A model generated the notes under the pieces. The model was not told where the DNA came from. It made no database searches and worked only from the letters and a program-made list of their open reading frames with translations. A DNA stretch of 64,000 nt, from assembly GCF_018437505.1 (NCBI RefSeq), contig NZ_CP072467.1, positions 2,046,001 to 2,110,000 of the forward strand, in the 5' to 3' direction. A program made the translations under genes and the position numbers. Positions 1-64,000 of the stretch are shown in pieces (within the stretch, counting starts at the first letter, position 1; each line of letters begins with the position of its first letter). This DNA is from Spiractinospora alimapuensis (GTDB taxonomy: Bacteria > Actinomycetota > Actinomycetes > Streptosporangiales > Streptosporangiaceae).

Positions 1-151
1 ATGAGACGGATTCCTGCGTTCTGTCCACAGGTTGAACCCGTGGGATTAGAGTCACAGCTCCCGACTGATACAGCTATGACAACAACCAGTCAGCCGAATC
101 GATCGAAGATCTGTGATTCCTAGTAATTGTCCAGTGGTGAGGAGCGATCCT

Positions 152-976
152 GTGGCTGTTCCACTTGACTCCGCACGCCGTCGCTTCGGCAACGAAATGC
201 GGAAATACCGAGGTCGCGCCAGCCTGACCCAGGGTCAGCTCGCACGATCAGCTCTGCTTTCACAAGCCATGATCAGTGATATCGAGAAGGGGCGAAAAAC
301 GACCAAGAGGGAACATGTCGTACGAATCGACGCCGCGCTAACCACCGATGCTGCCTTGCTCCACTTCTGGGACTCGCTGTTCTCTCCATCGGGCCTCTCG
401 TCCTACTTCAAGGACGTCGCCGAGTATGAGCAGGAAGCCCATGGGATCTCGGAATACCAAATCGCACTCATTCCCGGCCTGTTTCAGACGCGAGAGTACG
501 CGCGCACGATCATCCGCATGGGACAGCCCAACTTCACATCCGAGGAGGTGGAAACACAGGTCGAAGCCCGAATGCTTCGGCAGAGACTGCTGGAGGTCGA
601 GCGTCCACCTCTGTATCGGGTCGTGCTCGACGAGAGCGTCCTCCTGCGCCCGATAGGGGGTCACGCTGTGATGGGTCGACAACTTCAACAGCTCATCGAC
701 CTTTCGCATCGCCCCCGAATCATCCTGCAGGTCATCCCTTTGCTCTCCGAGGTACACCCAGGTCTCGACGGTGCATTTCAGTTGATCACTCTCGCTGACA
801 AGGGCACCATGCTGTACACCGAGAACAGAGTGGCTGGATACCCTACGAGTGACGAGACAGCGGTTTCGGACTACCAGGGCATGTTCGGAGAAATCCGCGG
901 GGCCAGCCTTCCCGTCAACGCATCACGTGCTCTTATTGAGAAGATCCAAGGAGACCTGCAGGATGCTAGACCCTAG
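152..976 (+). CDS. XRE-family HTH regulator with DUF5753 domain
   Basis: Predicted DNA-binding regulator of about 274 residues. An N-terminal helix-turn-helix (roughly residues 15-75, with the core SQAMISDIEKG) is followed by the C-terminal DUF5753 domain (from about residue 85), marked by IPGLFQTREYAR and by VLDESVLLRPIGG. This architecture is common in filamentous actinomycetes, where it is paired with small DUF397 proteins (the Scr1/WhiJ-like group). I chose the GTG at 152 because GAGGAG lies 7 nt upstream; an earlier in-frame GTG at 113 has no such site. The DUF397 gene overlaps its 3' end by 14 nt, so the two are probably co-translated. Function is inferred from family; the regulated genes are unknown. 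Confidence 0.9.
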   Translation: MAVPLDSARRRFGNEMRKYRGRASLTQGQLARSALLSQAMISDIEKGRKTTKREHVVRIDAALTTDAALLHFWDSLFSPSGLSSYFKDVAEYEQEAHGISEYQIALIPGLFQTREYARTIIRMGQPNFTSEEVETQVEARMLRQRLLEVERPPLYRVVLDESVLLRPIGGHAVMGRQLQQLIDLSHRPRIILQVIPLLSEVHPGLDGAFQLITLADKGTMLYTENRVAGYPTSDETAVSDYQGMFGEIRGASLPVNASRALIEKIQGDLQDARP

Positions 977-1151
977 TTGGGCCAAGTCGAGCTACAGCAC
1001 AGGTGGTAGCGCGAACTGTGTGGAGTGCCGTTCCGACCTTGGCCAGGTCAACATCCGTGACACCCAGCATCGCCACCTCGGCCACCTCACGGTCCCAGCG
1101 ACGGAGTGGCGGGCGTTCCTCCACGCCGTGCGCGAGAACGAGCTGGACTGA
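963..1151 (+). CDS. DUF397 domain protein
   Basis: A 62-residue protein with the DUF397 pattern: WAKSSYSTGGSANCVE near the N-terminus, an NIRDT segment in the middle, and a C-terminal TEWRAFLHAV helix. DUF397 proteins are small partners of DUF5753 XRE regulators; in Streptomyces some pairs behave like toxin-antitoxin or developmental switches. The ATG at 963 has AAGGAG 9 nt upstream and lies inside the end of the regulator gene, so translational coupling is likely. No ATP-binding (RsbW-like) partner is visible here, although one could lie left of the window. Confidence 0.88.
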   Translation: MLDPSWAKSSYSTGGSANCVECRSDLGQVNIRDTQHRHLGHLTVPATEWRAFLHAVRENELD

Positions 1152-1281
1152 AAAGACCCACCTCGGACGCGGGGTCCCCCCTTCAGCACAGCCTAGCTTT
1201 CGCGAGCCGATCCGGCCCGCAGCCGTCCACAGGCGAGCGCACGGGTTTCCCGGGCGCTCGCGGGGGATTCCGCGTACGATC

Positions 1282-2736
1282 TCACCTCCCCGCAGCCGCG
1301 TCCGCACGGCGCCCCGCCCCCGCGTCGCGGACGAAGCGCGGCAGCAGGGGCGCAAGGCTGCGGGACCGCAGGGCGCCCCACCAGACACCGGCGCCGTAGG
1401 ACATGTCGTCGACGACGCTCGCCAGGGTCCACCGCACGGGGTCCAGGCGGGTGCGGGTCACCGCCCAGTCGCGCAGGGCGGGCGCGGCGACCAGCCCACC
1501 GAGGACCAGAAGTCGGCGGGCCCGGCGGCCGGGGAGCGCAACGGTCGTGGCGACGGCGACGGGGAGGCCCAACTGGGTGAGGGCGCGGCCCATGCCGACC
1601 AGTGTCCCCCCGACTGGGCGAAGGGTGAGGCGGGCCGCGACGCTCGTGGGCATCCCGGTTTCCCGCAGTGCGCGGGTGAACCACGCGGCGGACGCCGCCG
1701 TTACCGTGGCGGCCAAACCCGGGCGTCCGGCGAGCAGGAGCCCGGCGACAGCCGAGGACCAGGGTCGCAGCACGACGGGAGCCAACCGGTCGCCGTGCCG
1801 GCGTCCGAGCGGTCCTCCGGACGTCCCGTAGCGGAACCTGCGGCGGAGGTAGGTCGCCCAGGTGGCGGGTTCGTCGTGCGCGACCCGCACCGACGGGTCG
1901 TACCGCACCGTCCAGCCCGCGTCGATCATGCGCCAGACGGCGTCGACGTCCTCCCCGAATCGGAGTGACTCGTCGAAGGCCACGGGATCCAGCGCGGCCC
2001 GCCGCACCAGCAGCGTGGCGGTCGGCACGTAGGCGACGCGGCTCCCGGGACGAACCCTCGCCGCCCGGTGGTCGAGGTCGAGCGGCGAACGCGCCGCCGC
2101 GTACGCGGCGAGCGTGGACCTCCCCGTCGCCCGCGGGCGGATCCGCGGTGCGACGGCCCCCACCTCCGGGTCGGCGAAGTGTGCGGCGAGGGCGGACAAC
2201 CAGCCCGGTGGCGGAACACAGTCACTGTCCAGGAAGGCCACGAGTTCGGCGTCCGACGCCGCGGCGAGCCCCGTGTTCCGCGCCGCCGCGGGTCCACCGC
2301 ACGCCGACCGTCGCACGAGGCGCGCTCCGTACCGCGCCACCACGGCGGCTACGGTGTCGGGAGCGGTGGACCCGTCGTCGACGACGATGGTCTCGGCCGG
2401 CGCGTCGTCGCACGACTCGGCGCACAGCGCCGCCAGGAGCCGCCCCAGCTCCGCAGGCCGGTCCCGAACGGGGATGACGACGGTGACCGGCCCAGTGACC
2501 GGACCGCGCGGTGACCGTGGGTGCGCGACTCCGGCGTCGAGGAGGCGACGGGCCAACGCGCCCTCCCTCGCGTCCCGAACGGGATGCGCCAAGAGTTCCG
2601 TGAGCACGGTGCCTCCGGCGGAGGTCAACCGCATCAGCCGCAGGGGGTCACCGCCCAGCAGTGCCCGGCCGTCGTTGAACACGACGGTCTCGGGATCGAG
2701 CACGATCTGGAACCCGTGGGGAACCGGGCCCGTCAC
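1282..2736 (-). CDS. mftF: mycofactocin glycosyltransferase MftF
   Basis: A 484-residue family 2 glycosyltransferase, last gene of the mycofactocin operon. In mycobacteria MftF decorates the premycofactocin core with beta-1,4-linked glucose units. The GT-A fold is visible from about residue 83 (VTVVIPVRDRP), with VVDDGS at 118-123, a metal-binding DSD at 170-172 and GEDVDAVWRMIDAG further on. The C-terminal third is hydrophobic and probably membrane-associated. The N-terminus MTGPVPHGF matches the start of known MftF proteins, which supports the ATG at 2736. That ATG overlaps the stop of the preceding reading frame (ATGA). Identity is strong from sequence plus context. Confidence 0.95.
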   Translation of the reverse strand: MTGPVPHGFQIVLDPETVVFNDGRALLGGDPLRLMRLTSAGGTVLTELLAHPVRDAREGALARRLLDAGVAHPRSPRGPVTGPVTVVIPVRDRPAELGRLLAALCAESCDDAPAETIVVDDGSTAPDTVAAVVARYGARLVRRSACGGPAAARNTGLAAASDAELVAFLDSDCVPPPGWLSALAAHFADPEVGAVAPRIRPRATGRSTLAAYAAARSPLDLDHRAARVRPGSRVAYVPTATLLVRRAALDPVAFDESLRFGEDVDAVWRMIDAGWTVRYDPSVRVAHDEPATWATYLRRRFRYGTSGGPLGRRHGDRLAPVVLRPWSSAVAGLLLAGRPGLAATVTAASAAWFTRALRETGMPTSVAARLTLRPVGGTLVGMGRALTQLGLPVAVATTVALPGRRARRLLVLGGLVAAPALRDWAVTRTRLDPVRWTLASVVDDMSYGAGVWWGALRSRSLAPLLPRFVRDAGAGRRADAAAGR

Positions 2737-3248
2737 CGGGACTCTCCCCTGGTGTCCCGGGCGTCTGTTGGACGGGTGGCGCCGGAGACCGAGCCGATCA
2801 CGTGTCGCCTCGCCACCGACGCCACCCTCGACCAGGTGTCCGTCACCATCGCGCTCCGTCTCACGTGGCGTGCCATACCGCTCGTCCTCCTGTCACACCC
2901 ACCGCCCTGGTGCACCCAGAGTCGTGCCAGTGCCGGACGGGGCCCGCGCCGCGCCACACCCTCCCAGGCGGAGCCGGCGGCTCCCACCCGCCCGACGGTG
3001 ACCTCGGTCGCCGCGCTTCCCGCGTGTCCGTCACGCCCTCCACCCGCACGGCGCTTCGTCACGACGGTCGAGGCCAGGTCCGATCGATCCGGGGCCCCGG
3101 AACGACCGTCGCCAACGGTCCCTCCGGTGCGGGCAGATCCACAGCCCCGCAGGCGAACGGATGTCCGTTCTCCACCGTCCCGGTGCCCCTCGGGGGCCGA
3201 TTCCCCGGCCGTGGGTCTCGTGTCGAGCGTGGTCCGCCGATCGCTCAT
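2733..3248 (-). CDS. uncharacterised ORF between mftE and mftF
   Basis: A 171-codon frame filling the gap between mftE and mftF. It starts 12 nt after the mftE stop, and its own stop overlaps the mftF start as ATGA; both are what a true operon member would show. Against this, the product is rich in Arg, Gly, Ser and Thr, has no recognisable domain, no membrane segment and no signal peptide. Third positions are less GC-rich than in the neighbours, with AGG, AGA and TCT codons. A shorter version could start at an internal ATG after a perfect AGGAGG (9 nt spacing), giving about 57 residues. I do not recognise a family. It may be a real accessory mycofactocin gene, or only an untranslated spacer kept open by chance. 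Confidence 0.35.
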   Translation of the reverse strand: MSDRRTTLDTRPTAGESAPEGHRDGGERTSVRLRGCGSARTGGTVGDGRSGAPDRSDLASTVVTKRRAGGGRDGHAGSAATEVTVGRVGAAGSAWEGVARRGPRPALARLWVHQGGGCDRRTSGMARHVRRSAMVTDTWSRVASVARRHVIGSVSGATRPTDARDTRGESR

Positions 3249-3260
3249 CCCGCCCGTTCA

Positions 3261-3938
3261 TCATCGGGGCCATTGGGCGACGAACGACGTGAGGTCCTCG
3301 GCGAGGCGGGCGAGGACGCGCTCTCCCTCGGCGGCGGAGGCCTCTGTGGGGTCCCCGAGCACTCCGTTGGGGCTGACGGCACGCACCCCGTGGGCGCGCA
3401 GGGTGGGCATCAGGTCGGCGATGGGGTCGAGAGCGCCGGGGTGCGCGTGGTCGGTGGCGACGCGCTCGGGGGCCAGGGCGAGCTGCAGGGAGGTCTCGAC
3501 CCGGCCGGCGTGGGCGTCACCCCGCCAGCGGGGGGACCAGGAGAGGACGTCGCGGGACTCCGATCTCAGGGTTTCCGTCGCCCGTGCGACGGCGGCGGCG
3601 TTGCCGCCGTGGGCGGAGACCAGGAGCAGACGGCGGAACGTCTCCGTGGCGGAACGGCCGAGTTCCACGAGCAGCACGGTCAGTGCCTCTGTGCCGATGG
3701 AGAGCGTGCCCGGGAACCCGGCGTGTTCGCCGCTGGCTCCGTAGGCCACCGGCGGGGCGACGAGGACGTCCGTGGCCGTCGCCGCCAACCGCTGGCACAG
3801 GGCCTCCGCGATGTCGGTGTCGGTGGAGAGCGGGAGGTGGGGGCCGTGTTGTTCGGTGGATCCCACCGGGACCACCAGGACGGTGTCGCTCGGCCGTTGG
3901 TCGACGTCGGGCCAGCTCAGGTTCGCGAGTTCGGTCAT
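3261..3938 (-). CDS. mftE: mycofactocin peptidase MftE (creatininase family)
   Basis: A 225-residue creatininase-fold metallopeptidase. In the known pathway MftE cuts the MftC-modified C-terminal dipeptide from the MftA precursor, releasing the AHDP intermediate. The metal-binding pattern is present: PVGSTEQHGPHLPLSTDTDI (Glu, His and Asp ligands, about residues 25-45), then SAHGGN near residue 110, and a late Glu in DPTEASAAEG. The ATG at 3938 overlaps the mftD stop as ATGA, fixing the start and implying coupled translation. Its length and place in the operon fit the family. Confidence 0.95.
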   Translation of the reverse strand: MTELANLSWPDVDQRPSDTVLVVPVGSTEQHGPHLPLSTDTDIAEALCQRLAATATDVLVAPPVAYGASGEHAGFPGTLSIGTEALTVLLVELGRSATETFRRLLLVSAHGGNAAAVARATETLRSESRDVLSWSPRWRGDAHAGRVETSLQLALAPERVATDHAHPGALDPIADLMPTLRAHGVRAVSPNGVLGDPTEASAAEGERVLARLAEDLTSFVAQWPR

Positions 3939-5143
3939 CGCGGGGTGTAGGTCTCGTTCCCGTTCTCGGCGCCGAGGCGACGCCCGAAACCGTCGGGGAT
4001 GACCAGATCTTGGCGTCGCAGCTCCCGCACGGAGCCCAGGGCGAGTCCCTGGAGCGTGGAGTCGATGCCGTTGCGCAGCACGTCGAGGACGTTCTCCACG
4101 CCGGCCTGCCCGTTGGCCGCCATACCCCACAGGTAGGCGCGGCCGATGAGCACCGCCCGCGCGCCCAGGGCGAGGGCCTTCACGACGTCCCCGCCACGGC
4201 GGACACCGCCGTCCATGAGGACCTCCACCTGGTCGCCCACGGCGTCGACGACGGCCGGCAGGGCCCGGATCGCCGCCGGGGTGCCGTCGAGGTTGTTGCC
4301 TCCGTGGGTGGAGACGGAGATGCCGGTGGCGCCGATGTCCACGGCACGACGTGCCTCGTCCACCCGGCAGATCCCCTTGATCACGAAGGGACCGTCCCAC
4401 TGTTCCCGCAGCCAGCGCAGATCCTCCCAGGTGGGGCGCGGTGTCTGCATCCATTCGCCGTAGGCGTCGAAGAATCCGGGGGCCCGCTCACCGGGCAGGG
4501 TCATGTTGGGGACGGAGAGCTGCGGTGGACGGAGCGTGCGGGCGTAGTCCATGAGGTAGCGCCACTTGCCGTGCAGCAGGATCTCGGGGGCGTGTCGGGC
4601 CATCGTCCGCAGGTCCATCGCGGTGGGGATCTTCGGGCTGCCCCAGTCGCGCGAGTGGGAGAACGACCAGTCGAGGGTGACGATCAGACCGACCGCTCCG
4701 GCGCGTTTGGCACGGTCCAGGCGGTGGGTCATGGCGTCGCGACTGCCCGACCAGTAGATCTGGAAGAAGGTCTGCGGGTTGGCGTCGACGACCTCTTCGA
4801 CGGGTTTGCTGCCGAAGCTGCTCAATCCCATCGCGGTCCCACGGCTCGCCGCGGCCCGGGCGACGGCCACCTCCCCGTCCGGGTGCACCGCCTGCACTCC
4901 GGTCGGCGAGATCATCACCGGCAGGGCGAGGTCCTGACCCAGCACCGTGGTGGACAGGGCACGTTCCTGGGGCGCTCCCGCGACGCGCGGGGCGAAGCCC
5001 AGCTCACCGAACGCGTTGATGTTCTGGTTGAGGGTCTGGCCGCGTTCCGAGCCGGCGACGAGAGCCTTGTACACCGACAGGGGAAGCCGCTTCCTGGCGC
5101 GCCGCTCCGCTTCCTTGACGCTCTCGAACCACGCGTCGGCCAT
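3935..5143 (-). CDS. mftD: mycofactocin FMN-dependent oxidase MftD
   Basis: A 402-residue protein of the FMN-dependent alpha-hydroxy-acid dehydrogenase family (TIM barrel). MftD oxidatively deaminates the intermediate released by MftE to form premycofactocin. Visible family features are LPVMISPTG near residue 75, the C-terminal STHGGNNLDG, and the FMN-phosphate region DGGVRRGGDVVKALALGA followed by VLIGR. The ATG at 5143 has GGAAGGA about 5 nt upstream, which makes it a better start than the in-frame codon at 5164. Its 3' end overlaps mftE by 4 nt. A 118-nt gap separates it from mftC. Confidence 0.95.
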   Translation of the reverse strand: MADAWFESVKEAERRARKRLPLSVYKALVAGSERGQTLNQNINAFGELGFAPRVAGAPQERALSTTVLGQDLALPVMISPTGVQAVHPDGEVAVARAAASRGTAMGLSSFGSKPVEEVVDANPQTFFQIYWSGSRDAMTHRLDRAKRAGAVGLIVTLDWSFSHSRDWGSPKIPTAMDLRTMARHAPEILLHGKWRYLMDYARTLRPPQLSVPNMTLPGERAPGFFDAYGEWMQTPRPTWEDLRWLREQWDGPFVIKGICRVDEARRAVDIGATGISVSTHGGNNLDGTPAAIRALPAVVDAVGDQVEVLMDGGVRRGGDVVKALALGARAVLIGRAYLWGMAANGQAGVENVLDVLRNGIDSTLQGLALGSVRELRRQDLVIPDGFGRRLGAENGNETYTPR

Positions 5144-5261
5144 CGTTGTCCTTCCGGATCGCACCGCCTGGGGAACGGCGGCTCGGTTGTCGCGCCGACA
5201 CGGGGCCCACCGACGCGGTCGGGGTGCGAACGCGTGGCCCCCGTGCCGGGGGGTGTTGTGG

Positions 5262-6518
5262 TCAGCTGTTCGCCCGGCCCACCGTGAAGCCGGCCAGGGG
5301 GCTCTCGTCGCAGGCCGGGGCGGGAGGCGCCTCGGGCGGGCGGGTGCTCAGGGTGAGGGGCACCGGTCCGGAGCGTCGGCCGGGGGCCGGGCGCGGTGGG
5401 CTGGTGCGGTGGGAGCGGTCGACGGAGGGTTTGGGTGGGGCGTCGTCCCCACGGGCGAGGAGCGCGTCCACCCCGTATCCCTGGACGCACTCGGGGTCGG
5501 GGCCGTCCAACGGGAGTCCGGTGAAGAACTTCGCCGCCATGCAGCCGCCGCGGCAGGAGTCGTAGTGGGCACACGCGGTGCACGCTCCGCCGGTTTGGGG
5601 TGCGCGAAGGTCCTGGAAGAGCTCCGACTCCCGCCACACGCGGGTGAAGCCCCCCTCGTCGCGGATGTTGCCGGCGAGAAAGGAGTCGTGGATGGCGAAG
5701 GGGCAGGCGTAGACGTCGCCCACCGGGTCGATGAGGCACACGACGCGTCCCGCTCCGCACAGGTTGAGGCCCGGGAGCTGCTCTCCATAGGCCGAGAGGT
5801 GGAAGAAGGAGTCCCCGGTGAGCACGTTCTCGCCGTGGGCGAGCAGCCAGTCGTACAACTGGCGCTGCTGCGCCTGGGTCGGGTGGAGCTCGTCCCACAC
5901 GTCGGCGCCGCGCCCGGAGGGTCGTAGGCGGGTCAGCCGGAGTTGGGCCTGGTACTTGTCGGCGAGGGCCTTGAACTCGTCCAGTTGGTCGATGTTGTCC
6001 CGCGTGGCCACGACCGAGAGCTTGAATCCGGTGAAGCCCGCGTCGGCGAGGTTGTCCATCGCGCGGATGGCGGTGGCGTAGGAGCCCGGCCCACGCACCG
6101 CGTCGTTCACCTCGGGGGTCGCTCCGTCCAGGGAGATCTGCACGTCCACGTAGTCGCTGCCGGCCAGTCTCCGCGCCACCTCCGGGGTGAGCTTGACCCC
6201 GTTGGTGGAGAACTTGACACCGACGTTGTGTGCGGTCGCGTAGTCCACCAGTTCCCAGAAGTCGGGACGCACGGTGGGCTCGCCTCCCCCGATGTTGACG
6301 TAGAAGACCTGCATCCGCTCCAGCTCATCGATGATCGACTTGCACTCCTCGGTGCTGAGCTCTCGGGGGTCGCGTCGTCCCGAGCTCGACAGGCAGTGCA
6401 CGCAGGAGAGGTTGCAGGCGTAGGTGAGTTCCCAGGTCAGGCAGATCGGAGCGTCCAGTCCGCGCTCGAACAGGTCGATGAGGCGGTTCGTCCCGCCTGC
6501 CGGTCGCGTCTGCGTCAT
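5262..6518 (-). CDS. mftC: mycofactocin radical SAM maturase MftC
   Basis: A 418-residue radical SAM/SPASM enzyme. MftC oxidatively decarboxylates the C-terminal Tyr of MftA and then links Val to it, making the modified dipeptide core. The radical SAM cluster motif CX3CX2C is at Cys35, Cys39 and Cys42 (ACNLSCVHC), followed by NIGGGEPTVRPDF. The SPASM part is shown by CGAGRVVCLIDPVG, YACPFA and a Cys-rich run around CTACAHYDSCRGGC. The last ~70 residues are Pro/Arg-rich and end near CDESPLAGF. The start overlaps the mftB stop as ATGA. The product needs the MftB recognition protein to bind MftA. Confidence 0.97.
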   Translation of the reverse strand: MTQTRPAGGTNRLIDLFERGLDAPICLTWELTYACNLSCVHCLSSSGRRDPRELSTEECKSIIDELERMQVFYVNIGGGEPTVRPDFWELVDYATAHNVGVKFSTNGVKLTPEVARRLAGSDYVDVQISLDGATPEVNDAVRGPGSYATAIRAMDNLADAGFTGFKLSVVATRDNIDQLDEFKALADKYQAQLRLTRLRPSGRGADVWDELHPTQAQQRQLYDWLLAHGENVLTGDSFFHLSAYGEQLPGLNLCGAGRVVCLIDPVGDVYACPFAIHDSFLAGNIRDEGGFTRVWRESELFQDLRAPQTGGACTACAHYDSCRGGCMAAKFFTGLPLDGPDPECVQGYGVDALLARGDDAPPKPSVDRSHRTSPPRPAPGRRSGPVPLTLSTRPPEAPPAPACDESPLAGFTVGRANS

Positions 6519-6808
6519 GGGGTGCTGGTCCTTTCCACGACCATCTGGGATCGCACCAGCGCGCCCAACGCGCGCTGGAAACGGGGGACGTCCGCCGCCT
6601 CGACGCCGGCGGCATGGCAGGCCGCCCGCGCGGTGGGTGCTTCGCCCAAGCCGCGGACCACGGCGAGCAGGGTCCGATCCTTGATGAACGACAGCTTGCG
6701 CGTACCGAAGTGGTAGAGGAGCGCCCCGAAGGGTTCCGGCCGGACCGACACCTGGTCGTGTAGGCGCCATCCGCGGTCCAGATCGGGTTCGGCGCGTGGT
6801 TCGGTCAC
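6515..6808 (-). CDS. mftB: mycofactocin peptide chaperone MftB
   Basis: A 97-residue PqqD-like RiPP recognition protein. It binds the MftA leader and delivers the precursor to MftC. The pattern RGWRLHDQVSVRPEPFGALL, then YHFGTRKLSFIKD, is typical of MftB. The gene lies 9 nt after the mftA stop and overlaps mftC by 4 nt, so mftABC are probably translated together. No unusual features. Confidence 0.95.
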   Translation of the reverse strand: MTEPRAEPDLDRGWRLHDQVSVRPEPFGALLYHFGTRKLSFIKDRTLLAVVRGLGEAPTARAACHAAGVEAADVPRFQRALGALVRSQMVVERTSTP

Positions 6809-6817
6809 GACGGACTC

Positions 6818-6934
6818 CTAGTACACGCCACACATACCGTCGATGGAGACCTCTTCGACCAGCGAGTCGTCGGCGATGAGGACGTCGTCGCCTTCGGGCT
6901 GCGGTGCGGCGGCTGTGTCGTCGGGGTGGCTCAT
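6818..6934 (-). CDS. mftA: mycofactocin precursor peptide MftA
   Basis: A 38-residue precursor of the redox cofactor mycofactocin, easily missed because of its size. The acidic leader contains EGDDVLIADDSLVEEVS and the peptide ends with the invariant core IDGMCGVY; the last Val-Tyr is the part that becomes the cofactor after action by MftC, MftE and MftD. The ATG at 6934 follows AAGGAGG with 8 nt spacing. It is the first gene of the minus-strand operon, so its promoter must lie in the short region shared with mftR. The C-terminal motif makes this call very secure. Confidence 0.97.
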   Translation of the reverse strand: MSHPDDTAAAPQPEGDDVLIADDSLVEEVSIDGMCGVY

Positions 6935-7004
6935 GGTGGCATCCTCCTTGTGTCGGTGACCGTGTCGTGCGGACGTCGATCGTGTCCAGACCATTCGATA
7001 CTAA

Positions 7005-7019
7005 TGGCACCCGATGCCA
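7005..7019. promoter_or_regulatory. inverted repeat between mftA and mftR (candidate MftR operator)
   Basis: TGGCA-CCCGA-TGCCA, perfect 5-bp arms around a 5-nt spacer, sits in the divergent promoter region between mftA (start 6934) and mftR (start 7041). Its place suits autoregulation by the TetR-family MftR and control of the biosynthetic operon. MftR from mycobacteria is known to respond to long-chain acyl-CoAs, but I do not know its operator here; the assignment is inference. Confidence 0.4.
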
Positions 7020-7040
7020 AAAAGGAAGTGGGGTGGCGGC

Positions 7041-7649
7041 GTGTCGCTTGACCAGTCCCAGGTGGACGCCCCTCGGCCCGGTCGCCGGCCCGCGACCACC
7101 AAGGCCGAACTCACCCGGATCGGCATCGAGCTGTTCACCGAACGGGGCTTCGACGCGACCACCGTGGACGACATCGCCGCGGCGGCCGGCATCGGACGTC
7201 GCACTTTCTTCCGGTACTTCGACTCCAAGAACGACCTCCCCTGGGGCGACTTCGAGGCGCACCTGGACCGGATGCGGCGGGATCTCCACCGTCTGGGTGG
7301 CGACCTCCCCCTCATGGACGCGCTGCGGGTGGCCGTGGTGGAGTTCAACCGGATCTCCCCCGAGGAGACGCCCAACCACCGGCGCCGGATGCGTCTGCTG
7401 CTCACCGTTCCCGCCCTCTACGCCCACTCGACCCTGCGCTACAAGGGCTGGCGGGACGTGGTGGCGGAGTACGTCGCCGAACGCCTCGGAGTGGAGCGCG
7501 ACGACCACGTCCCCAACGCCGTCGCGTGGGCGATGCTGGGCATCGCTCTCTCGGCCTATGAGCAGTGGCTGCGCGACGACCGGGAGAACCTCACCGAGGT
7601 TCTGGACAGCTCCCTGCGCATGCTCGCCTCCGGGTTCGCCGACCTGTGA
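7041..7649 (+). CDS. mftR: TetR-family regulator MftR
   Basis: A TetR-family repressor of about 202 residues next to the mycofactocin genes. The N-terminal DNA-binding domain is clear: ELTRIGIELFTERGFDATTV, then IAAAAGIGRRTFFRYFDSKN. The C-terminal part is the ligand-binding domain. In mycobacteria MftR represses mft genes and is released by long-chain acyl-CoAs. I prefer the GTG at 7041, with AAGGAAG 12 nt upstream. An ATG at 7014 is also in frame but would lie inside the candidate operator and lacks a ribosome site. The 3' end overlaps mftG as GTGA. Confidence 0.92.
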   Translation: MSLDQSQVDAPRPGRRPATTKAELTRIGIELFTERGFDATTVDDIAAAAGIGRRTFFRYFDSKNDLPWGDFEAHLDRMRRDLHRLGGDLPLMDALRVAVVEFNRISPEETPNHRRRMRLLLTVPALYAHSTLRYKGWRDVVAEYVAERLGVERDDHVPNAVAWAMLGIALSAYEQWLRDDRENLTEVLDSSLRMLASGFADL

Positions 7650-9307
7650 CGGCCCGTCGCCGGAGCGGCCCGGAGTTCGACGCCGACTTCATCGTGGTCG
7701 GCGCGGGCTCGGCCGGATGCGTGCTGGCCGAACGCCTCTCGGCCGATCCGGACATCTCCGTCCTGCTCGTCGAGGCCGGAGGGCCGAACACCGCACCCCT
7801 GCTCCGGGTGCCCATGGCCTTCGCCCGAACCACGACCGACCCCCGCTTCGCCACGCACCACGCCGCCCACCTCACCGAACCCACGGACCGTATCGAGCCC
7901 TGGATCCGCGGCCGGGGACTCGGTGGGTCCAGCGCGATCAACGGCATGATGTACCTGCGGGGAGACGCGGCGGACTACGACGCGCTCGCGGGCCGCGGCT
8001 TCCCCGGGTTCACCTGGCCCGCGGCGCTCAGCGCCTTCCGCGCCATGGAGGACCACACCCTCGGTGGGTCCGCACTACGGGGTTCGGGCGGACCACTCCG
8101 GGTCCAGGCCGCTCCCCCGGTCGGTACGGTGTCCGAGGCCGTTCTCGAGGTGTCCAGCGCCATGGGTTGGCCACGTGTCGACGACGTCAACGCCGCCGAG
8201 GGCGCCAGGATCGGCCCCGTCCCCTCCACGATCGACCGCGGAACGCGGGTGAGCGCCGCCACCGCGTTCCTGCGACCCGCGCTGCGACGCCGCAACCTCA
8301 CCGTCCTCACCGACGCGCGGGTGGGACACCTCCTTCTCGACGCCGACCGTGGGCGGCGCGACCCCACGGAACGGGACTCCCACCCGGTTGGTGTCCGTGG
8401 TGTGGTCGTCCGGCGGCGAGGATCCACACGGGAACTGCGCTGCCGGCGCGAGGTCATCGTGGCCGCCGGCACCGTCGAGTCACCGTTGCTGCTGGAACGC
8501 TCCGGGATCGGCGACCCGGAGGTACTGCGGAACGCCGGCGTGGCACCGCGGGTCGCGAGTCCGCGCGTGGGCGAAGGCGTGGTCGAGCACCGCGCGGTGC
8601 CGGTGCGCGTTCGGTTGCGTCCGGGGCTCGGACGCAACGCGGCGCTGTCGTCCCGTATCGGACTCCTGCGCGGCGCGCTGCGCTACGCGGTGTCGGGTTC
8701 CGGCCCCCTGACGACCGGCCCCTACGATCTCGCCGCCTTCGTGTGTTCGGCGCCGGACGTGCCCCGCCCGGACGTCCTCTCCCTGTGGACCGCCATGTCG
8801 GCGGACCCCGGGGCCGAGCACCTGCGGGCCGCGCCCTACCCCGCGTTGACGGTCACGTCCTACCCGCTGCGTCCCACCACCGAGAGCTCGGTACATCTCA
8901 GCGGACCGGACCCCGCGGACCCGCCCGTGATCGAGGCGCGGTATCTGCGCACCCAGGAGGATCGCGACGTCAGCGAGGGTGTCCTGCACACGGTCCGCAC
9001 GGCTCTGGCCACCGGCCCGTTGTCCCACCTCGTCGCCGAGGAGGAGGCCCCCGGGCCGAACGTCGGTGCGGACGGAACGGCGTGGAGCTACGCGCTCGAC
9101 GCCGGTGGGGGCCTGTACCACGCTGTCGGGTCCTGCTCCGTCGCGTCCGGCGGGCAGGGGGTGGTCGACGACGAGCTGCGCGTCCGTGGCGTCGCGGGTC
9201 TGCGCGTCGTTGACGCCTCGGTCTTCCCGCGCCACGTCTCGGGTGGCACGGCGGCACCCGTCATGGCCTTGGCGTGGCACATGTCAGCCAGGATCCAGGA
9301 GTCCTGA
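7646..9307 (+). CDS. mftG: mycofactocin-associated GMC oxidoreductase MftG
   Basis: A 553-residue FAD-dependent GMC oxidoreductase. MftG is known from mycobacteria to pass electrons from reduced mycofactocin to the respiratory chain, which alcohol-oxidising strains need. The FAD site VVGAGSAGC is at residues 17-25. GMC signature 1 is GRGLGGSSAINGMMYLRG and signature 2 is GTVESPLLLERSGIG. The C-terminal catalytic region has YHAVGSCS and HVSGGTAAPVMALAW. The GTG start at 7646 overlaps the mftR stop (GTGA), so both are one transcription unit. No mycofactocin-dependent alcohol dehydrogenase was seen in this window. Confidence 0.93.
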   Translation: MTARRRSGPEFDADFIVVGAGSAGCVLAERLSADPDISVLLVEAGGPNTAPLLRVPMAFARTTTDPRFATHHAAHLTEPTDRIEPWIRGRGLGGSSAINGMMYLRGDAADYDALAGRGFPGFTWPAALSAFRAMEDHTLGGSALRGSGGPLRVQAAPPVGTVSEAVLEVSSAMGWPRVDDVNAAEGARIGPVPSTIDRGTRVSAATAFLRPALRRRNLTVLTDARVGHLLLDADRGRRDPTERDSHPVGVRGVVVRRRGSTRELRCRREVIVAAGTVESPLLLERSGIGDPEVLRNAGVAPRVASPRVGEGVVEHRAVPVRVRLRPGLGRNAALSSRIGLLRGALRYAVSGSGPLTTGPYDLAAFVCSAPDVPRPDVLSLWTAMSADPGAEHLRAAPYPALTVTSYPLRPTTESSVHLSGPDPADPPVIEARYLRTQEDRDVSEGVLHTVRTALATGPLSHLVAEEEAPGPNVGADGTAWSYALDAGGGLYHAVGSCSVASGGQGVVDDELRVRGVAGLRVVDASVFPRHVSGGTAAPVMALAWHMSARIQES

Positions 9308-9845
9308 CCCCAGCCCTCCCTTCGGCCGCTTCTTCGTGCCGCGTCACGACGCACAGTGGTCCATTATCGGAACGTTTCTACTACAACCCATAGTCGGCCG
9401 AAAAACATGGATGCCCTTCGCACAAACGTGCGGCCAGCGGGCTTTGGCGCCACATCCGGCAGATTTTCCCCGGAAAGACGCCGGGCGTACACAGAACACT
9501 CGTACAGCACCACCACACTGTGTGAGCGAATTCCGAACAACGCCACATCGGCCGACGATCGCACAGCGAACGGACTGGCCTTTATTTTCCCAGTTCATGC
9601 AATACTGACCCTGGGTCACGACAGCAGATACCACGATCCGCACACACCACACGCCACTCCGACCATCCAACTGATTACCGTCTGATCCTGTTTCCCGCTT
9701 CGGATACGCCATACGAACAGTTTTCTTTCGAAAAAACGCGATGCGCCCACCGTGGTGGCGATCTTGGGGGTAGGCAACCCAGATGCAATCTGTTTTCATG
9801 AATTGCCCTTGTCCGATTGCCACTGGGAACACGGAAAGCGGGACA
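9308..9845. other. 538-nt gene-poor region before the ABC importer operon
   Basis: No convincing gene. The sequence is clearly less GC-rich than its surroundings, with runs such as TTTTCTTTCGAAAAAA near 9721. Open frames here lack ribosome sites and actinomycete codon bias. CACAC-T-GTGTG at 9514-9524 is a short palindrome. I see neither a TPP riboswitch core nor a clear promoter, although the promoter of the operon starting at 9846 must lie here. No terminator hairpin was recognised just after mftG. Confidence 0.5.
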
Positions 9846-10646
9846 ATGAACGCCGACCCCACAGACGTCAAGGTGGCCATCACGAACGTCACGCGGACGT
9901 TCCCGGCACGCCACGGCGAACTGGTCGCGCTCCAGGACGTGTCACTGTCGATCGCCGACGGCGAGTTCGTCGCGATCGTCGGTCCCTCTGGATGCGGCAA
10001 GTCCACACTGCTGCGCATGGTCGCCGGCCTCGCCACCCCCACCGGGGGCACGGTGGAGGTGGTCCGCCGCGACAGCGAGCGGGAACCGAGCGCGATGGTG
10101 TTCCAGGAACACGCGCTCTTCCCGTGGCTGACGGTCGGCGACAACGTGTCGTTCGGGCCGAGGAACCGAGGGGTCAGCAAGGAGAACTGCCGCGCCATCG
10201 CCGAGGAGCAGCTCAGCCGGCTCGGCCTCGCCCAGTTCGCCGGCTACTACCCTCACCAACTGTCCGGTGGCATGAAACAGCGGGTCGGCATCGCGCGCGC
10301 CATGGCCCAGGACGCCGAGATCCTCCTGATGGACGAACCGCTCGGGGCGTTGGACGCCCAGACTCGGACCCTCCTGCAGGACCAGATCCTCCAACTGCGC
10401 CAGGAGTCCCGGCCGACCGCGATGTACGTGACCCACGCGATCGACGAAGCGATCTTCCTCGCCGACCGGGTCATCCTGATGAGCGCGCGGCCGGGTCGGG
10501 TGACCGAGGAGATCACCGTCCCCTTCCCCTCGGAGCGCGGCCCCGAGGTCCGGGGCACCGCGGAGTTCGCCCGACTCACCCAGGAGATCTGGGACCACCT
10601 GCACCACGAGGTGGAGACCGCGATGGCCGAGGAGGCCAGACGATGA
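9846..10646 (+). CDS. ABC transporter ATPase (SsuB/TauB family)
   Basis: A 266-residue ATP-binding subunit of a nitrate/sulfonate/NMT1-type importer. Walker A is GPSGCGKST, the Q-loop lies in FQEHALFPW, the signature is LSGGMKQRVGIARAM, Walker B is ILLMDEPLGALD, and the switch His is in YVTHAID. The ATG at 9846 gives the usual N-terminus (MNADPTDVKVAITNV); an ATG at 9783 would add 21 unlikely residues. The 3' end overlaps the first permease gene as ATGA. The substrate is unknown; members of this family carry sulfonates, taurine, pyrimidine precursors or aromatic acids. Confidence 0.92.
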   Translation: MNADPTDVKVAITNVTRTFPARHGELVALQDVSLSIADGEFVAIVGPSGCGKSTLLRMVAGLATPTGGTVEVVRRDSEREPSAMVFQEHALFPWLTVGDNVSFGPRNRGVSKENCRAIAEEQLSRLGLAQFAGYYPHQLSGGMKQRVGIARAMAQDAEILLMDEPLGALDAQTRTLLQDQILQLRQESRPTAMYVTHAIDEAIFLADRVILMSARPGRVTEEITVPFPSERGPEVRGTAEFARLTQEIWDHLHHEVETAMAEEARR

Positions 10647-11500
10647 GCGTGGCGACCTCCCCCAGGGGGTCCGCGCCGCCCACCGGAGCACGCGGCACCC
10701 GGCGAGGCCGGGACACCTCCGCACGCGCCCTCCAGCGATGGCCGGTGGTCGTGGGCCCGCTGGTGCTGCTCCTCGCCTGGGAGATCGCCAGTCGCACCGA
10801 GGTGATCCCGTCGATCTTCTATCCCGCGCCCACCACGATCGCCACCGAGTTGCCGATCCTCTTCGACGCCTCCGAGGACGGCCTGCGGGCCGACCTGATC
10901 ACCACGGTGCGGCGACTACTGCTGACCGCGGGCCTCTCCGCGGTGTTCGGGATCGGCGCGGGCCTGGTGATCTCGGTGTCGCGCTGGTTGAAGGACGGTG
11001 TCGAGCCCGTCCTGGCCTTCCTCTACCCGATCCCGACCCTGCTCTTCCTCCCGCTGCTCTCCTTCGTCCTGGGCCGCGGCGAGTTCGTGATCATCCTGAC
11101 CGCGGTCGTCACCCCGATGATCATCCTGACCCTCTACACGGCCGCCGGGGTGCGTGGCATCGCGCCGGTGCTGCTCGAGGTCGCCCACAACTACGGCGCC
11201 CGCGGGCCCCGACTGTTCCTTCGCGTCCTGCTCCCCGGGGCTCTCACCTCGGTCATCGCCGGATTCCGCATCGCGTTGGGCTACGCGTTGATCACCGTGG
11301 TCGCGGTGGAGATGGTGGGGGCGAACGACGGCCTGGGCCAGGTGTTGTGGGCCAGTTGGCAGGTGCTGGCGGTCACCGACATGTACGTGGCGCTCGTCGC
11401 CGTCGCCGTCCTCGGCCTACTGAGTTCGGTCGGGTTCGGCCTGCTCGCGAACCGCCTCGTCCCGTGGAGCCAGGACCGACCGTCCGGAGGGAAGCGATGA
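10643..11500 (+). CDS. ABC transporter permease 1 (SsuC/TauC-like)
   Basis: A 285-residue inner-membrane permease with about six hydrophobic helices. A 30-residue polar N-terminus precedes the first helix (VVVGPLVLLLAWEIA). The cytoplasmic EAA loop is seen as LEVAHNYGARGPRLFLRVLLPGA. The start ATG overlaps the ATPase stop and the end overlaps the second permease start (ATGA at both ends). Many SsuABC-type importers use one permease as a homodimer; having two different permease genes here suggests a heterodimer. Confidence 0.9.
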   Translation: MSVATSPRGSAPPTGARGTRRGRDTSARALQRWPVVVGPLVLLLAWEIASRTEVIPSIFYPAPTTIATELPILFDASEDGLRADLITTVRRLLLTAGLSAVFGIGAGLVISVSRWLKDGVEPVLAFLYPIPTLLFLPLLSFVLGRGEFVIILTAVVTPMIILTLYTAAGVRGIAPVLLEVAHNYGARGPRLFLRVLLPGALTSVIAGFRIALGYALITVVAVEMVGANDGLGQVLWASWQVLAVTDMYVALVAVAVLGLLSSVGFGLLANRLVPWSQDRPSGGKR

Positions 11501-12303
11501 GCGCGCGTGTGAACGAGTCGAGGCTCCGCGCCCGACTCCCCAGGATCGTCGGACCGTTGGTCATCGCCCTGGCCTGGGAGGCCCTCACCCGCACCGAGGT
11601 CCTCGATCCGCGGTTCTTCGTCCCGGTGACCACCATTCTGCGGACGATGGGTGAGATGGCGGCCAGCGGAGTTCTGGCCAGCGAGGTCGCGGTCACGCTG
11701 CAACGCCTGGGGCTCGGTTTCGCCGGCGCCGCCATCGGCGGTGTGGTCCTCGGGGTCGCGACCGGTGTGTCCCGAACGATCAACCTGCTGTTCCGGCCGA
11801 TCATCGACACGATCTATCCGATCCCGAAGGTCGCCCTCCTCCCCCTGCTCATCATCATGGTCGGCATCGGTGAACCCGCCTTCGTCCTGACGGCGTTCAT
11901 GACGGCGATCTTCCAGATCGTGATCAGCGTCGCCGCGGGGGTTCGCGACGTCGACCCCCTGCTCATCGAGGCCGGACGAACCTACGGAGCGACCGGCTGG
12001 CGCTTCTACTGGCGCGTCCTCATCCCGGGGATGTTGCCCTCACTGCTGCACGGACTGCGCATCGGCATGGGCATGTGCCTCATCACCGTGATCGCCGTGG
12101 AGTTCGTGGCCGCCAACTCCGGCGTCGGCAACATCGTGCACCTGTCCTGGCAACAGATGCAGGTGCCGGAGATGTACGTGGGACTCGTCGTGGCGGGGTT
12201 GCTGGGACATCTCATCAGCCTCCTGTTCTCCCTGATCGAACGCGTGGCGCTGCCCTGGCGCCAGTCGCGGAGCGCGGTCATGAGCGCCCAGACCGGCGGC
12301 TGA
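11497..12303 (+). CDS. ABC transporter permease 2 (SsuC/TauC-like)
   Basis: A 268-residue permease paralogous to the preceding gene. It has an N-terminal helix (RIVGPLVIALAWEAL), further hydrophobic segments, and the EAA-loop motif IEAGRTYGATGWRFYWRVLIPG. Translation starts inside the stop of permease 1 (ATGA). It probably pairs with permease 1 to form the membrane channel for the lipoprotein encoded 50 nt downstream. Confidence 0.9.
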   Translation: MSARVNESRLRARLPRIVGPLVIALAWEALTRTEVLDPRFFVPVTTILRTMGEMAASGVLASEVAVTLQRLGLGFAGAAIGGVVLGVATGVSRTINLLFRPIIDTIYPIPKVALLPLLIIMVGIGEPAFVLTAFMTAIFQIVISVAAGVRDVDPLLIEAGRTYGATGWRFYWRVLIPGMLPSLLHGLRIGMGMCLITVIAVEFVAANSGVGNIVHLSWQQMQVPEMYVGLVVAGLLGHLISLLFSLIERVALPWRQSRSAVMSAQTGG

Positions 12304-12353
12304 CGCGTGGATCACCAAAAGGGCACGCCGTACTAAGACCGAAGGGAAGTCCA

Positions 12354-13424
12354 ATGAGACCAGCGCGCACGAACACCACGGGGACGGCAGGGTCGAGGAC
12401 CGGGGCCGGCGTCGCCGGCGCGGTGCGCGGGCGACGGGCGGCGGTGTGCGCGTCGGCGGCCGTCGTCCTGGTCGCGGCCTCCGCGTGTTCCTCGGGTGGC
12501 GACGGTGACGAACCAGTCCGGGTCGGCTACATCGGCACGTCGTCCTTCGCCCCCCTGTGGGTGACGGCGGAGCTCTTCGCCGAGGAGCACGGGCTCGAGG
12601 TCGAGCTGGAGGAGTTCCCCAGCGGCTCGGAGATCCTCACCAACATCACCACCGGAAACCTGGACGCCGGCGGGGTCGGCATCGGGGCCGCGTCCTACAA
12701 CGCCTTCGACGAGGACCTGCCCTTCGTGAACGTGGCGCCACAGCACGGCGGCTACACCGAGGACTACTTCGCGTTCTCCGCCACGGTCACCGACGCCGAC
12801 GGTGCCGCGGAGCTCGGCGACGACATGTCGGACCTCGCCGGGGAGACGTTCGCGGTGAACTCTCCCGGCGTCGTCACCGACTGGATGCTCGGCGACGCGT
12901 TGGAGCGGGCCGGTCTGGACTACGACGACGTCGAAGTGGAGACCATGCCGTTCCCCGACATGGTCCCCGCGCTCGCCAGCGGTGCGGTGGCCGGCGCGGT
13001 GCTGTCGGAGCCCTTCACCACCCGCGCTGAGGAGGACGGGTCCGCCTACCGTCCGTGGGAGACCCCCGAGGAGGAGGGCGTTCCCCTGACCTCGCTGACG
13101 TACAACAGCATGTGGGCCGAGAGCGACCCGGAGACCGCGGAGGCCTTCATGGCCGCCTACCACGACGCGGCCCTGCACATCGACGAGGTGGGGTGGGAGG
13201 ACGACGAGATCCTCGAGATCATCGGTGAGTACACCGGTCAGGATCCCGAGAGCGTCCGCGGTACACGGCACCACGTCTTCCCCACCGACCTGAGCGTCGA
13301 CATGGACAAGGTGAACGAACTGCAGGCCTTCTACTCCGAGATCGGGGAGCTGCAGTACGACGGTCTGATCGACGACGAGGAGATGTGGGACTTCAGCTAC
13401 CGCGACGCGGTTCTGGGGGACTGA
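12354..13424 (+). CDS. NMT1/THI5-like substrate-binding lipoprotein
   Basis: A 356-residue exported substrate-binding protein of the SsuA/TauA/NMT1 class. It has a long basic N-terminus, a hydrophobic stretch and a lipobox-like ASAC with Cys at about 45, so it is likely anchored to the outer face of the membrane. The mature part starts with VRVGYIGTSSFAPLWV and shows ITTGNLDAGGVGIG and LASGAVAGAVLSEPF, typical of this fold. The ATG at 12354 follows GAAGGGAAG. It is the last gene of the importer operon and is followed by a strong hairpin. The ligand cannot be read from the sequence. Confidence 0.9.
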   Translation: MRPARTNTTGTAGSRTGAGVAGAVRGRRAAVCASAAVVLVAASACSSGGDGDEPVRVGYIGTSSFAPLWVTAELFAEEHGLEVELEEFPSGSEILTNITTGNLDAGGVGIGAASYNAFDEDLPFVNVAPQHGGYTEDYFAFSATVTDADGAAELGDDMSDLAGETFAVNSPGVVTDWMLGDALERAGLDYDDVEVETMPFPDMVPALASGAVAGAVLSEPFTTRAEEDGSAYRPWETPEEEGVPLTSLTYNSMWAESDPETAEAFMAAYHDAALHIDEVGWEDDEILEIIGEYTGQDPESVRGTRHHVFPTDLSVDMDKVNELQAFYSEIGELQYDGLIDDEEMWDFSYRDAVLGD

Positions 13425-13431
13425 CTCAGTC

Positions 13432-13469
13432 CCGGCCCGTGGGGGACGCTTCGCTCCCCCACGGGCCGG
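13432..13469. terminator. bidirectional terminator hairpin
   Basis: Perfect 15-bp stem CCGGCCCGTGGGGGA / TCCCCCACGGGCCGG with loop CGCTTCGC, between the convergent lipoprotein gene (ends 13424) and methyltransferase gene (ends 13485). There is no T-run on either side, as is common for actinomycete hairpins. Confidence 0.85.
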
Positions 13470-13484
13470 CATCGGAACCGGGGG

Positions 13485-14369
13485 TCAGGGCTTGCGCAGT
13501 ACACCGCCGTACTCGTAGATGGACTTCCGCTGCTGGGAGGCCCCCAGGAAGGGGCGTAGCGACGCGTCCACCTCGATCGGCCCCTGGGTCGGATCGGGGC
13601 GCCACTGACCGATGTCGCACAACCCGGGGTCCGCCGCGTCCAGGTCGCCCACCCACGCGTCGAGCGCGGCCGGGGTACGGGTCCGCATCGCGAGCCCGAA
13701 CTCGTAGGCGTGGTCCGTGGCGGCCCGCGCGGTCTCCTCCTCGTCCGCGACGACCAGCGTGATCGCGAGGTGGCTTCCGGGCACGACCAGGTCGAGGGGC
13801 GTTCGGATCGCCCGCAGCGCGTCGGCGTCCTCCGGGATGTGGTGCGGGATGCTGAACATCAGCACGCCGACGGGTTCGGAGAAGTCGATGAGACGCCGCA
13901 CCTCGTCGCCGTGCAGCAGGGACTCCGGGTCGGTCATGTCCGCCTGGATGACGGTGGTGTTCTCGTCCTTGTCCAGGATCGCGCGGCCGTGCGCCAACAC
14001 GATCGGGTCGTGGTCCACGTAGACGACGCGGGCGTCCGGCTGGAACTCCTGGGCGACGTCGTGCACGTTGTTCTGGGTGGGCAGTCCGCTGCCAAGGTCG
14101 AGGAACTGCTTGAGTCCCACGTCGCGCGCGAGGTAACGCACCGCGCGGTAGAGGAACCGACGGTTCTCGTGTGCGATGTCCAGGCTCTCCGGAAACGCCT
14201 TGAAGCCCTCGACGCAGAACTCCCGGTCCACGGCGAAGTTGTCCTTGCCGCCGAGGGTGAAGTCGTAACACCGTGCCGCGGTGGGCCGGTCGGACTGGAT
14301 CTCGGGCGGGTACTCGGACGGGTCGTGCGTGCGCGCCGCGTCCTTCATGAAGTCGTTCGGTTTGGTCAT
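13485..14369 (-). CDS. SAM-dependent methyltransferase, DUF574 family
   Basis: A 294-residue protein of the DUF574 (Methyltransf_19) family that is greatly expanded in actinomycetes. Family features: ARCYDFTLGGKDNFAVDREF near residue 32, QFLDLGSGLPTQNNVHDVAQ around 88-107 (SAM-binding loop), and VVYVDHDPIVLAHGRAIL. The C-terminus contains SIYEYGGVLRKP. Substrates of this family are mostly unknown. It stands alone on the minus strand between a terminator hairpin and a 174-nt gap. Family assignment is firm; biological role is not known. Confidence 0.92.
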   Translation of the reverse strand: MTKPNDFMKDAARTHDPSEYPPEIQSDRPTAARCYDFTLGGKDNFAVDREFCVEGFKAFPESLDIAHENRRFLYRAVRYLARDVGLKQFLDLGSGLPTQNNVHDVAQEFQPDARVVYVDHDPIVLAHGRAILDKDENTTVIQADMTDPESLLHGDEVRRLIDFSEPVGVLMFSIPHHIPEDADALRAIRTPLDLVVPGSHLAITLVVADEEETARAATDHAYEFGLAMRTRTPAALDAWVGDLDAADPGLCDIGQWRPDPTQGPIEVDASLRPFLGASQQRKSIYEYGGVLRKP

Positions 14370-14543
14370 CGGACTCCTTCACCGTGGGGGGTTGGTCGCC
14401 CAGGTTAGTCCGAATCGCGACACGGAATCGCCCGCGAGTGCGGGGATCCGCGCCCCCAACGGCTCTCGCCGCCGGCCCACCAGGAGGCGGACGCCCCGAC
14501 CGGCACGGACGCCGGCGGCGGGACGTTCCGATCGGGAGGTTCC

Positions 14544-15767
14544 TCAGAGGAAGGCTCGCCCCTCCCCCCGGTAGGTGGGGGCCTCCCCGACGATCCTGCC
14601 TCCCCGGACGAGATACAGGACGTTCACGCGCTCGGCCAACTCCCCCGCCTTGGCGTGGCGGAACCACACGCGATCCGCCAGTCCCAGCCGGTCGGCCGCG
14701 GGGCCGCGCAACGGGGTCTGAACCTCGCCCGCTCCCTCCGCGCCGGTGTAGCGCAACCGGCCCGGGTGGGCGATGGTCGGGAGCCGGTCCCAGCCCGGTA
14801 CGCCGGAGGCGACCCATCCCCCGCCGAGGGTCGTGACGACGCCCGGCGCGGGTCGTCGTACCACCGGCAGGGCGAAGAAGGCCGCCGGGCGTGGCCGAAA
14901 CGACCGGTAGGTGTCGAACAGGCCGGGGCCGTAGAGCCCCGATCCCGCCGCCACCTCGGTGACGCGGGGTTCCGGCGCGGTGCGATCCACGCTGCCCGTC
15001 CCACCGCCGTTGACGAACTCCAGTGGCGACACGGCTCGCACCGCGGCGACGGTCTCGGCACGACGCCGCGCCAGTTCCTTGCCCGACGCCCACTGCATCG
15101 CGCGTACGGCCAGGCCCTGAAGTGGAGCGCCCGGTGGGGCGTCGCCCACGCCGGCGATCTGCGCCTCGTAGGCCATCAGACCGACGAGGCGCATCCCCGG
15201 TCGACGGTCGATCTCCTGAGCGAGGGCGACGGCGTCGGCGGGTGTGCGCAGCGGTGAGCGGCGCGCACCGAGGTGCACCCGGCCGCCGGCCAGTCGCAGG
15301 GAGGCGTCGAGGTCCAGGCAGAGTCTCACGGGGTGGTCGGGGCTGGGCCGTGCCCGCTCGGCGATGAGGTCGAGGTGGTCAACGGAGTCGACCATCAGGG
15401 TGACGCGAGCGGCCAGGTCGGGATCCGCGGCGAGGGTCCGCAGGGACTCCCCGGCGACGGAGGGGTAGGCGACCAGGACGTCGTCGTGGTCCTGGGCCAG
15501 CCACAGTGCCTCGGGCAGTGTGAACGCCATGACGCCGCTGAAGCCGGGACGGTCGAGGGCCGACCCGAGGAGCTCGCGGCACCGCACCGACTTGCTGGCG
15601 ACCCGGATGGGTTTGCCCAGGGCCCGCGACCGCAGGGACGCCGCGTTCGCGTCGTAGGCGTCCAGGTCGACGACGGCGAACGGGGGTTCCACATCGGCGG
15701 TGGCCGCGAGGAGTTGGTGGAAGTAGGACTCTCGCGCCTGCCGGTGGGGGCCGCTGGATGGGCTCAT
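14544..15767 (-). CDS. alanine racemase-fold amino acid deaminase/aldolase
   Basis: A 407-residue PLP enzyme of the alanine racemase N-terminal (D-threonine aldolase-like) fold. The barrel begins with PPFAVVDLDAYDANAASL, and the likely PLP lysine is in IRVASKSVRC. Other landmarks are VRLCLDLDASLRLAGG, FVNGGGTGSVDR and AGSGLYGPGLFDTY. The ATG at 15767 follows GGGGAT; the in-frame codon at 15800 has no ribosome site. It is divergent from the FAD-linked lactone oxidase gene 107 nt away, a neighbourhood I recall from Streptomyces genomes. The exact substrate is unknown. Confidence 0.87.
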   Translation of the reverse strand: MSPSSGPHRQARESYFHQLLAATADVEPPFAVVDLDAYDANAASLRSRALGKPIRVASKSVRCRELLGSALDRPGFSGVMAFTLPEALWLAQDHDDVLVAYPSVAGESLRTLAADPDLAARVTLMVDSVDHLDLIAERARPSPDHPVRLCLDLDASLRLAGGRVHLGARRSPLRTPADAVALAQEIDRRPGMRLVGLMAYEAQIAGVGDAPPGAPLQGLAVRAMQWASGKELARRRAETVAAVRAVSPLEFVNGGGTGSVDRTAPEPRVTEVAAGSGLYGPGLFDTYRSFRPRPAAFFALPVVRRPAPGVVTTLGGGWVASGVPGWDRLPTIAHPGRLRYTGAEGAGEVQTPLRGPAADRLGLADRVWFRHAKAGELAERVNVLYLVRGGRIVGEAPTYRGEGRAFL

Positions 15768-15874
15768 GACATCCCCAAGTCTCGACGGTTCGGTGGCCAA
15801 CAGTGTAGGAACAGTAGGGACTGTGCCCCGGAGCGCTGGATCTCCAACGCGTCCCCGGCGGAGAGGGAGCGGCG

Positions 15875-17179
15875 ATGACGGTCCTGTGGCGGAACTGGTC
15901 GGGGACGCAACGCGCCTGGCCCACGCGCGTCGAACGACCCACCAGCGTGGAGGAACTGCGCGGCGCCGTCGCCGCTGCGGCTGACGCCGGTCTGCGGGTG
16001 AAGGCGGTGGGCAGCGGTCACTCGTTCACGGGGATCGCCGCCACCGACGGTGTGCTGCTCCGGCTTAACGCCCTCGCCGACGTGGTGCGGGTCGAGCGGG
16101 ACAGTGGGCGGGTCACCGTCGAGGGCGGGATGCCCCTGCACCGGCTGAACCAGGTTCTCGCCGCGCACGGGCTGGCCCTGCCCAATCTGGGCGACATCGA
16201 TCGGCAGACGGTCGCCGGTGCCATCTCCACCGGCACGCACGGGACGGGAGCGCGGTTTCCGGGGCTGGCCGCGCAGGTCGTGGGGCTCGAGCTCGTGGTG
16301 GCGGACGGGGAACTCGTCACCTGCTCGGCCGAGCACCACCGCGATCTGTTCGCCGCCGCCCGGGTGGGGCTCGGCGCGCTGGGAGTCATCGCTCGGGTGA
16401 CGCTGCGGTGCGTCCCGGCGTTCGCGCTGCACGCGGTGGAGGGCCCGATGCCGTTGGCGGACGTCCTCTCGGACCTGGACACGCTGGTCTCGGCCAATGA
16501 CCACTTCGAGTTCTACTGGTTCCCCCACACGGGGTTGACACTCACCAAGCGCAACAACCGGTGGAACGGGGATCGGATCCGTCCGGTCGGTCCAGTGGCG
16601 GGTTGGTGGGAGGACGAGTTCCTCTCCAACACGGTCTTCCGGTGGGCGAACCGTCTGGGGCGCGCCGTTCCCGCCTCGGCACCGCTGGTGAACGCGGTTT
16701 CCGCCCGCGCCCTGTCCGCCCGGGACTACAGCGACGTGTCACACCGGGTCTTCACCTCCCCGCGTCGCGTCGTGTTCGCCGAGACGGAGTGGGCCCTGCC
16801 GTGTTCGGCGCTTCGTGACGTACTGGGCGACCTGCGGCGGTTCGTGCGCCGGGAACGGGTGGCGACGACGTTCCCGGTCGAGGTTCGGTTCGCCGCCGCC
16901 GACGACGCGTGGCTCTCCACCGCCCATGGGCGCGACACCGCCTATGTGGCGGTGCACCAGTTCGAGGGCATGCCCTACCGGCACTACTTCGACGCCTTCG
17001 GTCAGATCGCCGCGGCGGCGGGAGGGCGCCCGCACTGGGGCAAGCTCCACCGTCTCGACGCGGAGGCCCTCGCCTCCCGGTACCCGCGTTTCGACGACTT
17101 CCTCGCGCGACGCCGCGCCACGGACCCGACCGGGGTGTTCACCAACCCCTACCTCGACCGGGTGTTGGGCCCGGCGTGA
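15875..17179 (+). CDS. FAD-linked aldonolactone oxidase (D-arabinono-1,4-lactone oxidase family)
   Basis: A 434-residue VAO-type flavoenzyme. The N-terminal FAD-binding domain shows VKAVGSGHSFTGIAATDG, then AGAISTGTHGTGARFPGLA. The C-terminal ALO domain ends with HWGKLHRLDAEAL and DPTGVFTNPYLDRVLG. Relatives oxidise aldonolactones or sugar alcohols such as xylitol. No extra signal peptide is seen, so it is probably cytoplasmic. The ATG at 15875 follows GAGAGGGAGCGGCG. It is divergent from the racemase-fold gene and is closed by a palindromic hairpin. Which sugar substrate is used cannot be told from sequence. Confidence 0.9.
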   Translation: MTVLWRNWSGTQRAWPTRVERPTSVEELRGAVAAAADAGLRVKAVGSGHSFTGIAATDGVLLRLNALADVVRVERDSGRVTVEGGMPLHRLNQVLAAHGLALPNLGDIDRQTVAGAISTGTHGTGARFPGLAAQVVGLELVVADGELVTCSAEHHRDLFAAARVGLGALGVIARVTLRCVPAFALHAVEGPMPLADVLSDLDTLVSANDHFEFYWFPHTGLTLTKRNNRWNGDRIRPVGPVAGWWEDEFLSNTVFRWANRLGRAVPASAPLVNAVSARALSARDYSDVSHRVFTSPRRVVFAETEWALPCSALRDVLGDLRRFVRRERVATTFPVEVRFAAADDAWLSTAHGRDTAYVAVHQFEGMPYRHYFDAFGQIAAAAGGRPHWGKLHRLDAEALASRYPRFDDFLARRRATDPTGVFTNPYLDRVLGPA

Positions 17180-17216
17180 TCCGTCCGACTCGGTACCGCG
17201 GATCAGGCCCGACATG

Positions 17217-17250
17217 GGTGGGGCCCCTCCGGTTCCGGAGGGGCCCCACC
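17217..17250. terminator. bidirectional terminator hairpin
   Basis: Perfect 16-bp inverted repeat GGTGGGGCCCCTCCGG / CCGGAGGGGCCCCACC around a TT centre. It lies between the convergent lactone oxidase and dctM genes and should stop transcription from both sides. Confidence 0.87.
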
Positions 17251-17273
17251 GAAGCGGTCAGCGCGCGAACGCG

Positions 17274-18695
17274 CTAACCGGTGCCTAACATCTGGCTGGG
17301 CAGCCAGGTGACCAGGTCGGGGAAGACGCAGAGGACCAAGATCCCCACGGCCAGGACACCCACGTAGGGCAGCGCGCCCAACAGGATGTCCCGCAACGGC
17401 ACCTCCGGCGCGATGCCCTGGACCACGAAGAGGTTCAGCCCCACGGGCGGAGTGATCAGGCCCATCTCCATATTCAGGGTCATGACGATCCCGAACCAGA
17501 TCGGGTCGAACCCCAGCGCGACCACCACCGGGAAGAGGACCGGCATGGTGATGAGGATGATCGCCACGGGTGGGACGAAGAAGCCGAGGATCAGGAACAC
17601 CACGTTCATGGCGATGAAGATGATCCAACGGTTCACCTCCATGCCCGCGATGGCGGCCGCCAGTTCCTGCGGAACCCCCAGGAACGCGAGGATCTGGCCG
17701 AGTACCGCCGAGAACGCGATGATCATCATGATCATGGTCCCGGTGCGGGTGGTCTCCAGCCCCACGTCGAGGATCTTGCGCAGGTTCAGCGAACGGTAGA
17801 AGACCGCGACGAGGACGAACGCGCCGAGCGCGCCCACCGCCGCCGCCTCACTGGGGGTCGCGATCCCCAGGTAAAGCGTCGCGAGAACCCCGACGATGAG
17901 GGTGAGGAACGGAATGACCTTCACCAGGATCTTGATCCGGTGGGCCCAGGAGTACAGCTCCGCCCTTTCGATCGCGGACAGTTCACCGTCGCCGGACGTT
18001 GCCGTCCCGGAGTCTCCGCTCGCGGCGCCCCCTCCCGCGGAGGTCCCGGCCGGAACTTTCTCGGGGATGATCGGGGCACCGGCGCGGAGCCGCTTCAGCG
18101 TCAGGGAGATGAAGATCCAGACGCAGAACATGACCGTGATCATGATCCCGGGTACGACGCCACCGAGGAAGAGCTGCCCGATGGACTGCTCGGTCGAGAT
18201 GCCGTAGAGGATCAGGGTGACACTGGGCGGGATGAGGATGCCCAGGGTGCCGCCCGCCACGATCGCGCCGGTGGCGACGTCCTTCGGGTATCCGCGCCGG
18301 ATCATCTCCGGAATCGCGATCTTGCCGATGGCGGCGGATGTGGCGGGACTGGAGCCGGTGAGGGCGGAGAACATGGCGCACGCCAAGACGGAACTCATGG
18401 CCAGTCCGCCCCGGACGCGCCCGAACCAGACGTGTGCCGCCTCCAGCAGGTCGTCACTCGCCTTGGAACGTCCGAAGACCGCGCCCATGAGGATGAACAG
18501 TGGCACCGCGAGGAGGCTGAAGCTGTTCAGCGAGTCGAAGGTCGTATTGGCGAAGTACCAGAACTCCGACGGGGACAGGAAGACGATGATGGCCAGGAGC
18601 GCGGTGAGTCCCAAGGCGTAGGCGACGGGGACCCCCAACGCCATCATCACCAACAGTAGGGCCCCGACGATGGCGCCGATAACGAGACCGCTCAA
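17274..18695 (-). CDS. dctM: TRAP transporter large permease DctM
   Basis: A 473-residue, strongly hydrophobic DctM subunit with about 12 membrane segments. It forms the transport channel of a sodium-driven TRAP importer. Family landmarks: MFSALTGSSPATSAAIGKIA, GTLGILIPPSVTLILYG and a late GLITPPVGLNLFVVQG. A hydrophilic insert (EKVPAGTSAGGGAASGDSG) lies in the central cytoplasmic loop. The start is a TTG at 18695, supported by AGGAGG 9 nt upstream and by TTGA overlap with dctQ. Order dctP-dctQ-dctM on the minus strand suggests one operon. Confidence 0.93.
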   Translation of the reverse strand: MSGLVIGAIVGALLLVMMALGVPVAYALGLTALLAIIVFLSPSEFWYFANTTFDSLNSFSLLAVPLFILMGAVFGRSKASDDLLEAAHVWFGRVRGGLAMSSVLACAMFSALTGSSPATSAAIGKIAIPEMIRRGYPKDVATGAIVAGGTLGILIPPSVTLILYGISTEQSIGQLFLGGVVPGIMITVMFCVWIFISLTLKRLRAGAPIIPEKVPAGTSAGGGAASGDSGTATSGDGELSAIERAELYSWAHRIKILVKVIPFLTLIVGVLATLYLGIATPSEAAAVGALGAFVLVAVFYRSLNLRKILDVGLETTRTGTMIMMIIAFSAVLGQILAFLGVPQELAAAIAGMEVNRWIIFIAMNVVFLILGFFVPPVAIILITMPVLFPVVVALGFDPIWFGIVMTLNMEMGLITPPVGLNLFVVQGIAPEVPLRDILLGALPYVGVLAVGILVLCVFPDLVTWLPSQMLGTG

Positions 18696-19240
18696 TGTCC
18701 CGCACCTCCTCCCGTGGCGGGGACGAACTCCTGGACGTCCTTTTCGCCGGTGAACAGGCCGTGGGCCAGGCGTCCGGTGATCATCAGGTACTGGAGGCTG
18801 ACCAGGGCCATCCCCAGCGGCAGGATCAGGTGGGGGTAGACCAGAGGCGGATTCCACGCGGTACCCGAATGGGCACCCACCTCGAGAGTGTGCAGCCACA
18901 TGTTCGTGGCGATCACGGTCACGATGATGGTGAACAAGGTCGCCAACACGGCGGCCACCAGGCGCATGACCAACCGGCCGCGTGGGGGCATCACGTTGAC
19001 GACGAGGTCGATCCGAACGTGGTCGCCATGGCGCAGGCCGTAGGCGCCGCCGACGAACGAGGCGAACATGAGCAGGTAGATGGTGAGCTCGGTCTGCCAG
19101 ACGGTGGAGGCGCCGAAGATGTAGCGCAGGACGACCCCGTAGCAGACGACGAGCATCGCCACCAGGATCAGGACCGCGCTGACATAACCGGAGACGGCAC
19201 ACATCCGGTCGATGACGCGGGCTAAGGAAGTTCTAGGCAT
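18692..19240 (-). CDS. dctQ: TRAP transporter small permease DctQ
   Basis: A 182-residue membrane protein with four hydrophobic segments, typical of DctQ. Landmarks are YGVVLRYIFGASTVWQTELT and GLRHGDHVRIDLV. It partners DctM in the membrane. The gene follows dctP by 72 nt and overlaps the dctM start by 4 nt. Confidence 0.92.
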   Translation of the reverse strand: MPRTSLARVIDRMCAVSGYVSAVLILVAMLVVCYGVVLRYIFGASTVWQTELTIYLLMFASFVGGAYGLRHGDHVRIDLVVNVMPPRGRLVMRLVAAVLATLFTIIVTVIATNMWLHTLEVGAHSGTAWNPPLVYPHLILPLGMALVSLQYLMITGRLAHGLFTGEKDVQEFVPATGGGAGH

Positions 19241-19312
19241 GGGATCTGGGAACTCCGGGGGGTCGCGCGGGGGAAGGCCCGCTCGCGGGCCGCTGTGGGC
19301 GGGGAATCGGTG

Positions 19313-20365
19313 CTACTCCGCGGGGACCGATCGGGCGGCCTCAATCATGTCGGCACCACCTTCGACGTCATCGGCGAAGGAGTCCCACACGGGCTCGGAG
19401 ACCTCGAGCCACTCCTCGAAGGCGTCGTCGTCCATCGGTTCGACGGTGACTCCCGCCTCCTCGAAGGCCTCGTCGACGCGCTCGTCATCGGCCTGGGACT
19501 CCTCGTAGGCGAAGTCCTGCAGGTCCTGGCCCACCTCGAGCAGGATCTCCTGTTGCTCCTCGGTCAGTTCCTCGAACTGGTCCTTACCGATCACCAGAGG
19601 CTCGAACATGAACCAGAAGGTGTTCCCACCCACCGGGGACGTGTAGGAGTCGACCTGCTCATACAACCGGTAGGAGCCGAACGACGAGGTGGAGGTGATC
19701 GCGGAGTCCAGTGTCCCGGTCTGGATTCCGTTGTAGATGTCGGAGGACGGCATGCTGGACAGGCCGAACCCGACCGACTCCAGCATCTCCTCGATCCGCG
19801 GACCGGCGGCGCGGGTCACACTGCCCGAGGGGACGTCGTCGGGCGTGAGGATCGGGTCCTCGGTGGTGGAGGCGATGGCGCCCGCGTTCCACACCCAGGT
19901 GAGGATGACCAGTCCCGCTTCATCGGCCATGTCCTCCACCATCTGGCCGACCTCGTGCTCCTGCCAGTTCTGGGCCTGGGTGTGGTTACGCACCATGGCG
20001 GGCATCAGGGTGAGGCTGAACTCGGGGTGGTCGCCCGCGGCGTAGTCCAGCGGGTACACCGACATGTCGACGGTGCCCTGGCGGATCGCGTTGTATTGCT
20101 CGGTGGGATCCTCGATCAGGGAGTTCGCCGGGTTGACGTTGATGGACACGGCGCCGTCGGTTCGCTCTTCCACGTCCTCGGCGAACCGCTCGGCGAGGAC
20201 GCTGCGGAAGTCACCGTCGCCCTCGTCGGCGGCCGGCCACTGGTGGGACAGTCGAAGGGTCGTCGACTCGCCGTCGCCCCCGCCTCCGTCAGCGAGTCCA
20301 CAACCAACCAACGCGCCCGTTGCGAGGACGGCGACGGTTGACAGTCTCCACTGGGGTCGGAGCAT
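19313..20365 (-). CDS. dctP: TRAP transporter solute-binding protein DctP
   Basis: A 350-residue lipoprotein that captures the solute outside the cell and hands it to DctQM. The signal has the hydrophobic VAVLATGALVGC with a good lipobox LVGC. The mature protein shows LRLSHQWPAADEG at the start, then DPTEQYNAIRQGTVDM, and PSGSVTRAAGPRIEEMLESV, which holds the conserved Arg region for carboxylate binding. The ATG at 20365 has GGGGGAGA 7 nt upstream; an upstream in-frame ATG at 20383 would contain that site. TRAP ligands are usually organic acids; the actual one is unknown. Confidence 0.92.
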   Translation of the reverse strand: MLRPQWRLSTVAVLATGALVGCGLADGGGGDGESTTLRLSHQWPAADEGDGDFRSVLAERFAEDVEERTDGAVSINVNPANSLIEDPTEQYNAIRQGTVDMSVYPLDYAAGDHPEFSLTLMPAMVRNHTQAQNWQEHEVGQMVEDMADEAGLVILTWVWNAGAIASTTEDPILTPDDVPSGSVTRAAGPRIEEMLESVGFGLSSMPSSDIYNGIQTGTLDSAITSTSSFGSYRLYEQVDSYTSPVGGNTFWFMFEPLVIGKDQFEELTEEQQEILLEVGQDLQDFAYEESQADDERVDEAFEEAGVTVEPMDDDAFEEWLEVSEPVWDSFADDVEGGADMIEAARSVPAE

Positions 20366-20440
20366 GGTTGTCTCCCCCTTCATAGGCAGAGCAGGAATGG
20401 CTGGGCCAGTAAAACATCCTATGTCTTTGGGAGGATCGGC

Positions 20441-20507
20441 GTGTGATACACCTCTCCCCCCTCAATGACGGTGATTACAATACAGGTGGCACATATCGCC
20501 CGGTCAA
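20441..20507 (-). promoter_or_regulatory. candidate promoter and operator of the TRAP operon
   Basis: On the minus strand TTGACC (20502-20507) and TGTATT (20479-20484) are 17 bp apart, a plausible -35/-10 pair for dctP. Downstream, GTGTGATACAC at 20441-20451 (GTGT-N3-ACAC) resembles the short half-sites bound by GntR-type regulators. The rest of the 338-nt region from 20366 to 20703 holds no gene. Both calls are by eye only. Confidence 0.3.
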
Positions 20508-20703
20508 GGTGTTAGCGGATAGAAGATCATGATGTGGACATCGGCGCGTTTGTCCTGCGTATCGCGGAGCTGCCAGGGACCCCGCACCCGTGCTCGACGA
20601 ATCACCACCGAGCCACAGGCGCGACGGTGCCCCCTGCGCCCCCACACCTCGGACGCGGAACTAACCTGACCACGACCGATCCGCGACGAGGAGGACTCTG
20701 GCC

Positions 20704-21351
20704 GTGCGAATGCAACGGGAACGTGAACAGTTGGCGGACGCCGGTCGGGAGCTCGTCGACCACGGACTCGTCGTCGGCACGAGTGGCAACCTCTCCGCCC
20801 GCTCCGGCGACCTGGTCGCCGTCACTCCCACCGGCGCGGACCTCGGCGAGCTGACTCCGGACATGATGTCGGTGATCGACCTGGACGGCGCGCTCGTCGA
20901 CGGGGAGCTCGCTCCCACCTCGGAGGTGCCGATGCACCTCGCCGTGTACCGGGCCACCGACACCGCGGCGATCGCGCACGCACACGCCCTCGCGTCGACG
21001 GCGGTCGCCTGCACCACCGACGAGCTCCCCATGATCCACTACGCGATGCTCGGATTGGGTGGGACGGTTCGGGTCGCGCCCTACGCCACCTACGGATCCG
21101 ATGAGCTCGCGGCCAACGTCCTGGCCGCGCTGGAGGACCGCAAGGCGGCCCTGATGCAGAACCACGGGTCGATCGCGCTCGGGTCCTCAGTCGCCGACTC
21201 CGTCGCGAACCTGCGGATACTGGAGTGGCTGTCGGACCTCTACGCCCGAACCCGCTCCCTGGGGACGCCACGCGTTCTCTCCGTCGAAGAACAGTCCGCC
21301 GTGGTGGAAAAGGTGCGCGCCACCGACTACGGGCGGCCTCGACCCGCCTGA
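20704..21351 (+). CDS. class II aldolase/adducin family protein
   Basis: A 215-residue class II aldolase, similar to L-fuculose-phosphate aldolase. The glycine-rich phosphate loop GTSGNLSARSGD is near residues 25-36. SEVPMHLAVYR carries the catalytic Glu. AIAHAHALAST holds the His-X-His zinc ligands, and LMQNHGSIALG holds the third His. The GTG at 20704 follows GAGGAGG at 9 nt. It stands alone on the plus strand. Substrate could be a phosphorylated deoxysugar or related metabolite; nearby genes do not decide it. Confidence 0.88.
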   Translation: MRMQREREQLADAGRELVDHGLVVGTSGNLSARSGDLVAVTPTGADLGELTPDMMSVIDLDGALVDGELAPTSEVPMHLAVYRATDTAAIAHAHALASTAVACTTDELPMIHYAMLGLGGTVRVAPYATYGSDELAANVLAALEDRKAALMQNHGSIALGSSVADSVANLRILEWLSDLYARTRSLGTPRVLSVEEQSAVVEKVRATDYGRPRPA

Positions 21352-21528
21352 TCGGCGCGCGGCGCGAGAGGGGTTGGCACGACGGTGACTTCCGGTGTGT
21401 CCGGAACCGGCCACAGACGGTATTCTGCGCTGGCGTGCTGATCTTGGCGCGTTTTACTCCCTTTTCTCCCGCGGTCTCGTCCCCCTCCTATTGACGAGGC
21501 CGCCGTTTCCGCTGAGAGGACCCCCTGA

Positions 21529-21876
21529 ATGATCATCTGGAAGGGCTGGGGAATCCTGGTCGTTCTGATCGCCGTCCCCCTCGCGGCGCTTTCGTCGGTG
21601 ATCGCCGGCAGCATCGGCGAATCGGTCGTCGGACCGCAGAACGCCGATCTCATCGCACCGCTCGGCGGCGCCGTGGGTCTGGCCATCGCCGCCATCATCG
21701 TGTTCGTGCTCGGGCGGTGGATGAACGCGCCCGTTCCCGGGTACGACCCCCAGACCGGTCAGCCCGTCTACTTCAAGAACCGGCACTCGTTGTTCTTCAT
21801 CCCGATGCAGTGGTGGAGCTTCCTCCTGCTCGGAGTCGCGTTGATCTTCGTGTTCGGACCTCTCACCGAACTCTGA
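21529..21876 (+). CDS. small membrane protein, unknown function
   Basis: A 115-residue protein with three hydrophobic segments: about residues 6-30 (WGILVVLIAVPLAALSSVIA), 45-63 (LGGAVGLAIAAIIVFVLG), and 95-110 (WSFLLLGVALIFVF). Between the second and third is a short polar stretch, PGYDPQTGQPVYFKNRHSLF. I recognise no catalytic motif. The start ATG is 21529. The gene is single and is followed by a hairpin. Confidence 0.75.
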   Translation: MIIWKGWGILVVLIAVPLAALSSVIAGSIGESVVGPQNADLIAPLGGAVGLAIAAIIVFVLGRWMNAPVPGYDPQTGQPVYFKNRHSLFFIPMQWWSFLLLGVALIFVFGPLTEL

Positions 21877-21884
21877 CGGCTCGG

Positions 21885-21919
21885 GGGGTGGGGTGAGAGA
21901 GTCGCCCTCACCCCACCCC
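21885..21919. terminator. bidirectional terminator hairpin
   Basis: Perfect 13-bp stem GGGGTGGGGTGAG / CTCACCCCACCCC with a 9-nt loop, starting 8 nt after the small membrane protein gene. It also faces the end of the minus-strand aldehyde dehydrogenase operon. Confidence 0.85.
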
Positions 21920-21983
21920 GTTCCACGCGAACCGCGATCCCCCGTGCATCGGGGCCGCGGCGGCGGGCGCCCCTCGACGGGGG

Positions 21984-22877
21984 TCACACGCCGATCGGAT
22001 GCCAGACGGTCTTGGTCTCGACGAAGCGACGCAACCGCGCGACTCCCGGCGCGGCATGCCAGTCAGTCGGCGTGGCGCCGGGCCGCAGGACCCGGGTGAG
22101 CGTGCTCGCCGCCGCCCGTTCCAGTTCGACGGCCTCCTCACGCCCGCCCGTCGTCGCCCCGGTCAGGTCCAGGGCGTCGACGTCGGCGTGGCTGGCCAAC
22201 GGCGCCAGGAGCTCGCCCGCACGCCCGGTCAGGACGTTCACGACTCCCCCCGGCAGGTCGGAGGTGGCCAGTACCTCGGCCAACGTGACCGCGGGCAGGG
22301 GAGCCCGCTCACTCGCCACCACGACGCAGGTGTTTCCCGCGGTGATGACCGGTGCGAGCACCGACACCAGGCCGAGCAGCGGATCCTCCGGCGGCGCCAC
22401 GACGCCGACCACGCCCACTGGCTCGGGCGCGGACTGGTTGTAATACGGCCCGGCCACCTCGTTCGGGTTGCCCAGCACCTGGGTGAGCTTGTCCGCCCAT
22501 CCCGCGTAGTGGACCCACCGGTCGATGGCGGCCGAGACCGTGTCCCCGGCCTCCTGTGGCGACTCCCCGGCCGACGCGGCGACCTCGGACACGAACTGGT
22601 CCCGTCGTCCCTCCATCATCTCCGCCACCCGATAGAGGATCTGGCCCCGGTTGTACCCGGTCCGCGCCGACCAACCGGCGACGGCCGAGCGTGCGGACAC
22701 CACGGCGTCGCGGACGTCCTTTCGGGAGGCCTGGGCGGCGTTGGCGAGGTGGGCGCCTGACACGTCGGACACGGGGTAACTCCTGGCCGACTCGGAGCGG
22801 GGGAACGCCCCGCCCACATAGAGCTTGTAGGTCTTGCGGACACTGAGCCGCCGCGGGGCGGTCTCGGGCTCACGCAT
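21984..22877 (-). CDS. truncated aldehyde dehydrogenase-family protein lacking the catalytic half
   Basis: A 297-residue protein that matches only the N-terminal, NAD-binding side of aldehyde dehydrogenases (YKLYVGGAFPRSES, RWVHYAGWADKL, PEPVGVVGVVAPPEDPLL). The usual catalytic Cys/Glu region and the oligomerisation domain are missing. PPEDPLL replaces the PWNFPLL seen in its neighbour. It overlaps the full-length enzyme gene by 8 nt. The clean ends and the coupling argue for a kept, probably non-catalytic partner subunit and not a random fragment. deoC lies upstream in the same operon. Confidence 0.85.
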   Translation of the reverse strand: MREPETAPRRLSVRKTYKLYVGGAFPRSESARSYPVSDVSGAHLANAAQASRKDVRDAVVSARSAVAGWSARTGYNRGQILYRVAEMMEGRRDQFVSEVAASAGESPQEAGDTVSAAIDRWVHYAGWADKLTQVLGNPNEVAGPYYNQSAPEPVGVVGVVAPPEDPLLGLVSVLAPVITAGNTCVVVASERAPLPAVTLAEVLATSDLPGGVVNVLTGRAGELLAPLASHADVDALDLTGATTGGREEAVELERAAASTLTRVLRPGATPTDWHAAPGVARLRRFVETKTVWHPIGV

Positions 22878-24306
22878 CGAGGTAGGCCTCCAGTCCGTGT
22901 CGTCCGCCCTCGCGCCCGTAGCCGGACTCCTTGTAGCCGCCGAACGGGCTGGCGGCGTCGAACTTGTTGAACGTGTTCGACCACACGACGCCCGCGCGCA
23001 GCCGTTGCGCGGTCCACAGCATCCTCGAGCCCTTCTCCGTCCAGACCCCCGCCGAGAGGCCGTAGGGCGTGTTGTTCGCCTTGGTGATCGCCTCGTCCGG
23101 GGTACGGAAGGTCAGGACGCTCAGGACCGGGCCGAAAACCTCCTCGCGGGCGACGCGGTGCGCCTGGGTGACGCCGGTGAACACGGTGGGTGGGAACCAG
23201 TAGCCCCGCTCGGGGAGGACGCAGCTCGCCGTCCAACGCTCGGCGCCCTCCTCACCACCCACGTCCACGAGCTCCTGGATTCGTCGGAGCTGCTCGGCGG
23301 AGTTGATCGCGCCCACGTCGGTGTTCTTGTCCAGCGGATCACCGACCCGCAGCCGCTCGATCCGCCCGCGCAGCTTGTCCAACACCTCCTCCGCGACGGA
23401 CTCCTGTACGAGAAGGCGGGAGCCGGCGCAGCACACGTGGCCCTGGTTGAAGAAGATGCCCGACACGATTCCCTCGACCGCCTGGTCGATGGCCGCGTCG
23501 TCGTACACCAGGTTGGCGCCCTTGCCGCCGAGTTCCAGGGTGAGGCGTTTGCGGGTACCGGCGACGGTGCGCGCGATCTCCCGCCCCACCTCGGTGGACC
23601 CGGTGAACGCGACCTTGTCGGCGTCGGGATGGTCCGCCAGGAGTCGCCCGGTCTCGCCCGCGCCGGTCACGATGTTGACCACGCCCGGAGGGAGGTCGGC
23701 CTCCTGACAGATGGCGGCGAACGCCAACGCGGTGAGTGGCGTGGTCTCGGCTGGTTTGAGGACCACGGTGTTCCCCGTGGCCAGCGCGGGGGCGACCTTC
23801 CAGGCCAGCATGAGCAGCGGGAAGTTCCACGGGATGATCTGCGCGGCGACCCCCAGGGGCCGGGGGGCCGGCCCCACACCGGCCCACTCCAGTTTGTCCG
23901 CCCAGCCCGCGTGGTAGAAGAAGTGCTGGGCGACCAACGGAATGTCGACGTCGCGTGTCTCCCGGATCGGCTTTCCGTTGTCCAGGGACTCGAGGACCGC
24001 GAGCTCGCGGGATCGTTCCTGCAGGAGCCGGCTGATTCGGAACAGGTACTTCCCGCGCTCCGCGGGCGGCATCGGGCCCCAGACGGTGTCGTAGGCACGG
24101 CGCGCGGCGGCCATCGCGCGGTCCACCGCCTCGGCGTCCGCCACCGGGACGCGGGAGAGCGGCTCCTCCGTGGCCGGGTTCACGGTGACGATTCCGTCCT
24201 CGGCCGAGGCGGTGAAGGCGCCGTCGACGAACATCCCGTACTCGGGTTTGACCTCAACCACTGAGCGGGACTCCGGCGCCGGAGCGTAGTCGAACAAGTC
24301 ACTCAT
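22870..24306 (-). CDS. aldehyde dehydrogenase, NAD(P)-dependent
   Basis: A full-length 478-residue aldehyde dehydrogenase. It has the cofactor loop IIPWNFPLLMLAWK, KPAETTPLTAL, FTGSTEVG, the general base in LTLELGGKGANLVYDD, the catalytic Cys in NQGHVCCAGSR, and the C-terminal EVFGPVLSVL. The gene sits 17 nt after deoC and overlaps a truncated paralogue. With DeoC producing acetaldehyde from deoxyribose 5-phosphate, a role in removing that aldehyde is a reasonable inference, though specificity cannot be read. Confidence 0.93.
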   Translation of the reverse strand: MSDLFDYAPAPESRSVVEVKPEYGMFVDGAFTASAEDGIVTVNPATEEPLSRVPVADAEAVDRAMAAARRAYDTVWGPMPPAERGKYLFRISRLLQERSRELAVLESLDNGKPIRETRDVDIPLVAQHFFYHAGWADKLEWAGVGPAPRPLGVAAQIIPWNFPLLMLAWKVAPALATGNTVVLKPAETTPLTALAFAAICQEADLPPGVVNIVTGAGETGRLLADHPDADKVAFTGSTEVGREIARTVAGTRKRLTLELGGKGANLVYDDAAIDQAVEGIVSGIFFNQGHVCCAGSRLLVQESVAEEVLDKLRGRIERLRVGDPLDKNTDVGAINSAEQLRRIQELVDVGGEEGAERWTASCVLPERGYWFPPTVFTGVTQAHRVAREEVFGPVLSVLTFRTPDEAITKANNTPYGLSAGVWTEKGSRMLWTAQRLRAGVVWSNTFNKFDAASPFGGYKESGYGREGGRHGLEAYLDA

Positions 24307-24323
24307 CAGGCTCCCTCGCCGAT

Positions 24324-25292
24324 CTAGTCGATGGTGAAGTAGTCCGGACCGGCGTAGGTGCCGGTGGACAGCCGGGTGCGCTGCATCAGCAGGTCGTTGA
24401 GCAGGCTGGAGGCGCCGATCCGGAAGTACGCCGGGTCGAGCCAGTCGGGGCCGGCGATCTCGTTGACCAGCACGAGGTTGCGCAGCGCGTCCTTGGTCGT
24501 CCGGATGCCGCCGGCCGGTTTCACACCGACCTGGAGTCCCGTCTCGGCGCGGAAGTCCCGCACCGCCTCCAGCATCACCAGCACCACCGGTGGTGTGGAG
24601 GCGGGCGAGACCTTGCCGGTGGAGGTCTTGATGAAGTCGGCGCCGGCCTCCATGGCCAGCCAGGAGGCGCGGCGCACGTTGTCGAGGGTCGCGAGCTCGC
24701 CGGTCTCCAGAATGACCTTCAGGTGCGCGGACCCGGCGCAGGCCTCCCGGACGGCGACGATCTCGTCGTGGACCTTGACGTAGTCCCCGGCGAGGAACGC
24801 CCCCCGGTCGATCACCATGTCGATCTCGGTGGCGCCCGCCGCCACCGCGGCGCGGGTGTCGGCGATCTTCGCGTCCAGGGGCGCCCGTCCGGAGGGGAAG
24901 GCCGTGGCGACGGACGCCAAGCCGACCCCGGTTCCGGCGAGTCGGGGCACCGCCGTCGCCACCATGTCGGAGTAGACACAGACCGCGGCGACGCTGGGCG
25001 CGCTGATGTCCGCGGGGTCCGGCCGGAGGGCCTTCGCGCAGAGCGCGCGCACCTTTCCCGGCGTGTCCGCCCCCTCCAACGTGGTCAGGTCCACCATGGC
25101 GATGGCGAGATCGATGCCGTAGGCCTTGCTCGAGGTCTTGATCGACCGGGTGGCGAGCTCACCCGCGCGTTGCGCGGCACCCACCTCGTCGACTCCGGGG
25201 AGGGAGTACAGGCGGCGTCTCAGGCCCGCGTTGGTGGGCGACTCCGTAGCACGGGGCTGGGTCCGCTGCGGCACGTGCACCTCGCTTCTCAT
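24324..25292 (-). CDS. deoC: deoxyribose-phosphate aldolase DeoC
   Basis: A 322-residue class I aldolase splitting 2-deoxyribose 5-phosphate to glyceraldehyde 3-phosphate and acetaldehyde. The Schiff-base lysine lies in FIKTSTGK; other conserved parts are GATEIDMVIDRGAFLAGDY, LKVILETGEL and GVKPAGGIRTTKDAL. The N-terminal ~35 residues are an extension relative to short bacterial DeoC. The actinomycete variant SVAAVCVYSDMV replaces the usual cysteine-rich strand. First gene of an operon with two aldehyde dehydrogenase genes. Confidence 0.95.
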   Translation of the reverse strand: MRSEVHVPQRTQPRATESPTNAGLRRRLYSLPGVDEVGAAQRAGELATRSIKTSSKAYGIDLAIAMVDLTTLEGADTPGKVRALCAKALRPDPADISAPSVAAVCVYSDMVATAVPRLAGTGVGLASVATAFPSGRAPLDAKIADTRAAVAAGATEIDMVIDRGAFLAGDYVKVHDEIVAVREACAGSAHLKVILETGELATLDNVRRASWLAMEAGADFIKTSTGKVSPASTPPVVLVMLEAVRDFRAETGLQVGVKPAGGIRTTKDALRNLVLVNEIAGPDWLDPAYFRIGASSLLNDLLMQRTRLSTGTYAGPDYFTID

Positions 25293-25400
25293 GAGCCGCC
25301 GGAACGCGGCTGGGACGGGTCACGCCCCTGAGCCTAGAAGACCGGCGATCACGCGTCCGTCACGCTTTCACCACGGCCCGCCGCACACCTGCGCGACCAC

Positions 25401-25973
25401 TCAGCGGGTGTCGGGAACGAGTTCCTTGCGAAGCTCCACGAACTCCAGGTCGTCGCGTCGAGGGATCCCGAATCGTTCGTCGCCGTAGGGGAAGGGCGCC
25501 GTGTCGCCCGTCAACGCGTAGCCGCGTCGTTCGTACCAGGCGATCAACGACGAGCGCTGCCGCAGGACGAGCATCCGCACCCGTCGGGCCGCCCAGTGGC
25601 GCGCCGCGTAGTCCTCGGCTTCGGCGAGAACCCTGCGCCCCACGCCCCCTGCCTGCGCGTCGGGGTTCACCGTCAGCATCCCGAGGTAGGCGGTACCCCC
25701 CGCACCGTCCTTGGGTGCGTTCAGTTCACAGCACGCCAGTGGCGTGCCCGCGGACTCCAGCACCAGGAAGACGGTGCCCTCGGTGTCGTAGAACCCCTCG
25801 AGAGTGACGTGGTCGATGCGCTGCCCATCGAGGAACTCCGTCTCGGTGGTCCAGCCTCGCTGGGCGGCGGCGCCACGGTAGGCCGAGTTGACGAGGGCCA
25901 CGAGCGCGGGAATGTCGCTCCTGCTAGCCGTCCGGATCACCGACTCCGGAGCCTCGGATTCCCCTGTGCGCAT
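25401..25973 (-). CDS. GNAT-family N-acetyltransferase
   Basis: A 190-residue GNAT protein. Acetyl-CoA binding is expected at LTVNPDAQAGGVGRRVLAEA (the Q/R-x-x-G-x-G/A loop in slightly altered form), and RSSLIAWYERRGYALTGDT is the usual C-terminal strand. The N-terminal IRTASRSDIPALVALVNSAY is typical. The ATG at 25973 has GGAGGAG a few nt upstream; a longer frame to 26060 lacks a site. Substrate unknown. Confidence 0.88.
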   Translation of the reverse strand: MRTGESEAPESVIRTASRSDIPALVALVNSAYRGAAAQRGWTTETEFLDGQRIDHVTLEGFYDTEGTVFLVLESAGTPLACCELNAPKDGAGGTAYLGMLTVNPDAQAGGVGRRVLAEAEDYAARHWAARRVRMLVLRQRSSLIAWYERRGYALTGDTAPFPYGDERFGIPRRDDLEFVELRKELVPDTR

Positions 25974-26106
25974 GGACTCCTCCCTCCAGCCGGGCCGCCT
26001 GTGCGACCGCGACTCAGAATAGTCAGCGTTGTTCCCTGTCCGGGGCACCACGGCGATCACTTCCCATCGGGCGATGGACGGAAAGCGCGCGGGCAGCGGG
26101 CGTGCG

Positions 26107-26841
26107 CTATCCCGTGGCGGCCCAGAGCACGATCCCCGCCACCAGGATCACCGAGACCTGGAGGATCAGACGCTGGTGACTGGCGCGTGGTTGGACGACC
26201 CGAAAGCGCGGGGGGAAAGCGGTGTCATACCGGACTCGTACGGTCCCGCCGGGAGTCACCGGGGCCGTGAACCGCAGATCGGGATTGCGCGTGTGGACGA
26301 TCCGTCCGTCGTACGCGACGAAGCGGATCGCGGTGGGGAACTCGATCGTGGAGGCTCCCCTCGCCTTCCTGTGGACCTCCCGCCACATGCCGGTCACCTC
26401 CGCGTCCGTCTCGGCGAAGCGCCCGGGCACGGGTACGGCCCGCGCGAGCGCGTCGACCCACGACGGCCAGACCCGGTGGGTGCCGGCCTCCGGCCAGTGC
26501 ACGTGGTCGATCCGGGCCGTGGAGGGGTTACCCGCGGAGATCATGACCTCCACTTCCGTCCCCGGGGGAGGTTCGTAGCCCGCCGAACCGTCGACGGCAC
26601 GGACCTCGGTCTGGTTTCCGTGCTCGTCCTGGACCATGAGACGCAACGGCGGCCCCGCCGCGCCGTTGAGCCCGTTGTCCAGGCGTTCCGCGGCGGTGAC
26701 CCGGCCGCGAACCGCCATCGGATCGCGCAGGGCCCGGTGGCGCCGCCACGCCGCGAACGCGCCCGGCCCGGCGGCACGAAGCGCGCACGAGACGACGAGA
26801 GCCGCGGCGAAGAACACAAGTGGCACAAAGAGGAAGGCCAT
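26107..26841 (-). CDS. DUF3592-like membrane protein
   Basis: A 244-residue protein with an N-terminal hydrophobic segment (MAFLFVPLVFFAAALVVSCA), a soluble beta-rich middle part (AVRGRVTAAERLDNG, MVQDEHGNQTEVRAVDGS, TPGGTVRVRYDTAFP) and a C-terminal membrane helix. This resembles DUF3592 proteins with two soluble repeats between helices. The ATG at 26841 is supported by GGGAGGA 8 nt upstream. A further hydrophobic stretch (LFVALAALCLVLGPTTV) lies just upstream in another frame (ATG at 26963). A frameshift may have cut off a first helix, but the start site found here makes the shorter protein plausible. Confidence 0.65.
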   Translation of the reverse strand: MAFLFVPLVFFAAALVVSCALRAAGPGAFAAWRRHRALRDPMAVRGRVTAAERLDNGLNGAAGPPLRLMVQDEHGNQTEVRAVDGSAGYEPPPGTEVEVMISAGNPSTARIDHVHWPEAGTHRVWPSWVDALARAVPVPGRFAETDAEVTGMWREVHRKARGASTIEFPTAIRFVAYDGRIVHTRNPDLRFTAPVTPGGTVRVRYDTAFPPRFRVVQPRASHQRLILQVSVILVAGIVLWAATG

Positions 26842-27028
26842 CGGCGTCTTCCTCCCTGTCGCACGCCCAACGGATCACCCACAAGGTACAGGGACCGAAC
26901 GGTCGTCGGACCGAGGACCAGACAGAGCGCCGCCAGGGCGACGAAGAGCGGCCGCGGGGTCATATGTCTCGATAGCCGTCCGTTCCCACTCGTCGTCGGA
27001 CGTGCCTACCGGGCGACCGGGGCCCCGA

Positions 27029-27577
27029 TCAGAACACCATCGCGAAGAGAACGACGGCCACGACGACGACCACGGGCCAGAAGACTTCGGAAACGCGAAC
27101 TCCCCCCGTTCCCCGTGGTCCGTCCCCGCGGCGAGCGCGGCACAGGCCACGGACACCGCGAGGGACACGGTGAGACCACTGGGACGTCCGTTGGGGAGTA
27201 GCCGTGGCGCGGGAGGTTGTCTCCCGTGACGATCAGCACGGGAATCCCGTACCAGAGCACCACCGGCCAGAGGAACAGCAGCAAGGCCTTGGCTCCCCAG
27301 GTCCGCTCGCCCTTGGTGAAGGCGATGACGGCACAGACGGTGGGGATCCCCAGCGAGGCCGAGATGCCGATGGCGTAGAACACGCGATGGGTGAAATCGG
27401 TCGAGAACTGGTTGGATACTTGGGCTTCGAGTCCCGCCACGCAGCCGGCGGGCCCCACGGTCACGCATATCGCTGAGAGGAACAGCAACAGGCCGCGCAG
27501 TCGGCGGCGCGGCCCGGGCGCGGTGGCGTCCCCCGGGTTCGGGGGTTGGCCGGGGGACGTGCGTCCTGTTCGCTCAT
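27029..27577 (-). pseudogene. broken small membrane protein gene
   Basis: Membrane-like protein segments continue through different frames of one stretch. From an ATG at 27577 (MSEQDARPPANP) the frame must shift to read LRGLLLFLSAICVTVGPAGC and AKALLLFLWPVVLWYGIPVL. It must shift again for GLTVSLAVSVACAALAAGT (about 27176-27120) and once more for FWPVVVVVAVVLFAMVF, which ends at the stop 27029-27031. The likely break points lie near C- or G-runs. Either the gene is a pseudogene or the sequence contains small indel errors. A four-helix membrane protein is the probable original product; I do not recognise its family. Confidence 0.5.
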
Positions 27578-27659
27578 GCGACTTCCGACGCCCGAAGCAC
27601 CCGATCCGGCTCCCGGATTCGGCGGGCACGAGAACCACTGGCGTGGACCGCGCGGTCAC

Positions 27660-28241
27660 TCAGGCGGAGCGTCCCGTCTTGGCCAACAGCAGGGTCTGCC
27701 CGTCGGCGTCGTCGGCCACGCGGGGCTGTGGTGCGAACATCGGGTTCAGACCGTCGCTCTGGCCAGGCGCGATGTCGCCCCGGAGGTCCTCGGAGTCCAG
27801 CAGGAAGGCGACGAGTTCGGAGTTGAGCGTGGGGTCGGCGCCGATTCCCTTGGCGAGGTCCCACGCGTGCACCGCGAGGTCGAACGTCATCTGCCACAGG
27901 TACAACGAGCCCTCCGCGTCGCCGAAGGAGAGGTGGACCGTCTCCTCCGTGGCTCCGGGACGGAGCCACGCACGTCGCGCCTCCCGCGCCGCGACCTCCC
28001 ATGTACGGACGGGTTCGTCGCCCAGCGGATTCCCGTCGAACCGGTCCCCGGCGTCCTCGATGCGTCCACCGTCGAGGAGGTAGGGCACCCACAGTTGCTC
28101 GGTGACCAGGTGATCCACCAGGTCGTGCACGTCCCACTCGGTGCAGGGCGTGCGGTCGGCCCACTGTGTGGGCCCGATCTCGTGCATTCGCCGATCGAAC
28201 TCGGCCATCGCCGTTCCGTGCATATCCAACAGGTCCGTCAT
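27660..28241 (-). CDS. TIGR03086-type (mycothiol-dependent isomerase/DinB-like) protein
   Basis: A 193-residue protein of the DinB-like, MDMPI_N superfamily common in actinomycetes. The N-terminal LDMHGTAMAEFDRRM, then WADRTPCTEWDVHDLVDHLV, is the TIGR03086 pattern; the conserved His/Glu/His metal ligands are expected in WDVHDLVDHL and in TFDLAVHAWDLAKGIG. Members probably bind a metal and may use mycothiol, but few have known substrates. Monocistronic on the minus strand, 73 nt before the methyltransferase gene end. Confidence 0.87.
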   Translation of the reverse strand: MTDLLDMHGTAMAEFDRRMHEIGPTQWADRTPCTEWDVHDLVDHLVTEQLWVPYLLDGGRIEDAGDRFDGNPLGDEPVRTWEVAAREARRAWLRPGATEETVHLSFGDAEGSLYLWQMTFDLAVHAWDLAKGIGADPTLNSELVAFLLDSEDLRGDIAPGQSDGLNPMFAPQPRVADDADGQTLLLAKTGRSA

Positions 28242-28314
28242 CGTTGATCTCGCTTCGTCGCTCGTGGGTTTCGCGCTCTTGGCCCGGGGCCGCCGCCGTC
28301 AGAACACCCGCCGG

Positions 28315-29061
28315 CTAGTGGCGTAGGACGAAGACCCCCCAACCCAACTGCCGACGCTCGTAGCGCAGGTAGCCGTCCCGCATCCGCCGCATGGTCGCCA
28401 GCATCTCCTCCGCGTCAGAGTGCCCTGGGTTGTCGCGTACCCACGAGTGGGCCGCGCGCCACTGGGAAGCGTTGTAGTTGTCCCAGTCGTCGGGTGAGGC
28501 GAGAACCATGTCGACGAGTTCGAAGCCAGCGTCCGCACATCGACGCGCCGTTCCGGCGAGATCGCTGAAGGTGTCCTCCGTGAACCCGTGCAGCTCCAGC
28601 AGTTCGGAACTGGGCGGCTCGGTCCAGAAGGGTTCGCCGACGAGCACGGTGCCCCCCGGTTCGAGCATCGAGCCCATCAGGTCCAGCGTGCCCTCGAGTC
28701 CGTCACCGATCCAGGTCGCGCCGAGGCAGGCCACGACGTCGAACCGTGTGGTGCTCGGGTACTGGCGGACGAACTCCGCCGCGTCCTGTTCGGTGAAGGT
28801 CACCCGATCGGTGAGACCGAGTTCGATCGCCCGCTCCTCCGCCTCCATCAGGAACACCGGACTCACGTCCACCCCGATGCCGGCCGCGGTGTAGCGGTCG
28901 GCCCAACGGCAGAGCATCTCCCCCTTGCCACACCCCAGGTCCAGGATGTGGCTGGCGTGATCGATCTCCGCGATCTCGCCGAGCCGGTCCAACTTCTGGC
29001 TGCTCAACGGGTTGATGATGCGGTTGACCTCGGAGCGCTCGTGGAATCGAAGGGTGTTCAT
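28315..29061 (-). CDS. class I SAM-dependent methyltransferase
   Basis: A 248-residue methyltransferase. The SAM site is HILDLGCGKGEMLCRWADRY (about residues 38-57), followed by GIGVDVSPVFL and FDVVACLGATWIGDG. The C-terminal ASPDDWDNYNASQWRAAHSW is a recognisable element of a small-molecule methyltransferase subgroup. I use the ATG at 29061, just before NTLRFHERSEVNRI; a longer frame upstream to 29310 lacks coding character. Substrate unknown. It is divergent from another methyltransferase gene. Confidence 0.88.
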   Translation of the reverse strand: MNTLRFHERSEVNRIINPLSSQKLDRLGEIAEIDHASHILDLGCGKGEMLCRWADRYTAAGIGVDVSPVFLMEAEERAIELGLTDRVTFTEQDAAEFVRQYPSTTRFDVVACLGATWIGDGLEGTLDLMGSMLEPGGTVLVGEPFWTEPPSSELLELHGFTEDTFSDLAGTARRCADAGFELVDMVLASPDDWDNYNASQWRAAHSWVRDNPGHSDAEEMLATMRRMRDGYLRYERRQLGWGVFVLRH

Positions 29062-29230
29062 CACGCGATGATGCCCGATCTCCCACGGCGCGCACCACGC
29101 AATTGCGCGAGTCGACGGCCCGGCCTCGCCATCTCCCGGGTGGTTCCCGGCGCGCCTCGTCGCCAGCGGCCTGACGGGGAAACACATCCCGGGTTCAGCC
29201 AGACGCGCGACCGGCCAATGATCATTTTCG

Positions 29231-29246
29231 GTGACCAATTGATCAC
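29231..29246. promoter_or_regulatory. near-perfect palindrome between divergent methyltransferase genes
   Basis: GTGACCAATTGATCAC reads the same on both strands except for one symmetrical mismatch pair (14 of 16 positions match). It lies in the 236-nt region between the genes starting at 29061 (minus) and 29298 (plus). It could be a regulator site; no regulator gene is adjacent. Confidence 0.3.
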
Positions 29247-29297
29247 GATGCGCCGATGCACCGGCGCGGTCGAGGGCGGGGGTTCCACAATGGGCGG

Positions 29298-29984
29298 ATG
29301 AGCGACGCACAGTACGGGCCTGACTTCTGGGACGAGTTCTACCGCGGCGACAGCACAGTGTGGAGTGGCGCCCCCAACCAGGTTCTGGTGGAGGAGGTGG
29401 CCGGTCTCCCGCCCGGTCGAGCCCTGGACGTCGGTGCCGGAGAGGGCGCGGACGCCGTATGGCTGGCGCGCAACGGGTGGCGGGTCACCGCCGTGGACAT
29501 CTCCCGTGTCGCGCTGGACCGGGCCGCGGCGCACGCGCGGGAGTACGGCGAGGAGCTCGGTTCCCGGATCGACTGGTGGTGCGCCGACGTGACGACGACC
29601 GCGCCGGAACGCGCCGCGTACGACTTGGTCACGGCGTTCTACTTCCATCTCCCCCTGCACCCACGCGCCAACGCGCTACGCGGCCTCGCCGCGTCCGTCG
29701 CCCCCGGTGGCACCCTCCTCGTCGTGGGGCACGACCCGCGGGAACTGGAGCTGCTGGACGACCCGGACCAGGGGCCCAGCCCAGACAGTTGGTTCATGCC
29801 CGAGGAGATCGCCGCACTGCTGGATGCCCGGGTCTTCGACCTCCAGACAGCGACGATCCGGTCCCGCACTGCCCCCACCGAACCGGCGAACCGGCGGGAC
29901 GAGGAGCACGACCACGGACACGGGCACGACCACGGCGGAGGCCACAGTGCCGATGTCGTCGTGCGCGCCAGACGCCGCACCTGA
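29298..29984 (+). CDS. class I methyltransferase with His-rich C-terminus
   Basis: A 228-residue methyltransferase of the TehB/thiopurine-like small-molecule class. Motif I is ALDVGAGEGADAVWLARNGW (about residues 42-61), followed by VTAVDISRVALDRAAAHA and APGGTLLVVGHDP. Near the C-terminus is a striking metal-binding-like run, HDHGHGHDHGGGH, followed by a basic tail. The family does not normally carry this tail; it may bind Ni, Zn or Cu. The ATG at 29298 follows GGGCGG closely. Confidence 0.87.
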   Translation: MSDAQYGPDFWDEFYRGDSTVWSGAPNQVLVEEVAGLPPGRALDVGAGEGADAVWLARNGWRVTAVDISRVALDRAAAHAREYGEELGSRIDWWCADVTTTAPERAAYDLVTAFYFHLPLHPRANALRGLAASVAPGGTLLVVGHDPRELELLDDPDQGPSPDSWFMPEEIAALLDARVFDLQTATIRSRTAPTEPANRRDEEHDHGHGHDHGGGHSADVVVRARRRT

Positions 29985-30132
29985 CCTGCTCCAGGTGTCG
30001 CCAACGGCACGACCGAGATCGCCCATCCCAATCGTGTCGGGGTCAGGAGCTGAAGGTGGCCCCCTCCTCGACGTGTCCGACGCGCGCCCGGGGTCGGCGA
30101 GACGCGGACACGGCCCGCGGAGTTTTCCCGGT

Positions 30133-30326
30133 TGGCTACGCCAGCGCGTCCACGCCATCGTCTGGACCTGGAAGAACCAACGCGGGCTGGAACGCCACGA
30201 CGCCCGCACCACCGAAGGACCGTGGGCCCGCGTCTACCTACGCATGGCGCGCTTCACGCCGCCGTCCGGCGCCGCTGGCTCATCGACGCCCCACCAAAAC
30301 CATCACTCATCGCCAGCGACCGCCAA
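30133..30326 (+). pseudogene. 3' remnant of an IS982-type transposase
   Basis: The frame starting near 30133 reads WLRQRVHAIVWTWKNQRGLE, then RHDARTTEGPWARVYLRMAR; after a one-step frame change the text continues RRRWLIDAPPKPSLIASDR. This matches, segment by segment, the C-terminal end of actinomycete transposases annotated as IS982 family (pattern RQ-IESV---LK-QL-LE-HGGRT--GV-ARV-QR-LA ... G-P--RSLIAYDH). Only the last ~65 residues remain, with a frameshift and a lost stop. No inverted repeats or other parts were found. A dispersed repeat begins just after it. Confidence 0.6.
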
Positions 30327-30330
30327 TCAG

Positions 30331-30545
30331 CACACTTGGGAGTGTTCTCTGAGGGTTCTCGGGTGCGGGAGGGGGCGTCGCCCCTACTGGGGCGGCCACG
30401 CGGATGGTGCCCCGGCGGGGGCCCGGGCTTCGGCTCGCAGGACGGTCCGTGCTGGGCGTCCTGGTTGGTTGTCCGGAAGGATCGACACAGGCGAACGTCG
30501 TCCTCGCGGTCGCGAGTCTCCAGCACCCTCAACAGCGCCCCCACG
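30331..30545. repeat. dispersed repeat, copy 1
   Basis: Two blocks, 30339-30362 (GGAGTGTTCTCTGAGGG, TTCTC) and about 30462-30545 (GGTTGGTTGTCCGG, then GAACGTCGTCCTCGCGGTCG), recur in the same order at 57981-58140; the second block recurs again at 57640-57710. The repeats are degenerate. Read on the minus strand the second block gives similar peptides in all copies (L-x-x-R-D-R-x-D-D-V-R), so it may once have been coding. It lies between a transposase remnant and the kinase gene. Positions 29985-30570 otherwise hold no gene. Confidence 0.5.
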
Positions 30546-30570
30546 GGGCACAGCGGGGCAAAGCCACGAC

Positions 30571-32166
30571 CTAGCCCGGCGGGCGGGTGGTTCGGCTGAG
30601 GAGTGCGTACACCTGTCGAGCGGCGGCGTCGTCGGGGCCACGCAGGCGGACGAGGTCGGCGTGAAGCTGTCGTAGGTGGTCGGAGGCGTGTGGGTCCCCG
30701 ACCCGCAGCATGAGAGTGCCCAACTGGCGGCGGAGGGAGAGAGTGCGGTCGTCGGCGGGGCCGAGGGTCTGCGCGGCGTCGGCGACGAGGCGACGCATCA
30801 GGTCCTGCGCACCGGCGTTGTCACCCGAGAACGCGAGACACGTGGCGTACTGGCGTCGGCACCGGAAGACGAGGTCGAGGTCGGCATCGGGTCGCCCGGC
30901 GAGCGCGTCGGCGAGGGACGCGAAGGCGGGGGCGGCGGCCTGGTACTCCCCGGTCTCGAAGAGGGCGTTGGCCCAGTCCCACCACACGTCCACCACCGCG
31001 GGGTCGGTGGCGTCGTGGGTGTGCCGGGCGTCCCGCACCGCCCGACCCAACAGTTCCGCGGCCTGGGGGTAGCGGGACCGCGCCTTGAGTCGTTCGGCCT
31101 CGGCGCGAACGGCGGCGAGGTCGGGCCGTGCCCCGGTGGGACCGGCCGCGGGCCGCGCCGTCGAGCCCGTGCTGGGCGGCTCGGGGGCGGGGCCTCTCGC
31201 TGACGCCGATTCCGCGCCGCTCATCAGCCGGCTCGCCGCGGCGACGTACATCCGCGCGGGCTCGACCTCCTCCGACAGTGGAACCAGGCCGGGAAGGGGG
31301 TCGAGGTCGTCGACGAAGGGCAGCAGTCCGCGGTAGACCTCGTCCGCCGCCCCCGGGCGGTCACGGGGATCCTTCTCCAGCAGCGCGCCGACCAGTTCGG
31401 CCAGGGGCGCTGGAACCGTGGAGCGTAGTTGGCGCACACGCGGGGGCCGCTCGGACACGTGCTTGATCATCAGGGCGTAGGAGGTCGCGCCGGCGAAGGG
31501 CCGGCGCGCCGTCAACATCTCGAACAGCGAGCAGCCCAGGGCGTACAGGTCACTGCTGGCCGTGGTCTGCCCGGACTGAATCTGTTCCGGCGCCATGTAG
31601 GCCGGTGTCCCCAGGGCCTGACCGGTCTGGGTGATGCGGGAGAGCTCCGGCAGCCCCTCCCCCATGGCGAGACCGAAGTCGAGGACCTTTACGGTGCCCT
31701 CCGGTTGGAGGATCAGGTTCTCCGGCTTCAGGTCACGATGGACCAGCGAGGCGTTGTGAGCGGCCGTGAGGACCGCGCAGGTCTGGGCGCCGACACACGC
31801 CGTCCACCCGGCGGAGAGCGCTCCCCGCTCCGCGAGCAGGTCGGAGATACTGATCCCCTCGACCCGCTCCATGACGAGGTAGGGCCGCCCGGCGTGGGTT
31901 CCGGAGTCGTAGACGATGGGAACCCCGGGGTGGTGCAGCGCCGCGGTGACGCGGGCCTCCCGTCGGAACCGCCGGACGAGTTCGAGATCCGGCTCGGGGG
32001 TGGGGAAGCGCACGAACTTCACCGCGACCGTGCGGCCGAGGCGGTTGTCGACGGCCTCCCACACCTCCCCCATGCCGCCCCGCCCCAGGGGGAAGTGGTG
32101 GAGCTGGTACCGGCTGTCGAATCCCTCGTCCTCGTGGGTCGCACGCACCCGTGGATCAGTGGTCAC
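30571..32166 (-). CDS. soluble Ser/Thr protein kinase with C-terminal TPR-like region
   Basis: A 531-residue Hanks-type kinase. Nucleotide loop LGRGGMGEVWEA (about 28-39), catalytic Lys in AVKFV, active site HRDLKPENL, metal loop DFGLA, then GTPAYMAPEQ. The C-terminal half (from about residue 350) is helical with repeated RSRYPQAAELLGRAVRDAR and ALFETGEYQAAAPAFASLAD units that look like TPRs. No membrane helix is seen, unlike PknB. I chose the GTG at 32166 (GGGAGGA 7 nt upstream). It overlaps the 3' end of the methylase-like gene by 11 nt, so the two probably act together; the methylase-like protein may be its substrate. Confidence 0.9.
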   Translation of the reverse strand: MTTDPRVRATHEDEGFDSRYQLHHFPLGRGGMGEVWEAVDNRLGRTVAVKFVRFPTPEPDLELVRRFRREARVTAALHHPGVPIVYDSGTHAGRPYLVMERVEGISISDLLAERGALSAGWTACVGAQTCAVLTAAHNASLVHRDLKPENLILQPEGTVKVLDFGLAMGEGLPELSRITQTGQALGTPAYMAPEQIQSGQTTASSDLYALGCSLFEMLTARRPFAGATSYALMIKHVSERPPRVRQLRSTVPAPLAELVGALLEKDPRDRPGAADEVYRGLLPFVDDLDPLPGLVPLSEEVEPARMYVAAASRLMSGAESASARGPAPEPPSTGSTARPAAGPTGARPDLAAVRAEAERLKARSRYPQAAELLGRAVRDARHTHDATDPAVVDVWWDWANALFETGEYQAAAPAFASLADALAGRPDADLDLVFRCRRQYATCLAFSGDNAGAQDLMRRLVADAAQTLGPADDRTLSLRRQLGTLMLRVGDPHASDHLRQLHADLVRLRGPDDAAARQVYALLSRTTRPPG

Positions 32167-34054
32167 GACCGTTCCTCCCGGCATCGATCCCGCCGCTACG
32201 GACGGCCTGCCGGGCGAGGTGTACCCACTCCTCCCCCAGGTGGCTCAACTGACGCAGGCGGAGTTCGGTCTCGGCGATCCCACGCAGCAGGCTGCCGTAC
32301 TCCCTCTGTTCGTCGAGGGACAAGACGGGTATCCGCGCGTTGCGCACCCCGGAACGACCGGAGGTGGACCGTCCGCTGTCGCCCCGCTCGCCAAGAAACC
32401 CGGCCAGGAAGTCAGGGTCGAGGTGGCTCGCCGCGACGCGCAGCAGGGTCAGTGTCGGTCCGAGTCCCACCCGCTGGTCCTCGCGAACCACGTGGGGAAC
32501 CCCTTCTCCTCTCGGGGGGACGATCACGTCGCCTTGCCGGGTGATCACACTGTCGGGGGTCTCGTGCGTGCGCTCACTCGCCGCGCGTCCCAGGCGCAGG
32601 TCCTGGGCGGTCAGGACCGGAAGGGTTCCCTCGCCCAGCGCGAGGTCGTTGGGCGAGCGCAGGAGCCGCACCTGCCCCTGGGTGACCAGCGCCCCGAGGG
32701 TCGTCGTCCGAGCGGAGGCGGTCGGCGAGGGCGCGTCCTCGGGAACCGCGGGTGGTTCGAGCCCGGGCATCTCCCGCTCCGTCCGCCGCAGCAGGGCGAG
32801 CAGTTCCTCCTGCAGTCTCGGAAGCCGTTCCACCGCCTGTCGGTCGACTCTGCCGGTGAAGTGAGTCGCGGGCGTCAGGTCGACGTCGCCGTCCATGAGG
32901 TCGGCGACGGGAATCGCCCGGGCGCAGTCGCCGAGTTCCTCCCCGGCGAGGTGGCGAGCCCACTGCGCGCCGACCGTCCGCGCGTCGGCGGCGCCGGACA
33001 CGGTCAGCACCGACGGCGTCACGTCGCCGGGCCCCTCGGGCCGACGCAGCACCCACAGGTGTGTGGTCTGGTCAAGCGGCTTGGGGAGCTCCACCACCGC
33101 CCGGACACAGCCGGCCCGCAGCAGGTTGGCGCGGATCCGACGTCCCGAGCGTCGGCTCGCGGTCGCGGCGGGCATGCGCATCACGACGCTTCCACCGGGG
33201 CGCACGTGGGCGAGGCAGTGCTGCAGCCACGCGAGGTCCGGTTCGCCCTTCGGAGGCAGGCCATAGGCCCACCGTGGGTCCATGGCCAGCGCCTCCTGGT
33301 CCCACTGCGTCTCCCGCAGCGGTGGGTCGCACAGGACCACGCCGTTTGTCGCCTGGTCGGAGAAGGCGTCGGTGGTGAGGGCGTCACCGATCGCGAGCTC
33401 GCACCGGTGTCCGCCCAGGAGCAGCCTGGCCTGGGCGATGATCCCCCGGGCCGCGTCTCCGGCCTGCAGGAGGAAGTCGTCGGCACCGGCGCGCTCCGCC
33501 GCCAGCGGCAGAACCCCGGTCCGGCACGCCGGGTCGAGGACGTTCTGTCCGTGGTGTACCCCGGCGAGGGACACCATCAGGTCGGCGATCGCGGGCGAGG
33601 TCTCGTCGTCCTCCTGCCGGGCCCAGGTCTCCTGGAAACGATCACACAGCCCGTCGTACAGCTCCCGCGGACTGTCCGCCTCACCCGTGACGGAATCACG
33701 GTCCAGCAGCACGCCCCACTCGGGAGCAGGAGGTGGCAGGAGCCCGGTGACGTCGATGCCGGCCAGTTCCGCTCCCAGATGAGCGAGGAACTCCGTCATG
33801 TGCGCGCCGCCGACGGACTCCGAACGCAACCACAGCCGATCGGCCGAGGTGGGAGCGAAGGTCCTGTCGTGCCGCTCGCACCAGTCCTCAACCTCCGACC
33901 AGGAGAACAGGGGGTTGGTGGAGGTCCCCGACACAGGGCGTGGGAAGTCCGGGTAGCGACGACGCCAGTTACTCACCGCGGGGCGGCGGACCTCCGCGAG
34001 ACGCGCGATGTCGGTCGCGCTCAGGAAGACGTCGGCCGGTGGGTCAACGCTCAC
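32156..34054 (-). CDS. HTH - N6-adenine DNA methylase - HsdS-like fusion protein
   Basis: A 632-residue protein. Residues ~10-60 are a MerR/excisionase-like HTH (SATDIARLAEVRRPAVSNWR). Residues ~130-390 are an HsdM-type methylase domain with motif I LDPACRTG (usual form DPACGTG) at 173-180 and a CDPPL at 242-246 where active enzymes have NPPF/NPPY. Residues ~455-620 resemble one HsdS target-recognition half (LGALVTQGQVRLL, ITRQGDVIVPPRGEG, IPVLSLDEQREYGSLLRGI, EL-LRQLSHLGEEW). Both catalytic motifs deviate, so it may bind without methylating. No restriction gene is nearby; a soluble kinase gene overlaps its end. Similar pairs exist in other actinomycetes. Confidence 0.85.
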   Translation of the reverse strand: MSVDPPADVFLSATDIARLAEVRRPAVSNWRRRYPDFPRPVSGTSTNPLFSWSEVEDWCERHDRTFAPTSADRLWLRSESVGGAHMTEFLAHLGAELAGIDVTGLLPPPAPEWGVLLDRDSVTGEADSPRELYDGLCDRFQETWARQEDDETSPAIADLMVSLAGVHHGQNVLDPACRTGVLPLAAERAGADDFLLQAGDAARGIIAQARLLLGGHRCELAIGDALTTDAFSDQATNGVVLCDPPLRETQWDQEALAMDPRWAYGLPPKGEPDLAWLQHCLAHVRPGGSVVMRMPAATASRRSGRRIRANLLRAGCVRAVVELPKPLDQTTHLWVLRRPEGPGDVTPSVLTVSGAADARTVGAQWARHLAGEELGDCARAIPVADLMDGDVDLTPATHFTGRVDRQAVERLPRLQEELLALLRRTEREMPGLEPPAVPEDAPSPTASARTTTLGALVTQGQVRLLRSPNDLALGEGTLPVLTAQDLRLGRAASERTHETPDSVITRQGDVIVPPRGEGVPHVVREDQRVGLGPTLTLLRVAASHLDPDFLAGFLGERGDSGRSTSGRSGVRNARIPVLSLDEQREYGSLLRGIAETELRLRQLSHLGEEWVHLARQAVRSGGIDAGRNGRDH

Positions 34055-34255
34055 TGTCCCCCCTCATCAGGTGGCGGTAGCAAACGCCGCGTGCGTGGTC
34101 CGGCGCGGACCGCAGCAGTCACTCTAGCGCGCTGTCGGCCCACTCGACCGACAGTCATGTTCATTCATTTCACATAAGTTGGTATGTTAAATTGATTCAC
34201 AGAGCGCCGTCTGATCGAGCCCCCACTCGACCCACACACCACAAGGAGCACCACC

Positions 34256-34708
34256 ATGAACCACGGCCCCGCCCCCCGTCGCGGCATGTCCACCGGAGCG
34301 AAGCTGGGGATCGGCTGCCTGGGCATCACCGCCGTCCTCGCCATCGGCGGCGTCGGCTGCATGGCCGTCGTGGCCAGCACCGCCTCCGATCCCGACGAAA
34401 CCGTCGACGCGGCAGACGCGGACACGGGAGACGAGGCGGAGGAGACCGAGGAGGACACCGGGACAACGGTCGGCAACGGGATCCACCTGGTCGACGACGA
34501 CATCCCGGCGGGCACGTACCAGACGGACGGCCCGGACGAGGACGACATCCTCCCGATGTGCTACTGGGCACGACTCTCCGGAACCAGCGGCGAACTGGAG
34601 GAAATCATCGCCAACGACAACCTGGAGGGCCCCGGAGTGGTGACGATCGAGGAATCCGACGTCGCGCTGGAACTTTCCGGCGGCTGCGACTGGACCCTGG
34701 ACGAGTAG
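34256..34708 (+). CDS. membrane-anchored secreted protein, unknown function
   Basis: A 150-residue protein with one hydrophobic segment (LGIGCLGITAVLAIGGVGCM, about residues 17-36), a very acidic Thr/Glu/Asp linker, and a C-terminal extracytoplasmic domain from about residue 74 (IHLVDDDIPAGTYQTDGP, CYWARLSGTSGELEEIIAND, LSGGCDWTL) with two conserved-looking Cys that could form a disulfide. This C-terminal module is frequent in actinomycete lipoproteins; its role is unknown. ATG 34256 follows AAGGAG. Confidence 0.8.
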   Translation: MNHGPAPRRGMSTGAKLGIGCLGITAVLAIGGVGCMAVVASTASDPDETVDAADADTGDEAEETEEDTGTTVGNGIHLVDDDIPAGTYQTDGPDEDDILPMCYWARLSGTSGELEEIIANDNLEGPGVVTIEESDVALELSGGCDWTLDE

Positions 34709-34798
34709 CCCTCCCCGTCGAAATCACAATGGCGTCGAGAATTTCGCCCTTAGCGATCACTAACTACAGGTGGGACGCCAACCACAACAACATCGCAA

Positions 34799-34816
34799 TT
34801 CGAACTTCAGTTCGAA
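34799..34816. promoter_or_regulatory. inverted repeat upstream of the oligopeptide importer operon
   Basis: TTCGAAC-TTCA-GTTCGAA, perfect 7-bp arms around 4 nt, about 155 nt before the binding-protein gene. A second repeat, GTTAC-TCAACT-GTAAC, follows at 34855-34870. This 260-nt region (34709-34968) is AT-rich for the genome. Candidate operator sites for operon control; no experimental basis. Confidence 0.4.
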
Positions 34817-34968
34817 ACTCCGGGGAGTGTCAGGAGTCACTTCAGTATCTGCGTGTTACTCAACTGTAACCGCACAGGTATTGCGCGTCTTCGCAGGTCA
34901 GGGAATAGTGCGGCTGATAGTCTCAACCGCTGCTGATTTCCCCCGTGCCTATAAGGAGGCGCTCGACA

Positions 34969-36600
34969 ATGGCAGTCCATAGGTCCCGTCCACTCATCGC
35001 CGCGACAGCCGCGGCGACGCTCCTGCTCACAGCGTGTGGCTCAGGAGGAGGAGAAGACTCCGACGCCGGTGCGACGGTGACCATCGATGGAGGTCAGCCG
35101 GAGAACCCGCTCGTGCCCGGAAACACGAACGAGGTCTTCGGTGGCGACATTCTCGACGCCCTCTTCTCCAAGCTCGTCAAGTACGACCCGGAAACCGCTG
35201 AGCCGGAGAACCTCATCGCGGAGTCCATTGAGACCGAGGACGACCAGACGTTCACCATCACCATCCGGGATGACTGGTCGTTCCACGACGGCACCGAGCT
35301 CGAGGCGCGCCACTTCGTGGACGCCTGGAACTACAACGCCTACGGCCCGAACGGTTTCGTCAACAACTACTGGTTCGAGCACATCGAGGGGTATGAGGAC
35401 CTCAACCCCGAGGACGAGGACGCCGAGCCCGAAGCCGAGGAGATGTCCGGTCTCGAGGTGATCGACGAGACCACCTTCGAGGTCACCCTGAACCAGGAGT
35501 TCTCGCTGTGGCCGTTCCAGCTCGGCTACACCGTCTACGCGCCCTACCCCGACTCCTTCTACGACGACCCCGAGGAGTTCGGCCGCAACCCCGTGGGCAA
35601 CGGCCCGTTCCAGTTCTCCTCCTGGAGCGACAACGAGGAGATCAGCGTCGAGGCCTGGGACGACTACCCCGGTGACGAGGGTGCCCAGATCGACGGCATC
35701 ACCTGGAAGATGTACGAGGACCGTGAGGCCGCCTACGCCGACCTCACCTCCGGCAACCTCGACATCATGACCCGCCTGACGCCGGCGGCCCTTGCCGACG
35801 ACGTCTACCAGGACGACCTCGGCGACCGGTACGTGGCCCAGGAGTCCGGTCTGGTCTTCTCCGCGACCATCACGGTCAACGAGGACGGCTACGACCACCC
35901 GCAGTTCCGCCAGGCGCTGTCCATGGCCACCAACCGTGAAGAGATGTCCGACCAGATCTTCAACGGATCGAACGGTCCCGCCGACGGCTGGGGAACCAGC
36001 GTCGTGCAGGCCTACCAGGACGACGCCTGCGGCGAGTTCTGCACCTTCGACCCGGACCGGGCGAACGAGCTGATGGAGGAGGCCCTGGACGACGGCTACG
36101 AGCTGCCCGACCAGGTCGAGTTCTTCTTCAACGACGACGCCGACCACCGCGAGTGGGTCGAGGCGACCGTGACGAGCTGGAACCAGGTGTTCGAGGACGT
36201 CGACGGCTTCGAGGCCGTGGCCGTTCCCGTCGCCACCTTCGGCGAGTTCCGCGAGAACATCAACGACCGGCAGTACGCGGGTCTGCTGCGCACCGGGTGG
36301 CAGATGGACTACCCGCACCTGGAGAACTTCCTCACCCCGCTGTTCGAGACCGACGCGTCCTCCAACGACGGTGACTACAGCAACGAGGACTTCGACGACC
36401 TGATGTCCGAGGCGCGAGGCACCCACGACGAGGACGACGCCGGCGAGCTGTACCAGGAGGCCGAGCGGATCCTCGCCGAGGACATGCCGACCCTCCCGAT
36501 CTTCGCGGGCCAGACGGTCACGGGTTACTCCGAGAACATGGACAATGTTGAGGTCACCCCGTTCAGCGTTCCCGCCTACGAACGCCTGACGGTGCAGTAG
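34969..36600 (+). CDS. oligopeptide ABC transporter substrate-binding lipoprotein
   Basis: A 543-residue SBP family 5 (DppA/OppA) lipoprotein. The signal peptide ends in LLLTACGSGGG with lipobox LTAC. The mature protein is very acidic and shows the family layout, e.g. VFGGDILDALFSKLVKYDPE, TFTITIRDDWSFHDGTELEA, NPVGNGPFQF and FRQALSMATNREEM. AAGGAGG lies 9 nt before the ATG at 34969. First gene of a five-gene importer operon; a strong hairpin after its stop may let it be expressed above the permease genes. Ligands are probably peptides. Confidence 0.93.
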   Translation: MAVHRSRPLIAATAAATLLLTACGSGGGEDSDAGATVTIDGGQPENPLVPGNTNEVFGGDILDALFSKLVKYDPETAEPENLIAESIETEDDQTFTITIRDDWSFHDGTELEARHFVDAWNYNAYGPNGFVNNYWFEHIEGYEDLNPEDEDAEPEAEEMSGLEVIDETTFEVTLNQEFSLWPFQLGYTVYAPYPDSFYDDPEEFGRNPVGNGPFQFSSWSDNEEISVEAWDDYPGDEGAQIDGITWKMYEDREAAYADLTSGNLDIMTRLTPAALADDVYQDDLGDRYVAQESGLVFSATITVNEDGYDHPQFRQALSMATNREEMSDQIFNGSNGPADGWGTSVVQAYQDDACGEFCTFDPDRANELMEEALDDGYELPDQVEFFFNDDADHREWVEATVTSWNQVFEDVDGFEAVAVPVATFGEFRENINDRQYAGLLRTGWQMDYPHLENFLTPLFETDASSNDGDYSNEDFDDLMSEARGTHDEDDAGELYQEAERILAEDMPTLPIFAGQTVTGYSENMDNVEVTPFSVPAYERLTVQ

Positions 36601-36618
36601 CCAGACGCGGTGATTCGC

Positions 36619-36648
36619 GGCGGAGCGCCCAGGTCCGGGCGCTCCGCC
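36619..36648 (+). terminator. hairpin between binding-protein and permease genes
   Basis: Perfect 12-bp stem GGCGGAGCGCCC / GGGCGCTCCGCC with loop AGGTCC, 18 nt after the lipoprotein stop and 20 nt before the permease start. Such intra-operon hairpins act as partial terminators or mRNA stabilisers, giving more binding protein than membrane components. Confidence 0.75.
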
Positions 36649-36667
36649 AGCCTGTGAGAGGACACAC

Positions 36668-37594
36668 ATGGGCCGCTATCTGCTCCGGCGACTGCTCCAG
36701 GTCATCCCGGTCCTGTTCGGCACCACGTTCCTGGTCTACGTGGTCGTCTGGCGGATTCCCGGTGACCCCTTCGCCGGACGTTGCGGGGACCGGGCGTGCC
36801 CGGAGGCGTACATCAACGCCATGCACGAACAGTTCCGACTGAACGAGCCACTGCTCGTGCAGTACGGCCACTACATCGCCAACATGCTCCAGGGCGATCT
36901 CGGGTTGACCTACAACATGGTCCCCGTCTCCGACCTGATCGCGCAGGCGACCCCGATCACCATCCGGTTGGCCCTGGTCGCCCTCGCCTTCGAGATCGTG
37001 ATCGGCGTCGTCGCCGGCGTCATCGCCGGCCTGCGCCGCAACAGCTTCTTCGACAACCTCGTCTTCGTGAGCACGCTGCTCGCCCTCTCCGTGCCGGTCT
37101 TCGTGCTCGGTCGGTTCCTGCAGTGGCTGCTCGGCGTCCAGTGGGGCATCATCACGCCCACAGTGTCGGGGGACGCCACCTGGGGCGAGCTCATAGTCCC
37201 GGGCATCGTCATCGCGACCACCACGACAGCGGTCCTGGCGCGGCTGGCACGAACGACGATCGCGGAGAACCTGCGCGCCGACTACGTCCGTACCGCGATC
37301 GCCAAGGGGCTGCCGCGGCGACGAGTGATCGGCGTCCACCTACTCCGCAACTCACTGATCCCCATCGTCACCCTCATCGGGCTGGACCTGGGGACCTTGA
37401 TGGTCGGGGCCGTGGTCACCGAGGGCATCTTCAACATCAACGGACTCGGCGGACTGGTCTACCGCCACGTGCTGCGGTTGGACGCCACGGTGGTGGTGCC
37501 CGTCGCCACCCTGTTCGTCCTGATCTACATCATCGCCAACCTCGTCGTCGACCTGCTGTACGGCGTTCTCGACCCCAGGATCCGATATGAGTGA
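36668..37594 (+). CDS. oligopeptide ABC permease DppB-like
   Basis: A 308-residue permease. N-terminal MGRYLLRRLLQVIPVLFGTT and WRIPGDPFAGRCG are typical of DppB/OppB; the EAA region is YVRTAIAKGLPRRRVIGVHLLRNSLIP. About six membrane segments. Conserved insertion with two Cys (RCGDRACPEAY) in the first periplasmic loop. The stop overlaps the next permease start by 8 nt. Confidence 0.93.
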   Translation: MGRYLLRRLLQVIPVLFGTTFLVYVVVWRIPGDPFAGRCGDRACPEAYINAMHEQFRLNEPLLVQYGHYIANMLQGDLGLTYNMVPVSDLIAQATPITIRLALVALAFEIVIGVVAGVIAGLRRNSFFDNLVFVSTLLALSVPVFVLGRFLQWLLGVQWGIITPTVSGDATWGELIVPGIVIATTTTAVLARLARTTIAENLRADYVRTAIAKGLPRRRVIGVHLLRNSLIPIVTLIGLDLGTLMVGAVVTEGIFNINGLGGLVYRHVLRLDATVVVPVATLFVLIYIIANLVVDLLYGVLDPRIRYE

Positions 37595-38492
37595 ACAGCT
37601 AGCTCAGGCCGGCCCGAGCGAACGCCCACGCGGACTGTGGGACGACGCGTGGGACGAGCTGAAACGCCGGCCGATCTTCTGGATCTCGCTCGGTCTCATC
37701 ATCCTGTTCATCCTGATGGCCGCGTTTCCCGGTCTCTTCACCCGGGTCAGTCCGCACTACGCGGACCTGAGCCGCAACATGGAGGGCCCCAGCGCGGAAC
37801 ACTGGTTCGGACTGGACCGCCAGGGTCGCGACGTCTACGCGCGCACCATCTACGGCGCGCGCGCCTCGATCATCGTGGGACTCGCGGCGACGTTGGTCAC
37901 CACCGTTCTCGGTGGCCTGTTGGGCATGCTCGCCGCCTATCTCGGCGGGTGGGCGGACTCCCTCATCTCACGCTTCGGCGAGATCCTGCTCGGCCTGCCG
38001 TTCGTGCTCGGCGCCATCATCATCCTCACCACCTTCGCCGGCTCCCAGAGCGGTGCGGGACCCGTGATGATCATGTCGCTCGTGGTGGGCACGCTCACGC
38101 TCCTGTCCTGGCCGCTGGTGGCACGAATCGCCCGATCGGCCGTCTACGCCGTGAAACAGGCCGACTACGTGCAGGCCGCCCGGGCCCTGGGCGCGAGTCC
38201 GTTCCGGATCATGTTCCGGCACCTGCTGCCCAACGCGCTGGCTCCGGTGATCGTGTACGGATCGCTGCTGATCGCCACGTTCATCAGCGCGGAGGCGACG
38301 CTGTCGTTCCTTGGCGTGGGCCTTCGGCCGCCGGTCGTCTCCTGGGGAATCCAGATCTCCGAAGCGGGGGACTTCATCCGGCAGGCGTTCTTCCTGACGG
38401 CGTTCCCCACGGCGTTCCTGTGCGTCACGGTGCTGGCCTTCGTCATGTTGGGTGACGCCGTCCGCGACGCTCTCGACCCGAAGCTGCGATAG
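37587..38492 (+). CDS. oligopeptide ABC permease DppC-like
   Basis: A 301-residue permease. The N-terminus is cytoplasmic, followed by a helix (FWISLGLIILFILMAAFPGL), then HWFGLDRQGRDVYARTIYGA, the hallmark of DppC/OppC. EAA loop: YVQAARALGASPFRIMFRHLLP. It pairs with the preceding DppB-like permease and starts inside that gene's end. Confidence 0.93.
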   Translation: MSEQLAQAGPSERPRGLWDDAWDELKRRPIFWISLGLIILFILMAAFPGLFTRVSPHYADLSRNMEGPSAEHWFGLDRQGRDVYARTIYGARASIIVGLAATLVTTVLGGLLGMLAAYLGGWADSLISRFGEILLGLPFVLGAIIILTTFAGSQSGAGPVMIMSLVVGTLTLLSWPLVARIARSAVYAVKQADYVQAARALGASPFRIMFRHLLPNALAPVIVYGSLLIATFISAEATLSFLGVGLRPPVVSWGIQISEAGDFIRQAFFLTAFPTAFLCVTVLAFVMLGDAVRDALDPKLR

Positions 38493-38505
38493 GAGTTGTG
38501 AAGCA

Positions 38506-39528
38506 GTGACCCTGCAGACCAGGGACTCAGACAGCCGCTCCGGGGCGCTACTGGAGGTCGAGGACCTCGAGGTCGAGTTCCACACCCGCGCGGGCATCGT
38601 CAAGGCCGTCAACGGCGTGAGCTTCAGCGTGGACCCCGGCGAGACACTGGCCGTACTGGGCGAGTCCGGATCCGGCAAGAGCGTCACGGCCCAGACCATC
38701 ATGGGCATCCTGGATATGCCGCCCGCGGTGGTCAAGGGTGGATCCATCCGGTTCCGTGACTCCGACCTGCTCACCATGTCCGACGCCGAACGGCGGAAGA
38801 TCCGCGGTGACGGCATAGCCATGATCTTCCAGGACGCGCTCTCCGCGTTGAACCCGGTGTTCACCGTCGGCTGGCAGATCGCGGAGATGTTCCGGGTCCA
38901 CCGCGGCATGTCCCGCTCGGACGCCAAGAAGAGGGCGATCGAGCTGATGGAGCGGGTCCACATCCCCGCCGCCGCCAAACGGGTCAACGACTACCCGCAC
39001 CAGTTCTCCGGCGGTATGCGCCAGCGCATCATGATCGCGATGTCGATCGCCTTGGACCCCGAGATCCTCATCGCCGACGAGCCCACCACCGCCCTCGACG
39101 TGACGGTGCAGGCCCAGATCATGGAACTGCTCGGGGAACTGCAGCAGGAGAGCGGGATGGGGCTCATCCTCATCACGCATGACCTCGGCGTCGTCGCCGA
39201 CATCGCCGACCGGACCTCGGTCATGTACGCGGGTCGCGTCGTGGAGCAGGCCGGCGTCTTCGAGGCCTACGAGGCTCCCGCCCACCCCTACACCCGTGGC
39301 CTGCTCGACTCCATCCCACGGCTGGACCAGAAGGGCGGTGACCTGCACGCGATCAGCGGGGCGCCGCCGGACCTGCTGAACATGCCCTCGGGGTGCGCGT
39401 TCAACCCACGGTGCCGCTTCCGCAAGGAGGACTGCCTCACCGCGGCACCGCCGCTGTACGAGATCGGTGCCGGACGCCGCGCGGCTTGCCACTACCACCA
39501 GGAGGTTCTCGATGACGCAGAGCGGTGA
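38506..39528 (+). CDS. oligopeptide ABC ATPase DppD-like
   Basis: A 340-residue ATPase. Walker [10 protein letters not shown], signature [15 protein letters not shown], Walker [15 protein letters not shown], and the C-terminal oligopeptide-type region [12 protein letters not shown] with [14 protein letters not shown], whose Cys residues often bind an iron-sulfur cluster in this family. The start is GTG 38506 with AGGAG 10 nt upstream. The 3' end overlaps the second ATPase gene by 17 nt. Confidence 0.93.
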
Positions 39529-40552
39529 CCTCGCGACACCGTCGGCGGAGCCCGTCCTGGAGGTCCGCGACCTGGTCAAGCACTATCCGCTGACGCAGGG
39601 GGTCCTGTTCAAGCGGAAGATCGGGGCGGTGCAGGCCGTCGACGGGGTGAGTTTCTCCCTGCGGCCGGGCGAGACACTCGGTGTCGTGGGCGAGAGCGGG
39701 TCCGGTAAGTCGACGCTGGCCAAGATGCTGGTGGGTCTGGAGCGTCCCACCTCGGGCTCGATCGAGGTCCATGGCTTGGACGTCGCGAGCCTTCGGGGCG
39801 CGGAGCTGAAGCGGATGCGCCGCGACATCCAGATGATCTTCCAGGATCCCTACACGTCGCTGAACCCTCGGATGACGGTCGGCGACATCGTGTGTGAGCC
39901 CTTCGCGATCCACCCCGACGTCGTGCCGGTGGCGGAGCGACGGGGCCGCGCCCAGGAACTCCTGGAGGTCGTGGGCCTCAACCCGAACCACATCAACCGC
40001 TATCCCCACCAGTTCTCCGGTGGACAGCGCCAGCGCATCGGTATCGCGCGGGCACTGGCACTGCGGCCCAGCATCATCGTGTGCGACGAACCGGTGTCCG
40101 CGCTGGACGTCTCCATCCAGGCGCAGGTCATCAACCTGTTGGAGAAGCTGCAGGACGAGTTCGGGCTCGCCTACATCTTCATCGCGCACGACCTGTCCGT
40201 GGTGCGCCACATCTCCGACCGGGTCGCTGTGATGTACCTGGGGCGGTTCGTGGAGTCGGGCTCGGACACGGCGATCTACGAGAACACCAGTCACCCCTAC
40301 ACCCAGGCCCTGCTCTCCGCGGTTCCCAACCCGACGCCGGTGGGGCGGGACTCGCGGGAACGCATCCTGCTGTCCGGGGACGTTCCCAGCCCCGCGAACC
40401 CGCCCTCGGGGTGCCGGTTCCGCACCCGGTGCTGGAAGGCCGAGGACATCTGCACGGTGGAGGATCCCGAGCTCACCGTCCGCCCGGGGACGGACCACCC
40501 CAGCGCCTGCCACTTCGCCGAGGGGCACGACGTGGTGCGCACCGACGCCTGA
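39512..40552 (+). CDS. oligopeptide ABC ATPase DppF-like
   Basis: A 346-residue ATPase, the second nucleotide-binding subunit. Walker [25 protein letters not shown], signature [15 protein letters not shown], Walker [15 protein letters not shown], and C-terminal [20 protein letters not shown] lies 6 nt before the ATG at 39512. Last gene of the importer operon, followed 4 nt after its stop by a terminator hairpin. Confidence 0.93.
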
Positions 40553-40555
40553 CAC

Positions 40556-40592
40556 ACATGGGCCGGCGGACCGTAGGTTCGCCGGCCCATGT
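40556..40592. terminator. bidirectional terminator hairpin
   Basis: Perfect 13-bp stem ACATGGGCCGGCG / CGCCGGCCCATGT with an 11-nt loop, between the convergent importer operon and methyltransferase gene. Confidence 0.85.
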
Positions 40593-40599
40593 CGTCTGG

Positions 40600-41196
40600 T
40601 CAGTCCGGCCGGTGGGCCGCCACCCGCTCCACCAGTCCCCACCGCAGTCGCTGGTCCCGGTCGATGACGAACCCCCGTTCCCGCACCAGCGTCAGGGGGC
40701 GTGACCGAGGCCGGGGACGTCGTCGCTCCCACCAGAGCCACGGCGCCCGCGTGTACTCGACGTGGTCCACGAGCAGAAGCCGACCCCCGGGACGCAGCAC
40801 GCGCCACATCTCCGCGATGGCGGCGCGCTGGTCGGGGATCGTGCACAGCGCGAGCGCGCACACCACGGTGTCGAAGGAGCCGTCGGGGAACGGCAGCCGT
40901 TGCGCGTCGGCCACCCGGAGGTCCACGTTCCGCCCGAGCCGACGGGCGTGGGCGCGTGCGCGCGCCAACATCCCGCGGCTGATGTCGACCGCCGTGAGTT
41001 CGACACCCGCGGCGTAGTGCTCGAGATCGCGTCCCGTCCCCACCGCGATCTCGAGCGTCACTCCTCGCGCCCGACCACAGAGCCACGCGCGACTGTCGGA
41101 GATGACGATCCCCTCCAGGGAAGCGCCTCTGTCGTACCGTGGGGCGGCCTCGTCCCAGCGCTGCCGCACCTGTGCCGTCGCGTCGTCGTCGACCAT
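40600..41196 (-). CDS. class I methyltransferase, UbiE/COQ5-like
   Basis: A 198-residue methyltransferase. The SAM motif reads VTLEIAVGTGRDLEHY, followed by LTAVDISRGMLARARAHARR, DAQRLPFPDGSFDTVV and VLRPGGRLLLVDHVE; this resembles phospholipid or quinone methyltransferases. I use the ATG at 41196 with GAGG 9 nt upstream; the in-frame start at 41211 would add five residues. It is divergent from a MerR regulator, which may control it. Confidence 0.88.
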   Translation of the reverse strand: MVDDDATAQVRQRWDEAAPRYDRGASLEGIVISDSRAWLCGRARGVTLEIAVGTGRDLEHYAAGVELTAVDISRGMLARARAHARRLGRNVDLRVADAQRLPFPDGSFDTVVCALALCTIPDQRAAIAEMWRVLRPGGRLLLVDHVEYTRAPWLWWERRRPRPRSRPLTLVRERGFVIDRDQRLRWGLVERVAAHRPD

Positions 41197-41258
41197 CCCG
41201 CCGCACCTCACTCTCCGTGGTGTTGACTCGTACCCCCACTGTGGAAGTTAATGTCGGC

Positions 41259-41720
41259 ATGAAGTCAAACCCGGATGACATGTCCATCGGTGAGCTGGCG
41301 GAGCGGTTCGACCTCGCCACCCATGTCCTGCGCCACTGGGAGTCCGTGGGCGTGATCCAGCCCTATCGACGACCCAACGGCCACCGGCGCTACGGCAGGG
41401 AGCACATCGCGCGCGTCGCCGTGATCCTCGCCGGGCAGGAGGTGGGGGTCAGCCTTGAGCGGCTGCGGGAGCTCGTCCACGCGGAGACTGGTGCGGCCCG
41501 CCGCGACCTGCTGCGACGTCAGGCCGACGAACTCGACGAGCGGATCGCGCGGCTCCGCACCGCCCGCGAGGTCATCGAACATCCGCTGCACTGCCCGTCC
41601 GGCGACTTCTACTCCTGCCCCGATTTCCACGCGCGTCTCGTCGCCCTCACCGAGGGTGAGTGCGCGCCGCCGTCCAGGGATCGCCAACTGTTGCCCGCTC
41701 CCACTCCCTTTCCCCGGTAG
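41259..41720 (+). CDS. MerR-family regulator
   Basis: A 153-residue MerR protein. The winged helix reads SIGELAERFDLATHVLRHWE, then GVIQPYRRPNGHRRYGREHI. A coiled dimer helix follows (RDLLRRQADELDERIARL). The C-terminus has HCPSGDFYSCPDFH, with two Cys and nearby His that could sense a metal or thiol reagent. The start could be ATG 41259 or 41280. Upstream, TTGACT (41222) and GTTAAT are 18 bp apart, close to the long spacing seen at MerR-controlled promoters. The divergent neighbour is a methyltransferase. Confidence 0.88.
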   Translation: MKSNPDDMSIGELAERFDLATHVLRHWESVGVIQPYRRPNGHRRYGREHIARVAVILAGQEVGVSLERLRELVHAETGAARRDLLRRQADELDERIARLRTAREVIEHPLHCPSGDFYSCPDFHARLVALTEGECAPPSRDRQLLPAPTPFPR

Positions 41721-41724
41721 CGGT

Positions 41725-41749
41725 TCACCCCGCTATGGCATATCGGGGT
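41725..41749 (+). terminator. short hairpin after the MerR gene
   Basis: CACCCCG / CGGGGTG, 7-bp perfect stem with an 11-nt loop, 4 nt after the merR stop. Probably a weak terminator. Confidence 0.5.
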
Positions 41750-41810
41750 GCACACCCACATGCTCGGGGTGTGGGAATTCTGATGGGGGTGGAGAAATCC
41801 TGAAGAGGCA

Positions 41811-41856
41811 GGGGGAGGGTGGGGGGTGAGGTGGGAGAATGGGGGCCAATCCCCCC
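41811..41856 (+). other. G-rich tract with quadruplex potential
   Basis: Within a purine-rich stretch the plus strand carries G-runs GGGGG-A-GGG-T-GGGGGG, then GGG and GGGGG, fitting the G3+N1-7 pattern. The last run can instead pair with CCCCCC at 41851-41856 to make a hairpin. It lies about 70-115 nt before the GTG start at 41927, so it could affect transcription or translation of that gene. Confidence 0.5.
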
Positions 41857-41926
41857 GTTTGTTCTCCGGGAGTGAAGACACGCCGCCGTCGCGGACGCTT
41901 CCGGCCCACGCGCAAAGGAACACACC

Positions 41927-42781
41927 GTGGCCAACAACCCCGTGTGGAGTGCACCGCCGAACGCCCCTTCCGGCGCCGACCGCGCGCTCGTCCGTCGACG
42001 ACGCCTCCTGCTGTGGGGCGGGATCGTCTGGGTCGCGCTCGCTCCACTGAGTCTGGGCCTCCTGGCCGCCTTCACCTTCAGCTTCGCCGCCGCCAAGCGA
42101 CGCTCGGTCGCGACCGTCATCGCGGCGGTGGTCTTCTCGGCCGCCCTGGTGGGACTCCTCCTCACGGTCGACATCGAGGAGACCATCGTGTTCGACGCGC
42201 TGTTCATCGGGAACCTCGTGGTGTCGACCTCCGCCGCGCTGATCCTGCGTCCCCACGTGTTCCCTCTCCCCGCGGCACCCCCTCCCCCGGCGGCGCCAGC
42301 TCCTCCAACCGTTCCGGCACCGCCGTCCGCGGTGTCCACGCCAGCGACCCCCCACGCGTGGACCGGGCACGTCCCGGTCGCCGCCCGGCACGCGCCGAAC
42401 CCGACGCCCTCGTGGCCACGGGCCGACCATGTCGCCCCAGCGGCGACGAACGCCCCGTCGCGCGAGGCGACCGAACAGCGCCGTACCCGCCGCGAGGAGG
42501 CTCGCGCCCTGGCCCACCAGGATCCGACGACCGCGATCGAACTCGGGATTGGTCGCCCGGACCGGGCGACCAGTTACGACGACGGCGGCCTGGTCGACCT
42601 CAATCGGGCCCCACAGGAGGCGCTGGCCCAACTGCCCGGCGTGGGCGCTCACGGGGCGCGGGCGATCGTGCTGACGCGTACGGAGCTCGGCCCGTTCGTG
42701 TCGGTCGCGGACGCGATGATCCGAGCCGACATCCCGCCGGGTCTGGAGGCCGAGGTGGCCGAGTACGCGGTGGTGTTCTGA
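41927..42781 (+). CDS. membrane protein with C-terminal helix-hairpin-helix domain
   Basis: A 284-residue protein. N-terminal part has three hydrophobic segments (LLLWGGIVWVALAPLSLGLL, ATVIAAVVFSAALVGLLLTV, and VFDALFIGNLVVSTSAALIL). Then comes a Pro/Ala-rich linker, and a C-terminal ComEA-like helix-hairpin-helix from about residue 220 (GGLVDLNRAPQEALAQLPGV, GPFVSVADAMIRADIPPG). The HHH fold usually binds DNA, but in such membrane proteins may be a protein-interaction module. The start is GTG 41927 with AAAGGAA upstream. A G-rich leader and a terminator flank it. Confidence 0.8.
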   Translation: MANNPVWSAPPNAPSGADRALVRRRRLLLWGGIVWVALAPLSLGLLAAFTFSFAAAKRRSVATVIAAVVFSAALVGLLLTVDIEETIVFDALFIGNLVVSTSAALILRPHVFPLPAAPPPPAAPAPPTVPAPPSAVSTPATPHAWTGHVPVAARHAPNPTPSWPRADHVAPAATNAPSREATEQRRTRREEARALAHQDPTTAIELGIGRPDRATSYDDGGLVDLNRAPQEALAQLPGVGAHGARAIVLTRTELGPFVSVADAMIRADIPPGLEAEVAEYAVVF

Positions 42782-42797
42782 AGGGCCCGCCGCCCAG

Positions 42798-42830
42798 ACG
42801 TAGGGCCGGCGGGCCCCGCCGGCCCTACGT
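42798..42830. terminator. bidirectional terminator hairpin
   Basis: Perfect 15-bp stem ACGTAGGGCCGGCGG / CCGCCGGCCCTACGT with a 3-nt loop, between convergent genes ending at 42781 and 42854. Confidence 0.87.
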
Positions 42831-42853
42831 GGGGCTCGTGACCTCGGCGCCCG

Positions 42854-43561
42854 CTAGGCTTCGGCCTCGTCGAGGGCCTGCCAGCGCACCGAGCTCACGC
42901 CGGGTTCCAGGCTCAGCCGGCTGACGGCCTGCTCCAGGAGGGCGTGTTGCTGTCCGGTCGTCGTCAGGTCCGCCTGGACCGCGACGTGTTCGCCGTCGCC
43001 ATTGATGTGTTCGCTGTGCAACGAGCGCAACGTGAAGTTGCCTCCGGAGAGGGTTTGGATCAGCAGGGCGCGCACGTGTGCCTCCTGTTCGTCGCGGCAG
43101 ACGACCCGCAGGAGGTACGAGGTGAGGAACTCGCTGCTCGCGGAGGCGACCCCGCGTTCGACACGACGCGAGATGGGGCGCAGCACGAGGTTCGCGGCCA
43201 TGACCGTCGCCGCGCCGACGGCGGCGCCGGCGTACTGCCCTCCCCCGGCCAGCACGCCGATCGCGCCGACGCACCAGATGGTCGCCGCGGTGGTCAGACC
43301 GCGTACGTTGACGCCGTCGCGCAGGATGACACCCGCACCAAGGAATCCGATGCCCGAGACCACCTGTGCGGCGATTCGGGTGGGGCTCACGTCGTCCAGG
43401 TCAGCCGACAGGAGAACGAAGAGGGCCGCCCCCGTGGCGACCAGCGCATTGGTGCGAAGGCCCGCCATCCGGGACCGCCACTGTCGCTCGAAGCCGACCA
43501 TGGCTCCCAAGAAGAACGCACACCCGACGCGCAGGAAGATCTCCCACCAGTCCAGCTCCAT
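42854..43561 (-). CDS. MgtC/SapB family membrane protein
   Basis: A 235-residue protein. N-terminal ~140 residues hold four or five hydrophobic helices with the family motifs GCAFFLGAMVGFERQWR, AGLRTNALVATGAALFVLL, and QVVSGIGFLGAGVILRDG. The C-terminal ~80 residues form an ACT-like soluble domain. MgtC proteins matter for growth in low Mg2+ and inside host cells, acting on other membrane systems; they are not transporters themselves. ATG 43561 is preferred over the in-frame TTG at 43567. Confidence 0.92.
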   Translation of the reverse strand: MELDWWEIFLRVGCAFFLGAMVGFERQWRSRMAGLRTNALVATGAALFVLLSADLDDVSPTRIAAQVVSGIGFLGAGVILRDGVNVRGLTTAATIWCVGAIGVLAGGGQYAGAAVGAATVMAANLVLRPISRRVERGVASASSEFLTSYLLRVVCRDEQEAHVRALLIQTLSGGNFTLRSLHSEHINGDGEHVAVQADLTTTGQQHALLEQAVSRLSLEPGVSSVRWQALDEAEA

Positions 43562-43903
43562 AGACAATTACCCCCAGGGACGAATGATCCGGCCATTATC
43601 CCTCGGGGGCGGAGCACTCAAGCGCCCAGCCTGGCCTTCAGTCGTGAAGCCGCAGCTCAGAGCACACCAGGAATCGGGGCCCGGCTGCTGACGTGGGCGG
43701 CGGTGTACCCCGGCCCAGAGGTGGGACTCCGGGACGTTCTCACGGCGTCACGCAGCCGAATCCGCACCGTCTCCCGGTTCGACGCGAGGTGTGGCCCCGC
43801 CGGGCTCCCGCACGCCGCCGTGCGGACGCGTTCCCAGAGGTGTGCTGGTCAGGCCGTGATCCGCGATTCCACCCGCCGTCACGTGGCGTCACGGCGCGGC
43901 GTC
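43562..43903. other. divergent intergenic region, mgtC to copB
   Basis: About 340 nt before the copper promoter contains no supported gene. Open frames here run through both strands but show no ribosome site. An M-box magnesium riboswitch upstream of mgtC was looked for and not recognised. Confidence 0.4.
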
Positions 43904-43930
43904 TTGATGTATACCCGTACGGGGTATAAC
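43904..43930 (+). promoter_or_regulatory. copper-responsive promoter with CsoR-like operator
   Basis: TTGATG (43904-43909) and TATAAC (43925-43930) flank the palindrome TATACCC-GTACG-GGGTATA (43910-43928, perfect 7-bp arms). CsoR operators in actinomycetes have the form of A/T ends around C and G runs (TACCC...GGGTA), so binding here would block the promoter until copper rises. The short 15-bp spacer also leaves open a promoter that needs remodelling. No csoR gene is adjacent. Confidence 0.7.
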
Positions 43931-43965
43931 GTCCTCGGGACACGTGCGAGATGCCAGGAGGAGTG

Positions 43966-46137
43966 ATGGACACCCACGACTCCCACCATTCCCCCTTTGG
44001 TCGTGACGGACACGCGCGCAACGCCGACGACGACGGGAGCGGGTCCGGAGGTCCCAGGGGTGACGGCCGGCCGCACCGCCCCGAACCGCGCCCCGGAAGG
44101 CGTACGAGCACGGGGACCCACGGCTCCAACGGGGGTCATGGGAGTGGCCACGGAGGGCATGGCGACCATGCCTCCATGTTCCGGGACCGGTTCTGGCTGT
44201 CCCTCGTCTTCACCGTGCCGATCGTCTGGCTGAGTCCACACATCCAGATGTGGTTCGGGTACTCCGTCCCGGACATCCCCGGCCTGCCCTGGGTCTCGCC
44301 GTTCCTCGGCACCCTGGTCTTCCTCTACGGCGGCTGGCCCTTCATCACCGGTGCGCTCTCCGAGATCCGTGCTCGCCAGCCCGGCATGATGCTCCTGATC
44401 GGCATGGCGATCACGGTCGCGTGGGTGGCCAGCCTGAGTGCGAGTCTCGGGTTCTTCGACGTGGAGGTCTGGTGGGAGCTCGCGCTCCTGATCGACATCA
44501 TGCTGCTCGGGCACTGGATGGAGATGCGCGCCATCGGGCAGGCGCGTGGGGCGCTGGACGCGCTGGCGGATCTCCTGCCGGACACCGCTGAGCGAATCGG
44601 GGACGACGGCGCGCCCCACCCCGTCCCACTCTCCGGGCTGCGGGTCGGTGACCACGTTCTCGTTCGTCCGGGAGGGCGGATCCCCGCCGACGGACGCGTC
44701 GTCGACGGTGAGGCGGCGGTCGACGAGTCGATGATCACCGGCGAGTCCGTCCCGGTGACCCGCGGCGTCGACGATCACGTGGTGGCCGCGAGCGTCGCGA
44801 CCGACAACGCGATCCAGGTCGAGGTCGACGCCGTCGGCGAGGAGACGGCGCTGGCGGGCATACACCGACTCGTCGCCGAGGCGGAGGCGTCCTCGTCGCG
44901 CAGTCAGGTACTCGCCGACCGGGCCGCGGCATTGCTCTTCTACCTCGCCCTGCTCGCCGCGATCCTCACCGCCGTGGTGTGGACGCTCCTCGGGGAGCCG
45001 GGAAACGCCGTAGTTCGCTCGGTCACCGTGCTCATCATCGCCTGCCCCCACGCGCTGGGGCTCGCGATCCCCCTGGTCACGGCGATCGCCACCGCCAAGT
45101 CCGCGCGCAACGGCATCCTGGTCAAGGACCGGCTGGCGATGGAACGCATGCGGCTGGTGGACACCGTCCTCTTCGACAAGACCGGCACTCTCACGACCGG
45201 CACGCACCAGGTCATCGGGATCACGGCAGCGTTGGGCGACGACGACCGGGTCCTGGCGACCGCGGCCGCCGTCGAGGCGCAGAGCGAACATCCTCTGGCG
45301 CGCGCGGTCGTGGCGGCCGCCCAGAGCCGTTCGCTCTCCGTACCCACGGCGCGGGACTTCACGTCGATGGCCGGCCGTGGGGTGCGTGCCACCATCGACG
45401 GCACCACCACGATGGTCGGCGGCCCGGCGCTTCTGCGCGCGCGGGGGCTGGACGCACCGCACGCCCTGTTGGGCGCCACCGGATCCTGGACGGATCGCGG
45501 AGCCACCGTGCTCTACGTCGTCCGCGGCACGGAGGTGATCGGCGCGGTCGCGCTGGCCGACCAGCCTCGACCGGAGTCCAGGGACGCCGCCCGGGCGCTG
45601 CACGACACGGGACTGTCGGTCGTGATGGTGACCGGCGACGCCCAACCGGTCGCCGAGTCCGTGGCCGCGGACCTGGGCATCGACGAGGTCTTCGCGGAGG
45701 TCCTCCCCGAGGACAAGGCGTCGACCGTCTCCGACCTGCAACGCCGCAGTCGCACTGTCGCGATGGTGGGTGACGGGGTCAACGACGCTCCGGCACTCGC
45801 CCGAGCGGACGTGGGGATCGCCATCGGAGCCGGCACTGATGTGGCCATGGAGTCCGCCGGAATCGTCCTGGCGTCCGACGACCCGCGTGCGGTCGTGTCC
45901 GTACGGCGGTTGAGTGTCGCCAGCTACCGCAAGATGGTGCAGAACCTCTGGTGGGCGGCCGGATACAACATCGTCGCCATCCCCTTGGCCGCCGGTGTCC
46001 TGGCATGGGCGGGGTTCGTGCTTCCCATGGCCGTGGGCGCCGTCCTGATGAGCCTCTCCACGATCATCGTGGCGGTCAACGCCCAGTTCCTGCGCCGTGT
46101 GGACCTCTCCCCGACTCCCGTTCCCCGTCGGCGCTGA
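43966..46137 (+). CDS. copB: CopB-type heavy-metal P1B ATPase (CPH motif)
   Basis: A 723-residue metal-exporting ATPase. There is no CxxC metal-binding domain; the N-terminus (about 1-70) is rich in His and Gly (HGSNGGHGSGHGGHGDH). The membrane motif is ACPHALGLAIPL (CPH near residue 360), which marks the CopB/P1B-3 class linked to Cu2+ or Ag+ export. Other motifs: MITGESVPVT, DKTGTLTTG (phosphorylated Asp ~401), EHPLARA and GDGVNDAPALARADVGIAIG. AGGAGGAG precedes ATG 43966. A CsoR-like operator covers its promoter. Confidence 0.93.
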   Translation: MDTHDSHHSPFGRDGHARNADDDGSGSGGPRGDGRPHRPEPRPGRRTSTGTHGSNGGHGSGHGGHGDHASMFRDRFWLSLVFTVPIVWLSPHIQMWFGYSVPDIPGLPWVSPFLGTLVFLYGGWPFITGALSEIRARQPGMMLLIGMAITVAWVASLSASLGFFDVEVWWELALLIDIMLLGHWMEMRAIGQARGALDALADLLPDTAERIGDDGAPHPVPLSGLRVGDHVLVRPGGRIPADGRVVDGEAAVDESMITGESVPVTRGVDDHVVAASVATDNAIQVEVDAVGEETALAGIHRLVAEAEASSSRSQVLADRAAALLFYLALLAAILTAVVWTLLGEPGNAVVRSVTVLIIACPHALGLAIPLVTAIATAKSARNGILVKDRLAMERMRLVDTVLFDKTGTLTTGTHQVIGITAALGDDDRVLATAAAVEAQSEHPLARAVVAAAQSRSLSVPTARDFTSMAGRGVRATIDGTTTMVGGPALLRARGLDAPHALLGATGSWTDRGATVLYVVRGTEVIGAVALADQPRPESRDAARALHDTGLSVVMVTGDAQPVAESVAADLGIDEVFAEVLPEDKASTVSDLQRRSRTVAMVGDGVNDAPALARADVGIAIGAGTDVAMESAGIVLASDDPRAVVSVRRLSVASYRKMVQNLWWAAGYNIVAIPLAAGVLAWAGFVLPMAVGAVLMSLSTIIVAVNAQFLRRVDLSPTPVPRRR

Positions 46138-46205
46138 CAGGGACCACACTCCCGACACACCGAAGAGTGCTCGCGTCACCAAGGAATTACCGAGAGCATC
46201 GGACC

Positions 46206-46571
46206 ATGACGAGCACCCGATCGCGCCAGGCCCGAATTCCGCGGATCCCTCTGGGCGCGGCGGTCTTCGCCGCGTTCCTCGCCGCATCCGGTTGCCAGTC
46301 TGAGCTGAACGAGGCCGAGCTCACCTCCGAAGTGGTGGACTCAGGGGAGCTCGCGAGCCAGATCAGCGCGCGGCTGGCGGAGCAGTTCGACCGGGAGCCG
46401 GACTCGCTGCACTGCCCGGACGACCTTCCGGCGCTGGAGGGAGCCTCGGTGACCTGTGCGCTGACCGACACCGACCACGTCTTCGACATCACGGTGACAA
46501 CCACGAGCGTGGAGGGGGAGACCGTGAACTTCGACTTCGCGGTGGCCGAAGAGCCCCGGGACGCCAACTGA
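46206..46571 (+). CDS. DUF4333 lipoprotein
   Basis: A 121-residue lipoprotein. The basic N-terminus and hydrophobic run end in a lipobox-like ASGC (Cys at about 30). The mature part fits DUF4333: SGELASQISARLAEQF, CPDDLPALEGASVTCAL and FDITVTTTSVEGETVNF, with two Cys likely paired. Function of the domain is unknown. It begins 68 nt after copB and may be cotranscribed with it, though a link to copper is not shown. Confidence 0.83.
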   Translation: MTSTRSRQARIPRIPLGAAVFAAFLAASGCQSELNEAELTSEVVDSGELASQISARLAEQFDREPDSLHCPDDLPALEGASVTCALTDTDHVFDITVTTTSVEGETVNFDFAVAEEPRDAN

Positions 46572-47052
46572 CGCACGGCACCCGACCCGCGACGATCCCG
46601 GCGAGGTTCGTGCGCGGGCGCCACGGTCAAGGGGACGCGTCGCCCAGGACGCGAACGCGGGTCACCGGGCTCGCGGCAGTTGGGTAACAAGTCCGTGGCC
46701 GTTGCCTATCCATGTCCTCGAACACCCCGGGCACGTATTGACGGTCGGGAGGCCGTCTTCTAACGTCTCCCAACGTTCGTGCTGTGCATACGTGTTTGGC
46801 ATCTGAACTCCTGCCATTCCTCCTTCGCCGCGTCTTTGACCGTCACTTCGGCCGCGCGTCGCGCCCGCGACACCCATGGCCAGGGAAGCCGTCGATTTCC
46901 GGACATGGTTGGATAAGACCCAGACGCCCTGAGGTGTCCACTCACCCCTGACGCGGGACGCCGGCGTTCCCCTGATCCGACCGCGCATTCGTCGACGCGG
47001 CGGCTCACTGGGATGTTCCAGGGCGAAACAGTCCTCGCACCAGGAGTAACCC
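46572..47052. other. 481-nt intergenic region before the tricarboxylate transporter
   Basis: Mostly non-coding, less GC-rich than average in 46680-46830. It holds one candidate small minus-strand gene (see next entry) and must carry the promoter of the transporter gene at 47053. I see no hairpin terminator after the DUF4333 gene. Confidence 0.4.
46662..46802 (-). CDS. possible 46-residue Cys-containing small protein
   Basis: A short frame reading MPNTYAQHERWETLEDG, then NTCPGCSRTWIGNGHG. AGGAG lies 5 nt before the ATG at 46802. The CPGC pair and balanced composition look protein-like, unlike the Arg/Pro-rich shadow frames around it. It uses a TTA Leu codon and several AT-ending codons, which would fit a recently acquired or bldA-controlled gene. 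I do not recognise a family with certainty; it may be spurious. Confidence 0.35.
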   Translation of the reverse strand: MPNTYAQHERWETLEDGLPTVNTCPGCSRTWIGNGHGLVTQLPRAR

Positions 47053-49266
47053 GTGTTAGACGCCCTCCTTCAGGCTCTCACCCTGATGTTCACCCCCATG
47101 GGAATCCTGTGCCTACTGGCTGGCGCGGCCGTCGGGCTGACATTCGGGATCCTGCCTGGACTCGGGGCGAGCCAGGCGATGATCCTGCTGTTGCCCTTCA
47201 CCTACGGGATGGACGCGGACTACGCCATCCTGATGTTCGTCGCCATCATGTCCAGCGCGTCCTTCGGTGGCTCCCTGCCCGCGATCCTGATCAACACTCC
47301 CGGGACGCCGGCGAACGTCTGCACCACCTTCGACGGCCATCCCATGGCGCTGAAGGGGCAGGCGACCCGCGCCATATTCCTCTCGGCGGCGTCCTGTGTC
47401 GCCGGAACCATCGTGGGAGCGGCGGCCCTCTACGCGTTGATCCCCGCGATCTCCTCGATCATCACCGAGTTCACCACGCGCGAGACCTTCTGGCTCATCA
47501 TCTTCGGCATCACGATGATCTCCCTGGCGTCGAAGGGCAACACCATCAAGGGGCTCGTGGCCGGCGGGCTCGGTCTCCTGCTGGCGTTCGTGGGCCGGAA
47601 CTACGTGTTCCCCGGTGAGCGCTTCACGCTCGGTATGGACTTCCTCTACGACGGGATCCCGGAGATCGCGTTGCTGGTGGGGCTGTTCGCGGTCACTCCG
47701 ATGATCTTCATCGGCACCAGGCGGTACGTCGTCGATCCAAGCGTCACGAAGTCGGCCGCGGGCGCCACCGCGCGCGGCACCTACGTCCAGCAGGCCAGAC
47801 AGGGCATCGGCGACGTCCTCCGCCGCCCCGGGCGCACTCTGGGCAGCTCCCTGTTCGGCGTGCTGATGGGAATCGTGCCCGCGGTCGGTGGAGCGACCGC
47901 CGCGTTCCTCAGCTACCTGCTGAACAAGCAGACCTCCAAGCACGCGAACGAGTACGGCAAGGGTCACCCTGAGGGGGTCATCGCCTCGGAGGCCGCCAAC
48001 GACTCGAAGGACGGCGGAGGGCTCATGCCCACCCTGGCCTTCGGCATCCCCGGCGACATCAACACCGCGATCCTGCTCGGCGCCCTGCTGATGCACGGGG
48101 TCTCGATCGGCAGCACCCTGTTCAACCAGAACCTGCGGCTGGTCATGGTGATCATCCTGGCACTGGTCCTCGGCCAGATCGCCGTGGCACTGATGGGCGC
48201 CGCGGCCACCCCGTTGGTGTCGCGCGTGACGACCGTGCACACCTCCTACCTGGTGCCGATCGTGGTGAGCTTCTCGTTCGTTGGCGCCTATGTGTCCAAG
48301 GGCAGCGTCTGGGACATCTCCATCGTGGTCGCGCTCGCCGTCCTCGGCTACTTCCTCCACCTGTTCAACTACCCGGCCGTGGTCCTCATCCTCGGCTTCC
48401 TCCTGGGCGTCGACGCGGAGCGTTCCTTCGTACAGACGATGACCATCTCGCAGGGCTCGATCGCCGGGTTCTTCGAGGGTTACATCGTCTGGATCATCAT
48501 CGGGACGATGATCGCGACCTTCGCCGTCACCGGCTTCATCGGGCGCCGCCGCGTCGACACCGGCGACGGGAGTGGTGAGCCCGCCGACGGGTCAGACGGC
48601 CCCGGGCCCCGGAACCGCTCCGACTCCACTGACGAGCCGGGCGAGCTGGCCGTCACTCCGGCCGCGGGGACAGGCACGGCGGCGACCGCGACGGCCATCG
48701 CGACCGAGCCCACCGTGCCGGTCTCCGGGCCACGCAAGGAGGAACGCGTGATCGGCATCGCCTTCGCGGTCTTCCTACTGCTGGCCATCGGCGGGTTCAT
48801 GCTCGCGGCACGCTCCTACGACGACGGATCGGGAACCTTCCCACTGGCGATCGGCGCCATCACCGGAGCCCTGATGCTCGTCGTGCTGGCATCGGAGATC
48901 TCCCCCCGAGTCAAACGAGGCATCGCGAAGATCGACGCCGGGACTCCCGACATGGCGGAGGCGGAGGAACGCCCAGAGGTGTCCTACACCGCGCTGGCCC
49001 GCAACCTCCAGGTACTGGGCTGGGTGGTGGTGTTCGCCGCTGTCGTCATCTACCTCGGGTTCATGGCCTTCGCCCCGTTGGTCTTCGCCTACATCGTGCG
49101 CCGCGGCGGTATGGGGATGTGGCGCAGTGCCCTGGCGCTCTCGCTCACCGTCGGCGTGATCATGTACCTCACCGCGGTGTACGCACCACAGATGTACTGG
49201 GTGGGCGGCGCCCTGAAGCTCATTCCCGGTGTGGTCGGCGGAGGCGTGGTTCCCACCCTGTTCTGA
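47053..49266 (+). CDS. tripartite tricarboxylate transporter, TctA-TctB fusion
   Basis: A 737-residue membrane protein. Residues 1 to ~500 are the TctA permease: LTFGILPGLGASQAMILLLP, GGSLPAILINTPGTPANVCT, IVPAVGGATAAFLSYL and LAFGIPGDINTAILLGALL. A polar, low-complexity linker (about 505-565) joins it to a TctB-like part with four helices (VIGIAFAVFLLLAIGGFMLA onward). TctA and TctB are normally separate. The start is GTG 47053 after AGGAGT, and the second codon is TTA. No TctC binding protein gene lies next to it. Probable role: uptake of citrate-like carboxylates. Confidence 0.92.
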   Translation: MLDALLQALTLMFTPMGILCLLAGAAVGLTFGILPGLGASQAMILLLPFTYGMDADYAILMFVAIMSSASFGGSLPAILINTPGTPANVCTTFDGHPMALKGQATRAIFLSAASCVAGTIVGAAALYALIPAISSIITEFTTRETFWLIIFGITMISLASKGNTIKGLVAGGLGLLLAFVGRNYVFPGERFTLGMDFLYDGIPEIALLVGLFAVTPMIFIGTRRYVVDPSVTKSAAGATARGTYVQQARQGIGDVLRRPGRTLGSSLFGVLMGIVPAVGGATAAFLSYLLNKQTSKHANEYGKGHPEGVIASEAANDSKDGGGLMPTLAFGIPGDINTAILLGALLMHGVSIGSTLFNQNLRLVMVIILALVLGQIAVALMGAAATPLVSRVTTVHTSYLVPIVVSFSFVGAYVSKGSVWDISIVVALAVLGYFLHLFNYPAVVLILGFLLGVDAERSFVQTMTISQGSIAGFFEGYIVWIIIGTMIATFAVTGFIGRRRVDTGDGSGEPADGSDGPGPRNRSDSTDEPGELAVTPAAGTGTAATATAIATEPTVPVSGPRKEERVIGIAFAVFLLLAIGGFMLAARSYDDGSGTFPLAIGAITGALMLVVLASEISPRVKRGIAKIDAGTPDMAEAEERPEVSYTALARNLQVLGWVVVFAAVVIYLGFMAFAPLVFAYIVRRGGMGMWRSALALSLTVGVIMYLTAVYAPQMYWVGGALKLIPGVVGGGVVPTLF

Positions 49267-49284
49267 CCCTGTGCACCGAGTCCA

Positions 49285-49328
49285 CCGAGGTGGCGTGATC
49301 CGGCGCGGCGCGGATCACGCCACCTCGG
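49285..49328 (+). terminator. long terminator hairpin
   Basis: Perfect 18-bp stem CCGAGGTGGCGTGATCCG / CGGATCACGCCACCTCGG with loop GCGCGGCG, 19 nt after the transporter stop. Confidence 0.9.
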
Positions 49329-49430
49329 CGTATCGGGAGACGCCCGCGCGGCGGCGTTCGTTCCCGCGCGAGGCGGCCGGATGCGGCACCAGAAAAGCTT
49401 CCGGAAGATCGCGATCTCTCATGCTATTCC

Positions 49431-49480
49431 AATGCACGTGCGCTATCGTATTCAAAGTACGATGCAAACGCACGTGCATT
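49431..49480. promoter_or_regulatory. nested inverted repeat upstream of the DUF397 gene
   Basis: Outer arms AATGCACGTGCG and CGCACGTGCATT (12 bp, perfect) enclose inner arms ATCGTA and TACGAT. The sequence is AT-rich for this genome and ends about 180 nt before the DUF397 start. The core TGCACGTGC also forms the palindrome at 51925-51936. Probably an operator for the locus regulator. The rest of 49329-49657 shows no gene. Confidence 0.55.
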
Positions 49481-49657
49481 TGGCCATGCAGCGGGATGGG
49501 AGGTGCGATGTGGGTATTCAAGGAGAAACCGGACAACGCCACCCCGCTACCCCCTCTACCCAGCGGGCCCTTCCGAGGTGTGGCTGCTCAGGCGTGTCGT
49601 GGACGCCCCAATCACCGCGACACGCATTCCGTATACGTAGAGTTAGGAGCTTCTTGG

Positions 49658-49894
49658 ATGAACAGCGCGCCGAATGGCATCGCCAGCACTGCGCTCCAGG
49701 GAGTCACGTGGGTCAAGAGCCGCAGGAGCAACTCGCGCGGTAACTGCGTGGAACTCGCCCGACTGGACGACGGATCGATTGCTGTGCGCAATTCCCGCTT
49801 CCCCAGTGGCCCCGCCCTGGTCTACACCCAGGCCGAGATCGACGCTCTCATCCTGGGCGCGAAGGACGGAGACTTCGACAACTTTCTGAGCTAA
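49658..49894 (+). CDS. DUF397 domain protein
   Basis: A 78-residue DUF397 protein: VTWVKSRRSNSRGNCVELAR, then GSIAVRNSRFPSGPALVYTQ and a C-terminal helix with DALILGAKDGDFDNF. AGGAG lies 9 nt before ATG 49658. Its DUF5753 regulator partner is the convergent gene ending at 50196. Unlike the pair at the left end of the window, the two genes are not overlapping but face each other. Confidence 0.88.
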   Translation: MNSAPNGIASTALQGVTWVKSRRSNSRGNCVELARLDDGSIAVRNSRFPSGPALVYTQAEIDALILGAKDGDFDNFLS

Positions 49895-49980
49895 CGAGGC
49901 GCTCGTTGGCGGGGGGATACAGCGCAGCGTCAACGTCACATCGCTCATCCACCGCGCGCGGCAAGCGCCGCCTCAGACGG

Positions 49981-50016
49981 CGGGGAGTTCCTCAACGGTC
50001 GGGACGGGACTCCCCG
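49981..50016. terminator. probable hairpin between convergent DUF397 and XRE genes
   Basis: CGGGGAGT / ACTCCCCG, 8-bp stem with a 20-nt loop; a second small hairpin CCACGGT-GCC-ACCGTGG follows at 50053-50069. The 301-nt interval 49895-50195 holds no supported gene. Confidence 0.5.
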
Positions 50017-50195
50017 CTCCTCAATTCCACGGCCCCCACGGCGGGGACCGCCCCACGGTGCCACCGTGGAACCACACACGTGTTCTCGGGGTTCCACTGG
50101 ATGGCGTCCCAGTCACGCCGAAGGAAGCGGGGACGTCTCCCGGTTCCCGCGAGACCCCGGGTCGGACGACGGCCCCCGGGCACGGGACGCGCTCG

Positions 50196-51062
50196 CTAGA
50201 GGTCCTTGATGATGGCGGTCAGGACGTCCGGTGTCTTCCCCGGGGTCTGACTGGCCACACTCAGCCGCTCCATCACCATCGTGTAGACGTCCACGTCCTC
50301 GCGCTTGTCCAGATAGAGAGCGCCGGTGAGCTGCTCCAGGTAGACGACGTCGGGAAGGTCGAACTCCGGGAACCGCAGAATCGTGAACGGCCCACCCTCC
50401 GCGGCGTGTGCCCCGATCCGGAACGGCACGACCTGGATGGTGATGTTGGGGTGGTCGCAGAGCTCCCGGATGTGTTCGAGCTGCTCCCGCATGATCTGAG
50501 CGCTACCCATGGGCCGGCGCAACGCGGCCTCGTCCATGATCGCCCACAGCCGCGCCTGGTGCAGCTCGGTGACGCGGCGCTGGCGTGTCATGCGCACGGT
50601 GACCCGACTATCGATCTCCGACTCGCCCGCCTCGGGGTCCCCGCTGGCGATCACACTACGCGCGTACGCCTCGGTCTGCAGGAGACCCGGGATGAACTGC
50701 ACCTCGTAGGTACGGATCCGGGTCGCGGCCTCTTCGAGGCCGACATAGGAGGGGAACCAACTGGGCAGTGCTTCGCTGTGTTGCTGCCACCAACCCGGCT
50801 TGTTGGATTCCTCCGCCATGGTGAGCAGGTCGTCGCGTTCCTGGGGGTCGTTGACCCCGTACAGGGTGAGGAGGTCTTCGACGTCGCGCTTCTTGAACCC
50901 GACGCGCCCGAGCTCCAATCGACTGATCTTCGATTCGGAACCCCGGATGCGGTAGCCCGCATCCTCCCGGCTGATCTGCCTCGACTCGCGCAGCTTGCGA
51001 AGCTGGTGCCCCAGCAGGATACGGCGGACCGTCGGCCCGCTTCCCGGCTGAGCAGCATTCAC
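50196..51062 (-). CDS. XRE-family HTH regulator with DUF5753 domain
   Basis: A 288-residue regulator like the one at 152-976. HTH at about 15-70 (LGHQLRKLRESRQISREDAG and SKISRLELGR). The DUF5753 part contains FIPGLLQTEAYARSVI, RRVTELHQARLWAIMDEAAL, RRPMGSAQIMREQL and VVYLEQLTGALYLDK. I use GTG 51062, which has GGGGAGG 8 nt upstream. It belongs to a cluster with a DUF397 gene and an RsbW-like ATPase gene, as in WhiJ/AbaA-type clusters of Streptomyces. Confidence 0.9.
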   Translation of the reverse strand: MNAAQPGSGPTVRRILLGHQLRKLRESRQISREDAGYRIRGSESKISRLELGRVGFKKRDVEDLLTLYGVNDPQERDDLLTMAEESNKPGWWQQHSEALPSWFPSYVGLEEAATRIRTYEVQFIPGLLQTEAYARSVIASGDPEAGESEIDSRVTVRMTRQRRVTELHQARLWAIMDEAALRRPMGSAQIMREQLEHIRELCDHPNITIQVVPFRIGAHAAEGGPFTILRFPEFDLPDVVYLEQLTGALYLDKREDVDVYTMVMERLSVASQTPGKTPDVLTAIIKDL

Positions 51063-51293
51063 CGCAGATACCTCCCCAGACCTCGCCACGCGACGGAACC
51101 TCTCCCGTCAGGAACCGCTCCCATGAACCGTCAAGCGCGACTGTCACACGATACTGGCCCGAGGAGCCGCACGCCCCGCCGTGCGCGCTCCCAACCGAAT
51201 CGCAGTCCAAAGTGTGCCTGATCTCGCCGCCGTTGTGAATCCTGGGACCATTACGGATCGGACCAAGATCACATCGGTGGAGCTCAGGTCACC

Positions 51294-51836
51294 TCATGAA
51301 AGCAGAGCCCAAACGAACTTCCCATGGGGGTAAACCGGAGTTACTCCCCATTGCCGACTGAAGCAGGCGACGAGTTGCAGGCCGCGTCCCGTCTCCGCCA
51401 TGAAATCAGGCTCACGCGGCGACGGCAAAAGATCACTGTGGTCCCGCACCGCACAAACGAATTCATCTCCTCGGTGAAGCGCCACGACCTGCACCGCGGC
51501 TGCCTCCCCACGCGCTGGCGCCGGCGTGTGGCGCAATGCGTTAGTCAGCAACTCCGAAACGATCAACTCGACGTCGCTGACAACGTGGCCCATTCCCCAA
51601 TCACAGGCGGTAGCGCGAAATAGACCCCGTGCTACCTTGACCGATTCTGAGTCGGGTTCAAGGTGCCACGCCGCGCGATTGTCACCACGATTGGCGAAGT
51701 CCAGAACCCCGTCGTGACCGCGGAGTGCCGCGACCCACCACGAGTTCTCCGACAGGACCGCACCGCTGAGGCCTGGCGGATCCCATGCCCACTCAGCCGT
51801 GCCGTGTCCCGACTTCTGGGTGGAGTGTCCGGTCAC
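51294..51836 (-). CDS. RsbW-like ATP-binding protein (HATPase, possible anti-sigma factor)
   Basis: A 180-residue GHKL-fold protein. The N box is VELIVSELLTNALRHTPAP and the later glycine loop is ETGRGLQLVACFSRQWGV. Small stand-alone HATPase proteins in actinomycetes often act as anti-sigma kinases or developmental regulators and occur with XRE/DUF397 genes. GTG 51836 has AAGGGG 7 nt upstream; longer frames lack a site. A bipartite palindrome lies about 80 nt upstream and may control it. Confidence 0.87.
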   Translation of the reverse strand: MTGHSTQKSGHGTAEWAWDPPGLSGAVLSENSWWVAALRGHDGVLDFANRGDNRAAWHLEPDSESVKVARGLFRATACDWGMGHVVSDVELIVSELLTNALRHTPAPARGEAAAVQVVALHRGDEFVCAVRDHSDLLPSPREPDFMAETGRGLQLVACFSRQWGVTPVYPHGKFVWALLS

Positions 51837-51912
51837 CGCAATCCCCTTGCAGTCGTCTCGGTGGGCTCCCGATTGGCGTGCGACAGCAAGTATCCCCTCT
51901 AGACCATGCAGA

Positions 51913-51948
51913 TGCAAGAGCCGAATGCACGTGCATGCGCCTCTTGCA
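51913..51948. promoter_or_regulatory. bipartite 36-bp palindrome upstream of the RsbW-like gene
   Basis: TGCAAGAG-N4-ATGCACGTGCAT-N4-CTCTTGCA: a perfect 12-bp central palindrome with perfect 8-bp outer arms. It lies 77 nt upstream of the GTG at 51836 and just after the end of the phosphodiesterase gene. The core is shared with the element at 49431-49480. A dimeric regulator site for the XRE/DUF397/RsbW-like locus is likely; part of it could also act as a terminator. Confidence 0.6.
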
Positions 51949-51960
51949 GACAATGAGGGG

Positions 51961-52818
51961 TCAACCGTTGGATGTACGCCGATTCGACCGAGGAACCGTG
52001 CGCATCCTTCCCGCTGTCCGGTCGTGCCGCACCGTTAGGAAGGCCGTTCCCCGGATGCGTCTTTCCCAACCCGTCCGGACCGCCATCGCCACGCGGTCCG
52101 GGAAGTCGGTGATGATGCCATCCACTCCGCTGCGCACGAGGCGCCGGGTGGCCTTGGGACCGTTGACGGTCCAACCGAAGATCTCCAAGCCCAGGGAATG
52201 GGCGTAGCGAACCAGGGAGGGACGCACGCGGAGGAAGTGGGGGTTGATGAACTTCGCGTACTCGGCGACCTGGGCCAACGCGAACGCCCCGTACGTGGGA
52301 GCGAGCACCGCGAAGTGCGCCTCGGGCACCAGCCGGGCGAGCTGGCGGACGGCCCCGCGATGGAAGCTCTGCACCACCAGACGCCCCGATTCCTCACCCC
52401 AGTAGGGATCGGACCGCAGACAGCGCGCGAGCCGCGTCGGCAGCGTGGGATCGGGACGTTCCGCCTTGAGTTCGACCAATGCCCGGAGGCGGTTGTGGCG
52501 CAGCACCCCGAGCGCCTCCTGGACGGTGGGTACCCGCTCCCCCTGGAAGCGCGTTCCGAACCACGAGCCGGCGTCCAGACGACGGATCTCGGCGAGGGTG
52601 AAGTCTCCGACCCGCCAGGGCCGACGGTCCGGGAAAACACGACACACGTCCGTGGTGCGACGTAGGGAGGCGTCGTGCATGGCCACGAACGCTCCGTCGG
52701 CCGTCTGGCGGACATCCAGCTCGACCATCGTCGCGCCGCACTCGCGCGCCGCCACGAACGCGGGAATCGTGTTCTCCGGCGCGTAACAGGACGCCCCCCG
52801 GTGCGCGATCACGATCAT
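51961..52818 (-). CDS. glycerophosphodiester phosphodiesterase
   Basis: A 285-residue GDPD enzyme hydrolysing glycerophosphodiesters to an alcohol and glycerol 3-phosphate. IAHRGASCYAPENTIPAF holds the catalytic His-Arg and the Glu-Asn; ELDVRQTADGAFVAMHD supplies the metal-binding Glu/Asp and the second His. Late elements LVVQSFHRGAV, GLEIFGWTVNG and GVDGIITDFPD complete the barrel. A basic C-terminal tail (about 30 residues) is extra. No signal peptide, so cytoplasmic. ATG 52818 or GTG 52827 could start it. Confidence 0.92.
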   Translation of the reverse strand: MIVIAHRGASCYAPENTIPAFVAARECGATMVELDVRQTADGAFVAMHDASLRRTTDVCRVFPDRRPWRVGDFTLAEIRRLDAGSWFGTRFQGERVPTVQEALGVLRHNRLRALVELKAERPDPTLPTRLARCLRSDPYWGEESGRLVVQSFHRGAVRQLARLVPEAHFAVLAPTYGAFALAQVAEYAKFINPHFLRVRPSLVRYAHSLGLEIFGWTVNGPKATRRLVRSGVDGIITDFPDRVAMAVRTGWERRIRGTAFLTVRHDRTAGRMRTVPRSNRRTSNG

Positions 52819-52827
52819 CGCGCCCAC

Positions 52828-53136
52828 CGGGCCCCACCGACAGCTCCACCACCCACGACCCCGACCGCCTCTACGCTCACACCCTCACCGACGTCCACTG
52901 AAGCGCCTGGTCACCGCACCGTGAAGATACCCCGCACAGGAACCGGAACACCGTCGACGCTCCGCGACGGCCAGACGTACGGTGGCTCGTCCGTTCGTGG
53001 GCCGCACTCATCGGCCACGGTGGACAACCGCCATCGCCGCCCCACGGTCCCCGCGGCGACGGACAAGGCTGGAGGTGAGCGCGACGGGCGGGGGTGTGAC
53101 CCGTCGGTCCGGGCCCACCGCGGTGGGTGGAGTCGT
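52828..53136. other. 309-nt interval without a supported gene
   Basis: Between the phosphodiesterase start and the threonine aldolase stop. A short plus-strand stretch (HDPDRLYAHTLTDVH then a stop at 52901) looks faintly like a protein end, but has no upstream body. The promoter of the phosphodiesterase gene should lie here. Confidence 0.35.
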
Positions 53137-54148
53137 TCAGGTGAGCTCGGCGAGGGCCTTCTCCACCGCGGAGAGGGTCGCGGTGATGTCGTCGTCGGTC
53201 ACGTCCAGGTGCACCACGAGACGGATCAGGTCGGAGCCCATGGACACACATCCCACACCACGGGCCGCGAGGGCGTCGCGCAGCGGAGCGGCCAGGTCCG
53301 GGGCGGTGGACGCGGACGATGTTCGTGTTCGCGGTCGCGTCGAGCCCGTCCATGGCGTTCAGGGCGTCGGCCAGGGTGCGGGCACGGTCGTGGTCCTCGC
53401 GGACGCGTTCCCTGTGGTGCCGCAGAGCGTACAGCGCGCCGGCGGCGATGATACCGACCTGGCGCATACCGCCGCCCAGGAGCTTGCGGGCGCGGCGGGC
53501 CCGGGCGACGGTCTCGACGTCGCCAGCGACGACCGAACCGATCGGGGCGCCGAGCCCCTTGGAGAAGCAGACACTGACGGTGTCCGCGGACGAGGCCACC
53601 TCGGCCGGGGTGGCCTCGAGGGCGACGGCGGCGTTCCACAGCCGTGCCCCGTCGAGATGCACCCCCAGTCCGTGGTCCGCGGCGAAGGTGGCGACGCGCC
53701 GCTGTTCCGACAGGGGGGTCGCCATGCCGAAGAGGGTGTTCTCCAGGCAGATGAGTCGTGGGCGGGCGCGGTGGATGTCGTCCGCGCCGTGGACCCACCG
53801 GTCGAGGGTCTCGTCGCTGGGCGCCCCGTCAGGCGCGTCGAACGGACGTGGGAGTGCCCGGGTCAGTACCGAGACTCCGCCCTGTTCGTGGGTCATGATG
53901 TGACTGCGGGCGTGGAGGAGCACCTCGTCGCCGCTGTCGAGACTGGCGAGGAGCGCCGACGCGTTGGCCATGGTTCCCGACGCGACGAACACGGCGGCCG
54001 ACTTCCCGAGGACCTCCGCGGTCTCCCTCTCCAACGCGTGCACGGTCGGGTCGTCACCGAAGACGTCGTCGCCGACCTCCGCGTCGGCCATCGCACGCCG
54101 CATCGCGGGCGTGGGGCGCGTCACCGTGTCTGAACGTAGGTCGATCAC
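53137..54148 (-). pseudogene. threonine aldolase with a frameshift
   Basis: A PLP-dependent beta-eliminating lyase that would split L-threonine to glycine and acetaldehyde. The frame from GTG 54148 reads MIDLRSDTVTRPTPAMRRAM, FVASGTMANASALLA, HLDGARLWNAAVAL and the PLP-lysine region VCFSKGLGAPIGSVV, up to TNIVRVHRP. Then the frame is lost; the correct C-terminus (DLAAPLRDALAARGVGCVSM ... DLIRLVVHLDVTDDDITATL ... ALAEL) continues in another frame to the stop at 53137. Total length is one nt more than a multiple of three. The break is near 53297, at a CCCC/GG run. It may be a sequencing error or a recent mutation. GTGA overlap couples it to the gene upstream. Confidence 0.85.
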
Positions 54149-55185
54149 TCTTGCCCCTCAGCGTCCATCTCAGGATGTTCCTCTCCGTCCGTCGACGGAT
54201 CCGTTCCACCGTCGGGGGCCGGCGCCCATCCCGGGTAGAGCCCCGTCATCACCTCGGTCACCACGTCCTCGACGCATTCGACGCCTGCCTCCTGTGAGGC
54301 GTGCTGGTCGGAGAAGACGGCGATCAAGAGGTCACGATCGGCCCCGAACACGTGCGCGATGCTGTTCACCGACCAACGGCCCCCGTCGCTGTCGCGGGGG
54401 ACCCAGCCGTTCTTGATCTCCACCTCGTCCTGCGCTCCGGCGGCGACGGACGCCCCCCACACCTGTTCCGGGGTCACGTCGGCCATGAGCTGTCGGACGT
54501 ACTCCCGGCTCGCGTCGGAGAGCGGACTCTCCTCGGTCACGATCCCTTCCAACAGGCGCAACGAATCCGTGGTGGTGGTTTGAGTGGACCCCCAGACGCC
54601 GCCGGCACCGGGTTCGGTGTCGGCGAAACCGAACTCCGACATCGCGCTCTCGAAGCCCGCGCTGGATCCGATCCGCGCGTGCAGGGTGTTGGCGGGGTCA
54701 TTACCACTGACGGTGATCATTTCGTCGGCGAGCTGACGTTCCTCGTCGGTCAGGGTCCGGTCCTCGTCCTGCGCCTGCAGCAGGAGGGCGACGAGGATGT
54801 TGACCTTCACGGTGCTCGCCGTGGTGAAGAGCTCGTCGTTGGCGTAGTCGAAACTGACGCCGCTGTTGAGGTCGTAGAGGGAGATCCCGAGGCGCACTCC
54901 ACGGTCGTCGAGGTAGGAGTCGATGGTGTCGGCGATCTCCGCGGAACGGTCCTCCGCCATCTCCTCCGCCGCCTCACCAATCCGCTCCGACTTGGCCACC
55001 GGGTCCGGCGCGAGCGACTCGGCGTCCGCGCGAGGGGCGACCTCCGAGCTACCGAACGCCTCCCGTCCCGCCAGGGCGAGAACGAGAATACCCACGAGGG
55101 CGCCACAGGAGAAGAGGATCCACGCCGATCGGCGTCGCGCACGGCGGCGCCGGGCACGTCGACTTCGTTGCGGAGGGGACGACAC
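54145..55185 (-). CDS. membrane-anchored serine hydrolase, class A beta-lactamase-like
   Basis: A 346-residue protein. A very basic N-terminus precedes a membrane helix (about residues 21-41, WILFSCGALVGILVLALAG). The extracytoplasmic domain has the active-site motif STVK at 124-127, SGN at 160-162 and KNG in place of KTG near 245. This is a class A beta-lactamase or D,D-peptidase fold; whether it is a lactamase is not certain since the Glu166 loop is not obvious. A highly acidic C-terminal tail is present. GTG 55185 is chosen from AAGGGTGG upstream. It overlaps the threonine aldolase gene by 4 nt. Confidence 0.83.
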   Translation of the reverse strand: MSSPPQRSRRARRRRARRRSAWILFSCGALVGILVLALAGREAFGSSEVAPRADAESLAPDPVAKSERIGEAAEEMAEDRSAEIADTIDSYLDDRGVRLGISLYDLNSGVSFDYANDELFTTASTVKVNILVALLLQAQDEDRTLTDEERQLADEMITVSGNDPANTLHARIGSSAGFESAMSEFGFADTEPGAGGVWGSTQTTTTDSLRLLEGIVTEESPLSDASREYVRQLMADVTPEQVWGASVAAGAQDEVEIKNGWVPRDSDGGRWSVNSIAHVFGADRDLLIAVFSDQHASQEAGVECVEDVVTEVMTGLYPGWAPAPDGGTDPSTDGEEHPEMDAEGQE

Positions 55186-55407
55186 AAACCACCCTTGAAA
55201 GGAGACAGGGGAGTAACGATCCGCAAGCGTACCGTCCATGCGTCCGAAAAGACCAGGTGGTGCGTACCGTATTGTCCTGAATTCGCGGCACACGGAACGT
55301 TAACCCCGTACACGCAGTGTCAGGATCCTTCGCACCACTTCCCGGTAGGCGAGGGCTGACCCCGTGACCTCGCCGTCGTCGGCCCGACCTGTGTGGGACA
55401 GGACGAA

Positions 55408-56008
55408 CTAGTCCACGCCCCGGGCCGCCATCGCCTCTCCCATGGCCTCGGCCGAACGAATCAACGCCACGATCACCGGGACCACGAGCCGGTGCGGCCG
55501 CCGGCGCAGCCCCGCGGGCCAGATAGGCCTCCCGGGACCGTCGCCACGCCTGCGCCGCCATGGGAATCGCCCGGATCGCGAGCGCGAGGACCAACGCGGC
55601 TCGGTCGGAGGCGACGCCGAGACCGCGCAACGGCCGCAGGACACGTTCGAACATGGCGAGCATCGCGCTGACCGGCGTCGTCAGGCTCAGTAGCGCACCC
55701 AGCAACACCATTACGGTGAGCCGCGTACCGACCAAGGCGGCGACGTCCCAACCGGCGAAGAACCCCTGGAACAACACCAGGACCGCGAGGAAGAGCGCCA
55801 GAGGCCGCACCACGCGCAGGACCAACGCCAATCCCAGGCGAGCCACCAGGTACAGCGCCAACGCGCCCACCACGCACGCCCCGAGGAACCACGGGTTCTC
55901 GACGAGCACGACGGCGGTCACTACGACGATCAACGTCAGGGTCTTCGCCCCCGCGGGCGCGCGGTGGACCCACGTGTCACGGGGCACGTACACCCCCACG
56001 ACGCTCAC
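55408..56008 (-). pseudogene. bioN: EcfT/BioN transmembrane component with a frameshift
   Basis: The coupling subunit of the biotin ECF importer. From GTG 56008 the frame reads VYVPRDTWVHRAPAGAKTLT, several membrane helices, and AIPMAAQAWRRSREAYLARG. It then needs a one-nt shift to continue LRRRPHRLVVPVIVALIRSA, EAMGEAMAARGVD and stop at 55408. The AxARG-type coupling motifs that touch the ATPase flank this break (EAYLARG and AMAARG). The shift is at a GGGG run near 55523 and total length is 3n+1. Start overlaps the ATPase stop as GTGA. Pseudogene or sequencing error. Confidence 0.85.
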
Positions 56009-56709
56009 TCGTCCGACCCCATGAGCTCCTGGTAGAACGCGACCGCCGGCTCGGGGCGCCCGTCGAAGACCACACGGCCCTCGTCCATCACCAGGACCCG
56101 ATCGAACTCGGTGAGCATGTCCAGATGGTGTGTGAGGAGCAGGACCCGCTGTGGGAGCGCCCGCAGCGCGCGACGCAGCCGGTGCAGGTTGCGCAGGTCC
56201 AGCAGAGTGGTCGGCTCGTCGCAGACCAGCACGCTGGGCTCGGTCGCCAGCACGGAGGCGAGGGCGAGGAGCTGTTTCTGTCCGCTGGAAAGCAGGTGCG
56301 CCGGATGGTCCCGGTGTGCCCACAGTCCCCACCGGCGCAGGGTCTCCTCCACCATGGTCGCGGTCTCGGCCGCGGTCCGTCCTCGGTCGCGAAGCCCGAT
56401 CGCGACGTCCTCCGCGACCGTGGGCATGAGGATCTGCGCGTCGGCGTCGGCGAAGATGAAGCCCACCCTGCGGCGGATCGACCGGGGATCGCGACGGGTG
56501 TCGAGCCCGTCCACGCTCACCCGTCCCGAGTCCGGTACGACGAGCCCGTTCAGCGTCCGGGCCAGGGTCGACTTGCCGGAGCCGTTCGCGCCGATGATGC
56601 CCACACGACGTTCCGTCAACCGCAGGCTGACGTCACGCAGGACGGGACGGTCGTCATAGCTGTGCGAGACGTTGGAGAGCTCGATCACCGCGTCGCTCTC
56701 GTCGCTCAC
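56005..56709 (-). CDS. bioM: ECF importer ATPase (BioM/EcfA)
   Basis: A 234-residue ABC ATPase energising the BioY importer. Walker A GANGSGKST, FADADAQILMPTVAEDVA (the ECF-type Q-loop), signature LSSGQKQLLALASVL, Walker B VLVCDEPTTLLDLRN, and LLTHHLD. GTG 56709 overlaps the bioY stop, and its own stop overlaps the EcfT gene start, both as GTGA. Together with bioY and EcfT it forms a compact biotin-uptake operon. Confidence 0.92.
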   Translation of the reverse strand: MSDESDAVIELSNVSHSYDDRPVLRDVSLRLTERRVGIIGANGSGKSTLARTLNGLVVPDSGRVSVDGLDTRRDPRSIRRRVGFIFADADAQILMPTVAEDVAIGLRDRGRTAAETATMVEETLRRWGLWAHRDHPAHLLSSGQKQLLALASVLATEPSVLVCDEPTTLLDLRNLHRLRRALRALPQRVLLLTHHLDMLTEFDRVLVMDEGRVVFDGRPEPAVAFYQELMGSDE

Positions 56710-57332
56710 CGCGCGGCTTCCGCTTCCCCGGTGCCACGGCCGGCTGGCGGAACCGGATAGGAGCGATGAACTCCGGCGGCCACGGCGGACGCGATGAGGA
56801 CCTTGACGATGTCTCCCGGTAGGAACACGGCGAAGCCGGTGATGGCCGCGAACGTCCAGTCCCCGGTGACCACCGCCGTCCACGGGACACCGAACGCGTA
56901 GACGACGAGGATCCCGCCCGCCGCGTTGGCGGCGACTCCCCACCAGAACGAGTAGCGGCGACGGCCCGCGCGCAGGAGCCGGTCGGTCAGGAGCCCGATC
57001 ACCAGCGCGCCCGCGACCCACCCCACGAGGTAGCCTCCCGTCGGCCCGAGCAACGCAGCGATCCCGCTGCGCCCGCCGGGGAGGAGTGGAAGACCGGCGA
57101 AGGTCAACGCGAGGAAGGTGACGACCGCGAGGGTGCCCCGCCGCGCGCCGAGGATGCTCGGAGCCAACATCACGCCGAGTGTTTGCAGGGTGATGGGCAC
57201 AGGCCCCATCGGGATGGCGAACGGCATGCTCAGTACCGCCAGCAACCCCGCGAAGAGCGCGATGAGCGCGAGGTCCCGACCGGTGAGCAGTCGCCGGGCC
57301 GGGCGGGGCACGTCACGAGTTTCGTCGTCCAC
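56706..57332 (-). CDS. bioY: biotin transporter substrate-binding subunit BioY
   Basis: A 208-residue S-component with about six helices. Landmarks include IPMGPVPITLQTLGVMLAPS, GARRGTLAVVTFLALTFAGL, PLLPGGRSGIAALLGPTGGY and VFLPGDIVKVLIASAVAAGV, all typical of BioY. It captures biotin in the membrane and works with BioM and EcfT. GTG 57332 follows AAGAAGG. First gene of the operon. Confidence 0.95.
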   Translation of the reverse strand: MDDETRDVPRPARRLLTGRDLALIALFAGLLAVLSMPFAIPMGPVPITLQTLGVMLAPSILGARRGTLAVVTFLALTFAGLPLLPGGRSGIAALLGPTGGYLVGWVAGALVIGLLTDRLLRAGRRRYSFWWGVAANAAGGILVVYAFGVPWTAVVTGDWTFAAITGFAVFLPGDIVKVLIASAVAAGVHRSYPVPPAGRGTGEAEAAR

Positions 57333-57430
57333 ATTGCCTTCTTTGTCGGATTACTACGGCCACGACCATCCTCCTCCGCCGCCCTGCCAGGGGAAGTGCG
57401 CGCACGGGCCAGGATCCGTCGGACGAAGGT

Positions 57431-57444
57431 TGTGGGATCCCACA
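57431..57444. promoter_or_regulatory. palindrome upstream of bioY
   Basis: TGTGGGATCCCACA, a perfect 14-bp palindrome about 100 nt upstream of the bioY start. Possible operator for biotin-dependent control. It does not match the TGAAC-N3-GTTCA form I recall for BioQ, so the regulator is unknown. Confidence 0.35.
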
Positions 57445-57639
57445 GTTCTGTGTCCGGGGTCACGGCCGGGCGCGGCACCGGTCACCCCCCGCCGGAGAAG
57501 GCGCCCCCAGGAACAGAGCGGGTGGCGGGCGGGAGGACCGTGCGCCGCGCGTCCAGTGGTCGGGGACACGCCTCCGCCCGACACACGAGCCCACTCACAC
57601 CGAGGGGCGGATCCTGGCCGTTCGGTGCCGAGTGCCTCG

Positions 57640-57710
57640 GTGGGTTCCCTCGTGGAGTTGGAACGGCGCGACGAACGTCGTCCTGGCGGTCGCGAGCCCC
57701 CAACGCTCCG
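57640..57710. repeat. dispersed repeat, partial copy 3
   Basis: Contains GACGAACGTCGTCCTGGCGG and TCGCGAGCCCCCAACG, closely matching 30492-30522 and 58079-58110. Minus-strand reading gives LGARDRQDDVRRAV, similar to the other copies. Confidence 0.5.
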
Positions 57711-57980
57711 GGAAAACGCGGTGCGTCGAACGACACCACCTCGCCCCACGGTGGGGCGCCACTCGTCGCCGCTGTTCCCGTGACGTGGAGGGCTCGTTCC
57801 CCCTCCCCCGCCCAACGCGCTAGGGACTGGTGGCCGGAACGCCAGCTTGTCAGGGCCGTGGAACTCGCCTCGCCCGACCCGCGTGATGACGCCGGGCCCC
57901 CCACAGTGGCGCCTCGGACACACCTCGCCCGCGACGTGCGCGTCGGGGGTGTGGGGGCGCGGCCCCACGGTGCGGCGTGG

Positions 57981-58140
57981 GGAGTGTTCTTGAGGGCTCT
58001 CGAATGATTCGGATGAGGGAGCGGCCCTCACGACGATCCGGGACGGGCACCCGGTTGGCTGTGCGAACGGACCGACGCGACGAACGCCGTCCCGACGGTA
58101 ACGAGCCCCCAACATCCCCAGCAGCGCCTCCATCAGCGCC
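57981..58140. repeat. dispersed repeat, copy 2
   Basis: Holds both blocks of the repeat: GGAGTGTTCTTGAGGGCTCT at 57981, and GGTTGGCTGTGCGAACGG followed by GACGAACGCCGTCCCGACGG from about 58053. Same order as in copy 1 at 30331-30545, but with a shorter middle. Minus-strand reading includes MEALLGMLGARYRRDGVRRV against MGALLRVLETRDREDDVRL in copy 1. Confidence 0.5.
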
Positions 58141-58443
58141 TCCAAATGGCGCACGCACAGCGGCGCAAGAAACACGATCTTGGTCGTGACTTGTGGGTGC
58201 CGTGCCCGCCCGTCGCCCGCCCCCCACCTTTATGGGTCGCGCTTCGCACGACTGCCCCCTTCTGGAGCGAGCGGTCATCCAGTTGAACGTCTCGCCAGGC
58301 GGAGGAGGGCGGCATAGTGGGTCTCTGTCGACTGACGAGAACACAGCGAGCCGCCAACTGGGGCCGCGCAGGAGGATGTGAGATTGCCGCGCGCAGCGTG
58401 TCCGTTGTGGTGGCGGTGGGCGACGGGGGGCCGCGAATCGCAC

Positions 58444-61400
58444 CTAGCCCCGTGCTTCGGCCATTGCGGCCCGAACGCGTTTCTCCGAGACGGTGTAGGC
58501 GGTGCCCAGGGACTGGGCGAAGAAGCTCACGCGCAGTTCCTGTACCATCCAGCGGATCTCGCGGCGCTGGTCGGCTGTCTCTGGTGGCGCGGTCTCATCC
58601 AGGCGTTGGTACTCCCGTTCGAGTTCCACGATGCGGGCGAGGTGTGTCTGGTCCCGGCGCGGGTTGTCGGCGAGCTTGTCCAGGCGGTAGCCGATGCCGT
58701 GCAGGTATCGGACGATGTCGCTGAGGCGGGCGGCTCCGGCGTTGGTCGCGAATCCGGGGGCGACCAAGTCGGCGAGTTGGCCCCGCATGTCGGTCAGTGA
58801 CTGCAGGACCGTGAGGCTAGTCGAGCCGCGAAGGCGCTTGTCGAGCTTCTGCGCCGTGGCCAGGACCTTCTCCATGTCCAGGGCCACTGTGGTCAGGGTT
58901 TCCGCGAGGCCCGCCTGCACGGCGTCACGCAGGGCGGCGAAGTCGGTCGCGTTCCACACCGGTCCGCCATTGGTGGCCATGAGCTGGTCGGTCGCGGCGG
59001 ACAGCGCGTCGGACAGCGCGGCGCCCGCGCCCCCCGGGTAGCCGGCCAGCGCCAGTTTGGTGCTGTTGTTCATGTGCCGTTGGACTAGGGGCACGGGTGA
59101 CACGATCGACCGCAGGAGGAGGCGTCGTACCCCGGCACGGTGCGCTACGCGCTGTTCGGGTTCGGTGTCCAGCACGCGGACGGCGACGGTCCCCTGCTCC
59201 GCGGGCCCCGAGTCCTCCACCGTCAGGGCGGGGTACCCCTCGACCGGCTGACCGGCCCGCACCTGGCGCACCGTCCGAGGCAGAGTGTCGAAGTCCCACG
59301 TCTGGAGGCCGGTGCGCTCGATCCCGGGGGCGGCGGCACGTGAGACCGCTTCCCGGGTCGCCGGCTTGAGCTGGCGACGCAACACCTCCAGGTCCTTGTC
59401 CTCCCCCAGGTTCTCGCCGTCGTCGCCCTCGACCCGGAAGGTGATCCTCAGATGGTCGGGCACACGGTCCCACTGCCAGGCGTCGGCGGGGATCCGGTCG
59501 CCGGAGACACCCGAGAGCTCCCGACCGAGGACCTCGGTCAGCGGAACGTCGCCGGGGGTGAGTCCGCGCAGTACGGCGCGGGCGTGATCCGGTACCGGCA
59601 CGAAGTTCCGACGGATCGGCTTGGGGAGGGACCGGATCAGCGCGGTGACCAGTTCCTCGCGCAGGCCGGGTACCTGCCAGTCGAACCCGACCGCGGTGAC
59701 CTGGTTGAGCACGCGCAGCGGCACGTGGGCGGTGACGCCGTCGGCGTCGGCCCCGGGCTCGAAGGAGTAGGTGAGCGGAATCGAGAGGTCCCCCTGGTGC
59801 CAGGTGTCGGGGAAGTCCGCCTCGGTGATCTCCTCCACCGCTTCGCTGACGAGCATGTCCGTGGTGAAGGTGAGCAGCGTGGGGTTGGAGCGGCGCGCTG
59901 TCTTCCACCAGGAGTCGAAGTGGCGGGCGGAGACGACGTCGGCCGGGACGCGGCGGTCGTAGAACTCGAACAGGACCTCGTCGTCGACCCGGATGTCCCG
60001 GCGTCGCGCTCGGTGCTCGAGTTCCTCGACGTCCTCCAGCAGGCGCCGGTTGGCGGCGAAGAATTCGTGACGGGTCTCCCAGTCACCCTCCACGAGGGCG
60101 TGCCGGATGAACAGCTCCCGACAGAGGTCCGGGTCGATGGCGGAGTATGTGACCTTGCGACCGGAGACGAGGGGGATGCCGAACAGCGTGACCTTCTCGT
60201 AGGCCATGACCGCGCCCCGGCGCTTCTCCCAGTGGGGTTCGGAGTAGTTGCGCTTGACCAGGTGCGCCCCGGCCGACTCCGCCCACTCGGGTTCGATCCG
60301 GGCGACTCCCCGTCCCCACAGGCGGGTGGTTTCCACCAACTCGGCGGTCATCACCCAGCGAGGTTGTCGCTTGAACTGCGAGGACCCCGGGAAGATCGCG
60401 AACTTCGTGCCGCGCGCCCCGAGGTAGTCCTGCTTCTCCCCCTCCTTCAGCCCGACGTGCGACAGCAACCCGGTGAGGAGCGCGCGATGCACCGCGTCGC
60501 TGACGCCCTCGACGTCCTCGGTGTCCTCTCCGACGTCGACGCCCAGCGTGCGGGTGATCTCCCCGAGCTGGGCCACGAGGTCCTGCCACTCCCGAACCCG
60601 CAGGTAGTTGAGGAACTCGGTGCGGCACATCTTGCGGAACTGGTTGCCCGACAGCTCACGCTGCCGCTCCCGAAGGTAGTTCCACAGGTTGAGGTAGGCG
60701 AGGAAGTCCGACCCCCGCACCGCGAACCGTCCGTGGTACCCGTCGGCCCGCTGGCGTTGCTCCTCCGGGCGTTCCCGAGGGTCCTGGATGGTGAGTGCCG
60801 CGGCGATGACGATGACCTGTCGGGTGACCCCCGCGGCGTCACCAGCGAGGATCATGCGGGCCATCCGCGGGTCCAGGGGAAGCCGGGCGAGACTGCGCCC
60901 GACCTCGGTCAGGTGGTGCGCGATGTCGCCCCGACCGGACTCCAACGCGCCGAGTTCGTGCAGCAGCCGCATCCCGTCGGTGATGTTGCGCCGGTCCGGC
61001 GGGTCGATGAAGGGGAACTCCGCGATCTCACCCAGCCGCGCGGCCGCCATCTGCAGAATGACGGAGGCGAGGTTGGTCCGCAGGATCTCCGGGTCGGTGA
61101 ACTCTGGGCGTTGGAGGAAGTCCTCCTCCGAGTACAGGCGGACGCAGATCCCGTCCGCGATCCGGCCGCTGCGACCCTTGCGTTGGTTGGCCGAGGCCTG
61201 GGAGACCGGCTCGATGGGCAGACGCTGCACCTTGGTGCGGTGGCTGTAGCGCGAGATCCGCGCCGTCCCGGGGTCGATCACGTAGTGGATCCCGGGCACG
61301 GTGAGTGAGGTCTCGGCGACGTTGGTCGCGAGCACGACACGACGCGTACCGCCCGGATGGAACACCCGCTGTTGCTGTTCCGTGGGCAGGCGCGCGTACA

Positions 61401-62421
61401 GCGGCAGGATCTCCACCGGCGCGCGCCACTGCGCGGTACGCCGGGTGAGCGCGTCCGCGGTGTCGCGGATCTCGCGTTCGCCGCTGAGGAACACCAGGAT
61501 GTCGCCGGGCCCCTCTCGGCACAGTTCCTCGACCGCGTCCCCGATGGCCTGGGTCTGGTCCCGTTCCTCGACGGGTTCCTCTGTGTCGGTGTCGGCGTCC
61601 GCTGTCTCCGGTGTCAGCGGGCGGTACCGGACCTCGACGGGGTAGGTGCGTCCCGACACCTCCACGATGGGGGCGCCGCCGAAGTGGTCGGCGAAGCGCT
61701 CGGGGTCGATCGTCGCGGAGGTGATGATGACCTTGAGGTCCGGGCGGCGCGGCAGTAGGCGCTTCAGGTAGCCGAGGATGAAGTCGACGTTGAGGCTGCG
61801 CTCGTGCGCCTCGTCGATGATGAGGGTGTCGTAGCGCTCCAGCAGGCGATCCCGCTGGATCTCCGCCAGCAGGATGCCGTCGGTCATCAACTTGACGTTG
61901 GTGTCGCCGCCGGCGCGTTCGGTGAAGCGAACCTGGTATCCGACGGCGCCGCCGAGCCCCACGCCCAGTTCCTCGGCGACCCGTTCCGCCACGGTGCGGG
62001 CGGCCAGCCGCCGGGGTTGGGTGTGACCGATCTGCCCCAGGACCCCGCGCCCCAGCTCGAGGCACATCTTCGGGAGCTGTGTCGTCTTGCCGGAACCGGT
62101 CTCCCCGGCCACGATCACGACCTGGTTGTCACGGATGGCGGCCAGGATGTCGTCACGCTTGGCGCTGACGGGCAGCTCTTCGGGATAGGTCACCTCGGGT
62201 ACGCCGGCGCGCCGTCGTTCCACCCGGTCCTGCGCCTTGTCGATCTCGGCGGCGAGAGTCTTGGTGACACCGGCCAGTTTCCGCTGGTCACGGATCTTAC
62301 GGACTCCGTCGATCCGCCTCCCGAACCGGCGGCGATCGGCTAGCCCAAGCCCCTCCAAGCGCTCACGCAGCGCTCGGAGCTCCGACGTGTCAGCCCCAGC
62401 GGAGCGTGCGGATCCAGACAT
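58444..62421 (-). CDS. hrpA: ATP-dependent RNA helicase HrpA
   Basis: A 1325-residue DEAH-box helicase. Motif I is GETGSGKTTQ (about residue 105), DEAHERS near 197, SAT in ITSATIDPERF, and the C-terminal helicase part has FLSGEREIRD, TNVAETSLTVPGI and QRKGRSGRIADGICVRLYSE. The ratchet/OB region and the long C-terminal DUF3418 domain, ending with MVQELRVSFFAQSLGTAYTV, match full-length HrpA of about 1300 residues. HrpA acts in mRNA processing and rescue of stalled ribosomes in E. coli. ATG 62421 gives the natural N-terminus; upstream in-frame codons to 62466 are unlikely. Confidence 0.95.
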   Translation of the reverse strand: MSGSARSAGADTSELRALRERLEGLGLADRRRFGRRIDGVRKIRDQRKLAGVTKTLAAEIDKAQDRVERRRAGVPEVTYPEELPVSAKRDDILAAIRDNQVVIVAGETGSGKTTQLPKMCLELGRGVLGQIGHTQPRRLAARTVAERVAEELGVGLGGAVGYQVRFTERAGGDTNVKLMTDGILLAEIQRDRLLERYDTLIIDEAHERSLNVDFILGYLKRLLPRRPDLKVIITSATIDPERFADHFGGAPIVEVSGRTYPVEVRYRPLTPETADADTDTEEPVEERDQTQAIGDAVEELCREGPGDILVFLSGEREIRDTADALTRRTAQWRAPVEILPLYARLPTEQQQRVFHPGGTRRVVLATNVAETSLTVPGIHYVIDPGTARISRYSHRTKVQRLPIEPVSQASANQRKGRSGRIADGICVRLYSEEDFLQRPEFTDPEILRTNLASVILQMAAARLGEIAEFPFIDPPDRRNITDGMRLLHELGALESGRGDIAHHLTEVGRSLARLPLDPRMARMILAGDAAGVTRQVIVIAAALTIQDPRERPEEQRQRADGYHGRFAVRGSDFLAYLNLWNYLRERQRELSGNQFRKMCRTEFLNYLRVREWQDLVAQLGEITRTLGVDVGEDTEDVEGVSDAVHRALLTGLLSHVGLKEGEKQDYLGARGTKFAIFPGSSQFKRQPRWVMTAELVETTRLWGRGVARIEPEWAESAGAHLVKRNYSEPHWEKRRGAVMAYEKVTLFGIPLVSGRKVTYSAIDPDLCRELFIRHALVEGDWETRHEFFAANRRLLEDVEELEHRARRRDIRVDDEVLFEFYDRRVPADVVSARHFDSWWKTARRSNPTLLTFTTDMLVSEAVEEITEADFPDTWHQGDLSIPLTYSFEPGADADGVTAHVPLRVLNQVTAVGFDWQVPGLREELVTALIRSLPKPIRRNFVPVPDHARAVLRGLTPGDVPLTEVLGRELSGVSGDRIPADAWQWDRVPDHLRITFRVEGDDGENLGEDKDLEVLRRQLKPATREAVSRAAAPGIERTGLQTWDFDTLPRTVRQVRAGQPVEGYPALTVEDSGPAEQGTVAVRVLDTEPEQRVAHRAGVRRLLLRSIVSPVPLVQRHMNNSTKLALAGYPGGAGAALSDALSAATDQLMATNGGPVWNATDFAALRDAVQAGLAETLTTVALDMEKVLATAQKLDKRLRGSTSLTVLQSLTDMRGQLADLVAPGFATNAGAARLSDIVRYLHGIGYRLDKLADNPRRDQTHLARIVELEREYQRLDETAPPETADQRREIRWMVQELRVSFFAQSLGTAYTVSEKRVRAAMAEARG

Positions 62422-62527
62422 ACCTGTACCAAGGATAGAGGTGAAGGCGACCGATCCCCGCATCATTTTTCACCCGCGAACCGCCTCTTCGGCTGCCGGC
62501 ACCGGGTGGCCTGCCCGCTCCCCCGGT

Positions 62528-63580
62528 TCAGGAACGGCGCGCCGCGGTGGAACCACGGACGACGAGCTCGGGGGCGAAGGTGAGGCTCTGGTGCTGGTGG
62601 GCGTCGTCGCCGAACTCCGAGTGCAGCAGGCGCATGGCCGCACGGCCGAGCTCGTAGGTGGGTTGGGCGACCGTGGTGAGTCCGGGATGCACGAGGCCGG
62701 CGACGGAGATGTCGTCGTAGCCGATGAGTGAGAGGTCACGAGGGATGGACAGGCCGCGTTCGTTGAGGGCCTTGAGCAGGCCGAGCGCGAGCTGGTCGTT
62801 GGCACAGAACACGGCGCCGGGACGCCGGCTCGGTCCCCCGGCGAGCACCGCCTCCGCCGCCGCCTCCCCCGTGGCCGGGTTGAGTTGGTGCATCTCGACG
62901 ACACGGATCGCGGACTCGGGGTCGACGCCGTTGCTCAGGTAGGCGTCGCGCAGGCCCTCGTAGCGACGCCGGACCTGCTGCAACCGTAGTGGTCCGCACA
63001 CGAAAGTGACCTGCTCGTGTCCCAGAGCGATCAGGTGGTGTCCCGCGGCCTCGCCTCCCGCGCGATTGTCGACGCTGACGCTGCATCCCAGGACGTCGTC
63101 GACGTCGCCACGGTCGAGGACGACCCACGGGATTCCGCGGCCGCGGAGCCAGAGGAGATCGCTGAGGTCGTCGTCGATGGGCATGACCACCGCTCCGGCG
63201 GCCCTGTTCTCGGCGAGGAGTCGCAATGACCCGCGCTGTCGCTCGGCGTCCTCCGCGGAGTCGAGGAGGATGACGGTGCGCCTGTCCGTCGCCGCCTCGT
63301 CCTCCACGCCCCGGGCGACCTCGGTGAAGAAGGGATTGGTGATGTCCAGGACGACCAGGCCCACGTAGTCGCTGCGCCCCGACCGGAGGCTGCTTCCCGA
63401 GGAGTTGCGCACATAGTCGAGCTCCACGATCGCGGCCTCGACCCGTTCGCGGGTCGCGTCGGCCACGCGCTCGGGACGGTTGAGCACGTTGGACACGGTC
63501 CCCGGCGAGACCCCGGCGCGCGCGGCGACCTCGTTGATGCCCACTGGACGCCCCGACCGGGCTCCGACAGAGGACGACAC
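62528..63580 (-). CDS. LacI-family transcriptional regulator
   Basis: A 350-residue LacI/GalR protein. HTH near the N-terminus: GINEVAARAGVSPGTVSNVL, then the hinge RPERVADATRERVEAAIVEL. The effector domain follows: GLVVLDITNPFFTEVARGVE, PGAVFCANDQLALGLLKAL, PRDLSLIGYDDISVAGLVHP and TTVAQPTYELGRAAMRLL. The effector is probably a sugar. GTG 63580 has GGAGGGG 6 nt upstream. The target genes are probably to the right of the window; a LacI-type half-palindrome lies at 63942-63952. Confidence 0.92.
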   Translation of the reverse strand: MSSSVGARSGRPVGINEVAARAGVSPGTVSNVLNRPERVADATRERVEAAIVELDYVRNSSGSSLRSGRSDYVGLVVLDITNPFFTEVARGVEDEAATDRRTVILLDSAEDAERQRGSLRLLAENRAAGAVVMPIDDDLSDLLWLRGRGIPWVVLDRGDVDDVLGCSVSVDNRAGGEAAGHHLIALGHEQVTFVCGPLRLQQVRRRYEGLRDAYLSNGVDPESAIRVVEMHQLNPATGEAAAEAVLAGGPSRRPGAVFCANDQLALGLLKALNERGLSIPRDLSLIGYDDISVAGLVHPGLTTVAQPTYELGRAAMRLLHSEFGDDAHQHQSLTFAPELVVRGSTAARRS

Positions 63581-64000
63581 GGCCACCCCCTCCACTCCCC
63601 GTGTCGCGCACCCGCGACGTCGCTCCACAACCAACACGGTCCCGGCCCGCACTCCGAATCGACGAACGTTCGCGGCGTGCGCGGCACCGAGCGAACGGCG
63701 CCACGCTGCGAACCGACACCAGTCTCCGACAGCCTGGCCCCTCCCCGCCGGATAGCGGCGCCGAGCCCGAATTAAAACGTATTAAGGCGTAGGACGAAAA
63801 GACGCCTTCCCCCGCGTCGCGCTTCACTCACACGCGTCCGGTGAGTGGTACATACCGCACCTCCACAGTCAGACATTTCGCATGATATCGGTCGTGCTAT
63901 TGACCGTGCCGTGTGACCCGTCTAACGTTCCGAGGTAATTAAATCGTTTCATTCCGCTCATTGCCCACCGTGTCAGCTCGACGCGGACGGCCCGACCGGA
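63581..64000. other. right-edge regulatory region
   Basis: No gene within the visible 420 nt. AT-rich stretches from 63770 on include TTGACC (63901) and TAACGT (63924), 17 bp apart, and AAATCGTTTCA (63942-63952), which resembles the TGAAACG-type LacI-family operator. This may be the promoter of a sugar-uptake operon reading rightward out of the window, repressed by the adjacent LacI protein. Confidence 0.35.

Follow-up and report, generated by a model that had tools for sequence, protein, structure and literature searches.

The gene pair at positions 30571-34054 on the minus strand of the window (the whole stretch of 64,000 nucleotides that was analysed) is best read, with moderate confidence, as what is left of a kinase-type locus of class 1 DISARM, a bacterial system against phages: an orphaned tail in which a DNA-binding pseudo-methylase is coupled to an active Ser/Thr kinase. 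Descent from class 1 DISARM of this type replaces the kinship with the Pgl phage-limitation system that an earlier note on this DNA had suggested. Beyond this locus, we regard it as an even call whether actinomycetes possess a modular DNA-sensing pair, composed of an HsdM-HsdS-derived protein (often a pseudo-methylase) and an active Ser/Thr kinase, that can be built into class 1 DISARM, into type I restriction loci and into PP2C-regulated loci, with the kinase being obligatory in one DISARM branch and kept there even without the methylase. If this is true, phosphorylation would be a control layer of kinase-type DISARM, and the pair in the window would live on without the rest of the system.

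Architecture and surroundings of the gene pair

Both reading frames are intact, with the methylase gene first and the kinase gene (about 531 codons) second (Table 1). The kinase frame offers two starts, ATG 32184 with a 29-nt overlap and GTG 32166 with an 11-nt overlap, of which the latter is favoured because a GGGAGG Shine-Dalgarno sequence lies 7 nt before it. The two-gene layout, the domains and the 11-nt overlap described in the earlier note are thereby borne out by the reading frames, this ribosome-binding site and Pfam, which recognised N6_Mtase in the methylase (E 2.9e-19) and Pkinase in the kinase (5.5e-45). The TPR matches in the kinase were weak (best TPR_12 at 2e-6). With a profile of the methylase family, an HTH DNA-binding domain was matched over residues 9-57 (structure 2jml) and, over residues 490-614, HsdS subunits (E 4e-9). 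The predicted fold of the methylase has high confidence along most of the chain (mean pLDDT 84.5), and its best PDB matches are type I and related N6-adenine methylases. Transmembrane segments were not evident by hydropathy in either protein, in line with the soluble kinase proposed earlier. The active-site set of the kinase (Gly loop, catalytic Lys, HRD, DFG, APE) is present.

Table 1. Features of the gene pair and of its flank; positions refer to the window.
Feature	Position	Strand	Remarks
HTH / N6-methylase-like / half-HsdS fusion protein	32156..34054	-	632 aa, GTG start, GAGGGGGG upstream
N-terminal MerR-like HTH, residues 10-62	33869..34027	-	2jml match; 20/21 near-invariant family positions kept
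Methylase fold, residues 151-335	33050..33604	-	9/46 near-invariant positions changed
Motif I DPACRTG, Gly178 to Arg	33515..33535	-	Gly in 122/124 rows
Motif IV DPPL, aromatic to Leu	33317..33328	-	nearby R249, G252, R269 and E273 also changed
Target-recognition-like half-HsdS region, residues 441-625	32180..32734	-	5ybb and 3okg matches over residues 490-614
Ser/Thr kinase, TPR-like C-terminus	30571..32166	-	start taken at the GTG preceded by GGGAGG; overlaps the methylase gene by 11 nt
Kinase domain	31321..32112	-	VAVK, HRDLKPEN, DFG and APE all intact
TPR-like helical repeats in kinase	30589..31119	-	
Dispersed repeat	30335..30570	.	about 25 genome copies, 75-87% identity; abuts the kinase stop codon
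Transposase C-terminal remnant	30133..30334	+	DNA 79% identical to genome positions 642904-643105, where the transposase is intact

The transposase remnant and the repeat reported beside the pair are real. The remnant gave no Pfam match and was identified through the intact transposase at another place in the genome, whose C-terminus its encoded residues resemble; we take it to be IS982-like. The identified neighbours of the pair are transport and metabolic genes, and the pair stands alone: neither an effector nor HsdR was found near it, no genes for PglW, PglX, PglZ or PglY were seen beside it, and a tblastn search of the window for relics of DrmA, DrmB, DrmC, UvrD and GmrSD gave background only. 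DrmA is absent from the genome by a query that matched 56 of 121 genomes, and DrmB (DUF1998) gave no match in the genome while three control genomes were positive.

Relatives of the pair in class 1 DISARM loci

The four best matches of the methylase sit directly downstream of DrmA-DrmB-DrmC genes on the same strand, and the gene order of these relatives' loci is drmD-drmMI-drmA-drmB-drmC-[HTH-methylase]-[kinase]-[UvrD helicase]-[GmrSD]. PADLOC, run on locus L033, scored DrmA with up to 952 bits, DrmB with 233 and DrmC with 352. Immediately before drmA lies the gene for DrmMI (about 1640-1710 bits in the three loci checked by PADLOC), and before that the gene for DrmD (about 1390-1398 bits, two loci). 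As DrmMI and DrmD lie upstream of drmA, the relatives' loci are complete class 1 DISARM systems. Since DISARM's own DrmMI is also present (three loci), the HTH-methylase is a second, accessory methylase. An identity of the HTH-methylase with DrmMI was considered and rejected: the matches listed for 13 members contain no DrmMI model, the window methylase itself matches none, and the real DrmMI is located upstream of drmA.

A search for DrmA in 121 genomes revealed 17 loci of the close DrmA type. The HTH-methylase lies next to this DrmA in 13 of them and is absent from four. The kinase was found in all 16 close-type loci in which the contig permits the test, the four methylase-less loci included, and neither methylase nor kinase occurs within the 20-kb region of 11 loci with other DrmA types. 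The association of the pair with DISARM is thus specific to one branch (kinase in 16/16 versus 0/11 loci), and the kinase is its steadier member. The kinase is a regular part of this DISARM branch in actinomycetes, and apparently an undescribed one: of the two DISARM-related papers searched for it, a kinase is mentioned neither in the structural paper on DISARM (PMC9142583) nor in a 2025 preprint on YprA helicases (PMC12458937).

Descent of the pair in the window

In the methylase tree the window copy is sister to the DISARM-linked members L032-L035 (100/99 support), and in the kinase tree, which was built separately, it groups with the DISARM kinases L032-L035, L088 and L089 (again 100/99). 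The methylase placement holds in a larger tree of 124 rows, in which two Nocardiopsis loci join the group. The window copy sits on long branches in the two trees (1.0 and 0.9 changes per site). One Nocardiopsis locus (L140) has lost drmA and drmB and retains only the last 106 residues of drmC, with methylase, kinase, UvrD and GmrSD being kept; it looks like an intermediate stage in the loss of the DISARM core.

Distribution and gene contexts of the family

Of the 121 genomes sampled from the same GTDB family, 94 contain relatives of the methylase, frequently more than one each, and full-length relatives (about 36-44% identity) were also found in a single genus that belongs to a different family of that class. 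A profile scan of contigs in a wider named collection yielded zero relatives with the single methylase protein as query and at least 571 with an alignment; the best 80 of these stem from Nonomuraea, Streptosporangium, Nocardiopsis, Amycolatopsis, Kribbella, Frankia, Actinomadura, Micromonospora and others. The closest relative of the window pair has about 44% identity, and none nearer, hence none usable for dN/dS, was found; its genus was represented in the sampled collection by one species. A close relative borne by a phage or plasmid was not detected: the best plasmid match (38%) lies on an 11.9-Mb replicon, and phage matches were restricted to the methylase core.

The kinase adjoins the methylase in 111 of 135 regions examined, certain genomes being present in both collections. 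Outside DISARM, the pair is accompanied by a PP2C phosphatase, usually divergently transcribed, in 47 of the 135 regions, by HsdR and an M48-like peptidase in nine, and by UvrD alone in 15. The PP2C-carrying members form a sister branch of the family; the phosphatase that the earlier note had found missing is therefore at hand there, beside the pair. A kinase-less methylase branch adjoins sugar ABC transporter genes in eight loci and mostly has SPPF as motif IV.

Decay of the methylase and conservation of the kinase

In the family alignment, motif IV begins with N or D in 91 of 123 rows. The other 32 have lost this residue and carry H, S, V, A, I, G, E or T instead, which requires at least 11 changes on the tree, whereas all 16 ordinary HsdM relatives carry N. 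DISARM loci and the sugar-transporter group often show such losses, the PP2C group seldom does (43/45 intact); in L045 and L087 the aligned region reads CIPPF. Sequence pairs sharing the lost N/D have a dN/dS of about 0.20-0.44, which argues that the methylases are kept after the loss. The DISARM loci have a methylase of their own in DrmMI, with NPPF, and its presence may be the reason why the second methylase is free to lose catalysis.

The window methylase carries DPACRTG and DPPL as the earlier note had stated: Asp of motif IV is present, Gly of the SAM loop is changed to Arg, and the aromatic residue is changed to Leu. Both motifs are unusual; only one other row of 124 lacks the Gly of motif I. 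The protein differs from the family at 15 of 100 near-invariant positions, the highest number among 123 full-length rows (median 1), and these changes accumulate around motifs I and IV (8/26 positions versus 7/74 elsewhere; Fisher p 0.014). The kinase differs at three of 70 near-invariant positions, none of them catalytic. Judged from sequence, the window methylase has probably lost catalysis and kept its fold, the HTH and the target-recognition region, so that binding to particular DNA has most likely been retained. What the earlier note had put forward, a DNA-bound, non-methylating protein with the kinase as the active partner, is thus supported by the changes around motifs I and IV on the one side and by the intact catalytic motifs of the kinase on the other.

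Discussion

The pair shares features with several known systems. With class 1 DISARM it is connected by descent from the genes directly downstream of drmC on the same strand, but the window itself is devoid of any Drm gene. Like Pgl (type 2 BREX), it combines a kinase with an adenine-methylase-like protein, and in the sister branch a PP2C phosphatase completes a kinase/phosphatase/methylase trio that resembles Pgl in its parts, however not in its families. The PP2C fold differs from that of PglZ. The methylase is of the HsdM and not of the PglX type, PglX is absent from its matches, the kinase scored no more than 57 bits with the PglW model, whose cut-off is 990, and the PglW architecture, PglZ and PglY are missing. 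On these model scores and missing parts an identity with Pgl or type 2 BREX was rejected. MADS likewise has HTH, methylase and kinase parts; the mad1 and mad2 models matched weakly, and mad6 matched in the kinase domain. The scores fall well short of the curated equivalog cut-offs (17.5 of 720 bits for MAD2, 134 of 460 for MAD6), and in the window the HTH, methylase and S parts are fused in one protein. Type I restriction-modification shares the homologous methylase fold and half-HsdS, and a sub-family lies beside HsdR and the M48-like peptidase. The window pair, however, has no HsdR nearby, its catalytic motifs are changed and a kinase is added; an HsdS target-recognition domain was found in it, an intact motif I with NPPF/Y was not. 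In CapK-CapS a kinase and a DNA-binding partner are also encoded together with immune operons, but the anti-sigma-like kinase and the STAS-like repressor have folds unrelated to those of the window pair (PMC13373217).

The present state of the pair allows for other readings than the favoured one. The compact stand-alone defence or DNA-damage switch, active today, that the earlier note had proposed is possible, if on the doubtful side. Its defence ancestry and the intact kinase speak for it, as does the occurrence of the pair beside HsdR, UvrD and PP2C outside DISARM, which indicates that it is not bound to DrmABC; yet the window offers no effector, and the identified neighbours are transport and metabolic genes. 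The suspected link to phage defence therefore stands for the relatives and, through kinship with class 1 DISARM tails, for the origin of the pair, but not for the surroundings of the window copy, for which a continuing defence role is possible. It is rather unlikely that the two proteins form a transcriptional regulator pair, with the HTH-pseudo-methylase as a repressor or activator whose activity is set by the kinase. The HTH is the best kept domain, the kinase-less sub-family adjoins sugar ABC transporter genes, and there is a precedent in CapK-CapS, where the kinase controls a DNA-binding repressor upstream of immune operons (PMC13373217); retention of the HsdS-like target-recognition half would nevertheless be unusual in a plain regulator.

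A decaying leftover, with the DISARM core gone and the two remaining genes drifting without function, would agree with the disappearance of drmABC, UvrD and GmrSD from beside the pair, with the long branches in both trees, with the largest number of changed conserved positions among the full-length methylases and with the adjoining transposase remnant and repeat; the Nocardiopsis locus L140 shows a possible onset of such a process. We nonetheless consider this unlikely. Neither frame is interrupted along its 632 or about 531 codons, and the overlap and the Shine-Dalgarno sequence are intact. At a divergence of about one change per site, the methylase still has 85 of its 100 near-invariant positions and the kinase 67 of 70; the catalytic set of the kinase is complete and the HTH is preserved. 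That the methylase is an orphan enzyme still modifying N6-adenine, with a downstream kinase unrelated to it, is very improbable. DPPL retains its Asp, and PADLOC assigns a type I methyltransferase; Gly178 to Arg in the SAM loop, the further changes around motif IV and the conservation of the kinase partner in the family all stand against it. Since the Asp is kept and certain N6-methylases tolerate departures from motif IV, the loss of catalysis nevertheless stays a probable one.

We therefore return to the orphaned DISARM tail and propose the following mechanism. The HTH and HsdS parts would bind DNA, and the pseudo-methylase would mark or sense a DNA state, e.g. unmodified or occupied sites. 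DNA binding by the methylase may then control the co-translated kinase, which in turn could phosphorylate either the methylase itself or an effector, e.g. a helicase or nuclease partner. In current models, methylation and DNA ends account for the activation of DISARM without harm to the host (PMC9142583). The constancy of the kinase in its branch, next to a methylase that repeatedly loses catalysis while DrmMI keeps its motif, points to control of DISARM by phosphorylation. In complete loci, DrmAB, the UvrD helicase and GmrSD are candidate targets of the kinase. The lineage of the window would have retained the pair and lost what surrounds it in complete loci, namely the DISARM core upstream and UvrD and GmrSD downstream, and a candidate target in its genome is a UvrD relative near 1.11 Mb (1109297-1111384). 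This protein is 64% identical to the DISARM UvrD, and its gene adjoins a second, distant methylase copy and a gene for a 2106-aa kinase-helicase-MZB fusion.

Gene contexts of the HTH-methylase family

The methylases linked to HsdR form one clade in the tree (8 rows, SH-aLRT 100). A single gene row of HsdR, an M48-like protein, HTH-methylase and kinase was observed in L037, L039, L104, L109, L132, L166, L169, L173 and L208; this row is a type I restriction locus plus a kinase. A PP2C phosphatase adjoins the HTH-methylase in L038, L041, L044, L048, L092-L094, L097, L105, L112 and L120, and also in loci from the collection of named organisms, e.g. L131 and L133-L136. The PP2C gene is mostly divergent from the HTH-methylase, which is most often then followed by a TPR-less kinase of ~295 aa, and the catalytic motif IV of the PP2C-linked methylases is intact (first residue N or D) in 43 of 45. 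A further methylase branch has no kinase (L042, L051, L103, L107, L110, L113, L194), adjoins genes for a sugar-binding protein and two permeases and carries SPPF as motif IV; its methylase is possibly a regulator.

Among the DISARM loci, that of Nocardiopsis sp. ATB16-24 (L140) lacks drmA and drmB, has a truncated drmC and retains methylase, kinase, UvrD and GmrSD. The N-terminal stretch of the UvrD helicase in L033 and related DISARM loci recalls RelE and was not recognised by Pfam; a likewise RelE-recalling stretch has been reported for ArmD of ARMADA type II (PMC12458937).

Coordinates of features discussed in the text
Feature	Position	Strand
DISARM-locus UvrD helicase	L033:5064-7178	
L050, second methylase-family locus in the genome of the window pair	G000:C1:1098001-1118000	
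Dispersed repeat, ~235 bp	window 30335-30570	
Transposase remnant	window 30133-30334	
Intact transposase	L211:1411-2349	(-)

L050 looks like a separate defence locus. Its UvrD helicase is 64% identical to the DISARM UvrD, and motif IV of its distant HTH-methylase paralogue reads HPPA. Divergent from these two genes lies that of a 2106-aa fusion of kinase, DEAD helicase and MZB.

Sequences beside the window pair

The repeat has roughly 25 copies in the genome (75-87% identity), and the kinase gene takes its stop codon from the CCTAG end of this repeat. The remnant is matched by the C-terminus of the intact transposase, which we take to be IS982-like.
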